This document shows, in pieces, positions 1 through 64,000 of a DNA stretch of 64,000 nt. A model generated the notes under the pieces. That model did no database searches. It worked only from the letters and a program-made list of their open reading frames with translations, and had not been told where the DNA came from. The position numbers were made by a program, and so were the translations under genes. This DNA comes from Pseudomonas oryzihabitans (GTDB taxonomy: Bacteria; Pseudomonadota; Gammaproteobacteria; Pseudomonadales; Pseudomonadaceae): NCBI RefSeq assembly GCF_014522265.1, contig NZ_CP017024.1:1144001-1208000 (forward strand), read 5' to 3'. Numbering within the stretch: the stretch's first letter is position 1; each line of letters opens with the position of its first letter.

Positions 1-74
1 GCTTGGCGATCACCCAGGCGGCCGGAGACTACCTGGCGGCTGGGGCCGTCCTGGGGCGGATCGAAGAGGCTTAG
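1..74 (+). CDS. 3' end of an unidentified gene (partial)
   Basis: An open frame enters from the left edge and reads 23 codons to a TAG at 72-74, ending in ...GRIEEA. The alanine- and glycine-rich helical tail is typical of a real protein end, but too little is present to name a family. It points toward the convergent trpE gene and is followed by REP-like repeats, which commonly sit after stop codons. The frame choice is the only one that stays open to a stop just before the repeats, so this is a weak call. Confidence 0.4.
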   Translation, partial: LAITQAAGDYLAAGAVLGRIEEA

Positions 75-98
75 CGAGAGGACTTTAGGCGAGGACCT

Positions 99-161
99 AT
101 CGCGGCTACGGGCCACTCCTACAGTAGTTGACGCTTTGTAGGAGCGGCCCATGGCCGCGAT
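99..161. repeat. REP doublet (REPIN-like hairpin)
   Basis: Two 25-base copies of a REP-like motif face each other. The left copy is 99-123 and the right copy 137-161, whose reverse complement differs from the left by about three bases. The 13-base gap makes a long imperfect hairpin. The core (GCGGCCATGGGCCGCTCCTA) recurs near 51371-51447. Such extragenic palindromes are usual between convergent Pseudomonas genes. Confidence 0.75.
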
Positions 162-183
162 CAGCAAAGCACCAGAGTCTTTC

Positions 184-221
184 AGGAACGGCCGTATCGG
201 CGTACCGCCATGGCCGCAATC
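184..221. repeat. Dispersed REP-like repeat, copy A
   Basis: This 38-base stretch matches 51410-51447 at all but about six positions. Both end in a CCATGGCCGCRATC block that is the REP core. It lies just after the trpE stop codon on the convergent side. Confidence 0.6.
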
Positions 222-232
222 CCCACGCGCCT

Positions 233-1711
233 CTAGATCTTGCCTTCCGCCAGCTTCACCGCGCGGAACATGGCGCGACGCTTGTTGAGGGTCTCTTCCC
301 ACTCCGCCGCCGGCTGGGAGTCGGCGACGATGCCGCCGCCCGCCTGCACATGCAGCTCGCCGTCCTTGATCACCGCGGTGCGGATGGCGATGGCGGTGTC
401 CATGTTGCCATTCCAGGCCAGGTAGCCCACGGCGCCGCCGTAGATGCCCCGCTTGACCGGCTCCAGTTCGTCGATGATCTCCATGGCGCGGATCTTCGGC
501 GCGCCGGACAGGGTGCCGGCCGGCAGGATGGCGCGCAGGGCGTCCATGGCGCTCAGCTCGGGCTTGAGCCGACCGGTCACGTTGCTGACGATGTGCATCA
601 CGTTGGAATAACGCTCGATGACCATCTTCTCGGTCAAGGTCACGCTGCCGGTGGTGGAGACCCGGCCCACGTCGTTGCGCCCCAGGTCGATCAGCATCAG
701 GTGCTCGGCCAGCTCCTTGGCATCGGCCAGCAGATCGCGCTCCAAGGCCAGATCGGCTTCTTCGCTGGCGCCGCGCGGACGGGTCCCGGCGATGGGACGC
801 ACGGTGATCTCGCCGTCCTCCACCCGCACCAGCACCTCGGGCGAACTGCCCACCACATGGAAGTCGCCGAAGTTGAAGAAATACATGTAGGGCGTGGGGT
901 TGAAGCAGCGCAACGCCCGATAGAGGTCGATGGGCGCCGCCTGGAAATCAATGGTCATGCGCTGCGAGGGCACCACCTGCATGCAGTCGCCGGCCAGGAT
1001 GTAGTCCTTGATCCGTACCACCGCATTTTCGTAGTCGTCACGGCTGTAGCTGGAGCGGAAAACCGGCTCGCCAGGCACCTGCATGGCATTGAAGTCCAGG
1101 CCCAGACGCGGGGCGATGGGTTGGCGGATGCGCTCGCGCAACGCGGCCAGGCGTGCCTGGCCCTGCTCGTAGGCCTCCGGCTGGATAGGGTCCACCAGCA
1201 CGATGCAGTGCAGCTTGCCGGCGAGGTTGTCGAACACAACTACCTCGTCCGAGACCATCAGCAGGATGTCCGGGGTACCCAGCGGATCGGGATTGGGCGA
1301 GGCACCGAGGCGTTTTTCCACGTAACGCACGCAGTCATAGCCGAAGTAACCCACCAGACCGCCATCGAACTTGGGCAGGTTGGGCACCGCCGGCACGCGA
1401 TAGCGGGTCTTGAACGCCTCGACGAAGGCCAGCGGATCCTCGGCGGTGCAGGCTTCGAGCTGCCGCTCGCCCTCGTGCACGGTCACCTCATAGCCATGCA
1501 CGCGCAGCAGCGTCCGGCACGGCAGGCCGATGATCGAATAGCGGCCCCATTTCTCGCCGCCCTGCACCGACTCCAGCAGATAGGAGTTGGGCGCATCGGC
1601 CAGCTTGAGATAGAGGGACAGCGGGGTGTCGAAGTCGGCCAGGGTTTCGAAGGCCAGGGGAATGCGGTTATAGCCTTGAGCGGCCAGGCGCAGGAAATCG
1701 TCGCGGGTCAT
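233..1711 (-). CDS. trpE: Anthranilate synthase component I
   Basis: Makes anthranilate from chorismate with the TrpG amidotransferase, the first committed step of tryptophan synthesis, in the cytoplasm. The 492-residue protein has the usual length. The N-terminal domain carries the LLES tryptophan feedback motif at residues 45-48. The C-terminal chorismate-binding domain shows [19 protein letters not shown] and the [15 protein letters not shown] block. It lies downstream of rpe-gph on the same strand, separated by a 243-base leader with a Trp-rich leader peptide, so it is probably controlled by attenuation. trpG is not in the window; trpE separated from trpGDC is normal in Pseudomonas. Confidence 0.97.
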
Positions 1712-1864
1712 GATCAGCCTCGTGGCGAGGAAAACGAAAGGTCGGGTGCACAGCGCGCCGGTCAGATACCGGCCAGGACGAAATCAGGCGCGCCAGCGCC
1801 AACGGGCCAGGGCCTTGATGACTTTCATCCATGCTCGCGAGGAGCCTGTGCGGGTGACCACCAC
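1712..1864 (-). promoter_or_regulatory. trpE leader with candidate attenuator
   Basis: This is the transcribed spacer just upstream of trpE. It contains a short Trp-rich reading frame (1784-1828) followed by a 6-bp hairpin at 1757-1773 (GCCGGT/ACCGGC). A GGCGCGCC stretch at the end of the leader frame can pair with GGCGCGCT just past the hairpin, giving the alternative structures expected of attenuation. No run of T directly follows the hairpin, so a classical intrinsic terminator is not clearly visible. Confidence 0.55.
1784..1828 (-). CDS. trp leader peptide
   Basis: ATG at 1828 opens a 14-residue frame, MKVIKALARWRWRA, ending in TGA at 1784-1786, 72 bases before the trpE start codon. Two Trp codons separated by one Arg codon are exactly what a ribosome-stalling trp leader needs. 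The frame stays open upstream to GTG codons at 1861 and 1864, which would add a third Trp; no strong ribosome-binding site decides between them. The role is inferred from position and composition. Confidence 0.6.
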   Translation of the reverse strand: MKVIKALARWRWRA

Positions 1865-1954
1865 GATGCGATCTCTTGCTCTTGAGGCGGGGGGTTGAAG
1901 GGCCACGTTAGCCTAGCCGGCGCAGCATGGCAACCGGCCGGCCACCTCGGCGTG

Positions 1955-2635
1955 CTAGATGAACAGCTCGCGCAGATCGTCGACGACCAGATCCGGCTGC
2001 TCCAGGGCGATGGACTCGCCATGGTTGTAGCCATAGCTCAGGGCCACGCAGCGCACCCCCGCGGCACGGGCGGCGCGGATGTCGTTGCGCGAATCGCCGA
2101 TGAACAGGGCCTGGCCGGCCACCACGCCGGCCTGCTGCATGACCCACAGCAGGCCGGCCGGGTCCGGCTTCTGCTGCGGCAGGGTATCGCCGCCGACGAT
2201 CCAGTCGAAGTCACCCAGGCCCATGTCGGCCAGGAGCGGCGCGACGAAGCGCTCCGGCTTGTTGGTGATCACCGCCAGGCGCACGCCCAGGGTGCGCAGC
2301 AGCGCCAGGCTGTCCAGCACCCCCGGATAGACGCGGGTCAGGGCGTGGCTACCGCCATAGAGCTCCATGAACAGCGCCAGGGCCTCGTCGGCGGCGGCAG
2401 CGTCCACGGCGTCGTGCTGCATGTCATCGGCCAGGGCGCGACGCACCAGCACCCGGGCGCCGTTGCCGATCCACAGCCGCACCTTGTCCAGCCCCGCCGG
2501 CGCGCGGTCCAGGCGTTCGAGCATGGCGTCCACCGCGGCGGCCAGGTCCGGTGCCGAATCCAGCAGGGTGCCGTCGAGGTCGAACATCACCAGGGCCGGC
2601 GGATGCCCGCCACCGAGCCGCACCAGGGCGCTCAT
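1955..2635 (-). CDS. gph: Phosphoglycolate phosphatase (HAD family)
   Basis: Hydrolyses 2-phosphoglycolate formed during repair of oxidised DNA ends. The 226-residue protein opens with the HAD motif [15 protein letters not shown], whose first Asp is the nucleophile, and has the C-terminal [15 protein letters not shown] motif IV. Its ATG overlaps the rpe stop codon (ATGA at 2632-2635), showing translational coupling in an rpe-gph operon. trpE follows after 243 bases. Size and context match Pseudomonas Gph; other HAD phosphatases remain formally possible. Confidence 0.93.
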
Positions 2636-3309
2636 ACCGAGCGGGCCTTGGCCAGCTCGGCGCGCATCGCCTGGATCACCGCGGCGTAGTCCGCCTGGCC
2701 GAAGATGGCCGAGCCGGCGACGAAGGTGTCGGCACCCGCGCGCGCGATCTCGCCGATATTCTTGACGTTGACCCCGCCATCGATCTCGAGCCGGATCGGC
2801 CGGCCGGAGGCATCGATCAGGGCGCGCGCCTCGCGCAACTTGTCCAGGGTGCCGGGAATGAATTTCTGGCCGCCAAAGCCGGGGTTGACGCTCATCAGCA
2901 GCACCATGTCGATCTTGTCCATCACGTACTTGAGCACGTCCAGCGAGGTGGCCGGATTGAACACCAGGCCGGCCCGGCAGCCGCCATCCTTAATCAGCTG
3001 CAGCGAGCGATCGATGTGCTCGGAGGCCTCGGGATGGAAGGTGATGTCGGTGGCGCCGGCCTCGATGAAGTCGCCGATGATGCGATCCACCGGCTTGACC
3101 ATCAGGTGCACGTCGATGGGCGCGGTGACCCCGTAGTTGCGCAACGCCTTGCAGACCATCGGGCCGATGGTGAGGTTGGGCACATAGTGGTTGTCCATCA
3201 CGTCGAAATGGACCATGTCGGCACCGGCGGCGAGGACCTTGTCGACTTCCTCGCCCAGGCGGGCGAAATCGGCGGACAGGATCGAGGGGGCGATGGCGAA
3301 GGGTTGCAT
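2632..3309 (-). CDS. rpe: Ribulose-phosphate 3-epimerase
   Basis: Interconverts ribulose 5-phosphate and xylulose 5-phosphate in the pentose phosphate pathway. The 225-residue TIM-barrel shows the family signatures: [18 protein letters not shown] at the start, [32 protein letters not shown] and EIDGGV. The open frame extends 88 codons further upstream, but the conserved start and the normal family length fix ATG 3309. It is first of the rpe-gph pair and may also feed transcription into the trpE leader. Confidence 0.97.
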
Positions 3310-3446
3310 GGGATAGCCTCGGCGAAGGTTGAGGACGGCATTGTAACGGAGATCCGTGTGCGGCTCGGGCGTTCCCGCTGCCCCGACGGGGCGAACGGCG
3401 GTAGGCTCGCCAGGGTCAACCGTGCCCCTGTCGAGGATTCCCGTCG

Positions 3447-4431
3447 ATGTCGTCGCCCGCCCTGCTGCCGCTCTGCCTCCTTCTGCTTGGCCTCGCCGCC
3501 CCGGTGCGTGCCGAAGAAGCGCCCACCCCGGCGCCGGAACCGCCTGCGGCTCCCACAGCCCTGGCGCCAGCATTGACGCGAAGTCAGGAGCAGCAGCAGG
3601 CGCTGATGCGGCAGCTGCCCGCCGAGCAGCAGAAGACCCTGCAGGCCGGCGACGAGTCCTTTCTTGCCCTGCTGGTGCCCGCCGCCCGGGCCAAGGCCAG
3701 CGGGACGGTAGTGCTGGTGCCGGGCGACGGCGAATCGGCCGACTGGCCCAATGTGATAGCCCCCGTACGCCAGGAGCTACCCACTTACGGTTGGCAGACC
3801 ATCAGCCTGAGCCTGCCCGACCCCTATGACCCGGTGGTGGCGATCGAACGCGATACCGCCCCGGCGGACACCGACGCCCAGGTCAACAGCGAGCAGACGG
3901 CACCGCCGGTGACCGGTGGCAGCGGCACGGCGCCCGCCGCCCCGACCCAGGCCGAAGCCGGCAGCGGCGAACCGGCCCAGGCGGCGGTCGCGCCGGTCGA
4001 TCCCCAAGCCGCGGCCAATGCCCAGGCCACCCGGGTGCTGGCCCGCATAGCCGCTGGCATCGACCTGGCACTGCAACAGGGCGCCAACCCCATCGTACTG
4101 GTCGGCCACGGCACCGGCGCCTATTGGGCCGCGCGCTATCTGGCGGAAAAGGAACCGGCCGAGGTCAAGCAACTGGTGCTCATCGATGGTCGTGAGCCCC
4201 AGGGGCTGCCGCCGCGGCTGGACGCCACCATGGGCAAGACCGATCTGCAGATCGCCGACCTGGTACATGCACCCGGACCGGCCGCCCAACGGCGCAAGGA
4301 GCGCGCGGCGCAAAAGGCCAACAAGGGCTATCGGCAGATCGACCTGCCGGTGATTCCCGGCGACCGCGCCGCGGAGCAGGAGCAGACCGTTCGCCGGCTG
4401 CGCGCCTGGCTGGATCGCCTGCCACCGGCCG

Positions 4432-4457
<26 letters not shown>
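3447..4457 (+). CDS. DUF3530 family exported protein
   Basis: A 336-residue protein with a signal peptide ([19 protein letters not shown], cleavage near residue 22) and a low-complexity Ala/Pro region after it and again near residues 145-190. The C-terminal half has an alpha/beta-hydrolase look, with [16 protein letters not shown] (a G-H-G-T-G elbow lacking the usual Ser) and [10 protein letters not shown]. This matches DUF3530, an uncharacterised family common in Pseudomonas beside the amgK-murU-djlA operon. Its last 26 bases overlap djlA tail to tail. Function unknown; probably periplasmic. Confidence 0.85.
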
Positions 4458-6876
<2,419 letters not shown>

Positions 6877-6995
6877 TTACAGCGGATCCCTCGGCCCTAG
6901 CCGATGTGCAGGTCATGTTTTATTATCCGCTATCTTTTTGAGCCCATCGAGAGGCCGCGGCCCCTTAATGGCCGGCGTGCAGGACGACTTTAAGG

Positions 6996-9800
6996 ATGGC
7001 CGTGAAAACCCCCGCGTTTCGCAGAAAATTTCCCCTCTTGGTAACCGGCAGCCTGCTCGCCATGCAGCCCGTCACCGCCCTTATCGCCGCCCCCGCCGAG
7101 CAGTTCAGCTGTAACGCCGGAGCCGGCGGCGGCTGGTCGTGCAACACCCAGGCACCCACCGCGGCCATTCCTCCCCGCCCCAGCAAGGGCGAGACCCAGG
7201 GCGTCGCGGCGGAGCCCGCCGCGCGCAAGGGCGATGCTGCCGTGCTGGTGACCGAGAGCAAGGGCCGCGCCCTCAAGTCCCGCAGCGCCGACTACAGCCA
7301 CCTGGACTGGGTCCCGCGCGATCAGCTGACCCCGGCCCAGTTGGCCGAGACCGGTCCCTACTGCAGCGGTGCCTATGTCGAGCCGCAGCGTCCGGGCATG
7401 TACGACGACACCCCGACCGCCAAGGCCCCGACCTATATCTCCGCCAAGGCCTCGCGCTACGAGCAGGAGCAGCAGGTCGCCACCCTGGCCGGTGACGTAG
7501 TGCTGCGCCAGGGCGGCATGCAGGTGGAATCCCAGGAAGCCAACCTGCACCAGCTGGAGAATCGCGGCGAGCTCAAGGGCAACGTCAAATTCCGCGACAA
7601 CGGCCTGCTGATGGTCGGCGACAAGGCCGACATGCAGCTGGACAACGGCCAGGTCCAGGTCGACAACGCCGAATTCGTCATGCACCAGAGCCGCGCCCGT
7701 GGCAGCGCGCTCTACGCCAAGCGTGGCGACGACGCCATCATCCGCCTCAAGGATGGCACCTACACCACCTGCGAACCGGGCAGCAACGCCTGGCAGGTCA
7801 AGGGCAACACCGTCACCCTGAATCCGGCCACCGGCCTCGGCTACGCGACCAACGCCACGCTGCGAGTCAAGGACATTCCGGTCCTCTATACGCCCTTCAT
7901 CTACTTCCCGATCGACGACCGTCGGCAGTCCGGTTTCCTGGCGCCCTCGATCAGCACTTCCAGCGACACCGGCTTCGCGATCACCACGCCTTACTACTTC
8001 AACCTGGCGCCCAACTATGACGCCACCCTCTATCCGCGCTACATGGCCAAGCACGGCCTGCAGACCGAGGGCGACTTCCGCTACCTGACCCGCAGCAGCG
8101 AAGGCGAGGTCTACGGCTCCTACCTCAAGGACACCGACCCGGAGCACGAGGGCGAACCGGAAGCCACCGACAACCGCTGGCTGTACGGCTGGAAGAATCG
8201 CAGCGGCCTGGATTCGCGCCTGATGGCCGAGGTGGACTACACCCGCATCAGCGATCCCTACTACTTCCAGGACCTGGACACCGACCTCGGCATCAACAAG
8301 CCGACCTACGTCAACCAGCAGGGTCGCCTGACCTACCGCGGCGACACCTTCGTCGCCGGCCTCAACGCCCAGGCCTACCAGCTGGCTACCGTCTCCGACG
8401 TGACGCCCTATAACCGCCTGCCGCAGCTGACCCTGAGCGGCGCCCTGCCCTACAACCCGGGCGGCCTGGACTTCACCTACGACACCGAGGCGGTGCGCTT
8501 CACCCGCAGCTTCGACGACAACACCTACTTCGACCTGGACGACAACGGCAACCGCACCAACGTGCGCAACCGCCCGGACGTCAACCTGTTCGGCCTGACC
8601 CGCGCCGAAGGCAATCGCTACCACGTCGAGCCGGGCATTGCCCGCCCGATGACCGCGTCCTGGGGCTTCCTGACGCCGTCGCTGCGCTATGCCTATACCC
8701 GCTACGACCTGGATCTGGACAGCACCGGCCAGAACGACCTGAACTCGCCGCTGGTTGGCGGTAGCCGTCGTGCCGCGGCCGGTTCCAGCGTGACCAGCTT
8801 CAACGACAGCCCGACCCGCTCGGTGCCGATCTTCAGCCTCGACAGCGGCCTCTACTTCGACCGCACCTCGAACCTGTTCGGCGAAGGCGGCAAGCAGACC
8901 CTGGAACCCCGCGCCAAGTACCTCTACGTACCCAACCGCGACCAGGACGATCTGCCGGTGTTCGATACCGGCGAATACACCTTCAGCTACAGCTCGCTGT
9001 GGCGCGACAACCGCTTCACCGGTCGCGACCGCATCGGCGACGCCAACCAGCTGGCCCTGGGTGCCACCAGCCGCTTCATCGAGCCCAACGGCTTCGAGCG
9101 CGCCAACGTGAGCTTCGGCCAGCTGTTCTACTTCCGCGACCGCGAAGTGCAGCTGCCCGGCCTGACCAAGGACGACCTGGCCTACGCCCGCAGCCTGGGG
9201 CAGAACATCGACAATCCCCAGGCCACCACCTCGCGCTCGCCCTATGCCCTGGCTGGCATGTATCGCTTCAATCGCGACTGGCGCGTGAACGGCGAATTCA
9301 ACTGGGATCCGACCCTGCACCAGACCGACTCCGGCAGCGTCATGTTCCACTACCAGCCGGAAGCCGAGCCGGGCAAGATCCTCAACGTCGGCTATCGCTA
9401 TCGTGACAACGTCCGAGTGTTCGATCCGAACTTCGGCCGCTTCACCTACAACAGCGACGACTACAAGGTCGACCAGCACGACATCTCCTTCATCTGGCCG
9501 ATCGTGCCCCAGTGGTCCGCGATTGCCCGCTGGCAGTTCGACTACAACAAGAGCCGTACCCTCGAAGCCTTCGGTGGCTTCGAATACGACAACTGCTGCT
9601 GGAAGCTGCGCCTGATCAGCCGCTACTGGCTCAAGAGCGAAGACGACGTCTTCTACACCGCCCAGAGTTCCGAAGCCGATCGCGGGATCTTCCTGCAGAT
9701 CGTGCTCAAGGGACTTGGCAACGTCTTCGGCGGCAAGACCGAAGGCTTCCTGGACAGAGGCATTCAAGGCTATCGTGAACGTGAAGACCAAGCTATGTAA
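6996..9800 (+). CDS. lptD: LPS-assembly outer membrane protein LptD
   Basis: Inserts lipopolysaccharide into the outer leaflet of the outer membrane, together with LptE. The 934-residue protein starts with a basic stretch and hydrophobic signal (about residues 1-32), then an OstA/LptD N-terminal domain (roughly 140-280) and a C-terminal beta-barrel rich in alternating aromatic residues. Cys pairs in the mature N-terminus (FSCNAG, WSCN) and an adjacent Cys-Cys near residues 867-868 fit the inter-domain disulfides known in E. coli. The stop overlaps the surA start, so lptD and surA are co-translated. The open frame on the opposite strand is a shadow. Confidence 0.97.
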
Positions 9801-11076
9801 CGCCCTGCGCCCGCTCGCCCTGGGCGCGGCGCTCGCTCTCTCCCCTCTGGCTCAGGCTGCCGTGGTCCCGCTCGACAAGGTCGTGGCCATCGTCGACAAC
9901 GACGTGGTCATGCAGAGCCAGCTCGATCAGCGACTCAACGAGGTCAAGCAGAACATCACCCGCCGCGGCGCCGCGGCGCCGCCGGAAAGCGAGCTGCGCC
10001 AGCAGGTGCTCGAACGGCTGATCCTGGAAGACATCCAGATGCAGCTGGCCGGGCGCATGGGCGTGAAGATCTCCGACGAAGAGCTCAACCAGGCCGTGGC
10101 CACCATCGCCCAGCGCAATGGCCTGAGCGTGGCCGACTTCCGCAAGGCCCTGGCCCGCGACGGTCTCTCCTACGACGCCGCCCGCGAGCAGGTCCGCCGC
10201 GAGATGATGATCAGCCGGGTGCGTCAGCGTCAGGTCGGTCAGCGCGTGCAGGTCACCCAGCAGGAGGTGCAGAACTTCCTCGCCTCGGACCTGGGCAAGC
10301 TGCAGCTGTCCGAAGAGTATCGCCTGGCCAACATCCTGATCCCGGCAGCGGACAACGCCGGCACCGCCGGTCTCGACGCCGCCGCGCGCCAGGCCCAGGA
10401 CACCTACAACCAGCTGCGCCAGGGCGCCGACTTCAACCAGCTGGCCATTGCCCGCTCGGCCGGTGACAACGCCCTCGACGGCGGCGAGATCGGCTGGCGC
10501 AAGGCTGCCCAGCTGCCCCCGCCCTTCGATCGCCTGATCGGCAGTGTCGGCGTCGGCGGCATCACCCAGCCGGTGCGCGTGCCCGGCGGCTTCGTGATCC
10601 TCAAGGTGGAGGAGAAGCGCGGAGGCGAGGCCAGCATCGTCGACGAGGTGCACGTCCGGCACATCCTGCTCAAGCCCAATGCCGTGCGCAGCGACGCCGA
10701 GACCCAGCGTCTGGCGGCGCGCCTGCGCGAGCGCATTCAGAACGGCGAAAGCTTCGCCACCCTGGCCAAGAGCTTCTCGGAAGATCCGGGCTCGGCGCTC
10801 AATGGCGGCGACCTGGGCTGGATCAATCCGGAATCCCTGGTCCCGGAATTCCGCGAGGTGATGAACAACTCGCCGGTCAACCAGCTGTCGCAGCCATTCC
10901 GCACCGCCTTCGGCTGGCACATTCTGGAAGTCCTGGGCCGTCGGGCCACCGACAACACCCAGCAGGCGCGCGAGCAGCAGGCGTTGAATCTCCTGCGTAG
11001 CCGCAAGTACGACCAGGAACTGCAGACCTGGTTGCGCCAGATCCGCGACGAAGCCTACGTCGAGATCAAGCAGTAA
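9781..11076 (+). CDS. surA: Periplasmic chaperone/peptidyl-prolyl isomerase SurA
   Basis: Escorts outer-membrane proteins, including LptD, across the periplasm. From GTG 9781 the product has 431 residues: signal peptide ([13 protein letters not shown]), SurA N-terminal domain with [19 protein letters not shown], and two parvulin repeats (one near [14 protein letters not shown], the second beginning [11 protein letters not shown]). The frame is open further upstream inside lptD, but the signal peptide begins at this GTG (VKTKLC); GTG 9775 is the alternative. It overlaps lptD by 20 bases. Confidence 0.95.
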
Positions 11077-11080
11077 CCCC

Positions 11081-11112
11081 AAGGCCGCAGGCACCCCCTG
11101 CGGCCTTCTTGT
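11081..11112 (+). terminator. Intrinsic terminator after surA
   Basis: A perfect 11-bp stem (AAGGCCGCAGG / CCTGCGGCCTT, 11081-11107) is followed by CTTGTTT. It lies between surA and pdxA, so it probably only partly uncouples the two. Confidence 0.7.
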
Positions 11113-11126
11113 TTCCGGAGCCCGCC

Positions 11127-12122
11127 ATGGCCCTGCGCTTCGCCCTGACCTCCGGTGAGCCCGCCGGTATCGGTCCCGACCTCTGTCTGCTGCTGGCCCG
11201 CGTGGCCCAGCCCCACGCCCTGATCGCCATCGCCAGCCGCGATCTCCTGGCCGCCCGCGCAATCGAGCTGGGACTCGCCATCGAGCTTATCGAGGTCGCT
11301 CCCACGGCCTGGCCCGACCGTCCGGCACCCGCCGGTGCGCTCTATGTCTGGGATACCCCGCTGGGTGCCCCGGTGGTGACCGGCCAGCTCGATACCGCCA
11401 ATGCCGCCTATGTCCTGGACACCCTGACCCGCGCCGGCCAGGGCTGTCTCGACGGCACCTTTGCCGGGATGATCACCGCGCCGGTGCACAAGGGCGTGAT
11501 CAACGACGGCGGCGTGGCCTTTTCCGGCCACACCGAATTTCTTGCCGAGCTGACCCATACTCCCCAGGTGGTGATGCTGCTGGCAACGGCCGGCCTGAGA
11601 GTGGCCCTGGTCACCACCCATCTGCCACTGCGCGAGGTGCCCGATGCCATCGATCGCCAGACACTGCTGGATGTGACCCGCATCCTGCATGGCGATCTGC
11701 AGCGCTATTTCGGTGTGGCGCGGCCGCGCATCCTGGTCTGCGGTCTCAATCCCCATGCCGGCGAAGGTGGTCACCTGGGTCGTGAGGAGATCGAGATCAT
11801 CGAGCCGGCGCTGGACAGTCTGCGCGCCGAAGGCCTCGACCTCATCGGGCCGCTGCCCGCCGACACCCTCTTCACACCCAAGCACCTCGAGCACTGCGAC
11901 GCAGTCCTGGCCATGTATCACGACCAGGGCCTGCCGGTGCTCAAGCACAAGGGTTTCGGCGCCGCGGTCAACGTGACCCTGGGTCTGCCGATCATCCGCA
12001 CCTCGGTCGACCATGGCACCGCCCTCGACCTGGCCGGCAGCGGACGCATCGATACCGGCAGTCTGAAGGTCGCCCTGGAGACCGCCTACAGCATGGCGGC
12101 CCATCGCCGTTCGGTGACTTAA
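11127..12122 (+). CDS. pdxA: 4-hydroxythreonine-4-phosphate dehydrogenase
   Basis: NAD-dependent oxidation of 4-phosphohydroxy-threonine in the DXP-dependent pyridoxal 5'-phosphate pathway. The 331-residue protein starts MALRFALTSGEPAGIGPD and shows the metal-binding GHTEFLAE and YHDQGLPVLKHKGF segments. ATG 11127 is preferred over an upstream in-frame TTG because a GGAG lies 8 bases before it and the family start motif follows directly. The neighbours surA and ksgA are the standard gammaproteobacterial arrangement. Confidence 0.96.
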   Translation: MALRFALTSGEPAGIGPDLCLLLARVAQPHALIAIASRDLLAARAIELGLAIELIEVAPTAWPDRPAPAGALYVWDTPLGAPVVTGQLDTANAAYVLDTLTRAGQGCLDGTFAGMITAPVHKGVINDGGVAFSGHTEFLAELTHTPQVVMLLATAGLRVALVTTHLPLREVPDAIDRQTLLDVTRILHGDLQRYFGVARPRILVCGLNPHAGEGGHLGREEIEIIEPALDSLRAEGLDLIGPLPADTLFTPKHLEHCDAVLAMYHDQGLPVLKHKGFGAAVNVTLGLPIIRTSVDHGTALDLAGSGRIDTGSLKVALETAYSMAAHRRSVT

Positions 12123-12310
12123 GAGGCTGTTCACAGCGCGCGAGCTCAGAGACAAACAAGGCCTGGGCGGCCCCGCAAAAAGCCCTGAGGAAGCGGATCG
12201 GACTCGCGGGCGAGTTTACGAAGGGTAAAAGAGCATCTCCGACGGAGCTGGCCTTCCAGGGTCTTTTCAACGCAGTTTGGCCGACGCGCAGCAGGTTATG
12301 AACAGGCTCT
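12122..12310. mobile_element. MITE-like element between pdxA and ksgA
   Basis: The gap is bounded by 12-base inverted ends, AGAGGCTGTTCA (12122-12133) and TGAACAGGCTCT (12299-12310), that agree at 11 of 12 positions. The 189-base interval has no coding frame and is less G/C-biased than the genes around it. The left end starts inside the pdxA stop codon. No target duplication is visible. I recognise the layout as a small non-autonomous repeat; transposition is inference. Confidence 0.5.
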
Positions 12311-12400
12311 GAGCGCTCCGGTGACGGTCAAGGGTCTGCTAAACTGGTGGGTCTTTGCCGTCTTGAAATCGCAGGCCCGCTGCCTGCGCCGGAGCACCTG

Positions 12401-13192
12401 ATGACCGAGCTCTACCAACACCGCGCCCGCAAGAGGTTCGGCCAGAACTTCCTGCACGACGCCGGAGTGATCCATCGCATCCTGCGCGCCATCCACGGTC
12501 GACCCGGCGAACGCCTGCTGGAAATCGGCCCGGGCCAGGGCGCCCTCACCGAAGGCCTGCTCGGCAGTGGCGCCCGGCTCGACGTCATCGAGCTGGACCA
12601 GGACCTGATTCCCCTGCTCCGACTCAAGTTCGGCCTCAATCCGCTGTTCACCCTGCACCAGGGTGACGCCATGAAGTACGACCTCTCCAGCATCGCCGCC
12701 GGCGATCGGCTGCGGGTGGTGGGCAACCTGCCCTACAACATCTCCACACCGCTGATCTTCCACCTGCTCAGCTTCGCCGACATCATCGCCGACATGCACT
12801 TCATGCTGCAGAAAGAAGTGGTGGAACGGCTGGCCGCGGTGCCCGGCAACGGCGACTGGGGTCGGCTGTCGATCATGGTGCAGTACCACTGCCGTGTGGA
12901 ACACCTGTTCAACGTCGGTCCGGGTGCCTTCAATCCGCCGCCCAAGGTGGATTCGGCCATCGTGCGCCTGGTGCCCCACACCGAGCGCCCCCACGTGGCG
13001 CGCGATCCGGTCCTTCTGGAGCGCGTCGTCCGCGAGGCCTTCGGCCAGCGGCGCAAGACCCTCAGGAACACCCTCAAGGGCACCCTGGACAGCGCCGCCA
13101 TCGAAGCCGCTGATGTCGACCCGGGGCTGCGCCCCGAACAGCTGGACCTGGCCGCTTATGTACGCCTGGCCAACCAGCTGGCGTCCAGCTGA
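12401..13192 (+). CDS. ksgA: 16S rRNA dimethyladenosine transferase
   Basis: Dimethylates two adjacent adenines near the 3' end of 16S rRNA during 30S maturation (also called rsmA). The 263-residue protein shows [12 protein letters not shown] at the start, the SAM motif [15 protein letters not shown] and the catalytic [13 protein letters not shown] 12401 has GGAG 7 bases upstream; the open frame before it is spurious. It leads ksgA-apaG-apaH-glpE. Confidence 0.96.
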
Positions 13193-13226
13193 AGCCCCTC
13201 CATCCGTATCTGCCGAGAATCCTCTT

Positions 13227-13613
13227 GTGACCGAGCCCGATCCGCGCTACCTCATCACCGTGCAGGTCACCACCCGCTACCTGCCCGAACAATCCAGCGC
13301 CAGCCAGGAGCGCTACGCCTTCGCCTACGACGTGAGCATCCGCAATGACGGCCGGCTGCCGGCGCAGCTGCTCAGCCGCCACTGGATCATCACCGACGGC
13401 AATGGCGAGGCGCAGGAAGTGCGCGGCCCGGGCGTGGTGGGCGAGCAACCGCTGATCGCACCGGGCGAAACCCACAGCTATTCCAGCGGCACCCTGATGC
13501 CGACCCAGGTGGGCAGCATGAGGGGCAGCTACCAGATGGTCGCCAGCGATGGCCATACCTTCGAGGCCACCATCCCCACCTTCCGCCTGGCCGTACCCGG
13601 CTCGCTGCACTAG
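13227..13613 (+). CDS. apaG: ApaG protein (DUF525)
   Basis: A small fibronectin-type-III-like protein of unclear biochemical role, linked to cobalt/magnesium resistance and always near apaH. From GTG 13227 it has 128 residues, the usual size. Seen are [13 protein letters not shown], the [10 protein letters not shown] strand, and a [10 protein letters not shown] segment. The in-frame stretch upstream overlaps ksgA and is not part of it. It begins 34 bases after ksgA and ends 8 bases before apaH. Confidence 0.92.
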
Positions 13614-13621
13614 GAGTCCCG

Positions 13622-14443
13622 ATGACGCTGTACGCCGTTGGCGACCTGCAAGGTTGCCTCGACCCGCTCAAATGCCTCCTCGACGAGGTCCGCTTCGATC
13701 CCGCGCAGGACCGCCTCTGGCTGGTGGGTGATCTGGTCAATCGCGGAACTCAGTCCCTGGAAACCTTGAGATACCTGTACGGGATGCGCGATTCGCTGGT
13801 CAGCGTCCTGGGCAATCACGACCTGCACCTGCTGGCAGTGGCCTTGGGCGGCGCCAGGCTGAAGAAGCAGGACACCCTGAGCGACATCCTCGCCGCCCCC
13901 GACCGCGACGAGTTGCTGCATTGGCTGCGCCACCTGCCGCTGATGCGGCACGATGCCGGGCGCAACTGCGTGCTGGTCCACGCCGGTCTGCCGCCGCAAT
14001 GGACGCTGGCCCAGGCCCTGAGCCTGGCCGGCGAAGTGGAAGCCGTATTGCGCGATGACCAGGCCCATGTGCCCTTTCTCGAGCAGATGTATGGCAACGA
14101 GCCGGCGCTCTGGCAAGATGAGCTGCAAGGCCAGGAGCGCCTGCGCCTGATCACCAACTACCTGACGCGCATGAGATTCTGCAGCCCGGAAGGTCGCCTG
14201 GAATTCAAGAGCAAGGAAGGCCTGGACAGCGCGCCGGCCGGTTTCGCCCCCTGGTTCAGCCACGATCACCGGCTGACCCGCGACGTGCGCATCCTGTTCG
14301 GCCACTGGGCCGCGCTCAAGGGTCGCTGCGCGGCGCCCAATGTCGAGGCGCTCGACAGCGGCTGTGTCTGGGGCGGCGACATGACCCTGCTCGACGTCGA
14401 CGGCAACCGCCGTCATCTCTGCAGTTGCAAGGAGAAGAAATGA
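13622..14443 (+). CDS. apaH: Symmetrical bis(5'-nucleosyl)-tetraphosphatase
   Basis: Hydrolyses Ap4A to two ADP and removes Np4 RNA caps. The 273-residue metallophosphoesterase has the family motifs in order: [23 protein letters not shown], and later VHAGLPPQW. The stop TGA is shared with the glpE start (ATGA), so the two are translationally coupled. Confidence 0.96.
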
Positions 14444-14769
14444 GCGAATTCACCTGTATCTCCCCGGAACGGGCGCTGGAACTGCGTAGCGAGGGCGCGC
14501 GGATCGTCGACATCCGTGACCCGCACAGCTATGCCACCCTGCACGTCGCCGGCGCCCAGCGTCTCGACAACCAGAACATCCACGACTTCATCGCGGCCGC
14601 CGATCTCGACGCGCCGCTGCTGGTGTTCTGCTACCACGGTCACTCCAGTCAGAGCGCGGCGGCCTTTCTGGCCGGCCAGGGCTTCAGCCAGGTCTACAGT
14701 GTCGACGGCGGCTTCGAAAACTGGCGTACCCGCTATCCCGAACAGACCGAAAGTGGCGAGGCCCTTTAA
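14440..14769 (+). CDS. glpE: Thiosulfate sulfurtransferase GlpE
   Basis: Single-domain rhodanese of 109 residues. The active-site loop [10 protein letters not shown] contains the persulfide-forming Cys, and VDIRDPHSY lies in the N-terminal half. AAGGAG upstream of ATG 14440 and the ATGA overlap with apaH set the start. It transfers sulfur from thiosulfate to cyanide or thioredoxin in vitro; the physiological acceptor is not known from sequence. Confidence 0.92.
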
Positions 14770-15128
14770 CACAATGGCTTGACGCTGTGGTTACAAGAAT
14801 AAACCGAATTGGCTCTTCCACATCTCGCAGATAGGACTATTCTGGAATCAGGCCCTCCGGAAACGGCGGGTTCGATAACCGGCTTTGGACCATCGGTGTA
14901 ACCACTGGAGATTCGGGGAATTCCAGGGGGACCGTCTCCATCGGTCTCCTTCGTGCGTCTCTCGAAACCCAACCCTACTTCTGCAGGCGGATCGATTAGG
15001 CAAGACGACAACGAAGGTATTAGGGACGTTATCTTTCGTCGCCCGGCATGACCGCTCCCCACCGGCAGCAAGGCAAGGCTCCAGGCATCGATTCCAAGCT
15101 GGTCCAGGGTATCCAGCGAGGAGACGTC
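14770..15128. other. 359-base non-coding spacer upstream of prkA
   Basis: No convincing gene is seen on either strand. A CTATTCT at 14837-14843 resembles the extended -10 element of RpoS promoters, which would fit the stress role of the genes that follow, but no clear -35 is visible and no sigma-54 GG/GC pair was found. The remaining 280 bases would be an unusually long 5' leader. Confidence 0.35.
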
Positions 15129-17051
15129 ATGAGCATTTTCAGTCACTTCCAGGGGCGTTTTGAAGCGACTCGCCAGGAAGAGTATTCCCTTCAGGAATAC
15201 CTTGAGATCTGCAAGAAGGATCGTACCGCCTTTGCCAGTGCCGCCGAGCGCATGCTCATGGCCATCGGCGAACCCGAACTGGTGGACACCACCAGCGACT
15301 CACGCCTGTCCCGCATCTTTTCCAACAAGGTCATCCGCCGCTACCCTGCCTTTGCCGACTTCCATGGCATGGAAGACTGCATCGAGCAGATCGTGTCCTA
15401 TTTCCGCCACGCGGCGCAGGGCCTGGAAGAGAAGAAGCAGATCCTCTATCTGCTCGGCCCGGTAGGTGGCGGTAAATCGTCCCTCGCGGAAAAACTCAAG
15501 CACCTGATCGAGAAGGTCCCCTTCTACGCCATCAAGGGCTCGCCGGTGTTCGAATCGCCCCTGGGGCTGTTCAATCCCGACGAGGACGGCCAGATCCTCG
15601 AAGAGGACTACGGCATTCCCCGCCACTACCTGCGCAGCATCATGTCGCCCTGGGCCGCGAAGCGGCTGCAGGAATTCGGCGGCGACATCAGCAAGTTCCG
15701 GGTGGTCAAGCTCTACCCCTCCATCCTCAACCAGATCGCCATCGCCAAGACCGAGCCGGGCGACGAGAACAACCAGGACATCTCCGCCCTGGTGGGCAAG
15801 GTGGACATTCGCAAGCTGGAAGAATACCCGCAGAACGATGCGGATGCCTACAGCTACTCCGGCGCCCTGTGCCGCGCCAACCAGGGCCTGATGGAATTCG
15901 TGGAGATGTTCAAGGCCCCGATCAAGGTCCTGCACCCCCTGCTGACCGCGACCCAGGAAGGCAACTACAACAGCACCGAGGGCCTCGGCGCGCTGCCCTA
16001 CAGCGGCATCATCCTGGCCCACTCCAACGAATCCGAGTGGCACACCTTCCGCAACAACAAGAACAACGAGGCCTTCATCGACCGGATCTACATCGTCAAG
16101 GTGCCTTACTGCCTGCGCGTCTCCGACGAGATCCACATCTACGACAAGCTGCTGGTCAACAGCTCCCTGGCCAACGCCCATTGCGCGCCGGACACCCTGA
16201 AGATGCTGGCCCAGTTCTCGGTGCTCTCGCGCCTCAAGGAACCGGAAAATTCCAACATCTATTCGAAGATGCGCGTCTACGACGGCGAAAACCTCAAGGA
16301 CACCGATCCCAAGGCCAAGTCGATCCAGGAATACCGCGACAGCGCCGGTGTCGACGAGGGCATGAACGGGCTCTCCACGCGCTTCGCCTTCAAGATCCTC
16401 TCGCGGGTGTTCAACTTCGACGCCAACGAGATCGCGGCCAACCCGGTGCACCTGCTTTATGTGCTGGAGCAGCAGATCGAAGCCGAGCAGTTCCCGGCCG
16501 AGACCCGCGAGCGCTACATGAGATTCATCAAGGAATACCTGGCGCCGCGCTACGTGGAATTCATCGGCAAGGAGATCCAGACCGCCTACCTCGAGTCCTA
16601 CAGCGAATACGGCCAGAACATCTTCGACCGCTACGTGCTCTACGCGGATTTCTGGATCCAGGATCAGGAATACCGCGATCCGGAAACCGGCGAGATCCTC
16701 AACCGCGCCTCGCTCAACGAGGAACTGGAGAAGATCGAGAAACCGGCCGGCATCAGCAATCCGAAGGATTTCCGCAACGAAATCGTCAACTTCGTGTTGC
16801 GCGCCCGTGCCAACAATAACGGCAAAAATCCGAGCTGGCTGTCCTACGAGAAGCTGCGCGCGGTGATCGAGAAGAAGATGTTCTCCAACACCGAGGAGCT
16901 CCTGCCGGTCATCAGCTTCAATGCCAAGGCCAGCAAGGAAGACCAGCAGAAGCACAGCGACTTCGTGACCCGCATGGTAGAGCGCGGGTACACCGAGAAG
17001 CAGGTACGACTGTTGTCCGAGTGGTATTCACGGGTACGCAAGTCGCAGTAA
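15129..17051 (+). CDS. prkA: PrkA family serine protein kinase (YeaG)
   Basis: Stress-associated AAA-type protein kinase of the nitrogen-starvation/stationary-phase response. The 640-residue protein starts MSIFSHFQGRFEATRQEEYS after GAGGAG. The N-terminal AAA domain carries the P-loop LLGPVGGGKSSLAEKLK near residues 112-128; the C-terminal PrkA domain includes the RFAFKILSRVFNFD segment. The frame is open 27 codons upstream but the RBS and family length fix ATG 15129. It heads the conserved prkA-yeaH-spoVR operon. Confidence 0.95.
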   Translation: MSIFSHFQGRFEATRQEEYSLQEYLEICKKDRTAFASAAERMLMAIGEPELVDTTSDSRLSRIFSNKVIRRYPAFADFHGMEDCIEQIVSYFRHAAQGLEEKKQILYLLGPVGGGKSSLAEKLKHLIEKVPFYAIKGSPVFESPLGLFNPDEDGQILEEDYGIPRHYLRSIMSPWAAKRLQEFGGDISKFRVVKLYPSILNQIAIAKTEPGDENNQDISALVGKVDIRKLEEYPQNDADAYSYSGALCRANQGLMEFVEMFKAPIKVLHPLLTATQEGNYNSTEGLGALPYSGIILAHSNESEWHTFRNNKNNEAFIDRIYIVKVPYCLRVSDEIHIYDKLLVNSSLANAHCAPDTLKMLAQFSVLSRLKEPENSNIYSKMRVYDGENLKDTDPKAKSIQEYRDSAGVDEGMNGLSTRFAFKILSRVFNFDANEIAANPVHLLYVLEQQIEAEQFPAETRERYMRFIKEYLAPRYVEFIGKEIQTAYLESYSEYGQNIFDRYVLYADFWIQDQEYRDPETGEILNRASLNEELEKIEKPAGISNPKDFRNEIVNFVLRARANNNGKNPSWLSYEKLRAVIEKKMFSNTEELLPVISFNAKASKEDQQKHSDFVTRMVERGYTEKQVRLLSEWYSRVRKSQ

Positions 17052-17127
17052 GGCAGCCTGAGGCTGAGCCCGCGACGACGCGCCAGCTGCGTCGTCGTGG
17101 TGTCCTGCAATAGCCCGGAGGGCCTGT

Positions 17128-18405
17128 ATGAGCTATGTCATCGACCGGCGTCTAAACGGCAAGAACAAAAGCACGGTGAACCGCACGCGTTTCCTGCGGC
17201 GTTATCGTGAGCACATCAAGAAGGCGGTCGAGGAAGCCGTGAGCCGGCGCTCCATCACCGACATGGAACATGGCGAGCAGATCAGCATTCCTGCCCGCGA
17301 CATTGACGAGCCCGCCCTCTACCAAGGCAAGGGCGGGCGGCAGACCATCGTCCACCCGGGCAACAAGGAATTCGTCAGCGGCGAACGCATCCCGCGTCCC
17401 CAGGGCGGCGGCGGTGGTCAGGGCCAGGGCAAGGCCAGCAACAGTGGCGAAGGCATGGACGAATTCGCCTTCCAGATCACCCAGGACGAATTCCTCGACT
17501 TCATGTTCGAGGACCTTGAGCTGCCCAATCTGGTCAAGAAGCAGCTGACCGGCACCGACACCTTCAAGACGGTCCGCGCGGGCATCAGCAACGAGGGCAA
17601 TCCTGCCCGCATCAACATCATCCGCACCCTGCGCGCCTCCCATGCGCGGCGCATCGCCCTCTCCGGCGGCAGTCGCAACAAGCTGCGCGAAGCCAGGGCG
17701 GAGCTGGCGCGGCTGCGGGTGGAGGAACCCGACAACCTGGGCGACATCCAGGCGCTGGAGGCCGAGATCGAGCGGCTGCGCGCGCGCATCGACAAGGTGC
17801 CCTTCCTCGACACCTTCGACCTCAAGTACAACCTGCTGTCCAAGCAGCCCAGCCCCAGCTCCAAGGCGGTGATGTTCTGCCTGATGGACGTCTCTGGCTC
17901 CATGACCCAGGCCACCAAGGACATCGCCAAGCGCTTCTACATCCTGCTCTACCTGTTTCTCAAGCGGAACTACGAGCGCATCGAGGTGGTGTTCATCCGC
18001 CACCACACCAGCGCCAAGGAAGTGGATGAGGAGGAATTCTTCTACTCCCGGGAAACCGGCGGCACCATCGTCTCCAGCGCCCTCAAGCTGATGCAGGAGG
18101 TCATGGCCGAGCGCTATCCGGTCAACGAGTGGAATCTCTATGCCGCCCAGGCCTCCGACGGCGACAACTGGAACGACGACTCGCCCATCTGCCGGGAGAT
18201 CCTGACCAAGCAGATTCTGCCGTTCATGCAGTACTACACCTATGTGGAGATCACCCCGCGCGAGCACCAGGCGCTGTGGTACGAATACGAGAACGTTCGC
18301 GGCGCCTTCCCGGACTCCTTCTCGCAGCAGCAGATCGTCTCGGCGGGGATATCTATCCCGTGTTCCGCGAACTGTTCCAGCGGAGACTCGTGTCATGAAA
18401 CGTGA
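17128..18405 (+). CDS. yeaH: YeaH/YhbH family protein, C-terminus frameshifted as assembled
   Basis: A DUF444 protein that always travels with PrkA and SpoVR; it has a Gly-rich linker near residues 92-100, a long coiled-coil stretch (about 188-228) and a VWA-like domain with the MIDAS start [10 protein letters not shown]. As assembled it runs 425 residues, but the last 20 are unlike the family. In the next frame the end reads [15 protein letters not shown] and stops at 18398, where TGA overlaps the spoVR ATG. One base appears lost from the G run at 18345-18348. The corrected protein would be 423 residues. Confidence 0.9.
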
Positions 18406-19936
18406 GCCCATCTCCACCGGCTCGGAATGGACCTTCGAGCTGATCCAGACCTACGACCGGGAGATCGCCCGGATCGCCAAGCGCTATGCGCTGGACACCT
18501 ACCCCAACCAGATCGAGGTGATCACCGCCGAGCAGATGATGGATGCCTATGCCTCCGTCGGCATGCCCATCGGCTACAACCACTGGTCCTACGGCAAGCA
18601 CTTCCTGCACACCGAGAAGCACTACAGCCGTGGCCAGATGGGCCTGGCCTACGAGATCGTGATCAATTCCGATCCCTGCATCGCCTACCTCATGGAAGAG
18701 AACACCATGACCATGCAGGCGCTGGTGATCGCTCATGCCTGCTACGGTCACAACAGCTTCTTCAAGGGCAACTACCTGTTCCGCACCTGGACCGACGCCA
18801 GCTCCATCATCGACTACCTGGTGTTCGCCAAGCAGTACATCACCCAGTGCGAGGAACGCCATGGCATCGATGCCGTGGAAGAACTGCTGGATTCCTGCCA
18901 TGCGCTGATGAACTACGGGGTGGATCGCTACAAGCGGCCCTACCCCATCTCCGCCGCCGAAGAACGCCAGCGGCAGAAGGAGCGCGAAGAGCAGTTGCAG
19001 CGGCAGGTCAACGACCTCTGGCGGACCATTCCCAAGATGGCCGGCAAGGAGTCGCATGACGAAGGGGCGCGCTTCCCCAGCGAACCCCAGGAAAACATCC
19101 TCTATTTCGTGGAAAAGCACGCGCCGCTGCTGGAGCCCTGGCAGCGCGAGGTGATCCGCATCGTGCGCAAGATCGCCCAGTACTTCTATCCCCAGCGCCA
19201 GACCCAGGTGATGAACGAAGGCTGGGCCACCTTCTGGCACTACACCCTGCTCAACGATCTCTACGACGAGGGCCTGGTCACCGAAGGCTTCATGTTCGAA
19301 TTCCTGCAATCCCACGCAGGGGTGATCTACCAGCCGGGCTTCGACAGTCCCTACTACAGTGGCATCAACCCCTACACCCTGGGGTTCGCCATGTTCCGCG
19401 ACATCCGGCGCATCTGCGAGGACCCCACGGAGGAAGACCGCCGCTGGTTCCCCGACATCGCCGGCAGCGACTGGCTGGCAACCGTCACCTTCGCCATGAA
19501 GAGCTTCAAGGACGAAAGCTTCATCCTGCAGTACCTCTCGCCCAAGGTGATCCGCGACCTCAAGCTGTTCAGCATCCTCGATGACGACCAGCGCGACGAA
19601 CTGGAGGTGGCGGCCATCCACGACGACGGCGGCTATCGTCTGATCCGCGAGCAACTCGCCGCCCAGTACAACCTGGGCAATCGCGAGCCCAATGTGCAGA
19701 TCTGGAACGTGGACCGGCGTGGCGATCGTTCGCTCACCCTTCGCCACTTCCAGCATGACCGCAAGCCGCTGGGCAACTCCACGGACGAGGTGCTCAAGCA
19801 CCTGCACCGGCTCTGGGGGTTCGACATCCGCCTGGAAAGCATGAGGGGCGAAGATGTCACCCATAGCTTCCAGGTTCCGCCCCGCCACGAGAGCCGCGAC
19901 CATGACCGGCGTCTGGATCTGGCTTCGCCGATCTGA
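18395..19936 (+). CDS. SpoVR family protein (YcgB)
   Basis: A 513-residue SpoVR-like protein of unknown biochemical activity, the third member of the PrkA-YeaH-SpoVR stress module. It starts [16 protein letters not shown] and has family segments [30 protein letters not shown] and [11 protein letters not shown], rich in His and Glu that could bind metal. ATG 18395 overlaps the corrected yeaH stop, so the operon is translationally coupled. The open frame upstream overlaps yeaH and is not coding. Confidence 0.93.
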
Positions 19937-19962
19937 GCCGAGTCAGGCTTTCGGGCTATCCT

Positions 19963-19987
19963 AGACCTCCGCAAGGAGGTCTTTTTC
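19963..19987 (+). terminator. Terminator hairpin that contains the cca ribosome-binding site
   Basis: AGACCTCC-GCAA-GGAGGTCT followed by TTTT is a strong intrinsic terminator for the prkA operon. Its 3' arm contains AAGGAGG, placed 9 bases before the cca ATG at 19989, so any read-through transcript would fold its own Shine-Dalgarno into the stem. Confidence 0.8.
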
Positions 19988-19988
19988 T

Positions 19989-21116
19989 ATGCAAATCTAC
20001 AAGGTGGGCGGCGCCGTGCGCGATCGCCTGCTCGGCCGACCGGTGACCGAAGTCGACTGGGTCGTGGTGGGCGCCACTGCCGAAGCCCTCGCCGCCCAGG
20101 GTTATCGTCCCGTGGGCGCCGATTTCCCGGTGTTCCTGCATCCCCGGACCGGCGAGGAATACGCCCTCGCCCGCACCGAACGCAAGAGCGGGCGCGGCTA
20201 TGGTGGCTTCACCTTCCACGCCGCACCTGACGTCACCCTGGAACAGGATCTGATCCGCCGCGACCTGACCGTCAATGCCATGGCCGAAGACGACGATGGC
20301 CAGGTCATCGACCCCTATGGCGGGCGCGCGGATCTTCAGGCGCGCCTGTTGCGTCACGTCTCGCCTGCCTTCGCCGAAGATCCATTGCGCGTGCTGCGCG
20401 TCGCCCGTTTCGCCGCCCGCTATTGCAGCCTGGGTTTCCAGGTGGCGCCCGAAACGCTGCTGCTGATGCAGGAGATGGTCGCCAGCGGCGAGCTGGATGC
20501 CCTGACCGCCGAGCGGTTGTGTAAGGAAATTTCGCGCGCCCTGCTCGAAGAGCGGCCCGATGTCTTCATCCGGGTGCTGCACGATTGCGGCGCCCTGACT
20601 GCGCTGTTGCCGGAGGTGGCTGCCGGGTTCGCTGGCGAGCAGCCCGAGCCGGGCGCCCGGGTCTCTGCCACCCTGCGCCAAAGCGCCGAGGTCCAGGCCT
20701 CGCTGAGCGTACGCTGGGCCTGCCTGTTGCTGGACGTACCGGAAGATAAGCACGCTGCCATCAACGCCCGCCTCAAGGTCCCGCGTGATCCCGCCGAGCT
20801 GGCATTGCTGCTGGCACGTCATTGGCCCACGGCCCTGCGGGCCCGGCAGCTGACGCCGGAGGCCTGGTTCGAGCTGCTGCAGGGTTTCGATGTGCTGCGC
20901 CGCCCGGCGCGCTTCGAGGAATTCCTCCAGGCCTGTGCCTGTGCGGCGGCAGTCAGGACCGAAGAAGGCGAGCCACCGCTGGCCTTGCTGCGTCAAGCGG
21001 CCGAGGTGTTGCGTGGAGTCGAGGTCCAACCCCTGGTCGCCCAGGGCTTCAAGGGCGCGGCTCTGGGCGAGGCGCTCAAACAGGCCCGCATCGACGCCCT
21101 GGCCCAGCTTTCGTAG
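19989..21116 (+). CDS. cca: CCA-adding enzyme (tRNA nucleotidyltransferase)
   Basis: Adds or repairs the 3' CCA of tRNAs. The N-terminal class II nucleotidyltransferase domain is intact: [22 protein letters not shown] (catalytic Asp pair region), [10 protein letters not shown] and [14 protein letters not shown]. At 375 residues it is shorter than the 412-residue E. coli enzyme. The usual HD phosphohydrolase motif (HDLGK) is not seen; the corresponding stretch reads [14 protein letters not shown], so the extra phosphatase activity is probably missing. Confidence 0.94.
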
Positions 21117-21153
21117 GTTGGGTTGAGCACAGCGAAGCCCAACGACCGCTGCG

Positions 21154-21687
21154 CTATACCCGATCGGCGCTCAGCAAGGCGTCGGGCGTCAACTCCAGCC
21201 CCTTCCAGCTGAAAGCCACCGGCCGCAGCACCTGGGTAGTCTGGCCGCGCATTTCTTGCCACAGCTCATCGAGCCGGCGGCCGTTGTCCGGATGCCGCCG
21301 CTCGCCGGCCAGCAGGGCCAGCGGCCAGAGCACGAAGGCGTTGCGCAGGATCTCGGCGCGCGGCAGGGTCTGGCCGGCGAACTCGCCGGCCAGGTCGCCA
21401 TGCAGCAGGATGTCAATGTCCAGCGGCAGGCCCTGGCGATCCGGCGCATAGCGACCGCTGCGGGTTTCGATGGCCTTGAGTCTCTGACTCAGGGCCGCCG
21501 GGTCGAGCGCCGTGTCACCCGCCACCACCAGATTGAAGAAGGGCGCACTGCGGATACCCACCGCTTCGCTCTCGAACACCGGCGAGCACTGCATGGCGGT
21601 CAGCAGCGTCGCGAGCTCGTCCAGGGCCATGCCCAGATGCTGCTCGCGCTGGATATTGCTGCCCAGCCCCAGATAGACCCGGGTCAC
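21154..21687 (-). CDS. folK: 2-amino-4-hydroxy-6-hydroxymethyldihydropteridine pyrophosphokinase
   Basis: Transfers pyrophosphate from ATP to the hydroxymethylpterin in folate synthesis. The 177-residue protein starts RVYLGLGSNIQREQHL and contains the family signature LPLDIDILLHG. The start is GTG 21687, which overlaps the folB stop (GTGA), and the open frame upstream of it lies inside folB. The pair folB-folK faces cca tail to tail. Confidence 0.94.
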   Translation of the reverse strand: MTRVYLGLGSNIQREQHLGMALDELATLLTAMQCSPVFESEAVGIRSAPFFNLVVAGDTALDPAALSQRLKAIETRSGRYAPDRQGLPLDIDILLHGDLAGEFAGQTLPRAEILRNAFVLWPLALLAGERRHPDNGRRLDELWQEMRGQTTQVLRPVAFSWKGLELTPDALLSADRV

Positions 21688-22037
21688 GCCTGCCCCCGCT
21701 CGATCTCCACGCCCACGCCGCGGGCGGTCGGCACCGCGCCGGGCTTGGTGATGCGCAGGCGCAGCCAGGGCAGCTTGAATTCCGCCTGCAACAGGGCAGC
21801 CAGACGCTCGGCAAAGGTCTCCACCAGCTCGAAGGTGGTCTCGTGGGCGAAGGCGGTGATGCGCTCGGCCACCGCCGCATAGTTCAGGGTGTGTTCGAGT
21901 TCGTCGTTCGCCGCCGCCGTGCGGATATCCCAGCCCATGGTGAGATCGATGCGCAGGCACTGGCGGATGTCACGCTCCCAGTCATACACCCCTATCACGG
22001 TGTCGACCTCGAGTCCCTCGATGAAAACCTTGTCCAC
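21684..22037 (-). CDS. folB: Dihydroneopterin aldolase
   Basis: Cleaves 7,8-dihydroneopterin to the hydroxymethylpterin used by FolK, the next enzyme in the pathway and the next gene. The 117-residue protein starts [22 protein letters not shown], and the conserved Lys sits in [19 protein letters not shown]. It is divergent from plsY, 110 bases away. Confidence 0.95.
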
Positions 22038-22147
22038 TGCCTTTGCCTCGCACCTTTGCCGTGCTCTGTGTGATCGTCGCCGCCGGCCTATCGTCGGGCG
22101 GCGGGCTGTCGGTAGAATCGAGCCTTCTCCTGGCGCGGAACCCTACC

Positions 22148-22717
22148 ATGTTCTGGCTGCTGCTCCTGCTGGCCTATCTGCTGGGCTCGCTGTCCTTCGC
22201 CGTGCTGCTCAGTCGCCTGTTCGGCACCCGCGACCCGCGTCACGACGGCTCCGGCAATCCCGGTGCCAGCAACATGCTGCGCCTGGCCGGGCGCAAACTG
22301 GCGCTGCTGACCCTGGCCGGAGACCTGAGCAAAAGTCTGATTCCCGTGCTCATCGCCCAGCAGCTGGGACTGTCACCCCTGCAGCAGGCCTGGATCGGGC
22401 TGGCCGCCGTGGTCGGCCATCTCTATCCGCTGTACTTCCATTTCCGCGGTGGCAAGGGCGTCGCCACGGCAGCCGGGCTGCTACTCGGCCTCTATCCGCC
22501 GGCGGCCCTGCTGGGGCTGGTGCTCTGGGCTGCGGTGTTCGCCAGCCTGAGGATCGCCTCCCTGGCATCGCTGGTCGCCGTGCTCGGCATCCTGCCGCTG
22601 TTCGCCTGGCAACGTGCGGATCTGCTGGCGCCCATGCTGCTGCTCGCCCTGCTCATCCTGATTCGCCACCGACACAATCTGCGCGCCCTGCGCCAGGGCA
22701 CCGAGCGTCATTTTTGA
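22148..22717 (+). CDS. plsY: Glycerol-3-phosphate acyltransferase PlsY
   Basis: Membrane enzyme transferring an acyl group from acyl-phosphate to glycerol 3-phosphate. The 189-residue protein has about five hydrophobic segments and the three family motifs: [12 protein letters not shown], the [17 protein letters not shown] block with the phosphate-binding GGKG, and a C-terminal [12 protein letters not shown] 22148 matches the family start; the 35 codons before it are spurious. Confidence 0.96.
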
Positions 22718-22762
22718 CCCTGGCGCCGCCCGGGGATTACCCGGCGACGCCCTCCGCCCGTC

Positions 22763-23788
22763 TCAGAGCGCCGCCAGCTGCTCCATGGGCCAGCGTGCCT
22801 TGACGACGATGGCCGGACCCTCCTGCTGGCCGGCCAGCAGGCGCTGGCAACCGGCGTAGGCGATCATGGCGCCGTTGTCGGTGCAGAAGCGCGGCCGCGC
22901 ATAGAAGACCTGGCCGCCCAGCTCGCCGAGCATCTGCTCCAGGTTCTGCCGCAGCGCCCGGTTGGCACTGACGCCACCGGCGATCACCAGCGACTTGAGC
23001 CCGGTCTGCTTCAGCGCGCGCTTGCACTTGATCGCCAGGGTTTCGACCACCGCCGTCTGGAAGGCCAGGGCGATGTCGCACCGGGTCTGCTCGCTGTCGT
23101 CACCGGCCGCCCGGCAGCGCTGCCAGGTGGTGAGGGTAAAGGTCTTGAGGCCGCTGAAGCTGAAGTCCAGACCAGGCCGATCGGTCATGGGCCGCGGAAA
23201 GACGAACCGCCCCACGACGCCACGCTCGGCCAGACGGGCGATCTCCGGTCCACCGGGATAGCTCAGGCCCAGCAGCTTGGCGGTCTTGTCGAAGGCCTCG
23301 CCGGCGGCATCGTCCAGGGATTCGCCCAGCACGCTGTAGCGGCCGATGCCATCGACCCGCACCAGCTGGGTATGGCCACCGGACACCAGCAGGGCGACGA
23401 AGGGGAATTGCGGCGGCTGCTCTTCGAGCATGGGCGCCAGCAGATGACCTTCCATATGGTGGACGCCCAGGGCAGGCACGCCCCAGGCCAGCGCCAGCGC
23501 CTGGGCGCAGGCCGCACCCACCAGCAGGGCGCCGACCAGGCCGGGGCCGGCGGTATAGGCGATGGCGTCCACGTCCGCGGGACGGCTGCCCGCCTCTTCC
23601 AGCACTTCGCGGATCAGCGGCAGCATGCGCTTGACGTGATCGCGCGAGGCCAGCTCCGGTACCACGCCACCGTAGACGCGATGCAGATCGATCTGGCTGA
23701 ACAGCGCATCGGCCAGCAGGCCGCGCTCGCTGTCGTAGAGGGCGACGCCGGTTTCATCGCAGGACGTTTCCAGTCCCAGAACACGCAT
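22763..23788 (-). CDS. tsaD: tRNA N6-threonylcarbamoyladenosine transferase subunit TsaD
   Basis: Catalytic subunit that adds the threonylcarbamoyl group to A37 of ANN-decoding tRNAs. The 341-residue protein starts [19 protein letters not shown] and has the metal-binding [11 protein letters not shown] and the ASKHA segment [14 protein letters not shown] 23788 is fixed by the family start, not the longer open frame. It is divergent from rpsU, as in other pseudomonads. Confidence 0.97.
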
Positions 23789-23993
23789 GGAGATAAGCCT
23801 TCGAGGGTATAGAATGTCAGGCTGCGCATGATAAGCGCCGCTTCCAGCACCGGCCAGCGCTTTTCGTCCGCCGGGGGTTGGCAGCGGGGCAGTTGAAGCG
23901 TTACTATCCGCAACCCTTAAAAACCGACGCTTCCCGTGCCCTTTTGCCGCTAGCGTTGGATTAAACCTCGGTAAATTTGAAGGTACGACCTGG

Positions 23994-24209
23994 ATGCCCA
24001 ACGTCAAAGTCAAAGAAAACGAACCCTTCGACGTAGCGCTGCGTCGTTTCAAGCGTTCCTGCGAGAAGGCCGGTGTACTGGCCGAAGTTCGTAGCCGCGA
24101 GTTCTACGAAAAGCCCACCGCCGAGCGCAAGCGTAAAGCTGCCGCCGCGGTCAAGCGCCACGCCAAGAAAGTACAGCGCGAGCAGCGCCGTCGCGAGCGT
24201 CTGTACTGA
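23994..24209 (+). CDS. rpsU: 30S ribosomal protein S21
   Basis: A 71-residue, very basic protein of the small ribosomal subunit ([21 protein letters not shown]-terminus [11 protein letters not shown]). GAAGG lies 10 bases before the ATG. It heads the rpsU-dnaG-rpoD macromolecular-synthesis operon and is followed by an internal terminator and a palindromic element. Confidence 0.98.
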
Positions 24210-24236
24210 GTTACAGCGCTTCTCTGGCGTCATCAA

Positions 24237-24266
24237 ACAACCCGACCTCTGGTCGGGTTGTCTGTT
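24237..24266 (+). terminator. Terminator/attenuator after rpsU
   Basis: A perfect 11-bp stem (ACAACCCGACC / GGTCGGGTTGT, 24237-24261) is followed by CTGTTT. An internal terminator at this place is known in the E. coli operon, where it lowers dnaG expression relative to rpsU. Confidence 0.8.
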
Positions 24267-24303
24267 TCTGGCCTTCCCGCTTCGCCCTGGCGTCCTCTGG
24301 CGC

Positions 24304-24466
24304 AGTGCGGTGCCTCAGAAGTTCGCGCAAGATTTGGCGAGTGATTTTTTGGCCTGGGCAAGGCGCTGCGACGAGTCATAGCAGGGCTATGGCGCGGAGT
24401 AGCAACGCCTTCCAGGACGAAAAAGCGCCGCCAAAATTGTGTAGATAACTTCTGAGGCACCGCACT
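24304..24466. mobile_element. 163-bp palindromic MITE-like element inside the rpsU-dnaG spacer
   Basis: The ends are perfect 20-bp inverted repeats: AGTGCGGTGCCTCAGAAGTT at 24304-24323 and its exact complement at 24447-24466. The interior continues as an imperfect palindrome around a CATAGCAGGGCTATG centre (about 24376-24390), so the whole unit can fold into one long hairpin. It has no coding frame and no visible target duplication. The layout fits a non-autonomous repeat; mobility is inference. Confidence 0.7.
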
Positions 24467-24522
24467 AGACTGCCCTCCTCGCTTCATCCTCCGCTCTTCG
24501 CTCCTCTATCCAGACGCTGACC

Positions 24523-26430
24523 ATGGCCGGACTCATCCCGCAAGGCTTCATCGACGACCTGCTCAACCGCACCGACATCGTCGAGGTGGTGGGCGCACGG
24601 GTGAAGCTCAAGAAGGCCGGCAAGAACTGGATGGCCTGCTGCCCCTTCCATAACGAGAAGACACCCTCCTTCAGCGTCAGCCCCGACAAGCAGTTCTACT
24701 ACTGCTTCGGCTGCGGCGCCGGCGGCAACGCCCTGGGCTTCATCATGGACCACGACAACCTCGAATTTCCCGAGGCGGTCGAGGAACTGGCCAAGAAGGC
24801 CGGCGTGGACGTGCCACGCGAAGAGAGCGGCGGGCGGCGCAAGCCGCGGCAGCCCACCGACTCGCCGCTCTATCCGCTGCTGGCCGCGGCCGCCGAATTC
24901 TATCGCCTGGCGCTGCGCAACCATCCCAAGCGCCAGGCGGCGGTGGACTACCTGAAGAAGCGCGGCCTCACCGGCGAGATCGCCCGGGACTTCGGCCTGG
25001 GCTTCGCCCCGCCGGGCTGGGACAACCTGGGCAAGCACCTGGGTGGCGACGACCTGCAGCAGAAGGCCATGCTCGACGCCGGCCTGCTGGTGGAGAACGC
25101 CGAGAGCGGCAAGCGCTACGATCGTTTTCGCGACCGGGTGATCTTCCCGATCCGCGACAGCCGGGGCCGGGTGATCGCCTTTGGTGGCCGGGTACTGGGC
25201 GACGACAAGCCCAAGTACCTCAACTCGCCGGAAACCCCGGTGTTCCACAAGGGCCAGGAACTCTACGGCCTGTTCGAGGCACGCAAGCACAACCGCGACC
25301 TGGACGAGATCCTCGTCGTGGAAGGCTACATGGACGTCATCGCCCTGGCCCAGCAGGGCATCCGCAATGCCGTGGCCACCCTGGGCACCGCCACCAGCGA
25401 AGAGCACATCAAGCGGCTGTTCCGCATCGTGCCGAGCATCCTGTTCTGCTTCGACGGCGACCAGGCCGGCCGCAGCGCCGCCTGGCGCGCCCTGGAATCG
25501 GCCCTGCCGGTGCTCAAGGATGGCTTCCGGGTGCGCTTCCTGTTCCTGCCCGAAGGCGAGGACCCCGACACCCTGGTGCGCGCCGAGGGGGCGGATGCCT
25601 TCCAGGCGCGCTTCGTCCAGCAGGCCCAGCCCCTGGCCGAGTATTTCTTCCAGCAACTGATGATCGAAGCGGACCCGGCCACCCTGGAGGGCAAGGCGCA
25701 CCTGGCCACCCTGGCGGCGCCGCTGATCGAGAAGATTCCCGGCAACAACCTGCGCCTGCTGATGCGGCAGCGCCTGAGCGAACTCACCGGTCTCGGCAAC
25801 GACGCCCTGAGCCAGCTGGCACCGTCCGCACCGGCGCAGGATGCGCCTCCCATGGACTATGGCGACTACGCCTACGCCCATGCCGAGGAAGCGCCGGCGC
25901 AGCAGCAGTGGACGCCACGCCGCGAGGGCAAGGGCGGGCGCGACGGCAAGGGCTGGAAAAAGGATTTCAACGGCAAGGGCGGCGGCGAGCGCATCCCGCG
26001 CCAGCCACCGGTTAAGGTGGAAACCCCGGTGCTGGCCGCGCTACGCAGCCTGCTGCATCACCCGACGCTGGCCCAGGCGGTGCAGGACGCCCGCGACCTG
26101 GCCGAGGAAAGCGATCAGTACGCCCAGCTGCTGGTCGCCCTGGTCGAGGCGCTGCAGAAGAAGCCGGGGCAGAGCACCCTGGCGCTCATCGCCCGCTGGC
26201 ACGGCACCGAACAGGGCCGACTGCTGCGCGCTCTGGCGGAAAAAGAGTGGCTGATTGCCGGCGACAACCTTGAACAACAGTTTTTCGACACCATAACGAG
26301 GTTAGCCGCCAGCCAGCGTGATCGCTCGCTGGAGCAACTCCTACGCAAGGCGCGACAGAGCGAACTGAGCTCCGAAGACAAGGACCGCCTACGCGAACTC
26401 CTCAGCCGTCCGGCGGGGTCCGTGACCTAA
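24523..26430 (+). CDS. dnaG: DNA primase
   Basis: Makes RNA primers at the replication fork with DnaB. The 635-residue protein has the CHC2 zinc finger near residues 40-64 (CCPFHNEKTPSF, YYCFGCGAGG), the TOPRIM catalytic core (VVEGYMDVIAL; FCFDGDQAG), and a C-terminal DnaB-binding region after a Gly/Lys-rich linker (about 455-490). The start ATG 24523 has no strong Shine-Dalgarno, consistent with low DnaG expression. The 313-base gap to rpsU is mostly terminator plus inverted-repeat element. Confidence 0.97.
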   Translation: MAGLIPQGFIDDLLNRTDIVEVVGARVKLKKAGKNWMACCPFHNEKTPSFSVSPDKQFYYCFGCGAGGNALGFIMDHDNLEFPEAVEELAKKAGVDVPREESGGRRKPRQPTDSPLYPLLAAAAEFYRLALRNHPKRQAAVDYLKKRGLTGEIARDFGLGFAPPGWDNLGKHLGGDDLQQKAMLDAGLLVENAESGKRYDRFRDRVIFPIRDSRGRVIAFGGRVLGDDKPKYLNSPETPVFHKGQELYGLFEARKHNRDLDEILVVEGYMDVIALAQQGIRNAVATLGTATSEEHIKRLFRIVPSILFCFDGDQAGRSAAWRALESALPVLKDGFRVRFLFLPEGEDPDTLVRAEGADAFQARFVQQAQPLAEYFFQQLMIEADPATLEGKAHLATLAAPLIEKIPGNNLRLLMRQRLSELTGLGNDALSQLAPSAPAQDAPPMDYGDYAYAHAEEAPAQQQWTPRREGKGGRDGKGWKKDFNGKGGGERIPRQPPVKVETPVLAALRSLLHHPTLAQAVQDARDLAEESDQYAQLLVALVEALQKKPGQSTLALIARWHGTEQGRLLRALAEKEWLIAGDNLEQQFFDTITRLAASQRDRSLEQLLRKARQSELSSEDKDRLRELLSRPAGSVT

Positions 26431-26455
26431 CTGGCACGACCACCGTCTAACCGGC

Positions 26456-26461
26456 TATAAT
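26456..26461 (+). promoter_or_regulatory. Candidate -10 element of a promoter before rpoD
   Basis: TATAAT lies 46 bases before the rpoD ATG. The -35 side is poor (CTGGCA at 26431-26436, 19-base spacing). An internal promoter ahead of rpoD within this operon is common. Confidence 0.5.
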
Positions 26462-26506
26462 GTTCAGCTATTTTTGCCCGCCTAAGCCTTCAGTGGAAGG
26501 GTACCT

Positions 26507-28360
<1,854 letters not shown>

Positions 28361-28379
28361 GACGTAGCCGCTGCACCAG

Positions 28380-28408
28380 AAAACCGGAGCCCAGGCTCCG
28401 GTTTTTTT
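28380..28408 (+). terminator. Intrinsic terminator after rpoD
   Basis: A 10-bp stem (AAACCGGAGC / GCTCCGGTTT) with a CCAG loop and a run of seven T. It ends the macromolecular-synthesis operon. Confidence 0.9.
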
Positions 28409-28423
28409 ATGCCCGACAAGGGT

Positions 28424-28452
28424 TTGGCGATCCCCGCCACCCCCGGTATACT
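28424..28452 (+). promoter_or_regulatory. Sigma-70 promoter of the tRNA gene
   Basis: TTGGCG (28424-28429) and TATACT (28447-28452) are 17 bases apart. The start would fall near 28459, 7 bases before the mature tRNA 5' end at 28466. Confidence 0.7.
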
Positions 28453-28465
28453 CCACCGCGCTATA

Positions 28466-28542
28466 GGGCCTATAGCTCAGTTGGTTAGAGCAGAGGACTC
28501 ATAATCCTTTGGTCCACGGTTCAAGTCCGTGTGGGCCCACCA
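28466..28542 (+). tRNA. tRNA-Ile2 (anticodon CAT, lysidine-modified)
   Basis: A 77-base cloverleaf with CCA encoded. The acceptor stem GGGCCTA pairs with TGGGCCC (one G-T pair), the D-arm reads AGCTCAGTTGGTTAGAGC, the anticodon loop CTCATAA carries CAT at 28500-28502, and the T-arm has GGTTCAAGTCC. The body resembles the minor isoleucine tRNA rather than elongator tRNA-Met, so C34 is presumably converted to lysidine by TilS to read AUA. It sits directly after rpoD. Confidence 0.9.
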
Positions 28543-28551
28543 TCTTTCAGG

Positions 28552-28575
28552 AGCCGCGCGTTGCGCGGCTTTTTT
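28552..28575 (+). terminator. Intrinsic terminator after the tRNA
   Basis: An 8-bp stem AGCCGCGC / GCGCGGCT with a GTT loop and T run, starting 10 bases after the tRNA. Confidence 0.9.
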
Positions 28576-28608
28576 GTGTCTGCAAATCGCTCTTCACGCT
28601 TTTGGCAC

Positions 28609-29190
28609 TCAGACGTGCAAAAGCGCCAGTATCCCAACCACCACTCCTCCCCCTGCCACCCCATAGACCGCGGCCTGCAGCCAGCGCCTCCGCGTCAGCA
28701 GGGTGATGGCGGCCAGGGAGATGGCGACCTGCATCAGCATGGTGGCCTGGGCCCAGCGGTGGTGGCGGTGAAGTTGGGTTTCGCTCAGGGCTTCGTTGGC
28801 CATGACCTTTTCCTCCAAGGCTTCGGCCTTGGTGCGGATCTCGGCTTTTTGCTGGGCATAGCGCTGGCTGTCCTGGGTGAAGCGCTGGGCGGTGTCGGGG
28901 TTGGTCGCGAGGGCAGCGCCCAGGTCGGCAAGATTCTGCTTTTCGCCCTTGGCCTGGTAGTAGCCCCACTGGTTGGCGGCTTCGGTCTTGGCGATGGCTT
29001 CTTCGTTCTTGTAGTAGAGCGCCAGGCTCTCGGCGTTGCCGCCCTGATAGGCGCAGAGGGCGCCTAGCGTCGCCAGGATGGCGGTGGTGACGGCGATGCG
29101 GCCGGTGAGGCTGTCGCGGCGATGGGCGCCGTGGGTAACGTGTTCCACCTCGTGGTCGTGGGGGCCGTGGACTTCGTATTCGCTGGACAA
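28609..29190 (-). CDS. DUF4337 membrane protein
   Basis: A 193-residue protein with a His-rich N-terminus (HGPHDHEVEHVTHGAHRR), one membrane segment near residues 32-50 (AVTTAILATLGALCAYQ), a helical soluble middle rich in Gln/Glu, and two close C-terminal membrane segments (about 145-190). This layout matches DUF4337, whose function is unknown. It stands alone; the His cluster might bind metal, which is inference. Its end faces the tRNA terminator. Confidence 0.8.
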   Translation of the reverse strand: MSSEYEVHGPHDHEVEHVTHGAHRRDSLTGRIAVTTAILATLGALCAYQGGNAESLALYYKNEEAIAKTEAANQWGYYQAKGEKQNLADLGAALATNPDTAQRFTQDSQRYAQQKAEIRTKAEALEEKVMANEALSETQLHRHHRWAQATMLMQVAISLAAITLLTRRRWLQAAVYGVAGGGVVVGILALLHV

Positions 29191-29248
29191 GACTCAGCTC
29201 CGCTGCGGATTCCTGCGGCGAGGCTAGCCCAGTCGACTTAAGGCCTTC

Positions 29249-30508
29249 TTAAGACTGGGGCAATCGTGCCTGCAGCCAGCGGCGCAGCGGACCGGCCACC
29301 CAGCGCTGCATGGCCAGGCCGAGCAGGACGATGAGCACCAGGTGCAGCGGCAGCATCCAGCCGGGAATAGGGATAGGCAGCGCCAGCACCTCGCCAACGT
29401 CTTCGGCCAGGTCTTCGAGGCTGTCGCCGGCCAGGTGCATCCAGCCCAGCAGGGTGCGGGTCCAGGGTTCGAGCACGCCGATCAGTGGGGTGTGGACGGC
29501 GAAGATGCACAGCGAGGCCTCGCCGAGGCGCTGGGCCAGGCGGCGCACGCCGGCGCGACCGGGTTCGCCGAAGGTGGCGCAGGCCAGCAGCACCGCGGCC
29601 TGGAAGGGCGTCAGCAGGCCATTGTGGACCAGGTAGAACCAGCGGCGGCCATCGCCTTCCAGCAGCAGGGCGCCCAGCCACAGGCCGGTCAGACCGAACA
29701 GCAGCAGCGGCACGCGCAGGCGCTGGGTCGTCTCGGCCACCCAGGGCTCTTGCACGGCGCGATAGAGCAGGATGCCGAGCAGGAATTCCGGCAGGCGGAT
29801 CAGCGGATTGCGGTGGATGACGCCCACGGTGACGGTATCGAAGGCCTGGGCCCAGGTGGCCACCAGCGGGCCGAGCAGATAAAGCCCCCAGAGCACGGCG
29901 GCAGCCAGCGCCCAGCGACGCAGGCGCATCAGTCGCGGGCCGAGCAACGGGAACAGCAGGTAGAAGAACAGCAGCGCCGAGATCGACCAGGCGGCGCCGT
30001 TGAGCCAGAGAAAGCGCGGTTCCCAGGATTGCAGCAGGAGCAGTTGCAGGAGCACGTGGGTAGTGGCGGCCAGCCAGGACAGCGGCAGCATCTCGTCCAG
30101 CGTGCTGCCCTCCTCCAGCTGCAGATAGGGGTGCTGGTTGTAGTAGACCGGCACCCCGTGTTCCAGCCAGGAATCCTGGGACAGCCAGTAGGACAGCCCC
30201 AGCGCGACCAGCAGGGTCAGCAGGTGGATGGGATAGAGGTTGCACAGCCGCCGCAGGACGAAGCCACGGGAGCTGCCCTTGAGCGCGCCCTGGCGATCCA
30301 GGCTGACGTGGGCCAGCAGGAAACCGGAGAGCAGGAAGAAGGTGCTGGTGGCGAAGAAGCCCATGCCGGCCAGGCGGCGGAAGGCATCCGGCAGATCGCT
30401 GTAGAGCCCGCCCAGGTGGTAGACGACCATGTACAGCGCCATGAGGAATCTCAGCCATTCCAGGCCGTAGTAACGGGCAGTGGGGCGGCTTGCGGTTGAA
30501 GAGGTCAT
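29249..30508 (-). CDS. Acyltransferase 3 family membrane protein (OafA/YrhL-like)
   Basis: A 419-residue protein with about ten hydrophobic segments and the family opening YGLEWLRFLMALYMVVYHLGG, whose His is the conserved catalytic residue, followed by FLLSGFLLAH. Such enzymes O-acylate surface polysaccharides or other periplasmic substrates. No neighbouring polysaccharide genes indicate the substrate. A TATAAT-like -10 lies on the minus strand at 30537-30542, about 30 bases before the start; no good Shine-Dalgarno is seen. Confidence 0.85.
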   Translation of the reverse strand: MTSSTASRPTARYYGLEWLRFLMALYMVVYHLGGLYSDLPDAFRRLAGMGFFATSTFFLLSGFLLAHVSLDRQGALKGSSRGFVLRRLCNLYPIHLLTLLVALGLSYWLSQDSWLEHGVPVYYNQHPYLQLEEGSTLDEMLPLSWLAATTHVLLQLLLLQSWEPRFLWLNGAAWSISALLFFYLLFPLLGPRLMRLRRWALAAAVLWGLYLLGPLVATWAQAFDTVTVGVIHRNPLIRLPEFLLGILLYRAVQEPWVAETTQRLRVPLLLFGLTGLWLGALLLEGDGRRWFYLVHNGLLTPFQAAVLLACATFGEPGRAGVRRLAQRLGEASLCIFAVHTPLIGVLEPWTRTLLGWMHLAGDSLEDLAEDVGEVLALPIPIPGWMLPLHLVLIVLLGLAMQRWVAGPLRRWLQARLPQS

Positions 30509-30669
30509 GGCGGCGGTTTACGGCGAATAAGACCTGATTATAAGCCGCCTGGGCGTAAGCCCTGCCGATGTTCATGACAAAAGCATGACAACCGATTTCC
30601 CAAGGTTGCCATGCACCGCTCAGGACGCCGCAGTTCGAAAGTCCTGCCGTGTCTTAAACCGGGACCGCT

Positions 30670-31548
30670 TCAGCCGGCGAAGGCAGGCTCCGGCAACCCC
30701 TGCACGCCGGGGTCCAGGGCGAACAGACCACCCGCCAGCGGCTGATCGCTCAGATCGCCACCCGGACGGATGGAGGTCACGAACAGGGTGTCCAGGTTGC
30801 GTCCGCCAAAGGCGCACATGGCCGGCTTCTTGACGGGCACGGCCAGGGAGCGATCGAGGCGGCCGTCGGGCGTGAAGCGATGGATCAGGCCGGCATCGTT
30901 GCCGCAGATCCAGTAGCAGCCGTCGACATCCACCGCGGCGCCATCGGGCCGGCCGGGATGGGCGTTCATGTCGACGAACAGCCGCTGGTTGCTGGGTGTG
31001 CCCGAGTCGGGATCGTAGTCGAACGCCCAGATCAGCTGGCGGCTGGGATGGGAGTCGGACAGGTAGAGGGTGCGACCATCGGGGCTCAGGGCCAGGCCGT
31101 TGGGCACGATGAGGTCGTCCAATAGCAGCCGGGCGCCGTCGCCGGCCGTATGGCTGTAGAGGCGCCCAGCCGGGGCGCCCTGCGCCATGTCCTGCACCAT
31201 GGTGCCCACCAGGAAGCGGCCCTGGCGATCGCAGCGACCGTCGTTGCATCGCATCGCCGGCTGGGCATGGTCGAGAGTGATCAGGCGCTCGCCGCTGAGT
31301 TGGCCGGACGCCTTGGCCTGCAGGGCGAAGAGGCCGCTTTCCAGGCCGGCGAGCCAGCCGCCGCCTGCACGGGCGGCGATGCAGGCGAGCATTTCCGGCG
31401 CGCTCCAGCTGTCCAGCACATCTGTCGGGGTCCAGCGCTGCAGCCGTTTGGCCGGGATATCGACCCAGTAGAGCGCCTGTTCGGCAACGTGCCAGACCGG
31501 GCACTCCCCTGTGGCGTTGCGGGCATCGACGAGCAATTCGGCAGTCAT
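30670..31548 (-). CDS. SMP-30/gluconolactonase family lactonase
   Basis: A 292-residue six-bladed propeller of the SMP-30/regucalcin family. Expected metal ligands are visible: Glu in NATGECPVWH, Asn in LIVPNGLALSPDG and Asp in AAVDVDGCYWICGNDAG. GAGGAGG before ATG 31548 decides the start over a longer frame. It begins 11 bases after udh on the same strand, so the likely substrate is the aldarolactone made by Udh, as for the SMP-30 lactonase known in Pseudomonas uronate oxidation. Substrate assignment is inference from context. Confidence 0.85.
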   Translation of the reverse strand: MTAELLVDARNATGECPVWHVAEQALYWVDIPAKRLQRWTPTDVLDSWSAPEMLACIAARAGGGWLAGLESGLFALQAKASGQLSGERLITLDHAQPAMRCNDGRCDRQGRFLVGTMVQDMAQGAPAGRLYSHTAGDGARLLLDDLIVPNGLALSPDGRTLYLSDSHPSRQLIWAFDYDPDSGTPSNQRLFVDMNAHPGRPDGAAVDVDGCYWICGNDAGLIHRFTPDGRLDRSLAVPVKKPAMCAFGGRNLDTLFVTSIRPGGDLSDQPLAGGLFALDPGVQGLPEPAFAG

Positions 31549-31559
31549 GGCGGCCCTCC

Positions 31560-32378
31560 TCAGTCGTCGAAGGGACCGGTGGCGACGAAGGCACCACCCT
31601 GGTAGACCATCGACGGATCGTCGGCCGCCGGCATGGGCTGGGCCTCGACCTTGGCGCGGAATTGCTCGGAGTTGTCCTTGGGCTGGAAGCCCAGGTGCGC
31701 GGCCAGGCGGTTGTCCCACCAGCTGTCGCGGTTGTCGGAGGCGCCATAGACTATGGTGTGGCCGACGTCGGGGGTGGTCAGGCTGCGCAGGATGAGATCG
31801 GTCAGGTCTTCGTAGCTCAGCCAGGTGGCGAGCATGCGGCGATTCTGCGCCTCGGGGAAGGAGGAGCCGATGCGGATGCTCACCGTCTCGATGCCATAGC
31901 GATCGAAATAGAAGGTCGCCAGGTCTTCGCCGAAGGCCTTGGACAGGCCGTAGTAGCTGTCCGGACGCTGGGGCACGTTGGCGTCGATGCGCTGGTCCTG
32001 GCGATAGAAGCCGATGACATGGTTGGAGCTGGCGAAGACGATGCGCCTCACCCCATGGCGCCGCGCGGCCTCATAGAGATTGAAGGTGCCGCGGATATTG
32101 GCTTCGAGGATGGGCTCGAAGGCGTGCTCGGTGGAGATGCCGCCGAAATGCAGGATGGCATCGACGCCTTCCACCAGGGCATGGACGCCAGCCTTGTCCG
32201 CCAGGTCGCAGGTCACCACCTCTTCCGCTGGTCCCTGGGCCGCATCCATCGGCGCGATGTCGGACAGCCGCAGGATCTCGGCATGGGGCTTGAGCCGCTG
32301 GCGCAGCTCCTTGCCCAGGCCGCCGGCAGCGCCGGTCAGCAGCAGACGATGAAAAGGTGACGAGGAGACTTCGGACAT
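31560..32378 (-). CDS. udh: NAD-dependent uronate dehydrogenase
   Basis: Oxidises glucuronate or galacturonate to the aldarolactone. The 272-residue short-chain dehydrogenase has LLTGAAGGLGKELRQRL (NAD-binding), ILHFGGISTEHAFEPIL, SSNHVIGFYR and the catalytic YYGLSKAF (Y-x3-K). This combination and length match Pseudomonas Udh. ATG 32378 follows AGAAGG; an upstream in-frame start would add 30 residues unlike the family. First gene of a two-gene unit with the lactonase. General NAD-dependent epimerase is the fallback call. Confidence 0.85.
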   Translation of the reverse strand: MSEVSSSPFHRLLLTGAAGGLGKELRQRLKPHAEILRLSDIAPMDAAQGPAEEVVTCDLADKAGVHALVEGVDAILHFGGISTEHAFEPILEANIRGTFNLYEAARRHGVRRIVFASSNHVIGFYRQDQRIDANVPQRPDSYYGLSKAFGEDLATFYFDRYGIETVSIRIGSSFPEAQNRRMLATWLSYEDLTDLILRSLTTPDVGHTIVYGASDNRDSWWDNRLAAHLGFQPKDNSEQFRAKVEAQPMPAADDPSMVYQGGAFVATGPFDD

Positions 32379-32474
32379 GAGCAGGCGCCTTCTTATGGAG
32401 TTATCTGGCAAGAGGTACGACATCCCACCTCTTTTCGCGATTCTCGCGGGCGCCTGGGGTCCTGTCAATGCTGC

Positions 32475-33671
32475 CTAGGTCGGCAGGCAGGGCAGCCGCA
32501 GGCGGAAGGTCGCGCCCTGCCCGGCGATGCTTTCCACGTGCAGGCTGCCATGGTGCGCCTTGACGATCTGGTCGGCGATATAGAGGCCCAGGCCCAAGCC
32601 GGCGATATTCTCGGTGCCGCTTGCGCGCTCGAACTGGCGGAAGATCAGCGCCTGGTGCTCCACCGGGATGCCGATGCCATGGTCCTTGACGCTCAACTCC
32701 ACGTCGGCGCCATCGCTGCGCAGGGAAATCTCCACCGGACGCCCGGCGCCGTATCTCATGGCGTTGGTCAGCAGGTTGGTGATCACCTGCTCGATGCGGA
32801 ATTCATCCCAGTAGCCGGGCGCCGGGCCTTCCGCGTGCAGCTCCACCGGGCAACCGGCGGCGGCGAATTGCGAGGCGAAGCTGTCGACCACGGTGTTGAC
32901 CAGGGCGGCGAGGTCGCACTGCGAGGGGCGGATGGACAGCTTGCCGGTGCGGATCCGCGAGATGTCGAGCATGTCGTCGATCAGGTGCACCAGGCGCTGG
33001 ATCTGCCGCTCGTCACGCTCGGCCATGCCGGCCAGCTTGTCGGGGGTGAAGGCCTCCAGCTTGCCCTTGTCCAGGTACATGCGGCGCAGCTGGGCTTCGA
33101 GCATCAGGGTGTTGAGCGGCGTCTTGAGTTCGTGGGAGACCATGGACATGAAGTCGTCGCGGGTGCGGACCGCCTGCTGCAGCTCGACCTGGGTCTGGCG
33201 CAATTCGCCGAGCAGGATCTCCTGCTCCTGGCGACTCTGCTCCAGGGCCACCAGTTGCTCGGCCAGGCGCTTGCGGTGCCAGTAGAGATCGACGAAGACC
33301 CGGGTCTTGCTCTTGACCGCATGGACATCGAGGGGCTTGTGCAGGAAGTCCACCGCACCGCTCTCGTAGCCCTTGAAGGCGTAGTTGAGGTCGCGGCCGG
33401 CGGCGCTGACGAAGACGATGGGGATGTGCCGGGTCTTTTCCAGGCCGCGCATCATCTCCGCCAGTTCGAAGCCGTTCATGCCCGGCATCTGCACATCGAG
33501 GATCGCCAGGGCGAATTCGTGCATCAGCAGGAGCTCCAGCGCGGCCTCGGCGGAGCTGGCCTGGAAGATCTCCAGCGCCTCGCTGCGCAGCAGGGCTTCC
33601 AGTGCCAGGAGATTCTCCGGCAGGTCGTCTACGAGCAGGAGCTTCGCCTGTTCGACGGGTACTTCAGCCAT
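32475..33671 (-). CDS. Receiver-histidine kinase (response regulator/sensor kinase fusion)
   Basis: A 398-residue cytoplasmic protein with an N-terminal receiver (KLLLVDDLPENL; phosphoacceptor Asp in AILDVQMPGMNGFE; Lys in DFLHKPLD), a coiled-coil linker, a HisKA dimerisation helix with SHELKTPLN near residue 180, and a HATPase domain (VKDHGIGIPVEHQALIF, GLGLGLYIADQ). It has no sensor or membrane domain, so its input is probably phosphorylation by a partner such as the hybrid kinase three genes upstream. ATG 33671 overlaps cheB by 8 bases. Last gene of the four-gene signalling operon. Confidence 0.9.
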   Translation of the reverse strand: MAEVPVEQAKLLLVDDLPENLLALEALLRSEALEIFQASSAEAALELLLMHEFALAILDVQMPGMNGFELAEMMRGLEKTRHIPIVFVSAAGRDLNYAFKGYESGAVDFLHKPLDVHAVKSKTRVFVDLYWHRKRLAEQLVALEQSRQEQEILLGELRQTQVELQQAVRTRDDFMSMVSHELKTPLNTLMLEAQLRRMYLDKGKLEAFTPDKLAGMAERDERQIQRLVHLIDDMLDISRIRTGKLSIRPSQCDLAALVNTVVDSFASQFAAAGCPVELHAEGPAPGYWDEFRIEQVITNLLTNAMRYGAGRPVEISLRSDGADVELSVKDHGIGIPVEHQALIFRQFERASGTENIAGLGLGLYIADQIVKAHHGSLHVESIAGQGATFRLRLPCLPT

Positions 33672-34251
33672 GGTCGCGTTCCAGCTCGATGAGCAATAGA
33701 TGGATGCCCGGCACATCCAGCACGAAATCCGGGTGGAATCTCTTCAGCGCCGCCTCGGGCATGGTCGGTACCTCGGCCGACTGCGGCGACTGGACGACGG
33801 TGACCGCTCCATTCTGAGCCAGGGCGTGCAGGCCGCTGGCGCCGTCTTGGTTGGCGCCGGTGAGCAGGATGCCGCAGACCTGCTCGCCCAGGGCATCGGC
33901 CGCGCTTTCGAACAAGACATCGATGGACGGCCGGGAAAACTGCACCGGCTCGTCGCGTGACAGCGACAGGGTGAAGTCGTCCTCCACCAGCAGGTGATAA
34001 CCCGGCGGCGCGAAATACAGGCTGCCCGGCAGTATAGCGTCCTTGTCCTCGGCTTCGCGTACCCGCAAGGCCAGTCGCTGCTGAAACAGCTCGGCCAGGC
34101 GCGAATTGCGATCGTCCGGCAGGTGCAGCACCACCGCCAGCGGCAGGCGAAAACTGGCCGGCAGGGTCGAAAGCAGGCGCAGCAGCACCTGCAGCCCGCC
34201 GGCAGAGGCTCCGATGACGATGAGGCGCAACGGCTTCAGGGGCGGGAACAT
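33664..34251 (-). CDS. CheB-type methylesterase domain protein (no receiver)
   Basis: A 195-residue stand-alone CheB catalytic domain. The active Ser is in VIGASAGGLQVLL, a second conserved block is LYFAPPGYHLLVE, and the Asp lies in ILLTGANQDGASGL. The receiver domain that normally regulates CheB is absent. It starts one base after the CheR-like gene ends, so the two are surely coupled. Without a chemoreceptor gene nearby, it may act in non-chemotactic signalling; that is inference. Confidence 0.88.
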   Translation of the reverse strand: MFPPLKPLRLIVIGASAGGLQVLLRLLSTLPASFRLPLAVVLHLPDDRNSRLAELFQQRLALRVREAEDKDAILPGSLYFAPPGYHLLVEDDFTLSLSRDEPVQFSRPSIDVLFESAADALGEQVCGILLTGANQDGASGLHALAQNGAVTVVQSPQSAEVPTMPEAALKRFHPDFVLDVPGIHLLLIELERDHG

Positions 34252-34252
34252 G

Positions 34253-35071
34253 CTAGAGCCTGCGGAACAGCCGTTCCTGCTTCACCACCGGCTCGAAGTG
34301 GCTGGCGTAGGCGGAGAAGTCCAGCGACTCCTTGCTGCCCAGGCCGAGAAAGCCGCGGTGGCTCAGGGACTCGTGAAACAGGCCGAGCGCCCGATTCTGC
34401 AGATTCTTGTTGAAGTAGATGAGCACGTTGCGGCAGGAGACCAGCTGCGTCTCGGAAAAGACGCTGTCGGTGGCCAGGCTGTGGTCGGCGAAGGTCACGT
34501 TGGCGATCAGCGACTTGTCGAACAGGGCGCCGTCGTAGGCCGCGGTGTAATAGTCGGAAAAGGCCCGGGTGCCGCCGGCCTTCTGGTAGCTGGCGGTGTA
34601 GGCGCGCATCCGCTCCAGCGGAAAGATGCCCTGGCGGGCCTTTTCCATGGAGCGCGGATTGATGTCGGTGGCATAGAAGAGCGTACGGTCGAGCAGCCCT
34701 TCCTCTTGGAACAGGATGGCCATGGAGAAGACTTCCTCGCCGGTGCTGCAGCCGGCGATCCATACCTTGAGCGAGGGATAGGTACGCAAGACCGGCACCA
34801 CCTGCTGGCGCAGGGCGAGGAAGTAGCCTGGATCGCGAAACATCTCGCTCACCGGGATGGTGATGAATTGCAGCAGCTCGGCGAACAGCGCCGGATCACG
34901 CAGGACCCGCTCCTGCAGCATAGAGATGCTCGGGCAGTCGAAGCGCGTCAGCGCCTGCAGCACCCGCCGCTTGAGCGAGGCCTTGGAGTAATTGCGGAAG
35001 TCGTGGCTGTATCTCAGGAAGATGCCTTCCAGCAGCAACCTCAGCTCGATGTCCTGCAGCCGTTCGCTCAT
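34253..35071 (-). CDS. CheR-type protein-glutamate methyltransferase
   Basis: A 272-residue protein with the helical CheR N-domain (about 1-75) and a SAM-binding C-domain: VWIAGCSTGEEVFSMAIL, YATDINPRSMEKAR and VSCRNVLIYFNKNLQ. It would methylate receptor glutamates, opposed by the adjacent CheB. No MCP, CheA or CheW gene is in the window. It starts 3 bases after the stop of the large hybrid kinase. Confidence 0.9.
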   Translation of the reverse strand: MSERLQDIELRLLLEGIFLRYSHDFRNYSKASLKRRVLQALTRFDCPSISMLQERVLRDPALFAELLQFITIPVSEMFRDPGYFLALRQQVVPVLRTYPSLKVWIAGCSTGEEVFSMAILFQEEGLLDRTLFYATDINPRSMEKARQGIFPLERMRAYTASYQKAGGTRAFSDYYTAAYDGALFDKSLIANVTFADHSLATDSVFSETQLVSCRNVLIYFNKNLQNRALGLFHESLSHRGFLGLGSKESLDFSAYASHFEPVVKQERLFRRL

Positions 35072-35074
35072 GAC

Positions 35075-38000
35075 CTACAGCCGCTCCAGCGACGGCATCC
35101 AGACACGGATCAGCGAGAACAGCCGGTCCAGGTCGATGGGCTTGGCCAGGTAGTCGCTGGCACCGGCGGCGAGGCAGCGCTCCTGGTCATCCTTCATGGC
35201 CTTGGCGGTGATGGCGATGATCGGCAGCTTCTTCATGTGCGGCCGCTTGCGGATCTCGCGCATGGCTTCGTAGCCGTCCATCATCGGCATCATGATGTCC
35301 ATCAGCACCAGGTCGATGGTGTCGCTGTTGTCGAGCTTCTCCAGCGCTTCCAGGCCGTTGCGGGCGATCTCCACCTTGGCGCCCTTCTGCTCCAGGGCAC
35401 TGGTGAGGGCGAAGATGTTGCGAACGTCGTCATCCACCAGCAGCAGGGTGCGGCCATCGAAGGCCTTTTCGCGGCTGCGGGCGCTTTCCAGCATGCGCTG
35501 GCGATCGAGCGGCATGTCGGCCTCGATCTTGTGCAGGAACAGGGTCACCTCGTCGAGCAGTCGCTCCGGCGAGCGCGCACCCTTGATGATGATGGAACGC
35601 GAATACTTGAGCAGCGCCGCTTCTTCGTCGCGGGTCAGGCTGCGACCGGTGTAGACGATCACCGGTGGGAAGGAGCAGATGTCTTCGCTGGCCATGCGCT
35701 GCAGCAGCTCACCCCCTTCCATGTCGGGCAGCTTGAGGTCGATGACCATGCAGTCGTAGACCTCGTCGCGCAGCAGTTCCAGGGCCTGGCTACCCATCTC
35801 CACGGCGGTGATCTCCACATCCACGTCGCCGATCAGCTTGGCGATGCTGTCGCGCTGCAGGGCATCGTCTTCCACCAGCAGCACCCGCTTGATGCCGGCG
35901 GCGAACTTGGCTTCCAGCCGGGTGAAGGCCTCACGCAATTCGTCGCGGGTGGTGGGCTTGATGGCGTAGCCGACCGCGCCCATGTGCATGGCCGTCTCGA
36001 TGCGATCCGAGGCTGAGACCACGTGCACCGGGATGTGCCGGGTCAGGGGATTTTCCTTGAGGCGCTCCAGCACCGTGAGGCCGGAATGATCCGGCAGTCC
36101 CATGTCCAGCAGGATGGCGTCGGGGCGGTACTCCAGCGCCGCGGCGAAGCCTTCCTCGGCGCGATGGGCGATCAGGCAGCTGTACTTCAGCTCGTGGGCC
36201 AGATCGAAGAGGATCTGCGCGAAGGGCACCTCGTCCTCGATCACCAGCACTCGACGATCCGGATAGGGCCAGCTGTCCCGATCGTCAGCGAAGGCAGCTG
36301 CCACAGGCGCCGCTGCCTCGGTGACCGGCGGCGCTGCGGGCGGACGCGGGGTAGCGGCCAGGGTGGCGAGAGGCGCAGGTGCTGCAACCGGCATGGTGGC
36401 CTGCGCCGGGGCCATGACCGGCGTCACCGGCAGACCGGGCGCGGCGGCTTCCTGATACTCCAGCGGCAGGCGCAGGGTGAAGGTACTACCCTCGCCCGGC
36501 TGGCTGATGACGCCCAGGGCGCCACCCAGCAGCAGCGCCAAGTCGCGGGAGATCGACAGCCCCAGGCCGGTGCCGCCGTAGCGACGGGTAATGGCGCCGT
36601 CCGCCTGGCGGAAGGCCTCGAAGATCAGCTCCTGCTGCTCGGCGGCGATGCCGATGCCGGTATCGCTCACGGCGAAGCTGGGCTGGCCGTCTTCCAGCGA
36701 CAGGCGCAGGGTCACCTGGCCGTGCTCGGTGAACTTGAAGGCGTTGGACAGCAGGTTCTTGAGGATCTGCTCGACCCGCTGGCGATCGCTGAAGAAGGTC
36801 GACGGCATCTGCTCGTCCAGCTCCACCACGAAGGCGACGCCCTTGTTCTGGGCCACCGGCTCGAAGGCGGTCTTCAGGGCTTCCACCAGGCGGCGCACGG
36901 ACATCTGCTCCGGGCGGATCTCCAGCATGCCGGCCTCGACCTTGGAGATGTCGAGGATGTCGTTGATCAGGGTGAGCAGGTCGTTGCCCGCCGAATAGAT
37001 GGATTCGGCGTAGCGCACCTGCTCGGCACTCAGGTTGCCCACCGGGTTGTCCGCCAGCAGCTTGGACAGGATCAGCGAGCTGTTCAGCGGCGTACGCAAT
37101 TCGTGGGACATGTTCGCCAGGAATTCGGACTTGTACTGGCTGGCGCGTTCCAGCTCGCGCGCCCGGTCTTCCAGCAGTTGCTGGGCTTCGTTGAGGCGAT
37201 TGTTGCGGTCGTCCAGCACGTCGCGCTGCTGCAGCAGTTCCTGGGCCTGCTCGGAGAGTTGCTCGTTGGTCTGCTCCAGTTCGGCCTGCTGCTGCTCCAG
37301 ATGAACCTGGGATTCCTTGAGCGCCTGGGACTGTTCTTCCAGCTCTTCGTTGGCGGTGCGCAGCTCTTCCTGCTGTACCTGGAGCTCTTCGTTGAGTTGC
37401 TGGGTTTCCGCCAGCACCTGCTGCAGCCGCTGGCGATAGCGCGCGGCTTCCACCGAGGAACCGATGGAGTCGGCGATCAGGGTCAGCAATTCTTCGTCCT
37501 GCGGACGCAGGGCGCGCAGGAAGCCCAGTTCGACCACACCATTCACCCGGCCATCGTTCTCGATGGGCACGATGAGCGCCGCGCTGGCCTGGCGCTCGCC
37601 CAGCGCCGAATTGACCTTGAGGTAGTCGAGGGGCAACTGGTCGAGCGCCATTAGGCGACCGTCCAGCACGGCTTGCCCGGCCAGACCCTCGCCCGGAGAA
37701 AGGCGCTGGCGCCGGCGACGACCCTCGTCGTCGAGGGCGTAGTCGGCGACGCGCTCCAGGCTGCCGTCGTCGAGCCGTACATAGAGGGCACCGGCCGCGG
37801 CACCGAGATAGCGCGCCAGGAATTGCAGGATGCTTTGCCCCAGCGGCGCCAGCGTCGCCTGACCGATGACCGCTTCCGACAGCTGATTCTGGCCGGAGCG
37901 GAACCAGCTCTGTCGCTCAAGATTGTCGGTGTGCTCGGCCTGTTGATCGAGCAGCCGGGTGTAGGTCGCGGAAAGCCGCATGAGTTCGCGGCGACCAAAG

Positions 38001-38611
38001 AAGGCCATGATGCCCGACAGCAGCAGGCTGACGACGAGGAAGGCCGCCACGAACACCACCGTCATGCGGCTGGCCGTCGCGGTACGCTCGGCGCGCATCT
38101 GCTCTTCGTAGGCGATGAAGTCGGTGTAGTCGCGGCGGATGCTGTCGATGCGATTCTTCCCCTGGCCATCGCTCAGGGGGGTCTGGAAATCCCCCCCGGT
38201 GCGGCGCGCCTCGATCACCTGGCTGGCGTATTGGCGCCACTCTCGGTGTACCGCTTCGATCCGCTCCAGTCGGCGGATCTGCACGGCGCTGTCGCTGACC
38301 AGATTCTTCAACTCATCCAGTTGCGGCTCGACATTGGGCAGGGCGCGCTCATAGGGCTGCAGGAACGCGGTATTGCCGCTCAGCAGATAGCCGCGCATCC
38401 CGGTTTCCAGATCGACCACCAGGCGGAAGTTGGCGTTGGCCTCGCTGATGACACGGTCGGTGTGCTCGACCCACTGGGTGACCTTCAGCAGGTAATAGAT
38501 GATGGCGATGAAGAAGATCGCGCTGAAGACACCGATGCTCAGCGGCAGGGAAAGATTGCGCTTGAGGATCTGGCTGAAGTGCTTCTGATCGAGGGGCGAC
38601 TCGCGATTCAT
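35075..38611 (-). CDS. CHASE3-GAF hybrid histidine kinase with three receiver domains
   Basis: A 1178-residue inner-membrane sensor. In order: membrane segment (about 18-42), periplasmic CHASE3 domain with [14 protein letters not shown], second membrane segment (about 185-207), GAF domain (about 240-385), a long Gln/Glu coiled coil (about 390-490), HisKA with SHELRTPLN near residue 502, HATPase ([18 protein letters not shown]), then three receivers starting near residues 785, 907 and 1052, each with a phosphoacceptor Asp ([27 protein letters not shown]). ATG 38611 is preferred to TTG 38656. First gene of the operon, it lies near the rsmY-type RNA. The signal it senses is unknown. Confidence 0.92.
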
Positions 38612-38876
38612 GGGGTCTGAAAGCCTTGTACGGGACAAAACGGTCGGCGACGGCAAAGCCTCGGCCTGCGGGGGGGTGTCGTCACTGACCGTGGCGCAAC
38701 CGACGGTCGATCAAGGATATCGACACGGGCTGGCCGAAAGGCCTCGAACAGGACCATGGAAGGCGCATCCGCCTAGCACGGACGTCTTGCCCTCCGGCCC
38801 CTTTCGCTCCGGTCGGCGCTGACCCCTCGGGTCAACCAGGCGATCGCGGCATTCGGGTCTCGATCAGGCCGCTGGT

Positions 38877-39035
38877 TCAGCGACGGGCAATCACCCAGAC
38901 GGCATGAATGATACCCGGAATGTAACCCAGCAGCGTCAGCAGGATGTTCAGCCAGAAGGCGCCGCCGAAGCCGACCTGGAGGAAGACGCCCACGGGCGGC
39001 AGGATGATGGCGAAGATAAGGCGGATGAGGTCCAT
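38877..39035 (-). CDS. YqaE/Pmp3 family membrane protein
   Basis: A 52-residue protein, MDLIRLIFAIILPPVGVFLQ..., with two membrane helices joined by a Gly-rich turn and ending GIIHAVWVIARR. This is the Pmp3/YqaE family, small proteolipids induced by salt, cold or membrane stress. It stands alone between the hybrid-kinase gene and the RNA terminator at 39112. Confidence 0.9.
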   Translation of the reverse strand: MDLIRLIFAIILPPVGVFLQVGFGGAFWLNILLTLLGYIPGIIHAVWVIARR

Positions 39036-39111
39036 TTCAGGCTCCAGTAGTGGGCAGGCAAGAAGATGCCTCTAAGACTGGCAGGGCCTGAATCAGGTTC
39101 CGGCAGGCAAT

Positions 39112-39136
39112 AAAAAACCCCGCCGAAGCGGGGTTT
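39112..39136 (-). terminator. Intrinsic terminator of the Rsm-type RNA
   Basis: Read on the minus strand: AAACCCCGC, TTCG loop, GCGGGGTTT, then TTTTA. A 9-bp stem with a tetraloop and T run ends the small RNA transcript. Confidence 0.9.
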
Positions 39137-39288
39137 CGCAGACTTAACCCGACATCCTTGTCAGGCCGCCAATCCTTGGCCATCTATCCCTGTAAGTCTC
39201 TGCCCGACATCCGTGCCGGGGGGCCATCCTGGCCATATTTCCTTGAAATCATCTGGAGCGCTGGGTACATCCTGTACCGCGATCCGAT
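39112..39288 (-). ncRNA. rsmY: RsmY-type regulatory RNA that sequesters RsmA/CsrA
   Basis: Titrates the translational repressor RsmA. On the minus strand the roughly 177-base RNA has eight GGA triplets. Five sit in hairpin loops with flanking stems: GGTAC-AGGAT-GTACC, GGCC-AGGAT-GGCC, CCGGCA-CGGA-TGTCGG, GCCA-AGGAT-TGGC, and CCTGAC-AAGGAT-GTCGGG. One contains ACAAGGATGT, the exact CsrA-binding consensus. AGACTTA pairs with TAAGTCT to close a larger domain. It ends in an intrinsic terminator and is preceded by a perfect GacA box. The family is clear; naming it RsmY rather than X or Z rests on its place beside acyl-CoA dehydrogenase genes, recalled from P. putida. The 5' end is estimated, and it is longer than the usual 120-130 bases. 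Confidence 0.87.
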
Positions 39289-39294
39289 GGGTGT

Positions 39295-39362
39295 AGATTA
39301 CGCAGCTATCAGAGACTAGGCGATGGCTTATCGCGGCGACGTGGTGTAAGCCAAAGCTTACA
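39295..39362 (-). promoter_or_regulatory. GacA box and -10 element of the Rsm RNA
   Basis: TGTAAG-N6-CTTACA at 39345-39362 is a perfect match to the upstream activating sequence of GacA-controlled RNAs. On the minus strand TAATCT (39295-39300) is a suitable -10; the start would be near 39288, 65 bases from the box centre, which is the known spacing. No good -35 is present, as expected for an activator-dependent promoter. Confidence 0.87.
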
Positions 39363-39394
39363 CGACATGGCTTTTTACCTTGCTGGTCAACAGC

Positions 39395-41164
39395 TTAGAA
39401 CGCCTCCTCGGCCAGGGCGTAGAGCGGTTGGGCGCCACTGCGCACGGCCGCAGCCAGGCTCAGGGTGCGCGGTAGCAGACGAGCGAAATAGAAACGCGCA
39501 GTGGCCAGCTTGGCTTCGGCGAAGGTCGCCTCCTGATCCGCCGCAGCGGCCGCCGCCCGGGCCCAGAGGTAACCATAGGCGACATAGCCGAACAGGTGCA
39601 GGTAGTCCACCGAGGCTGCCCCCAGTTCGTGGGGATCGCTGGCGCCGGCCTGCAGCAGCCATTCGGTCGCCCCGTCCAGCTGTTCCAGCGCTTGGCGCAG
39701 GGGTGCGGCGAATTCATTGTCCGCCGGCAGACCGCCCAGATAGCCATGGACCTCTTCGCTGAAGGGCCGATAGAGAGTACCGCGGCTGCCGGCCAGCTTG
39801 CGGCCGACCAAATCGAGGGCCTGGATGCCGTTGGTGCCTTCGTAGATCTGGGTGATGCGCACGTCGCGCACCAGCTGCTCCTGGCCCCATTCACGGATGT
39901 AGCCATGACCGCCGAACACCTGCTGACCGGCGACGCAGAGTTCCAGGCCGAGATCGGTGAGGAAGCCCTTGGCCACCGGGGTGAGCAGCGCCACCAGGGC
40001 CTCGGCGCGTTCGCGCTCGACGGGCTCAGGGCTGTACTTGGCGGTGTCGAGCTGCAGGGCGACATAGCTGGAGAACAACCGGCCGCCTTCGTTCAGGGCC
40101 TTCATGGTCAGCAGCATGCGCCGCACATCGGGATGGACGATGATGGGATCGGCGTTCTTGGCGGCCTGCTGGATGCCGGCCGGCGACCGACTCTGCAGGC
40201 GCTCGCGGGCGTAGGCCAGGGCATTCTGGTAGGAGCGCTCGCTCGAACCCAGGCCCTGGATGCCGACGCCCAGGCGCTCGTAGTTCATCATGGTGAACAT
40301 GGCGGCCAGGCCCTTGTTGACCTCGCCCACCAGGTAGCCGACCGCGCCGTCGAAGTTCATCACGCAGGTGGCGGCACCCTTGATGCCCATCTTGTGTTCC
40401 AGCGAGCCACAGGCCACGGCGTTGCGCGCGCCCAGGGCACCCGCCTCGTCCACCAGGATCTTGGGCACCAGGAACAGCGAGATGCCCCGGGAGCCGGCCG
40501 GCGCATCGGGCAGCTTGGCCAGCACCAGATGGATGATGTTCTCGGTGAGGTCGTGCTCGCCGGCGGTGATGAAGATCTTGGTGCCGGTGACCCGGTAGCT
40601 GCCGTCGAACTGGGGCTCGGCGCGGGTGCGGATCAGCCCCAGGTCGGTACCGGCATGGGGCTCGGTCAGGCACATGGAGCCGGCCCACTGGCCGCTGTAG
40701 AGGTTGGGCAGATAGGCCTGCTTCAGTTCTGCGCTGCCATGGGCGTGCAGGGCCAGGCAGGCACCGGCGCTGAGCATCGGATAGAGGCCGAAGGCCAGGC
40801 AGCTGGCGTGCATCATTTCCTCGACCTGGGCAGTGAGCACCTTGGGCATGCCCATGCCGCCGTATTCGGGATCGCCACCGACCCCGACCCAGCCGCCTTC
40901 GGCAAAGGCCTGGTAAGCCTGGCGGAAGCCCTGGGGCGTGGTCACTTCGCCGTTTTGCCAGTGGCAGCCTTCCTCATCGGAATTGCGATTGAGGGGCGCC
41001 AGTTCCTGGGCGCACAGCTTGCCGGCTTCTTCGAGGATGGCATCGGCGGTCTCGCCGTCCACCACTTCGGCCAGGGCAGGCCACTGACTCCAGCGGTCCC
41101 TGACCTTGAGGACGGCATCCAGCACGAAACGGATATCGCGAAGCGGCGGGGTGTAGTCAGCCAT
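39395..41164 (-). CDS. Acyl-CoA dehydrogenase (large, about 590 residues)
   Basis: First oxidation step of fatty-acid beta-oxidation with an FAD cofactor. The 589-residue protein starts MADYTPPLRDIRFVLDAVL and shows MCLTEPHAGTDLG and TKIFITAGEHDLTENI in the flavin/acyl-binding core, ERLGVGIQGLGSSERSYQNA, and QIYEGTNGIQALDLVGRKL. An additional C-terminal domain makes it longer than the 380-residue family. It resembles its upstream neighbour closely and the two probably arose by duplication. Start ATG 41164 follows GGAGACT. Confidence 0.93.
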   Translation of the reverse strand: MADYTPPLRDIRFVLDAVLKVRDRWSQWPALAEVVDGETADAILEEAGKLCAQELAPLNRNSDEEGCHWQNGEVTTPQGFRQAYQAFAEGGWVGVGGDPEYGGMGMPKVLTAQVEEMMHASCLAFGLYPMLSAGACLALHAHGSAELKQAYLPNLYSGQWAGSMCLTEPHAGTDLGLIRTRAEPQFDGSYRVTGTKIFITAGEHDLTENIIHLVLAKLPDAPAGSRGISLFLVPKILVDEAGALGARNAVACGSLEHKMGIKGAATCVMNFDGAVGYLVGEVNKGLAAMFTMMNYERLGVGIQGLGSSERSYQNALAYARERLQSRSPAGIQQAAKNADPIIVHPDVRRMLLTMKALNEGGRLFSSYVALQLDTAKYSPEPVERERAEALVALLTPVAKGFLTDLGLELCVAGQQVFGGHGYIREWGQEQLVRDVRITQIYEGTNGIQALDLVGRKLAGSRGTLYRPFSEEVHGYLGGLPADNEFAAPLRQALEQLDGATEWLLQAGASDPHELGAASVDYLHLFGYVAYGYLWARAAAAAADQEATFAEAKLATARFYFARLLPRTLSLAAAVRSGAQPLYALAEEAF

Positions 41165-41308
41165 GTCGAGTCTCCTCGGAAGGTGTTCTTGTCGGTATGA
41201 CCCGAGTGTAAGACCGAACCGGAAGGGAGACATAGGTTCATGATCTGACCTGGCGGTCAGCCGATCGGAGGTTCGCGCTGCTGGCTTCTTCGCATGCGTG
41301 AAAAAGCG

Positions 41309-41332
41309 AAAACCCCGCCGGAGCGGGGTTTT
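41309..41332 (-). terminator. Terminator after the second acyl-CoA dehydrogenase
   Basis: AAAACCCCGC / GCGGGGTTTT with a 4-base loop. It lies 19 bases beyond the stop of the 41351-43156 gene, so the two dehydrogenase genes are probably separate transcripts. Confidence 0.8.
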
Positions 41333-41350
41333 CAGTAGAGCGGCGACGGC

Positions 41351-43156
<1,806 letters not shown>

Positions 43157-43230
43157 GACTGTTACCTCTTTGCGAATGCTTGTTGTCGAGGGTGGCGGCA
43201 GCGTCGCTGCAGACCTTCCGCCAGGGCGTT

Positions 43231-43245
43231 TAAACAGTTGTTTGA
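43231..43245 (-). promoter_or_regulatory. Candidate PsrA-type operator
   Basis: On the minus strand the site reads CAAAC-AACT-GTTTA, close to the (G/C)AAAC-N2-4-GTTT(G/C) motif of PsrA, the TetR-family fatty-acid sensor of Pseudomonas. It lies about 75 bases before the acyl-CoA dehydrogenase start. One terminal base departs from the consensus. Confidence 0.4.
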
Positions 43246-43301
43246 AACTAATGTTCCAGGCCTGCCCTGTCAAGCGTGGCGAGGACGAGTGGAACGACCG
43301 G

Positions 43302-43625
43302 TCAGTCCGCTTCAGCCAGGGCTTCGCGCAGGGCGGCCGCCGTCGTCGGGCGCACCAGCCGCGCCAGTTCCTGGCCGTCCTTGAAGAGGATCAGCGTAGG
43401 CCAGAGCTTGACGCGAAAGGAGCGTCCCAGGCGGCGACCGGGGCCGTCCTCGATCTTGAGATGGCGCACGCCGGGGTAGTCCGCGAGCGCCGTGGCCAGC
43501 AGCGGCTGGGCGGCACGACAGTGGCCGCACCAGGGTGCGCCGAACTCCAGCAGGGTGACACCCGGCAGGGCGTCGACATCGGTGCGGGCGGGCTCCTTTT
43601 CCGCATAGGTGGTCGTCATGGTCAT
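43302..43625 (-). CDS. Thioredoxin family protein
   Basis: A 107-residue single-domain thioredoxin with the active site APWCGHCRAAQ (CGHC, as in protein disulfide isomerases, not the CGPC of TrxA) and the cis-proline region KLWPTLILFKDGQ. No signal peptide is seen, so it is likely cytoplasmic. AGGAG before ATG 43625 sets the start; ATG 43619 is the alternative. Its redox partner is unknown. Confidence 0.85.
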   Translation of the reverse strand: MTMTTTYAEKEPARTDVDALPGVTLLEFGAPWCGHCRAAQPLLATALADYPGVRHLKIEDGPGRRLGRSFRVKLWPTLILFKDGQELARLVRPTTAAALREALAEAD

Positions 43626-43789
43626 GGCGGGGCTCCTGAAGTCGGTTCCAACGGTGGACAAGTCGCTGGCGGGACTGCTCGGTCACGGGAAAAGGATTAG
43701 GGTCGAAGCTGCGGTACGCCCCGATCTCTCGACAATAAAACAAGGCGCTCCATTTCTGCCTCCGTCTCCGCCCTTTCCCGAGGCCCGCC

Positions 43790-45123
43790 ATGAGCCAGAC
43801 AGCGACTTCCGTTTCACCCGCCACCCTGCGCAAGGTCATCTCCGCCGCGTCCATCGGCAATTTCGTCGAATGGTTCGATTTCGCCCTTTATGGCTTTCTC
43901 GCCACCCTGATCGCCGCGCACTTCTTCCCCAGTGGCGATGCCACCGCCGGGCTGCTCAAGACCTTTGCCGTCTTCGCCGTGGCCTTCGCCTTCCGGCCGC
44001 TGGGCGGTATCGTCTTCGGCCTGCTGGGTGACCGTATCGGCCGTAAACGGGTCCTGGCGCTGACCATCCTGATCATGGCCGGCGCCACGGCCCTGATCGG
44101 CATCCTGCCCAGCTACGCCACCATCGGCATCTGGGCACCCATCCTGCTGACGCTGATCCGTTGCGCTCAGGGCTTTTCCGCCGGCGGCGAATACGCGGGC
44201 GCCTGCGCCTACGTGATGGAGCATTCGCCGCGCGATAGACGCGGGCGCTATGGCAGCTTCGTGCCGGTCTCGACCTTTCTCGCCTTCGCCAGCGCGGCCC
44301 TGACCGCCTGGGGCCTGGAGCGGCTGCTGGGCGCCGCCACCATGGCCGACTGGGGCTGGCGCATTCCCTTCCTGGCCGCCGCGCCGCTGGGTCTGATCGG
44401 CCTCTACCTGCGGCTGAAGCTGGACGAGACCCCGGCCTTCCAGGCCCTGGAAGCCGACCATGAGGTCAGCCATTCGCCGCTGGGCGAGACGCTCAGGCTG
44501 CAGGGCCGTTCCATCCTGCGCCTGGGCGCCTTCATTTCGCTGACGGCGCTGTCCTTCTATATGTTCACCACCTACTTCTCCACCTACCTGCAGCTGGCTG
44601 GCGGCTTCGACCGGGCCGCGGCGCTGGCCATCAGCCTGATCACCCTGTTCGCCGCCGCAGCCGCCTGCCCGGTGCTGGACGTGTCACCGACCGCATCGGT
44701 CGGCGCATGACCACGGTGCTGGCCAGCCTGGTCCTGGCGGTGGGCGTCTATCCGGCGCTGCTGCTGGCCAGCAGTGGCCAGTTCGGCAGCGCCCTGCTGG
44801 GTTCGCTGCTGCTGGGCGCCGGAGCGGTACTGTGCAACGTGGTGACGGCGCCGCTGCTCAGCGAGGTCTTCCCGACCCGCACGCGCTACACCGCCGGCGC
44901 CATCACCTACAACCTGGCCTACACCATCTTCGGCGGCACCGCCCCGCTGATGGCGACCTGGCTGATCGGCGCCACCGGCAGCAACCTCTCGCCAGCGCTC
45001 TACCTGATCCTGATCGCCCTGCTGGGCCTGGTCGGTGGCCTGAGCCTGCCGGAGACCTCCCGGATCGATTTGGACGACGTCAGCGCAGGCGGCGAGGTCA
45101 GCTATCGCGCGGTGCGCAGCTAG
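43790..45123 (+). pseudogene. MFS transporter of the metabolite:H+ symporter family, frameshifted as assembled
   Basis: A 12-helix major facilitator. The 5' part (43790-44710) begins ISAASIGNFVEWFDFALYGF, a hallmark of the metabolite:H+ symporter group (dicarboxylate, proline/betaine or citrate carriers), with GDRIGRKRVLA and FSAGGEYAGA. The 3' part (from 44707) resumes MTTVLASLVLAVG and TRTRYTAGAITYN. The junction between helices 6/7 and later helices should read GRVTDRIGRRM; one base is missing at the GG of 44677-44678. Corrected length is about 444 residues. Substrate unknown. Error or recent mutation cannot be told apart here. Confidence 0.85.
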
Positions 45124-45194
45124 ACCGCTCGTCTCGTGACCGGCACTTCCTCCGGGTCCGTCTGCCGATAGGCAAAAGGCCCGGAGTTTCCCCC

Positions 45195-45617
45195 ATGCCC
45201 GCCACTCACGATCTGCAACGCTTCCTCGACGCCCAGGCCGACACCTATGCCACCGCCCTGGCGGAGATCCGCGCCGGGCGCAAGCGCAGCCACTGGATGT
45301 GGTTCATCTTTCCGCAGATCCAGGGACTGGGTCGTAGCGAAACGGCACGCCACTACGCCATTGCCTCCCGCGACGAGGCCAGTGCCTACCTCGCACATCC
45401 GCTGCTGGGATCGCGCCTGCGGGAGATCACTGCGGCGGCACTGAAGCATCCGGAGCTGTCCGCGACCGCGCTGTTCGGGCAACCGGACGATCTCAAGTTC
45501 CACTCCAGCCTCACCCTCTTCGCCGCCGTAGCCGAAGATCCCGAACCCTTTCGCCAGGCGCTGAAGACCTTTTTCGCCGGCCGGCCCGACGAGGCCACCC
45601 TGACCCGCCTCTGCTAG
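45195..45617 (+). CDS. DUF1810 family protein
   Basis: A 140-residue soluble protein with the family opening LQRFLDAQADTYATALAEI and the strongly conserved SHWMWFIFPQIQGLG. A third segment, SSLTLFAAV, is also typical. The function of DUF1810 is unknown. ATG 45195 is preferred over the longer frame, which overlaps the transporter. The last four bases overlap the cupin gene tail to tail. Confidence 0.88.
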   Translation: MPATHDLQRFLDAQADTYATALAEIRAGRKRSHWMWFIFPQIQGLGRSETARHYAIASRDEASAYLAHPLLGSRLREITAAALKHPELSATALFGQPDDLKFHSSLTLFAAVAEDPEPFRQALKTFFAGRPDEATLTRLC

Positions 45618-46201
45618 CGCCAGAACGCCGGCAGTGCGCCCTCGCGCCCGGTCACCGGATCGCTTGCCGGCAAGGACACCCCGGCGATCAGTCCGACCGA
45701 GTGGGCGTGGGCGGCCGGATCGGCGCGCTGGGTGATGAAGTCCTGCTGATCGGGCGGATAGGCGCCCACCACCAGGAAATTTGCACTGGACTGCAGGTTG
45801 CGGTGGCCGGTGCCCGCCGGTAGCACCACCACATCACCTGCAGTCACCTCCACATCCTGCCCCTGCTCGCCACCCAGGCGCAGGGTAGCCCGACCGCGCG
45901 CCACGCCCAGCACTTCATGGGCATTGGGATGATAGTGATGGTAGCTATAGACGCCGTAGCGCCATTGCGGCGGCCAGGCGTTGTCGGCGAACAGTCGCTC
46001 CAGCGCCGCCGCACGGTCGGTCCCTTCCAGAGGAACCTGGCGATAGAGCAGCACGGGCAGGCGGCTATTGGGAATGACGCCGTCGTCGGCGAAATGCAGC
46101 TGCTCGGGCTGACCGGCCCCCACTGGCGCGGCCAGGGCCACGGTGGTGGGGGCGAGCCCCAGCACCAGGGAGAGGATGGACAGTGATGGGCGATGCGCCA
46201 T
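45614..46201 (-). CDS. Exported cupin-domain protein
   Basis: A 195-residue protein with a signal peptide (LSILSLVLGLAPTTVALAAP) and one cupin barrel: motif 1 is YHHYHPNAHEVLGVARG, with the expected His and Glu metal ligands, and motif 2 is DVVVLPAGTGHRNL. It probably binds a divalent metal in the periplasm; substrate unknown. GGAGG before ATG 46201 decides the start over one eight codons upstream. Confidence 0.82.
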   Translation of the reverse strand: MAHRPSLSILSLVLGLAPTTVALAAPVGAGQPEQLHFADDGVIPNSRLPVLLYRQVPLEGTDRAAALERLFADNAWPPQWRYGVYSYHHYHPNAHEVLGVARGRATLRLGGEQGQDVEVTAGDVVVLPAGTGHRNLQSSANFLVVGAYPPDQQDFITQRADPAAHAHSVGLIAGVSLPASDPVTGREGALPAFWR

Positions 46202-46269
46202 GCGGGCCTCCAGAGGCTTTGCCAATGGAGGCCCGCCTGCCGCCGGGGTTCAGCGTCCGCGACGAGGGG

Positions 46270-46971
46270 TCAGGCCAGCCACTCCCGCAACAGTGCCGTG
46301 GTCCGTTCCGGCAGCTCCAGTGGCGGCAGGTGGCCGCAGTCGTCCAGCACCACCAGATGCGAGCCCTGGATGCCGGCCGCCATGAGTTCGGCTTCGGCAG
46401 GCGGGGTGAGTTGATCCTGGGCGCCGACCACGATGAGGGTGGGCACTTGGACCTGGGCCAGGGTCGGCCGCGAATCGGGGCGGTCGATGATCGACTGCTG
46501 CTGGCGCAGGAAGGCCTCCTTGCCCACCGCCTTGCCCATGGCCAGCACGGTATCGGCCACCGGCGTGCCCAGGCGCGAGGCATGGATCAGGCGTGGCAGC
46601 AGTTGCGGACTGATGCCGAGAAAGCGACCGCGCTCAGCCAGGTCGAGCATGGCGCGACGCTGGGTGGCACGCTCGGGGGTATCCGGGCTGGCCATGGTGT
46701 CGAACAACGCCAGTCGCACTACCCGCTCCGGCGCCTGGCGCAGGATCTCGAAGGCCACATAGCCGCCCATGGACAGGGCGCCCAGGGCGAAACGCGGTGG
46801 CGCCTCGGCCAGGACCCGGCGGGCCAGCGCGGCGATGCCAACGTCGCGTGTGAGGTCGGGGATGGACACCGGGCAGGTGTCGGCCAGGTCGGCAGCCTGG
46901 GTGGCCCAGAGGCGCTGGTCACAGAGCAGGCCGGGAAGCAGGATCAGGGGTAGCGCGTCGGTAGCTGTCAT
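46270..46971 (-). CDS. Alpha/beta hydrolase
   Basis: A 233-residue hydrolase with the oxyanion segment LPLILLPGLLCDQRLW, nucleophile elbow GALSMGGYVAFE, the acid strand LIVVGAQDQLTPP and the catalytic His in DDCGHLPPLE. It resembles BioH-like and pimeloyl-ester carboxylesterases in fold, but no biotin genes are adjacent, so the substrate is open. The frame can be read from GTG 46992; ATG 46971 is chosen by convention. Confidence 0.8.
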   Translation of the reverse strand: MTATDALPLILLPGLLCDQRLWATQAADLADTCPVSIPDLTRDVGIAALARRVLAEAPPRFALGALSMGGYVAFEILRQAPERVVRLALFDTMASPDTPERATQRRAMLDLAERGRFLGISPQLLPRLIHASRLGTPVADTVLAMGKAVGKEAFLRQQQSIIDRPDSRPTLAQVQVPTLIVVGAQDQLTPPAEAELMAAGIQGSHLVVLDDCGHLPPLELPERTTALLREWLA

Positions 46972-47083
46972 CACTAAGAACTTGAGAGACACTGCGGAAA
47001 ACGCGCAGTGTAGCGCGGATCACCAGCGAACCCGGCGGGCTTCGCGGGTTCCAAGGGACATTGCCAAGGATCTGGAAACATCC

Positions 47084-47380
47084 ATGCGTACTGAAGGCTT
47101 CTTCGACTGGCTCGGCGCGGCGCTCGGCCAAGTCATCCGTTTTATCATCGACCTGTTCGGCTCGGTCCTGGGCGGCATCGCCGATGCCGTGCACGACTTT
47201 CTCCATGGCATGGCGCGCTCCATCGGCATGGACGACTCCTATATCAGCTTCGTGGTCCTGGCCATCGGCCTGCTGCTGCTCTACGCCGCGGTACGGGCCT
47301 TCATGGCTCGCTCGATAGTGGGCGGCGTCATCTGGCTGATCCTGGGCCTGATGGTGATGGGCTGGCTGATTCGCGGCTGA
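47084..47380 (+). CDS. Small conserved membrane protein
   Basis: A 98-residue protein beginning MRTEGFFDWLGAALGQVIRF. The N-terminal half is an amphipathic, Gly/Phe/Ile-rich stretch and the C-terminal half holds two membrane helices (FVVLAIGLLLLYAAV and IVGGVIWLILGLMVMGWLI). I recognise it only as a conserved hypothetical found in Pseudomonas near comF and the biotin genes. No function can be assigned. Confidence 0.7.
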   Translation: MRTEGFFDWLGAALGQVIRFIIDLFGSVLGGIADAVHDFLHGMARSIGMDDSYISFVVLAIGLLLLYAAVRAFMARSIVGGVIWLILGLMVMGWLIRG

Positions 47381-47438
47381 CTGGTGGCCAGGCCGGCGGC
47401 CTGGCACAGTAGGGCTCTCGCTCGGCACGGATGCCGTC

Positions 47439-48176
47439 ATGACCCTACCGTTCTCCTCTGTATTAAAGCGCCACTGGCAACGCCTGCGGCCCGGGACCCA
47501 CTGCGCCCTCTGCGCCACCTGGCTTCCGCCCGGACTGCCGCTGTGCGAAGGCTGCGACAACGAACTGCCCTGGCTCGGGCCACACTGCCAATGCTGCGCC
47601 TTGCCCCTACCGGTAGACGGCCTCCTTTGTGGCAGCTGCCTGGTCAGGCCGCCGGCCTTCGACCAGGTACTGGCGCCCTGGCGCTATGCCTTTCCGGTCG
47701 ACACCCTGATCAACAGATTCAAGCACCGCGACCAGGGCAGTCTCGGTCGCCTGGCCGGGGCGCTGCTGGCGCGGCATCTGCAGCATCTGTTCGACGAAGG
47801 CCAGCCACGCCCGGACCTGCTGCTGCCGGTTCCCCTCTCACCCTTGCGCCTGCGCCAACGCGGCTTCAACCAGGCCGCCCTGCTGGCCAGCTGGCTCGGC
47901 AAGACGCTGCAACTGCCGGTGGATGGCAGGTTACTGCAGCGGGTACAGGAGCAACAGAGCCAGCAGGGTCTGAGCGCCAACCAGCGGCGGCGCAATCTCA
48001 AGCAGGCCTTCGCCCTGGTGAAGGACGCCCAGCTGCAAGGTCGCCACCTGGCCCTGGTGGACGATGTCCTCACCACCGGCGCCACCGCCGACAGCCTGGC
48101 GCGCTTGCTCAAGCGCGCCGGCGCCGGGCGGGTCGACGTCTATTGCCTGGCGCGGACGCCACCACCCGGCGACTAG
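47439..48176 (+). CDS. comF: ComF family phosphoribosyltransferase-like protein
   Basis: A 245-residue protein with an N-terminal Cys-rich zinc ribbon (CALCATWLPPGLPLCEGC; CQCC; CGSC) and a C-terminal type I phosphoribosyltransferase domain with the PRPP loop LALVDDVLTTGATADSLA. ComF takes part in DNA uptake in naturally competent bacteria; in Pseudomonas the role is not settled. ATG 47439 is the first Met; the region between this gene and the small membrane protein has no other gene. Confidence 0.9.
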   Translation: MTLPFSSVLKRHWQRLRPGTHCALCATWLPPGLPLCEGCDNELPWLGPHCQCCALPLPVDGLLCGSCLVRPPAFDQVLAPWRYAFPVDTLINRFKHRDQGSLGRLAGALLARHLQHLFDEGQPRPDLLLPVPLSPLRLRQRGFNQAALLASWLGKTLQLPVDGRLLQRVQEQQSQQGLSANQRRRNLKQAFALVKDAQLQGRHLALVDDVLTTGATADSLARLLKRAGAGRVDVYCLARTPPPGD

Positions 48177-48179
48177 CCG

Positions 48180-48197
48180 CTGTCACCAAAACGTCAT
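48180..48197 (+). promoter_or_regulatory. Pho box upstream of phoX
   Basis: CTGTCAC-N4-ACGTCAT matches the PhoB direct-repeat operator: first half 6 of 7, second half 5 of 7, with the correct 4-base spacing. It lies 40 bases before the phoX start, the usual place for a box that replaces the -35. Confidence 0.7.
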
Positions 48198-48236
48198 TTA
48201 GTCTGACTAGCCTCGCCTGCACACCGTGAGGGAGCC

Positions 48237-50132
48237 ATGAGCATGCACAACGACCAGACCGATCTCGAACGCCTCGTCCACTTCAGCCGCCGCCGCTTCA
48301 TCGGCGCCGGCGCCCTGGCCAGCGCGGCCCTGTTCCTGGGCGGTGGCCTGCTCGGTCGCAGCGCCCTGGCCGACGCTGTCAGCGAGGCCACGGGCAATCC
48401 CCTGATCGGCTTCGCCAACATCCCGGCCTCCACCGCCGACACCCTGGTGGTGCCGCCCGGCTATCGCGCCAGCGTGCTCATCAGCTGGGGCCAGCCGCTG
48501 CACACCGATGGCCCGGCCTTCCGCCCCGATGGCAGCCCCAGCGCCGCCGACCAGGCGGTGCAATTCGGCGACAACAACGACGGCATGGCCTTCTACCCCT
48601 TCCCGGACGATCCGGATCGGGCACTGATGGCGATCAACAACGAATACACCAACTACCGCTACCTGCTCAGCCACGGCACGCCGCCCAAGTCCCTGGAAGA
48701 CACCCGCAAGGCTCAGGCCGCCGAGGGCGTCTCGGTGATCGAGGTGAAGCGCGTGGACGGCCAATGGCACTTCGTCCAGGGCTCGCCCTACAACCGCCGG
48801 GTGCACGGCAACACGCCCATCGCCGTCAGCGGTCCGGCTGCCGGCCACGACCTGCTCAAGACCGCCGCCGACCCGGCCGGACGCGAGGTGCTGGGTACCT
48901 TCCAGAATTGCTCCAGCGGCGCCACGCCCTGGCATACCTATCTGACCTGCGAAGAGAACTTCACCGACGTCTTCGGCAGTCGCGATGCCAACCTGAAGTT
49001 CGATGCGGCCCAGAAGCGCTACAGCGTCAAGCACGCCAGCGTGGAGAACGACTGGCACCTGCACGACGACCGTTTCGACCTGGCGCAGAATCCCAACGAG
49101 CTCAATCGCCACGGCTGGATCACCGAGATCGATCCCTTCGATCCCCAGGCCAAGCCGGTCAAGCGCACCGCCCTGGGTCGTTTCAAACACGAGAACGCCG
49201 CCCTTACCCGCACCCGCAATGGCCGCGTAGTGGTCTACATGGGTGACGACGAGCGCGGCGAATTCATCTACAAGTTCGTCAGCCGCGATCGCCTGCAGGA
49301 CGATCCCAAGGCCAATCGCGAGCTGCTCGATCATGGCACCCTCTATGTCGCCCGCTTCGACGAAGGCGACCGTGATCCGAACCGCCCCAAGGGCCGCGGC
49401 CAGTGGCTGCCGCTGGTGCATGGCGAGAACGGCCTCACCGCCGCCAACGGCTTCGCCAGCCAGGCCGAGGTGCTCATCCACGCCCGCCAGGCCGGCACCC
49501 AGGTCGGCGCCACGCGCATGGACCGTCCGGAGTGGATAGCCGTCAGCCCCAAGGACGGCCAGGTCTATTGCACCCTGACCAATAACACCAAGCGCGGTGA
49601 AGACGGCATGCCAGTGGGCGGCCCCAATCCCCGCGCCAACAACCTCTACGGCCAGATCGTGCGCTGGCGCGAGAGCGACGACGATGCCGCGGCCCTGAGC
49701 TTCGACTGGGATCTGTTCGTCATCGCCGGCAATCCCAAGGTACACCCGGGCAAGCCGGAAGCAGGCTCGCAGCAGATCAATGCCGAGAACATGTTCAACA
49801 GTCCCGACGGCCTGGGCTTCGACGCTGCCGGCCGTTTGTGGGTGCTCACCGACGGCAAGTACAGCAACAAGGGCGACTACGAGGGCATGGGCAACAACCA
49901 GATGCTCTGCGCCGATCCGCGCAGCGGCGAGATGCGCCGCTTCCTGGTCGGCCCGGTCGGTTGCGAGGTCACCGGCATGGCCTTCTCGCCGGACTACCGG
50001 ACGATGTTCGTCGGCATCCAGCACCCCGGCGAGGAAGGCGGCTCCCAATTCCCGGAGCAACGAGCGGATGGTCAGCCCCGTTCCTCGGTGATGGTCATCA
50101 GCCGCGAAGACGGCGGTGTGATCGGCGCCTGA
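48237..50132 (+). CDS. PhoX-type alkaline phosphatase (DUF839), Tat-exported
   Basis: A 631-residue periplasmic or extracellular phosphatase. The N-terminus has a Tat signal, SRRRFIGAGALASAALFLGG, matching SRRxFxG. The DUF839/PhoX propeller follows, with NEYTNYRY, TYLTCEENF, RHGWITEIDPFD, GDDERGEFIYKF and FNSPDGLGFD, many acidic residues of which bind Ca/Fe in characterised PhoX enzymes. The Pho box 40 bases upstream indicates induction by phosphate starvation. Confidence 0.9.
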   Translation: MSMHNDQTDLERLVHFSRRRFIGAGALASAALFLGGGLLGRSALADAVSEATGNPLIGFANIPASTADTLVVPPGYRASVLISWGQPLHTDGPAFRPDGSPSAADQAVQFGDNNDGMAFYPFPDDPDRALMAINNEYTNYRYLLSHGTPPKSLEDTRKAQAAEGVSVIEVKRVDGQWHFVQGSPYNRRVHGNTPIAVSGPAAGHDLLKTAADPAGREVLGTFQNCSSGATPWHTYLTCEENFTDVFGSRDANLKFDAAQKRYSVKHASVENDWHLHDDRFDLAQNPNELNRHGWITEIDPFDPQAKPVKRTALGRFKHENAALTRTRNGRVVVYMGDDERGEFIYKFVSRDRLQDDPKANRELLDHGTLYVARFDEGDRDPNRPKGRGQWLPLVHGENGLTAANGFASQAEVLIHARQAGTQVGATRMDRPEWIAVSPKDGQVYCTLTNNTKRGEDGMPVGGPNPRANNLYGQIVRWRESDDDAAALSFDWDLFVIAGNPKVHPGKPEAGSQQINAENMFNSPDGLGFDAAGRLWVLTDGKYSNKGDYEGMGNNQMLCADPRSGEMRRFLVGPVGCEVTGMAFSPDYRTMFVGIQHPGEEGGSQFPEQRADGQPRSSVMVISREDGGVIGA

Positions 50133-50242
50133 CCGGCGAGCGGATAGCGCTCGAGCCTTCGCCATGGGGCTCGGGCATGCGCTAGCATCTCCCGGATGCA
50201 GGGTGGCAATCGCCATCGTCCCCCGTGACCGAGGAGCGCGCC

Positions 50243-51217
50243 ATGTCTCATCCGTTCGAAAATCTGAGTCCCGACCTGGTCATCGACGCCATCGAAAGCC
50301 TGGGCTATCTCAGCGATGCCCGGGTACTGGCGCTCAACAGCTACGAGAATCGCGTCTATCAGATCGGCATCGAAGCCGAGACCCCGCTGATCGCCAAGTT
50401 CTATCGGCCGGATCGCTGGACCGATGCGGCCATTCTGGAAGAGCACGCCTTTTCCGCCGAACTGGAAGAGCGCGAGGTGCCCGTGGTCGCGCCCTTGCAG
50501 CGCGACGGCCAGACGCTGTTCACCCATGCCGGCTTTCGCTTCGCGCTCTTTCCTCGCCGTGGCGGTCGCGCGCCGGAGCCAGGCGATCTCAACCAGTTGC
50601 ATCGCCTCGGCCAATTGCTCGGTCGCCTGCATGCGGTGGGCGCCAGCCGACCCTTCCAGCACCGCGAGACGCTGGACGTCCAGGGCTACGGCCATGCCTC
50701 TCTGGACACCCTGCTCACCGGCAATTTCATTCCTAAGAGCCTGCTGCCCGCCTATGAATCCGTGGCGCGCGACTTGCTCCTGCGCCTCGACGAACTCTTC
50801 GAGAGTGTCAGCTACGACGTCATCCGCCTGCACGGCGACTGCCATCCGGGCAACCTGCTCTGTCGCGATGACGCCTACCATATGGTCGACCTCGACGATT
50901 GCCGCCACGGCCCGGCCATGCAGGATCTCTGGATGCTGCTGGCCGGCGATCGCCAGGAGCGGCTGACGCAGTTGTCCGAGCTGATGGATGGCTACGAGGA
51001 ATTCCACGATTTCCAGCCGCGCGAGCTGGCCCTGATCGAGGGACTGCGCACCCTGCGGCTGATGCACTACAGCGCCTGGCTGGCGCGCCGCTGGGACGAT
51101 CCGGCCTTTCCCAAGAGCTTTCCCTGGTTCGGCAGCGAACGCTACTGGGGCGACCAGATCCTCACCCTGCGCGAACAGCGCGCTGCGCTGGACGAGGCGC
51201 CGTTGCGACTGTTCTAG
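50243..51217 (+). CDS. srkA: Stress response kinase A (YihE/SrkA family)
   Basis: A 324-residue cytoplasmic Ser/Thr kinase of the aminoglycoside-phosphotransferase fold. The catalytic loop is RLHGDCHPGNLLCR and the metal-binding segment MVDLDDCRHGP; PRRGGRAPEP lies in the linker between lobes. SrkA counters reactive-oxygen and envelope stress in E. coli. GAGGAG before ATG 50243 favours this start over an in-frame GTG at 50225. Confidence 0.9.
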   Translation: MSHPFENLSPDLVIDAIESLGYLSDARVLALNSYENRVYQIGIEAETPLIAKFYRPDRWTDAAILEEHAFSAELEEREVPVVAPLQRDGQTLFTHAGFRFALFPRRGGRAPEPGDLNQLHRLGQLLGRLHAVGASRPFQHRETLDVQGYGHASLDTLLTGNFIPKSLLPAYESVARDLLLRLDELFESVSYDVIRLHGDCHPGNLLCRDDAYHMVDLDDCRHGPAMQDLWMLLAGDRQERLTQLSELMDGYEEFHDFQPRELALIEGLRTLRLMHYSAWLARRWDDPAFPKSFPWFGSERYWGDQILTLREQRAALDEAPLRLF

Positions 51218-51233
51218 CCTTTGTGCGACTCAG

Positions 51234-51264
51234 TGGAAAAGGCTGCGCCGTTTTCCACGCTACA
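51234..51264. repeat. 31-base direct repeat, copy 1
   Basis: TGGAAAA-N10-TTTTCCA hairpin followed by CGCTACA. It matches 51334-51364 at all but about three or four bases; the two copies are 100 bases apart. Confidence 0.65.
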
Positions 51265-51333
51265 GGCGCCAATGCCCCCTTTCCCCTTGGGAGAGGGCCG
51301 GGGTGAGGGTAGGCCCCGCGATGAACTCTTCAA

Positions 51334-51364
51334 TGGAAAAGACTGTGCCGTTTTCCAGGCTACA
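51334..51364. repeat. 31-base direct repeat, copy 2
   Basis: Second copy of the TGGAAAA...TTTTCC repeat. The REP doublet begins seven bases after it. Confidence 0.65.
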
Positions 51365-51370
51365 ACACTG

Positions 51371-51447
51371 ATCGCGGCCATGGGCCGCTCTTACCGGAAC
51401 CTGACCCCCAGGAGCGGCCGCATTGGCGGACCACCATGGCCGCGATC
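51371..51447. repeat. REP doublet with dispersed repeat copy B
   Basis: ATCGCGGCCATGGGCCGCTC (51371-51390) faces a second core ending CCATGGCCGCGATC (51434-51447). The right part, 51410-51447, is the homologue of 184-221. A further partial core (GCCATGGCCGCGA) lies at 51490-51502. Confidence 0.7.
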
Positions 51448-51617
51448 AGACAATGCCTGCCGCCTACGCAGCGGTCGCAGCGGCGCACTGCCATGGCCGC
51501 GAGGGCGGGATGCCAGCCTGCCAGAGCTGACGACAGGAAGCCCCACCCATTCCGACATCCCGCAGCCCCTTGAGCTATCCTGCCCGGACAAGAAAGTTGC
51601 CTGCCTAAGGATCCCTC

Positions 51618-52538
51618 ATGTCTGCCTTGCGCCAGGGTTACGCCCTGGGCCTTACCGCCTATGGGCTGTGGGGCTTGTTTCCGCTGTTCTTCAAACTGCT
51701 GGCGGCCCTGCCGGCGACCGAGATCCTGTTCCAGCGCATCCTCTGGTCCGCCCTGTTCAGCGCCCTCCTGCTGCTCGTCTGGCGCCATCGCGGCTGGTGG
51801 GCGGAGTTGCGCGCCCACCCGCGACGGCTGCTCTGGCTGGCGGTGTCCGGCGCGCTGGTGGCCTGCAACTGGCTGGTCTATATCTGGGCGGTCAACAACG
51901 CCCACGTGGTCGAGGCCAGCCTGGGCTACTACATCAACCCGCTGGTCAACATCCTGCTCGCCCTGGTGATTCTCGGTGAGCGCCTGCGCCCGCTGCAGTG
52001 GATCGCCGTGGGCCTGGCGGTGCTGGGCGTGGCCCAGCAGCTGTGGACCCTGGGGCAACTGCCCTGGGTCTCCCTGGCGCTGGCGCTGAGCTTCGCCTTC
52101 TATGGCCTGGTGCGGCGGCAGACGCCGGTGGCCGCGCTGCCGGGCATGGTGGTGGAGAGCTGGATGCTGGTGCCGATCGCCCTGGTCGCGCTGCCACTGC
52201 TGACCCCGGGGGTGAGCCTGGAGGCCGAGACCTGGCAGTCCTCGCTGGGCCTGCTGATCGTGCTGGCCGGTCCGGTCACCCTGATTCCCCTGCTGTGCTT
52301 CAACGCCGCGGCGCGCAAGCTGCCCTATTCGACGCTGGGCTTCCTGCAGTACCTGGCACCGACCCTGGTGCTGATCCAGGCGGTCTGGCTCTATGGCGAG
52401 CCCTTCCCCCGTGAGCGGCTGTTTGCCTTCATCTGCATCTGGACGGGCCTGGCCGTGTTCAGCTTCGATCTCTGGCGCGCCAGCCGCAAGCTCAGAGCGG
52501 GCGCAAAGGCGCGCGAGCCAGAGGCAGACAGGGCCTAG
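51618..52538 (+). CDS. rarD: EamA family transporter RarD
   Basis: A 306-residue inner-membrane permease with about ten hydrophobic segments and two EamA repeats. It opens RQGYALGLTAYGLWGLFPLFFK and has NWLVYIWAVNNAHVVEASLGYYINPL in the first repeat, both typical of RarD (chloramphenicol-sensitivity protein). The exported substrate is not known. Confidence 0.92.
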   Translation: MSALRQGYALGLTAYGLWGLFPLFFKLLAALPATEILFQRILWSALFSALLLLVWRHRGWWAELRAHPRRLLWLAVSGALVACNWLVYIWAVNNAHVVEASLGYYINPLVNILLALVILGERLRPLQWIAVGLAVLGVAQQLWTLGQLPWVSLALALSFAFYGLVRRQTPVAALPGMVVESWMLVPIALVALPLLTPGVSLEAETWQSSLGLLIVLAGPVTLIPLLCFNAAARKLPYSTLGFLQYLAPTLVLIQAVWLYGEPFPRERLFAFICIWTGLAVFSFDLWRASRKLRAGAKAREPEADRA

Positions 52539-52574
52539 GCACTCCCCAAAAAAGACCTGGGACCAGACAGCAGA

Positions 52575-52594
52575 ACGCCCCTCGCAAGGGGCGT
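52575..52594 (-). terminator. Hairpin terminator after secB
   Basis: ACGCCCCT / AGGGGCGT with a 4-base loop, 20 bases beyond the secB stop on the minus strand; followed by TCTG only, so a weak T run. Confidence 0.6.
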
Positions 52595-52614
52595 CCGGTA
52601 CCGCGCGGCGCCGA

Positions 52615-53079
52615 TCAGGCTTCGCCGGCGGTCTGCATACGCGCCAGTTCCTGGGCGTAGAGGGCGTCGAAATTCACCGGCTGCAGCATCAGCGCGGGGA
52701 AGGAGCCACGCACCACCATGTTGTCCAGCGCCTCACGGGCGTAGGGGAACAGGATGTTGGGGCAGAAGGCGCCCAGGGCATGGGCCATGGAGGCGGCGTC
52801 CAGGCCCTTGATCAGGAAGATGCCACCCTGCTGCACTTCGGCGATGAAGGCGGTCTCTTCGTTGTTCTTGACGGTCACGGTCAGGGTCAGCACCACTTCG
52901 TGGAAGTCGTCGCCCAGGGTCTTCTGGCGGGTGGCCAGGTCCAGGTTGACGTTGGGCTGCCAGTCCTGACGGAAGATCTCGGGGCTCTTGGGCGCCTCGA
53001 AGGACAGGTCGCGGATGTAGATGCGCTGCAGGGAGAACTGAGCGCCGTCTTCCTGGGCGCCATTGGCTTGGTCGGTCAT
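52615..53079 (-). CDS. secB: Protein-export chaperone SecB
   Basis: Keeps secretory proteins unfolded and delivers them to SecA. The 154-residue acidic protein shows the family start [19 protein letters not shown] and the conserved [15 protein letters not shown]-like segment ([18 protein letters not shown]). Downstream of grxC, 27 bases apart, in the rhodanese-grxC-secB cluster usual for Pseudomonas. Confidence 0.96.
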
Positions 53080-53106
53080 GGTAGGGCCTTGAGTTGTGAG
53101 TGTTGG

Positions 53107-53361
53107 TCAGGCGGACAGCAGCGGATCGAGACGTCCGCTTCGGTCTAGGGCATAGAGCTCGTCGCAACCGCCGACGTGGGTGCTGCCGACCCAGATCTGC
53201 GGCACGCTGGTGCGACCGGCCTTGCGGGCCATCTCGCTGCGCAGCGCCGGCTGGCCATCGACGGAGACTTCCCGGTAGGCCACGTTCTTGCGATCGAGCA
53301 GGTGCTTGGCTCGATGGCAATAGGGACACCAGGCACTGGTATAGATGACGACGTCAGACAT
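53107..53361 (-). CDS. grxC: Glutaredoxin 3
   Basis: An 84-residue glutathione-dependent disulfide reductase with active site SAWCPYCHRAKHLLD, the TSVPQIWVGSTHVGGCDEL block binding glutathione, and normal GrxC length. It sits between the rhodanese gene and secB, and the spacing suggests one transcript. Confidence 0.95.
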   Translation of the reverse strand: MSDVVIYTSAWCPYCHRAKHLLDRKNVAYREVSVDGQPALRSEMARKAGRTSVPQIWVGSTHVGGCDELYALDRSGRLDPLLSA

Positions 53362-53402
53362 GCGCGGTCTCCAGTGGCCGATGGGGCGGCCACGCTAGGG
53401 GT

Positions 53403-53840
53403 TCACTTCACCAGGGGCAGATTCTCTGCACGCCAGGTGGCGATGCCGCCGTTCAGCCGGGCGGCGGTGAAGCCGGCCTTCTGCAGATCGCCGCACACGG
53501 CGCCGGCTTGCTGGCCGGCGCTGTCCACCACGATCAGGGTCTTGGCCTTGTGCTTCTCCAGTAGAGACAGGCTGCTGGCGACTTTCTCCTGAGCGATGTT
53601 CAGCGCGCCGACGATATGCCCGGCGGCGAAGTCCTTGCTCGGACGGATATCGAGGACCACGCCCTGCTCGCGGTTGAGCAGGTTGGTGAGTTCGCCGGTG
53701 GACAGGCTGCGCCCGCCACGACGGGTCTCGTTGAACAGCATCAGGGCGACGATGGCGAGGAAGGCGGCGACGAGAAGCGGATGATGGGTGGCGAATTCAA
53801 CCGCCCGACCGATAAATTCCATAATGAAAGAGCTATCCAA
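53403..53840 (-). CDS. Membrane-anchored rhodanese-like protein (YibN)
   Basis: A 145-residue protein with one N-terminal membrane helix (HHPLLVAAFLAIVALMLF) and a rhodanese domain: GVVLDIRPSKDFAAGHIVGALN and VVDSAGQQAGAVCGDLQKAG. The catalytic loop position has no Cys at the expected place (VVDSAGQQAG), so it may lack sulfurtransferase activity. It is the first of rhodanese-grxC-secB. Confidence 0.88.
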   Translation of the reverse strand: MDSSFIMEFIGRAVEFATHHPLLVAAFLAIVALMLFNETRRGGRSLSTGELTNLLNREQGVVLDIRPSKDFAAGHIVGALNIAQEKVASSLSLLEKHKAKTLIVVDSAGQQAGAVCGDLQKAGFTAARLNGGIATWRAENLPLVK

Positions 53841-54004
53841 GGAGGGCTAAAAATGCTGGCCAGTATACACAGCCCCCCGATGGCGCCATACCCTCGCCGG
53901 CCCCGGGTTATCCGCAGGTAACCAGCTCATCTCGAACTGCCTCCTTGGCGGCTTCCGCGGCTCTGCCTAGGCTTGGCTTCCCTTCACTTCCGAGGAATCC
54001 AGCC

Positions 54005-54616
54005 ATGACCTCCATCGCCCTGCTCGGCGCCACCGGCAACGTCGGCAGCCGCCTGCTCGACGAAGCCCTCTCCCGCGGCCACCGGGTCACCGCCCTGGTA
54101 CGGAATCCCGCGCGCCTGGCGGCGCGGCCCGACCTGACGGTGGTCGCCGGTGATGTCACCGATCTGCAGGCCGCCCCGGCCCTGGCCGGTCATGAGGTGC
54201 TGATCAGCAGCCTGAGATTCGCCGACCTCGCGCCGAGCGCCCTGGTCGACTTCGCCCGCGCCACCGGCATTCCGCGGCTGCTGATCGTTGGCGGCGCCGC
54301 CAGCCTGAATCTGCCGGACGGCTCGCGGCTGTTCGATGCGCCAGCCTTTCCCGCTGAATACCGCAGCGAAGCCGGAGCCGGCATCGCCACCCTGGACACC
54401 TTGCGCACGGTGAGCGACCTCGACTGGGTCTTCGTCAGCCCGCAGATGGTCTTCGCGCCCGGCACCCGTACCGGGCGGTTCCGCCTGGACGACGATGCCC
54501 TGCTGTTCGACGCGGCCGGCGACAGTCATATCTCCTACGAGGACTTCGCCGTGGCCCTGCTGGACGAGGTCGAACGGCCCGCTCATCACCGCACCCGCTT
54601 CACCGTCGGCTATTGA
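54005..54616 (+). CDS. NAD(P)-binding NmrA/YhfK-like protein
   Basis: A 203-residue atypical short-chain dehydrogenase: MTSIALLGATGNVGSRLLDEAL is a Rossmann GxxGxxG motif and ALVRNPARL follows, then LLIVGGAASL and SPQMVFAPG. No Tyr-x3-Lys is visible, so it may sense dinucleotides rather than catalyse. It lies divergent from the rhodanese gene and upstream of envC, the place where gpmI stands in P. aeruginosa. A terminator follows. Confidence 0.8.
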   Translation: MTSIALLGATGNVGSRLLDEALSRGHRVTALVRNPARLAARPDLTVVAGDVTDLQAAPALAGHEVLISSLRFADLAPSALVDFARATGIPRLLIVGGAASLNLPDGSRLFDAPAFPAEYRSEAGAGIATLDTLRTVSDLDWVFVSPQMVFAPGTRTGRFRLDDDALLFDAAGDSHISYEDFAVALLDEVERPAHHRTRFTVGY

Positions 54617-54671
54617 AGTAGAAATGCCCTCTCGTTCGCAGCCTGGCCGCCTGGTCGGGCTGTGAACGCTG

Positions 54672-54696
54672 AACGGCGTACCTTGCCGTTTTTTTT
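54672..54696 (+). terminator. Intrinsic terminator before envC
   Basis: AACGGC / GCCGTT with a 7-base loop and eight T. It separates the NAD(P)-binding gene from envC. Confidence 0.85.
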
Positions 54697-54749
54697 GCCG
54701 GATGTGACGGGCATACTAGGCGCTTCGCCCTAGAAACGTACGACCTCGC

Positions 54750-56033
54750 ATGCGCCGTGTTCTCGCCCTTCTCCTGCTTGCCAGCGTTCTCGCTCCCGCC
54801 CTGGCCGACGACCGCGCCGATACCCAGCGGCAGATCGAGCAGACCCGCCGGGAAATCCAGGAGATGCAGAAGGTCCTCAAGCAGGTGCAGGCCGAAAAGT
54901 CCGGCGTGCAGAAGCAGCTGCAGGGCACCGAGACCCAGATGGGCGAGCTGGAAAAGCAGGTCGACTCGCTGCAGAAGCAGCTGGAGAACGGCGAAAAAAA
55001 GCTGCAAGAGCTGGACGGGCGCAAGAAGAAGCTCGACCAGTCTCGCGCTGAGCAACAACAGCTGATCGCCGTGCAGGTGCGCGCCGCCTACCAGAGCGGC
55101 CGCCAGGAATACCTCAAGCTGCTGCTCAACCAGGAGCATCCGGAAAAGGTCAGCCGCACCCTCACCTACTACAACTACCTGAATCGCACCCGCCTGGATC
55201 AGCTCGCCAGCTTCAACGACACCCTGCGCGAGTTGCGCGAGGTGGAACAGGGCATCCAGCAGGAACAGGGCGACCTGGTCGCCCGCCGCGAAGACCTGGA
55301 AAAGCGGCAGGCGGAGCTCGCCGAGGTGCGCAAGGAGCGCCAGGCGGCGCTGGCCAAGATCAACGCGGACTACCGCGACAAGAGTCGCGAGATCGAGAAT
55401 CGCGAGCAGGATCAGGCAGCGCTGAACAAGGTGCTCAAGACCATCGAGGAAACCCTCGCGCGCCAGGCCCGCGAAGCCGAGGAAGCCCGGCAGCGACAAC
55501 TGGCCGAAGCCCGCGCCGCCCAGGCGCGGGAAGCGGCACGGCGCCAGGCGCAAAGCGAGCCGAAAGCCCCGCGCCCCTCGAACGCCCCGGAGCTGGCGGT
55601 GTCTAGTGCAGCACCTGCCTATGGCGGCGCCTTCGCCAATGCCCGCGGCAAGCTGCCCTGGCCGGTCGATGGCCGTCTGGTGGCCCGCTTCGGCAGTGCC
55701 CGCGGTGACGACCCCCGCGCGAAATGGGACGGTGTCCTGATCGCGGCCGGGGCCGGCACCCGGGTCAAGGCGGTGCACGACGGCCGAGTGGTCTTCGCCG
55801 ACTGGCTAAGAGGCGCCGGCCAGCTGGTTATCATCGATCATGGGAATGGCTATCTCAGCCTGTACGGACATAATCAGAGCCTGCTCAAGTCTGCGGGTGA
55901 CGTGGTCAAGGCCGGGGATGCCATCGCGACCGTCGGCGCCAGCGGCGGTCAGGAAGCCTCCGCCTTGTACTTCGCCATCCGCCAACAGGGCCGCCCGACG
56001 GACCCGGTCATCTGGTGCCGTGCTCAGGGATAG
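54750..56033 (+). CDS. envC: Murein hydrolase activator EnvC
   Basis: Periplasmic activator of cell-separation amidases, recruited by FtsEX. The 427-residue protein has a signal peptide (LALLLLASVLAPALADD), long coiled coils (about 22-115 and 160-265), then a C-terminal LytM domain. The LytM zinc ligands are absent: RAKWDGVLIAAG replaces HxGxD and ALYFAIRQQG replaces HLHFE, as in E. coli EnvC, so it activates rather than cuts. It is 29 bases before ctpA. Confidence 0.92.
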   Translation: MRRVLALLLLASVLAPALADDRADTQRQIEQTRREIQEMQKVLKQVQAEKSGVQKQLQGTETQMGELEKQVDSLQKQLENGEKKLQELDGRKKKLDQSRAEQQQLIAVQVRAAYQSGRQEYLKLLLNQEHPEKVSRTLTYYNYLNRTRLDQLASFNDTLRELREVEQGIQQEQGDLVARREDLEKRQAELAEVRKERQAALAKINADYRDKSREIENREQDQAALNKVLKTIEETLARQAREAEEARQRQLAEARAAQAREAARRQAQSEPKAPRPSNAPELAVSSAAPAYGGAFANARGKLPWPVDGRLVARFGSARGDDPRAKWDGVLIAAGAGTRVKAVHDGRVVFADWLRGAGQLVIIDHGNGYLSLYGHNQSLLKSAGDVVKAGDAIATVGASGGQEASALYFAIRQQGRPTDPVIWCRAQG

Positions 56034-56062
56034 TGCGACACACCTCGGTTTAGGAGCTGCAC

Positions 56063-57406
56063 ATGCCGCATCGCTTTCGTCCCACCGTCCTGGTCCTCGC
56101 CCTGCTGTTCAGCGGCGTCGGAGTCGTCCAGGCGCAATCGCCGCAGAGCACGCCGGCTGCGGTGACGCCGGTCGCACCGGGCGCCGCGCCCGCGGCCCCG
56201 GCCAGCGCTCCGCTGCCGCTGGACGAGCTGCGCACCTTTGCCGAGGTGTTCGACCGCATCAAGGCGGCCTATGTGGAGCCGGTGTCGGACAAGGTCCTGC
56301 TGGAAAACGCCATCAAGGGCATGCTCAGCAACCTGGATCCGCATTCCGCCTATCTGGAACCCAAGGACTTCGCCGAACTGCAGGAAACTACCAGCGGTGA
56401 ATTCGGCGGTCTGGGCCTGGAAGTCGGCCAGGAGAACGGCTTCATCAAGGTGGTCTCGCCCATCGACGACACCCCGGCGGCCAAGGCGCGCCTGCAACCG
56501 GGCGATCTGATCGTCAAGATCGACGGCCAGCCGACCAAGGGCCAGGCCATCAACGAAGCGGTCGACAAGATGCGCGGCAAGCCGGGCAGCCCCATCGTGC
56601 TGACCATCGTCCGCGGTGGCGGCCAGCCATTCGACGTCAAGCTGGCGCGGGCGGTGATCAAGGTCAACAGCGTCAAGAGCCAGCTGCTCGAATCCGGCTA
56701 CGGCCTGCTGCGCATCTCGCAGTTCCAGGTGAATACCGGCGAAGAGACGGTCAAGGCTCTCGCCAAGCTGCGTCAGGAAAACAAGGGCAAGCTCAAGGGC
56801 CTGATCCTCGACCTGAGAAACAACCCGGGCGGGGTGCTGCAGTCGGCGGTCGAGGTGGCCGATGCCTTCATGACCCACGGCCTGATCGTCTACACCAAGG
56901 GCCGCCTGCCCAATTCCGAATTGCGCTTCTCGGCCGATGCCGCCGATCCCAGCGAGAAGGTGCCCCTGGTGGTGCTGATCAACGGCGGCAGCGCCTCGGC
57001 CGCCGAGATCGTCGCCGGCGCCCTGCAGGATTCCAAGCGCGGCATCCTCATGGGCACCGACAGCTTCGGCAAGGGTTCGGTGCAGACGGTGCTGCCGCTC
57101 AACAACGACCGGGCGCTCAAGCTCACCACGGCGCTCTACTACACGCCGAGCGGCCGCTCCATCCAGGCCCAGGGCATCACTCCGGACATCGCCGTGGCGC
57201 CGGCCAAGGTCACCCCGCAGAGCGGTGGCGACGAATACTTCCGCGAAGCCGATCTGGCCGGTCACCTGGGCAATGGCAATGGCGGCGCCGATCGGCCTAC
57301 CGGCAGCAAGGCGCCGAACCAGAGTCCACGGCCGCAGGATGACGACTTCCAGCTCTCCCAGGCGCTGTCGCTGCTCAAGGGACTCAACGTCACCCATACC
57401 CCGTGA
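56063..57406 (+). CDS. ctpA: C-terminal processing peptidase CtpA (S41)
   Basis: Periplasmic serine protease that in Pseudomonas trims cell-wall hydrolases with the lipoprotein LbcA. The 447-residue protein has a signal peptide, a PDZ domain (about 100-180, GGLGLEVGQENG) and the S41 core, with nucleophile Ser in NGGSASAAEIVAGAL and the catalytic Lys in DSFGKGSVQ. It follows envC and overlaps the deacetylase start (GTGA). Confidence 0.94.
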   Translation: MPHRFRPTVLVLALLFSGVGVVQAQSPQSTPAAVTPVAPGAAPAAPASAPLPLDELRTFAEVFDRIKAAYVEPVSDKVLLENAIKGMLSNLDPHSAYLEPKDFAELQETTSGEFGGLGLEVGQENGFIKVVSPIDDTPAAKARLQPGDLIVKIDGQPTKGQAINEAVDKMRGKPGSPIVLTIVRGGGQPFDVKLARAVIKVNSVKSQLLESGYGLLRISQFQVNTGEETVKALAKLRQENKGKLKGLILDLRNNPGGVLQSAVEVADAFMTHGLIVYTKGRLPNSELRFSADAADPSEKVPLVVLINGGSASAAEIVAGALQDSKRGILMGTDSFGKGSVQTVLPLNNDRALKLTTALYYTPSGRSIQAQGITPDIAVAPAKVTPQSGGDEYFREADLAGHLGNGNGGADRPTGSKAPNQSPRPQDDDFQLSQALSLLKGLNVTHTP

Positions 57407-58164
57407 GGGCTGGACGCTGGCTACTGGCCGGGGCGCTCGCCCTGGTCGGCACGCTTGCCCAGGCCGCCACCGCGCAGCTGACCATCGTCATCGACGACCT
57501 CGGGCAGAATCCGGCCCGGGATCGTCAGGTCCTGGCACTGCCCGCGCCGGTGGTCCTGGCGATCATCCCCGAGACCCGCTACGCCGCCGAACTGGCCGCC
57601 GCCGCCCACCGTGCCGGACGCACCGTGCTGCTGCACCTGCCCATGGACCCGGCCGGCGGTCCCTATGCCTGGCATCCGGAGATGTCTTCGGCCGAACGCC
57701 TGCAACGCCTGGACCGTGCGCTGGAGCGGGTACCCGAGGCGGATGGGGTGAACAATCACGAAGGCAGTCGCATGACCGCGGACCGACCGGCCATGGCCGA
57801 GTTGATGCAGGTCCTGCAGGAGCGTCACCTGCTGTTTCTCGACAGCCGCACCAGCGCTGCCACCGTGGCTGCGGCGGAAGCCCAGAAGATCGGCCTGGCC
57901 AGCGTCTCGCGCGATGTCTTTCTCGACAACGACGCCACTCCGGCGGCGGTGGCGGCCCAGCTGGCCGAAGGCGTGCGGCTGGCCCAGCGCCAGGGCAGCG
58001 CGGTGCTGATCGGCCATCCGCACCCGGCAACCCTGGCGGTGCTGGCCCAGCAGTTGCCCCTGCTCAAGGCCCAGGGCGTGGAAGTCATCGACCTGCCGCA
58101 GATGATCGCCCTGCGCGCCAACCAGGCCATGCCCGGGCACGGCCGCAGCGGTCGCTATCGCTAG
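57403..58164 (+). CDS. Divergent polysaccharide deacetylase family protein (YibQ)
   Basis: A 253-residue exported protein with a short signal peptide (LLAGALALVGTLAQAA) and the divergent deacetylase fold (formerly DUF610): LTIVIDDLGQNPARD, LLHLPMDPAGG, NNHEGSRMTAD and LIGHPHPATL. The retained Asp and His residues suggest metal binding; the substrate is not known. Start is GTG 57403, overlapping the ctpA stop, in the envC-ctpA-yibQ operon. Confidence 0.9.
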   Translation: MRAGRWLLAGALALVGTLAQAATAQLTIVIDDLGQNPARDRQVLALPAPVVLAIIPETRYAAELAAAAHRAGRTVLLHLPMDPAGGPYAWHPEMSSAERLQRLDRALERVPEADGVNNHEGSRMTADRPAMAELMQVLQERHLLFLDSRTSAATVAAAEAQKIGLASVSRDVFLDNDATPAAVAAQLAEGVRLAQRQGSAVLIGHPHPATLAVLAQQLPLLKAQGVEVIDLPQMIALRANQAMPGHGRSGRYR

Positions 58165-58188
58165 CGACCGGCGGACGGCTTCCAGGCA

Positions 58189-58950
58189 TCAGAGGTAGTT
58201 GTTGGTGATGCTGTCGATCACCCCTTCCCTGCGCATCTGTTCCAGGGCCGCCTTGAGGCGTGTCACCACTTCGTCAGGCGTGTCCTTGTTCAGCGCCAGA
58301 TACTGATCCACCTCGTTGAAGCGAAGCAGCGTCTGCAAGCCGGTCACCCCCTGCTGCTTGGCGAGATAGCGGCCGACGGGATCGGCGGTAGCCCAGATAT
58401 CGATCTGGCCTTTCACCAATTTGTCGACGTTTTCCTGATCACGCAGGGCGTCGATGACCGGAATGCCCTGGGCGGTCAGCGTCTTGCTGATCACATCGTT
58501 GCGATAGGCACCGATGCGATAGCGGGCGGCGTCCTTGAGCGTCTTGATGTCCAGCTTGCTGCCCGGCAGCGCCTGCAGGGTCCAGCTCGAACGGCCGAAG
58601 GGTCCCACCCATTTGAACTGATCCTTGCGCGCCTCGGTGTAGGCGACGGAGAAGAGTCCGTAGTTGGGCGTCTCCTGGGTCAGCCGATAGATGCGATCCC
58701 AGGGGAAGCGCAGCGAAAGGCTGTACTTGATGCCCGCACGCCTGAACATCTCGCGGACGACATCGGTGGCGATACCGTCGATGGCGTCATCGCGGGCGAA
58801 GTTCTTGTCATCGACCGACATGTTGAAGGGAGGGTAATTCTCGGTCAGGAGCACGACCTGATAGTAATCCGGCAGCTCGGCACGGGCCTGGGTCAAGCCC
58901 AGCGTGCAACCCAGCAGTACCCCTGCAAGACGCAACCACAGCTTTTGCAT
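58189..58950 (-). CDS. Solute-binding protein family 3, paralogue 1
   Basis: A 253-residue periplasmic binding protein (signal peptide LAGVLLGCTLGLTQARAE) with VVLLTENYPPFNMSVDDKNF, FRFPWDRIYRLTQETPNYG-like region and C-terminal RREGVIDSITNNYL. It resembles the amino-acid-binding components of ABC transporters, but no permease or ATPase genes are adjacent, so it may serve a distant transporter or a sensor. Third of a three-gene tandem array of paralogues. Confidence 0.88.
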   Translation of the reverse strand: MQKLWLRLAGVLLGCTLGLTQARAELPDYYQVVLLTENYPPFNMSVDDKNFARDDAIDGIATDVVREMFRRAGIKYSLSLRFPWDRIYRLTQETPNYGLFSVAYTEARKDQFKWVGPFGRSSWTLQALPGSKLDIKTLKDAARYRIGAYRNDVISKTLTAQGIPVIDALRDQENVDKLVKGQIDIWATADPVGRYLAKQQGVTGLQTLLRFNEVDQYLALNKDTPDEVVTRLKAALEQMRREGVIDSITNNYL

Positions 58951-59175
58951 TACAACTCCCTGGCGACGCAAGGCCGCATTTTCGAGGTTTCGTCGAGTAT
59001 CCCTTTACAACGTTCAGCGCTCACTGCGGCTGACCTCACCGCGATCCTCAAGGCTTCGCGGCCCCGTCCAGCTGCCGGGGCCATGCGGAATCCCTGGCAC
59101 CTCGCGTCCAGACAGGACGCTGGCGAATGCTTACCTCCAGCGCAACTCGCCAGGCGCCCGCCACGCGGCGGCGCA

Positions 59176-59937
59176 CTAGAGATAGTTGTTGGTGATGCTG
59201 TCGACCAGGCCTTCGCGGCGCATGGCATCCAGGGCCTGCTGCAGGCGGGTCACCACCTCGTCGGGGGTGTCCTTGTTCAGGGCCAGGTAGAGGTCGGATT
59301 CCTGGAAGCTGAGCAGGGTCTGCAGGTTGCTGACGCCCTGCTGCTTGGCCAGGTAGCGGGCGACCACGTCGGTGGTGGCCCAGACGTCGATCTCGCCCTT
59401 CTGCAACTTGGCGATGTTCTCCTGATCACGCAGGGCGTCGATGGGGACGATGCCCTTTTCCTGAATCATCAGGCTCACGGCGGAATTCTTGTAGGCACCG
59501 ACGCGCAGCCGGGCTGCCGTGGCCAGGTCTGGCACCTTGAGGGTGCTGCCGGACAGCGCCATGAACACCTTGCGGGTCTTGCCCAGCGGGCCGACCCACT
59601 TGAACAGCGGCAGCCTGGACTCGGTGCGCGACACGGAGAACAGCGCGTAGTTGGGGCTTTCCAGGGTCAGGTTGTAGATGCGATCCCAGGGAAAGCGCAG
59701 CGAGAGGTTGTAGTCGATCCCGGCGCGCTTGAACATCTCGCGCACCAGATCGGCGCTGATGCCGTCGATGGCGTCGTCACGCGCGAAGTTCTTGTCGTCC
59801 ACCGCCATGTTGAAGGGCGGGAAGTTCTCGGTCAGCAGCACCACGCGATAGCCCGCTGGCAATTCCGCCCGGGCTGTCCCCAGGCCAAGGGTGCAACTCA
59901 ACAGCACGGCGGCGATGGCCAACCAGGACTTGCGCAT
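59176..59937 (-). CDS. Solute-binding protein family 3, paralogue 2
   Basis: A 253-residue close paralogue of its downstream neighbour: signal peptide (LAIAAVLLSCTLGLGTARAE), VVLLTENFPPFNMAVDDKNF, LRFPWDRIYNLTLESPNYALF and the same C-terminus SITNNYL. It is separated from paralogue 1 by 225 bases with no recognisable gene. ATG 59937 is chosen because the signal peptide starts there; the longer frame is spurious. Confidence 0.88.
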   Translation of the reverse strand: MRKSWLAIAAVLLSCTLGLGTARAELPAGYRVVLLTENFPPFNMAVDDKNFARDDAIDGISADLVREMFKRAGIDYNLSLRFPWDRIYNLTLESPNYALFSVSRTESRLPLFKWVGPLGKTRKVFMALSGSTLKVPDLATAARLRVGAYKNSAVSLMIQEKGIVPIDALRDQENIAKLQKGEIDVWATTDVVARYLAKQQGVSNLQTLLSFQESDLYLALNKDTPDEVVTRLQQALDAMRREGLVDSITNNYL

Positions 59938-59986
59938 AGCTCTCTCCTCAGGCGACCGTCCGCGCCGATCGCTCGGCCCGCCGGGA

Positions 59987-60745
59987 TCACAGATATCGAT
60001 TGAAGATGGTCTGAACCGCGCCGCTCTGGCGCATGTCGTCAAGGGCCTTCTGCAGCTTCTGTACCACCTCGTCGGGGGTCTGCTTGTTCAGCGCCAGGAA
60101 CAGCTCGCCGCTGTTGAAGCGCAACAGCATCTTGAGTCCGGTCACGTCTTCCTGGCGGGCCAGGTAGCGACCGGCGGGATCACCGGTGGCCCAGACATCG
60201 ATCTGTCCCTTAACCAGGCGCTGCACGTTTTCCTGATCGCGCAGCGCAAGATCCGGCTGGAAGCCCTGCTGGACGAGACTCTCGGCTATGGCGTCGCCCT
60301 TGTAGGCGCCGATCTTTAGCTGCTGCTTGCGGACGTCGTCGAGGCTGCGCAGCTGCAGGTGGCTGTCGGCGCGACCGAGCAGGACCCAGTCATCCGGGCC
60401 GATGGGACCGACCCATTTGAACAGGCCCTCGCGCTCCGGCAGCCGGGCGGTGACGAAGACGCCGTGGTCGGGCTGATCCAAGGCCATGCCGTAGATCCGC
60501 TCCCAGGGAAATCTCAGGGTGAGGTTGTAGGAGATGCCGGCCCGCTTGCACATCTCGCGGACCATGTCGACGGCGATGCCCTTGAGCTCGCCCTCGCGGG
60601 CGAAGTTCTTGCCATCGACGGAGAAGTTGTAGGGCGGGAAGTTTTCCGTCAGCAGCGTCAGCTGATAACCCGCCGGAAGCTCCGCCCTGACCGCGGTGGA
60701 TACCAGCAGCAAACCGGCCAAGCAGGCCCAGATTCCCTTGCGCAC
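59987..60745 (-). CDS. Solute-binding protein family 3, paralogue 3
   Basis: A 252-residue protein starting at GTG 60745 with signal peptide WACLAGLLLVSTAVRAE, then LTLLTENFPPYNFSVDGKNF and LRFPWERIYGMAL. It is the most diverged of the three (C-terminus AVQTIFNRYL). It lies just downstream of hisF on the same strand, 29 bases away, so may receive read-through from the his operon. Confidence 0.87.
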   Translation of the reverse strand: MRKGIWACLAGLLLVSTAVRAELPAGYQLTLLTENFPPYNFSVDGKNFAREGELKGIAVDMVREMCKRAGISYNLTLRFPWERIYGMALDQPDHGVFVTARLPEREGLFKWVGPIGPDDWVLLGRADSHLQLRSLDDVRKQQLKIGAYKGDAIAESLVQQGFQPDLALRDQENVQRLVKGQIDVWATGDPAGRYLARQEDVTGLKMLLRFNSGELFLALNKQTPDEVVQKLQKALDDMRQSGAVQTIFNRYL

Positions 60746-60774
60746 GCCCCTCTCCCTGCCGGCACCGCCGGTGC

Positions 60775-61557
<783 letters not shown>

Positions 61558-61567
61558 GACTGAGTCC

Positions 61568-62305
61568 TCAGACCTTGAAGTTGTCGCACAGCGCCTGGGC
61601 TTCGGCGACGTCGAGGGTGCCCTCGTAGATCGCGCGGCCGGTGATGGCACCGATGATGCCCGGGCTGCGGGCGTCGAGCAGGTTCTGGATGTCACCCAGG
61701 TTGTGGATGCCGCCGGAGGCGATCACCGGGATGCTGGTGGCTTCGGCCAGGGCGCGGGTGGCCGGCACGTTGCAGCCCTGCATCATGCCGTCGCGGGCGA
61801 TGTCGGTGTAGACGATGGCGCTGACGCCGTCGGCTTCGAAGCGACGGGCCAGGTCGGTGACCTGCAGCTCGCTGACCTCGGCCCAGCCGTCGGTGGCGAC
61901 GAAGCCGTCCTTGGCATCCAGGCCGACGATGACCTTGCCGGGGAAGGCGCGACAGGCCTCAGCGACGAATTCCGGCTGCTTGACCGCCTTGGTACCGATG
62001 ATCACGTAGCTGACGCCGGCACGCACATAGTGCTCGATGGTCTCCAGCGAGCGGATGCCGCCGCCGATCTGGATCGGCAGGCCGGGATAGCGCCTGGCGA
62101 TGGCGGTGACCACCTCGCCATTGACCGGCTGGCCTTCGAAGGCGCCGTTGAGATCCACCAGGTGCAGCCGGCGGCAGCCGCCGTCGACCCACTGGGCGGC
62201 CATGGCCACGGGATCGTCGGAGAACACGGTGGAATCTTCCATGCGCCCCTGGCGCAGGCGGACACAGGCACCGTCCTTGAGGTCGATGGCGGGGATGATC
62301 AGCAT
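61568..62305 (-). CDS. hisA: ProFAR isomerase HisA
   Basis: Isomerises the ProFAR intermediate in histidine synthesis. The 245-residue barrel starts [20 protein letters not shown] and shows [32 protein letters not shown] and [11 protein letters not shown]. It lies between the DUF2164 gene and hisF in the operon order hisB-hisH-DUF2164-hisA-hisF. Confidence 0.96.
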
Positions 62306-62336
62306 GGCAATACCTTGGCTCGGGGGTGAGGGCGAT

Positions 62337-62594
62337 CTAGGGCTTTTCCAGCGCCCAGATGTCGCTTTCCAGGCTGTCGACACGCTCCCTGAGCAGGGTC
62401 TGCACGTCGGCAACCGCCTTGTTGTAGTACAGCGGCCCGCACTCGCGGGCGAAGAAATCCAGCAGTTCCTCGACTTCGAACCGTCCCAGGCGGACCTCGA
62501 AGCGATCGTCCAGCAGGGTCTGCAAGGCCGTGACCAGGCGCTGGCTCTGCTCGGGCTCGAGCGTCACCAGCGGCGCGGGCGGCTTGCGCGCCAT
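62337..62594 (-). CDS. DUF2164 family protein
   Basis: An 85-residue acidic protein with segments [22 protein letters not shown] and [13 protein letters not shown] typical of DUF2164. No function is known. It begins at 62594, sharing its first base with the end of the hisH gene, and precedes hisA by 31 bases, so it belongs to the his operon and is probably co-expressed with it. Whether it affects histidine synthesis is untested. Confidence 0.85.
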
Positions 62595-63232
62595 TACCAG
62601 CGGCCGTCCCAGGCGAGGAAGTTGGCATAGAGCTGCAGACCGCAGTCGGCGCTCTTCTCGGGGTGGAACTGGGTGGCGAAGCGCGAGCCGTCGGCCAGCG
62701 CCGCGGCGAAGTCCAGGCCGTAATGGCCGCGACCGACCACCTGGCGCGGATTGCCGGCCTCGACATAGAAGCTGTGCACGAAATAGAAGCGGGCGCGATC
62801 AGGGATGCTGTGCCAGAGCGGATGGTCGAGCACATGGCTGACCTCGTTCCAGCCCATGTGCGGCACCTTGAGGGTCTCGCCCTCTTCCTGCATGCCGCCC
62901 GGGAAGCGGCGCACGGCGCCGGGGAACAGGCCGATGCAGTCCACGCCGCCGTTCTCTTCGCTGCGCTGCATCAGCGCCTGCATGCCGACGCAGACGCCGA
63001 GGAAGGGCCGGTCCTGGCTGACTTCGCGCACCAGTTCATCGATGCCCTGCCGGCGGATCTCGGCCATGCAGTCGCGGATGGCGCCGACGCCGGGCAGCAC
63101 GATGCGGTCCGCCTCGCGGATCACCGCGGGATCGCCGGTCACCAGCACCTGGTGGCTACCGGCGTGCTCCAGGGCCTTGGCCACGGAGTGCAGGTTGCCC
63201 ATGCCATAGTCGATGACGGCTACCGTCTGCAT
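62594..63232 (-). CDS. hisH: Imidazole glycerol phosphate synthase glutaminase HisH
   Basis: Class I glutamine amidotransferase supplying ammonia to HisF. The 212-residue protein starts [17 protein letters not shown]; the nucleophile Cys is in [11 protein letters not shown], with His and Glu of the triad in TQFHPEKS. The ATG overlaps the hisB stop as ATGA. Confidence 0.96.
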
Positions 63233-63825
63233 CACAGGCACCCCTTGGTGGAGGGCATGACACCGGCCATGCGCGGATCTTCGCTGAGGGCCATGCGCAG
63301 GGCGCGGCCAAAGGCCTTGAACACCGTCTCGATCTGGTGGTGGCTGTTGACGCCGCGCAGGTTGTCGACGTGCAGGGTCACCTGGGCGTGATTGGTGAAG
63401 CCCTGGAAGAATTCGAGGAACAGGTCGACGTCCATGCGCCCCACGGTGGCGCGGGTGAAGGGCACGTTCCAGTGCAGCCCGGGTCGGCCGGAGAAGTCGA
63501 TGACCACCCGCGACAGGGCCTCGTCCAGGGGCACATAGGCATGGCCGTAGCGCTGGATGCCCTTCTTGTCGCCGACGGCCTTGGCGAAGGCCTGGCCGAG
63601 GGTGATGCCGATGTCTTCAACCGTGTGATGGTCGTCGATGTGCAGGTCGCCGCGGCAGTGGATATCGAGGTCGATCAGCCCATGGCGGGCGATCTGGTCG
63701 AGCATGTGCTCGAGGAAGGGGACCCCGGTGTCGAAGCGCGCTGCGCCCGTGCCGTCCAGATCCAGGGATACCTTGACCTGGGTTTCCAGGGTGTTGCGCT
63801 CGACGGTTGCCTTGCGTTCGGCCAT
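63232..63825 (-). CDS. hisB: Imidazoleglycerol-phosphate dehydratase
   Basis: Removes water from imidazole glycerol phosphate. The 197-residue monofunctional enzyme has the metal-binding repeats [28 protein letters not shown], and [16 protein letters not shown] near the C-terminus. GGAG precedes ATG 63825. It is the first gene of the his operon here, with a TATAAT promoter about 40 bases upstream. Confidence 0.97.
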
Positions 63826-63863
63826 AGCCTGCTCCGCGAAAATCGGTGGGCGAAAGGGCCGAT

Positions 63864-63892
63864 ATTATAGGGGCGCGGGGGCTGGATCGAAA
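63864..63892 (-). promoter_or_regulatory. Promoter of the his operon
   Basis: On the minus strand TTTCGA, then 17 bases, then TATAAT (63864-63869). The start would be near 63857, about 32 bases before the hisB ATG. The -10 is perfect, the -35 weak. Confidence 0.65.
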
Positions 63893-63894
63893 GC

Positions 63895-63919
63895 GCGGCG
63901 GGACGAGGCGTCCCGCCGC
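63895..63919. repeat. GC-rich perfect hairpin upstream of hisB
   Basis: An 11-bp stem GCGGCGGGACG / CGTCCCGCCGC with a 3-base loop. There is no T run on either side, so it is not a clear intrinsic terminator; it may mark the end of the next minus-strand gene. Confidence 0.55.
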
Positions 63920-63972
63920 GAGGGGCGCCCGCCTGGGGACGCCGCCCGGTTACCGTCCGGTTCGGCTGCGAC

Positions 63973-64000
63973 TCAGCTGAACAGGGCGGCGGTCTTTTGC
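63973..64000 (-). CDS. Possible 3' end of the next minus-strand gene (partial)
   Basis: The last 28 bases read, on the minus strand, QKTAALFS followed by TGA at 63973-63975. A gene upstream of hisB on the same strand is expected in Pseudomonas, but eight codons cannot identify it. Confidence 0.3.

Follow-up and report, generated by a model that had tools for sequence, protein, structure and literature searches.

Gene Content and Promoter Elements of the Locus

The window analyzed here is a 64,000 nt stretch of the chromosome of Pseudomonas oryzihabitans. Its minus strand carries, in the direction of transcription, a gene for an acyl-CoA dehydrogenase (39395–41233, by Pfam), a putative small RNA gene (39112–39288), a gene for a Pmp3-family small membrane protein (38880–39035; PF01679, E 1.7e-22) and a gene for a hybrid histidine kinase with the domain order CHASE3-GAF-HisKA-HATPase-3 receivers (35075–38656, by Pfam). 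The small RNA is a long form of RsmY of about 175–177 nt, its start having been placed from the spacing to an upstream GacA box. This box (TGTAAGCTTTGGCTTACA, 39345–39362, minus strand) is an exact match to the palindrome TGTAAG-N6-CTTACA, and its center lies 65.5 bases from 39288, just as a reading made from the sequence alone had described it (a perfect box centered about 65 bases from the start). The box-to-start spacing of other RsmYs, 56–62 nt, would put the start at about 39288–39282. Between the two lies a -10 region (GCTGCGTAATCTACACCCATC, 39286–39306, minus strand) at the usual spacing, with a mean column identity of 0.99 over ten orthologs. The intrinsic terminator, also foreseen from the sequence, occupies 39112–39136 on the minus strand; its core is CCCCGC-TTCG-GCGGGG-T6 (39133–39112), it is aligned in the Rfam model, and its mean column identity is 0.992. 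A simple scan for sigma-70 promoters and terminators reported neither a promoter nor a minus-strand terminator at the locus, the latter probably because the stem absorbs the T run.

The GacA box is the sole match in the window at one mismatch or fewer (shuffle mean 0.02). The same scan over the 5.05-Mb genome returned two sites, against one for a reversed control pattern, and the other site lies 174 nt upstream of the match to RsmZ. Twelve of the 13 genomes of the genus have one or two exact TGTAAG-N6-CTTACA sites each, and the reversed control has none. The remaining genome, G001, lacks an exact site, and its own RsmY is preceded by an RsmX-type box, TATGGC-N6-CTTACA. Among the ten orthologs of the long form the box is exact in eight and has one mismatch in the other two.

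Identification as RsmY

The Rfam model of RsmY (RF00195) matches 39243–39114 over its full length (model positions 1–121) with 53.9 bits and an E-value of 2.9e-12, and this is the best match of the model in the whole genome. The model scan proposed by the sequence-only reading thus gave a clear RsmY match, but with a score under the Rfam gathering score of 57, so that a standard Rfam scan reports nothing at the locus. The gathering score is an annotation threshold and not a biological feature. All ten long orthologs fall below it (47.8–54.4 bits) and the three short RsmYs of the same genus (G001, G004 and G012) score above it. The threshold therefore misses the RsmY of a whole species group (10/10 genomes here), and long RsmYs elsewhere may have been overlooked.

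The gene order acyl-CoA dehydrogenase - RsmY - Pmp3 - hybrid kinase is found in all 13 genomes of the genus, including the distant G001, G004 and G012, where the dehydrogenase is 72–75% identical. At RsmY loci of other genera, a dehydrogenase gene lies within 1.5 kb upstream in 19 of 30 cases; the distance from its end to the RsmY match is 83–217 nt in 14 of the 30 and about 1.0–1.2 kb in five. In P. aeruginosa, the acyl-CoA dehydrogenase genes PA0506–PA0508 and rsmY presumably flank the nir-nor-dnr cluster, which would fit this synteny. The conserved gene order argues that the locus is the RsmY ortholog of the P. oryzihabitans group, and together with the Rfam E-value it bears out the RsmY type assigned from the sequence. 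A 22-base piece of the RNA has exact matches in seven stretches of named records: three are from P. oryzihabitans, one is from P. rhizoryzae, and another three are from unnamed or uncultured Pseudomonas.

The gene has neither the TATAGC-N6-CTTACA box nor the type of 3' part that would place it in the RsmX family; its box is an exact TGTAAG-N6-CTTACA and its terminator part is of RsmY type. The RsmZ model (RF00166) gave eight matches up to an E-value of 10 in the genome, none of them on the RsmY locus; the genome's RsmZ lies at C1:3041969-3042093 (74.8 bits). The other Rfam matches at the locus, to istR, isrB, isrK, the rimP and rnk_pseudo leaders and still weaker ones, were rejected as mainly terminator-based or very weak, and a distant-mode search of a plasmid collection gave no match.

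GGA Motifs and Predicted Fold

Eight GGA motifs were counted in 39288–39113. The number agrees with the earlier count but is not what distinguishes this RNA, since 87 canonical RsmYs of other genera have 5–8 and 64 of 500 shuffled sequences have at least eight. What stands out is how the motifs are presented. The five minus-strand hairpins with AGGA or CGGA loops that had been noted earlier are located with their GGA at RNA nt 17, 60, 77, 114 and 132, the first of them in a 5' hairpin with an AGGAU loop (39259–39281, minus strand) that appears in both the minimum free energy (MFE) and the consensus fold. When a stem-presented site is defined by a local rule (a stem of at least four pairs directly adjoining the loop), all ten orthologs have these five sites, as two ANGGAX hexaloops and three AGGAX pentaloops. 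The 87 canonical RsmYs have none (7), one (19), two (59) or three (2) such sites, and hexaloops are missing from 65 of them, single in 20 and double in two. In 25 dispersed RsmX-like genes of the genus (see below) the number of stem-presented sites is 1–4. The exact RsmA/CsrA consensus noted earlier, ACAAGGATGT, is present at the second of the two modules described below (module B).

Six GGA lie wholly inside hairpin loops of the MFE fold, a number reached by none of 500 dinucleotide shuffles (maximum 4). Among 1278 tiles covering both strands of the window, the only one with at least four loop GGA is the RsmY locus. The MFE is -72.1 kcal/mol (z-score -2.61), and none of 200 shuffles was equally stable. 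In the global MFE folds of the ten orthologs, terminator included, the loop GGA number 6, 5, 3, 6, 5, 3, 3, 5, 6 and 5; the folds with only three are those of G003, G010 and G006, joined by G002 when the terminator is left off. The global folds predicted for the orthologs thus do not all show the five hairpins. None of the 56 base pairs was changed on both sides across the ten orthologs, which are too alike for covariation (97% identical), so that the support for the fold comes from its energy, the repeated motifs and conservation.

Length and Internal Duplication

Distances were measured between the end of the GacA box and the point where the Rfam match ends. This distance is 231 nt here and 231–232 nt in all ten long orthologs, against 173–174 nt in G001, G004 and G012, so that the RsmYs of the P. 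oryzihabitans group are 57–59 nt longer than the three short RsmYs found at the same locus within the genus. In the 87 canonical loci of other genera it is 168–185 nt, as measured from a box with at most three mismatches in 86 cases and from a half box with four mismatches in one, the nearer box being used where there were two. Two GacA boxes about 41 nt apart precede RsmY at five loci of genus g15 (L175, L177, L178, L183 and L102); the far box is exact and the one in the usual place has one mismatch in the first four, and the reverse holds in L102. In those four loci the far box lies 220–222 nt and the near box about 179–181 nt from the match end.

An RsmY match was found in 140 of 148 genomes of the family, 13 of them belonging to the genus and four to genus g17 (see below). 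Of the remaining 123, 87 entered the main comparison and three more were measured: G065 (169 nt), G016 (192 nt) and G164 (205 nt; its terminator stem is longer). Four second hits gave 163–173 nt, three having an RsmX-type box, TATAGC-N6-CTTACA, and one (L140) a half box. The locus L068, which is cut by a contig end, was excluded. Other long RsmYs may exist among the 33 unmeasured genomes.

A local self-alignment of the RNA matched nt 34–85 head-to-tail with nt 87–140 at a score of 37; 200 shuffles of the same RNA peak at 24, so that none reaches this value. Each of the two modules has one GGA in a linker or weak hairpin, followed by an AGGAX pentaloop and an ANGGAX hexaloop. Module A (39204–39255, minus strand) is delimited by its self-alignment with module B and has its three GGA in aaGGAa, a GGCCAGGATGGCC hairpin and an ACGGAU hexaloop hairpin. 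Module B (39149–39202, minus strand), which lies inside the Rfam match, has them in caGGGAta, a GCCAAGGATTGGC hairpin and an AAGGAU hexaloop hairpin. The repeat scores 37–48 in all ten long orthologs and 10–16 in nine short RsmYs, with 11–20 in 57 more. Module A scores 37 against module B and at most 31 against any of 62 RsmY or RsmX sequences.

The extra length thus stems from a three-GGA module that was duplicated head-to-tail inside the gene, and the five stem-presented sites and the length of about 175 nt both follow from this duplication. The earlier suggestion that an RNA longer than usual may carry extra binding hairpins holds in both parts: the RNA exceeds the canonical RsmYs that were measured, and its five stem-presented sites came about by duplication of a module. 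The number of GGA motifs was barely raised, to 8 against a canonical 5–8.

Conservation across the Ten Orthologs

Averaged over alignment columns, identity reaches 0.978 within the RNA and 0.928 within the box. It falls to 0.842 in the spacer that separates box and -10 region, and is 0.928 from the terminator to the Pmp3 gene. The first 45 nt of the RNA, which lie outside the Rfam match, are conserved about as well as the rest, in support of a start near 39288. Within both hexaloops the N of ANGGAX is the position that varies: module A has A or C there, and module B any of the four bases. The motifs match the affinity rules given in PMC4005645, by which the presence of this N, and not its identity, matters for the affinity of RsmE.

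Other Rsm RNA Genes in the Genome and Its Relatives

The genome also has four tandem RsmX-type genes at C1:2734677-2735469 (plus strand; L048 2100-2984), with a period of 227 bp and 95% matches. Each has a half-conserved box of its own (TATGGC or GATGGC-N6-CTTACA), a -10 region and a terminator. The array is flanked by an ABC transporter-like ORF and a GGDEF-like ORF, both judged by eye. According to PMC7911923, TATAGCGAAACGCTTACA is the rsmX box recognized by GacA, and the tandem rsmX genes described there are pairs; the array found here has four copies. The other nine genomes with the long form have 0 to 5 RsmX-type hits, a range that fragmented assemblies may undercount.

In the three genomes with a short RsmY, RsmX-like genes are dispersed, seven in G001, nine in G004 and nine in G012 (loci L063-L065, L074-L076, L112-L122 and L125-L131), beside one RsmY each. 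Two of the 12 RsmY-model hits in G004 (L123 and L124) have neither GGA nor a box and were dropped from this count. A CTTACA half box lies upstream of each of the 25, mostly as TATRGC-N6-CTTACA, and the distance from it to the match is 62–64 nt in 24 and 49 nt in one (L122). Multiple Rsm RNAs are on record in PMC7366521, which lists RsmX1-5, RsmY and RsmZ for P. syringae, and RsmZ1-7 and RsmY1-2 for Azotobacter vinelandii.

Genus g17 (L214-L217) comprises four genomes, each with two or three NifH over the cut-off, and is probably Azotobacter. Its RsmY match is preceded, 255–269 nt upstream, by a box with one or two mismatches; there is no run of four T in between. Because of this distant box and the lack of an intervening T run, the g17 RsmY is apparently about 330 nt long, with 20–22 GGA, and would represent a second, independent enlargement. 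No acyl-CoA dehydrogenase was found in the 1.9–2.5 kb upstream of the match at the four loci, and synteny thus gives no support for RsmY orthology there. Azotobacter rsmY is known and GacA dependent (PMC4824345). Its length was not found in the literature searched.

Start Site, Neighboring Gene and Origin

Two alternatives concern what is transcribed. An RNA of canonical length might start near 39243, which is where the Rfam RsmY alignment begins, leaving the preceding 45 bases (the 5' hairpin and the start of module A) as promoter DNA. The box would then end 101 nt before 39243, compared with 56–62 nt in other RsmYs; moreover, there is a conserved -10 region at 39306–39286, and it is the spacer between box and -10 region that varies (0.842), the 5' part being conserved. 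An RNA of canonical length is accordingly improbable. Still less credible, indeed very improbable, is that the sequence belongs to the Pmp3 gene, as its leader or attenuator, and is not a free RNA. That gene does follow on the same strand, 76 bases after the terminator, at all 13 loci of the genus, but no such gene was found within 1.5 kb at 28 of the 30 RsmY loci of other genera, and the strong terminator and a GacA box at the RsmY spacing also tell against a leader.

A third alternative leaves the function unchanged and concerns origin: the gene would be a hybrid produced by recombination between paralogs, its promoter core and first module derived from an RsmX copy and its last module and terminator from RsmY. 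In its -10 region the long gene is nearly identical to the RsmX genes of the same genome, but not to the short RsmYs of the genus, which look unlike it; this region scores 34 against the RsmX array, up to 32 against the 25 dispersed RsmX-like genes, at most 22 against 30 RsmYs of other genera and 11 against the three short RsmYs. The terminator part leans the other way: its score reaches 52 with RsmY and 46 with the dispersed genes, and is 33 with the RsmX array. This pattern is what a hybrid would leave, but module A scores higher with module B (37) than with any of the 62 RsmY or RsmX sequences (at most 31), the 5' hairpin favors neither family, and the box is of RsmY type and not the RsmX-type TATRGC-N6-CTTACA. 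Against the RsmX array both modules score about the same as against RsmY, or slightly higher. A hybrid in the full sense is unlikely, if less so than the two alternatives above; judging from the -10 region and, less strongly, from the modules, the long RsmY may have arisen with some exchange between it and an RsmX gene.

Proposed Mechanism and Gac/Rsm Components

Rsm RNAs mop up RsmA, a protein that controls translation, and so set how much of it is free. The level of free RsmA helps to set the switch between growth on the one hand and secondary metabolism, biofilm formation and related traits on the other. The genome has a gacA gene adjoining uvrC (NF007018, 306.6 bits against a cut-off of 280) and an rsmA gene with a product of 61 aa (E 3.7e-35 to PDB 1vpz). 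A second CsrA-family protein of 73 aa (C1:3515566-3515754, minus strand; L109 1492-1713) aligns without gaps over 65 residues to RsmF/RsmN, with an E-value of 7.8e-10 to PDB 4k59. The best candidate for GacS scores 829 bits, under the model cut-off of 890. The hybrid kinase gene at 35075–38656 (minus strand) lies beside rsmY at all 13 loci of the genus and within 1.5 kb at none of the 30 loci of other genera; its product might feed into the Gac system.

In the mechanism proposed, phosphorylated GacA would bind the palindrome at 39362–39345 and drive transcription from about 39288 to 39112. The RNA would fold into a series of hairpins that present GGA in their loops, and bind RsmA dimers and perhaps also the second, RsmF/RsmN-like protein. 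RsmA would thereby be taken off mRNAs and their translation released. As the presumed RsmA-binding part was duplicated inside the gene, each molecule would offer five stem-presented sites, where one or two are usual. The two hairpins of each module are 17–18 nt apart from GGA to GGA. A single CsrA dimer bridges sites 10–63 nt apart, with an optimum above 18 nt (PMC7652899), and by analogy the two hairpins could be bridged by one RsmA dimer, at a distance just short of the optimum.

The gene most likely specifies a GacA-driven, RsmA-sequestering RNA whose molecules each carry more strong sites than is usual. The analysis establishes the orthology, the conservation, the internal repeat and the presence of gacA and rsmA in the genome; from the sequence we infer the transcription start, the control by GacA, the binding of RsmA and the stronger sequestration per molecule. 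Taken as a whole, the reading that this is the rsmY of the P. oryzihabitans group, switched by GacA, binding RsmA and lengthened by an internal head-to-tail duplication, is given a probability of about 0.82.

An RsmY with a duplicated module, beside relatives with a single module at the same locus, is a natural experiment on how the strength of a sponge depends on the number and presentation of its sites. More generally, RsmY may be a modular sponge whose capacity evolves by copying of modules within the gene. This would have happened independently in at least two lineages, the P. oryzihabitans group and the probable Azotobacter; for and against this idea the odds seem to us evenly balanced. 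Lineages of the same genus have also multiplied whole RsmX genes, up to five in tandem or 7–9 dispersed. If the idea is true, there would be two routes to setting the RsmA threshold, one through the number of modules and one through the number of genes.

Comparison with Known Systems

RsmY is a known kind of RNA, of which the locus carries a lengthened, internally duplicated form. The literature search returned no paper combining RsmY with internal duplication, and none combining Pseudomonas oryzihabitans with rsmX. Longer Rsm RNAs are known from P. aeruginosa, namely RsmV and RsmW. These two were dropped as a comparison, being GacA-independent and seemingly specific to P. aeruginosa according to PMC7366521. 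One paper, on sponge bacteria, mentions both oryzihabitans and RsmY.

The locus shares with RsmY (RF00195) the GacA box and its spacing, the GGA hairpins, the terminator, the gene neighborhood and the sequence of the 3' half. It differs in length (about 175 nt versus about 120 nt, an increase of almost half) and in having two RsmA-binding modules with five stem-presented sites, where RsmY has one module with 0–3. RsmZ (RF00166) has the GacA box and GGA motifs in common with it, but differs in sequence and locus. The RsmX RNAs of Pseudomonas are of the same kind, and the RsmX genes of this genome share a nearly identical -10 region with the long RsmY. They differ in their TATAGC-N6-CTTACA box and a length of 107–111 nt in table entries of PMC7911923, which also describes the tandem rsmX-1/rsmX-2 of P. 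brassicacearum; the matches to the array of this genome are 112 nt long. RsmX has been amplified by copying of the whole gene, whereas the long RsmY has grown by copying of a module inside one gene. It resembles CsrB of E. coli, a sequestering RNA with many repeated binding hairpins. With 22 GGA (PMC7652899), CsrB has many more sites than the long RsmY, and its nearest parallel in this study is the apparent g17 RsmY of about 330 nt with 20–22 GGA.
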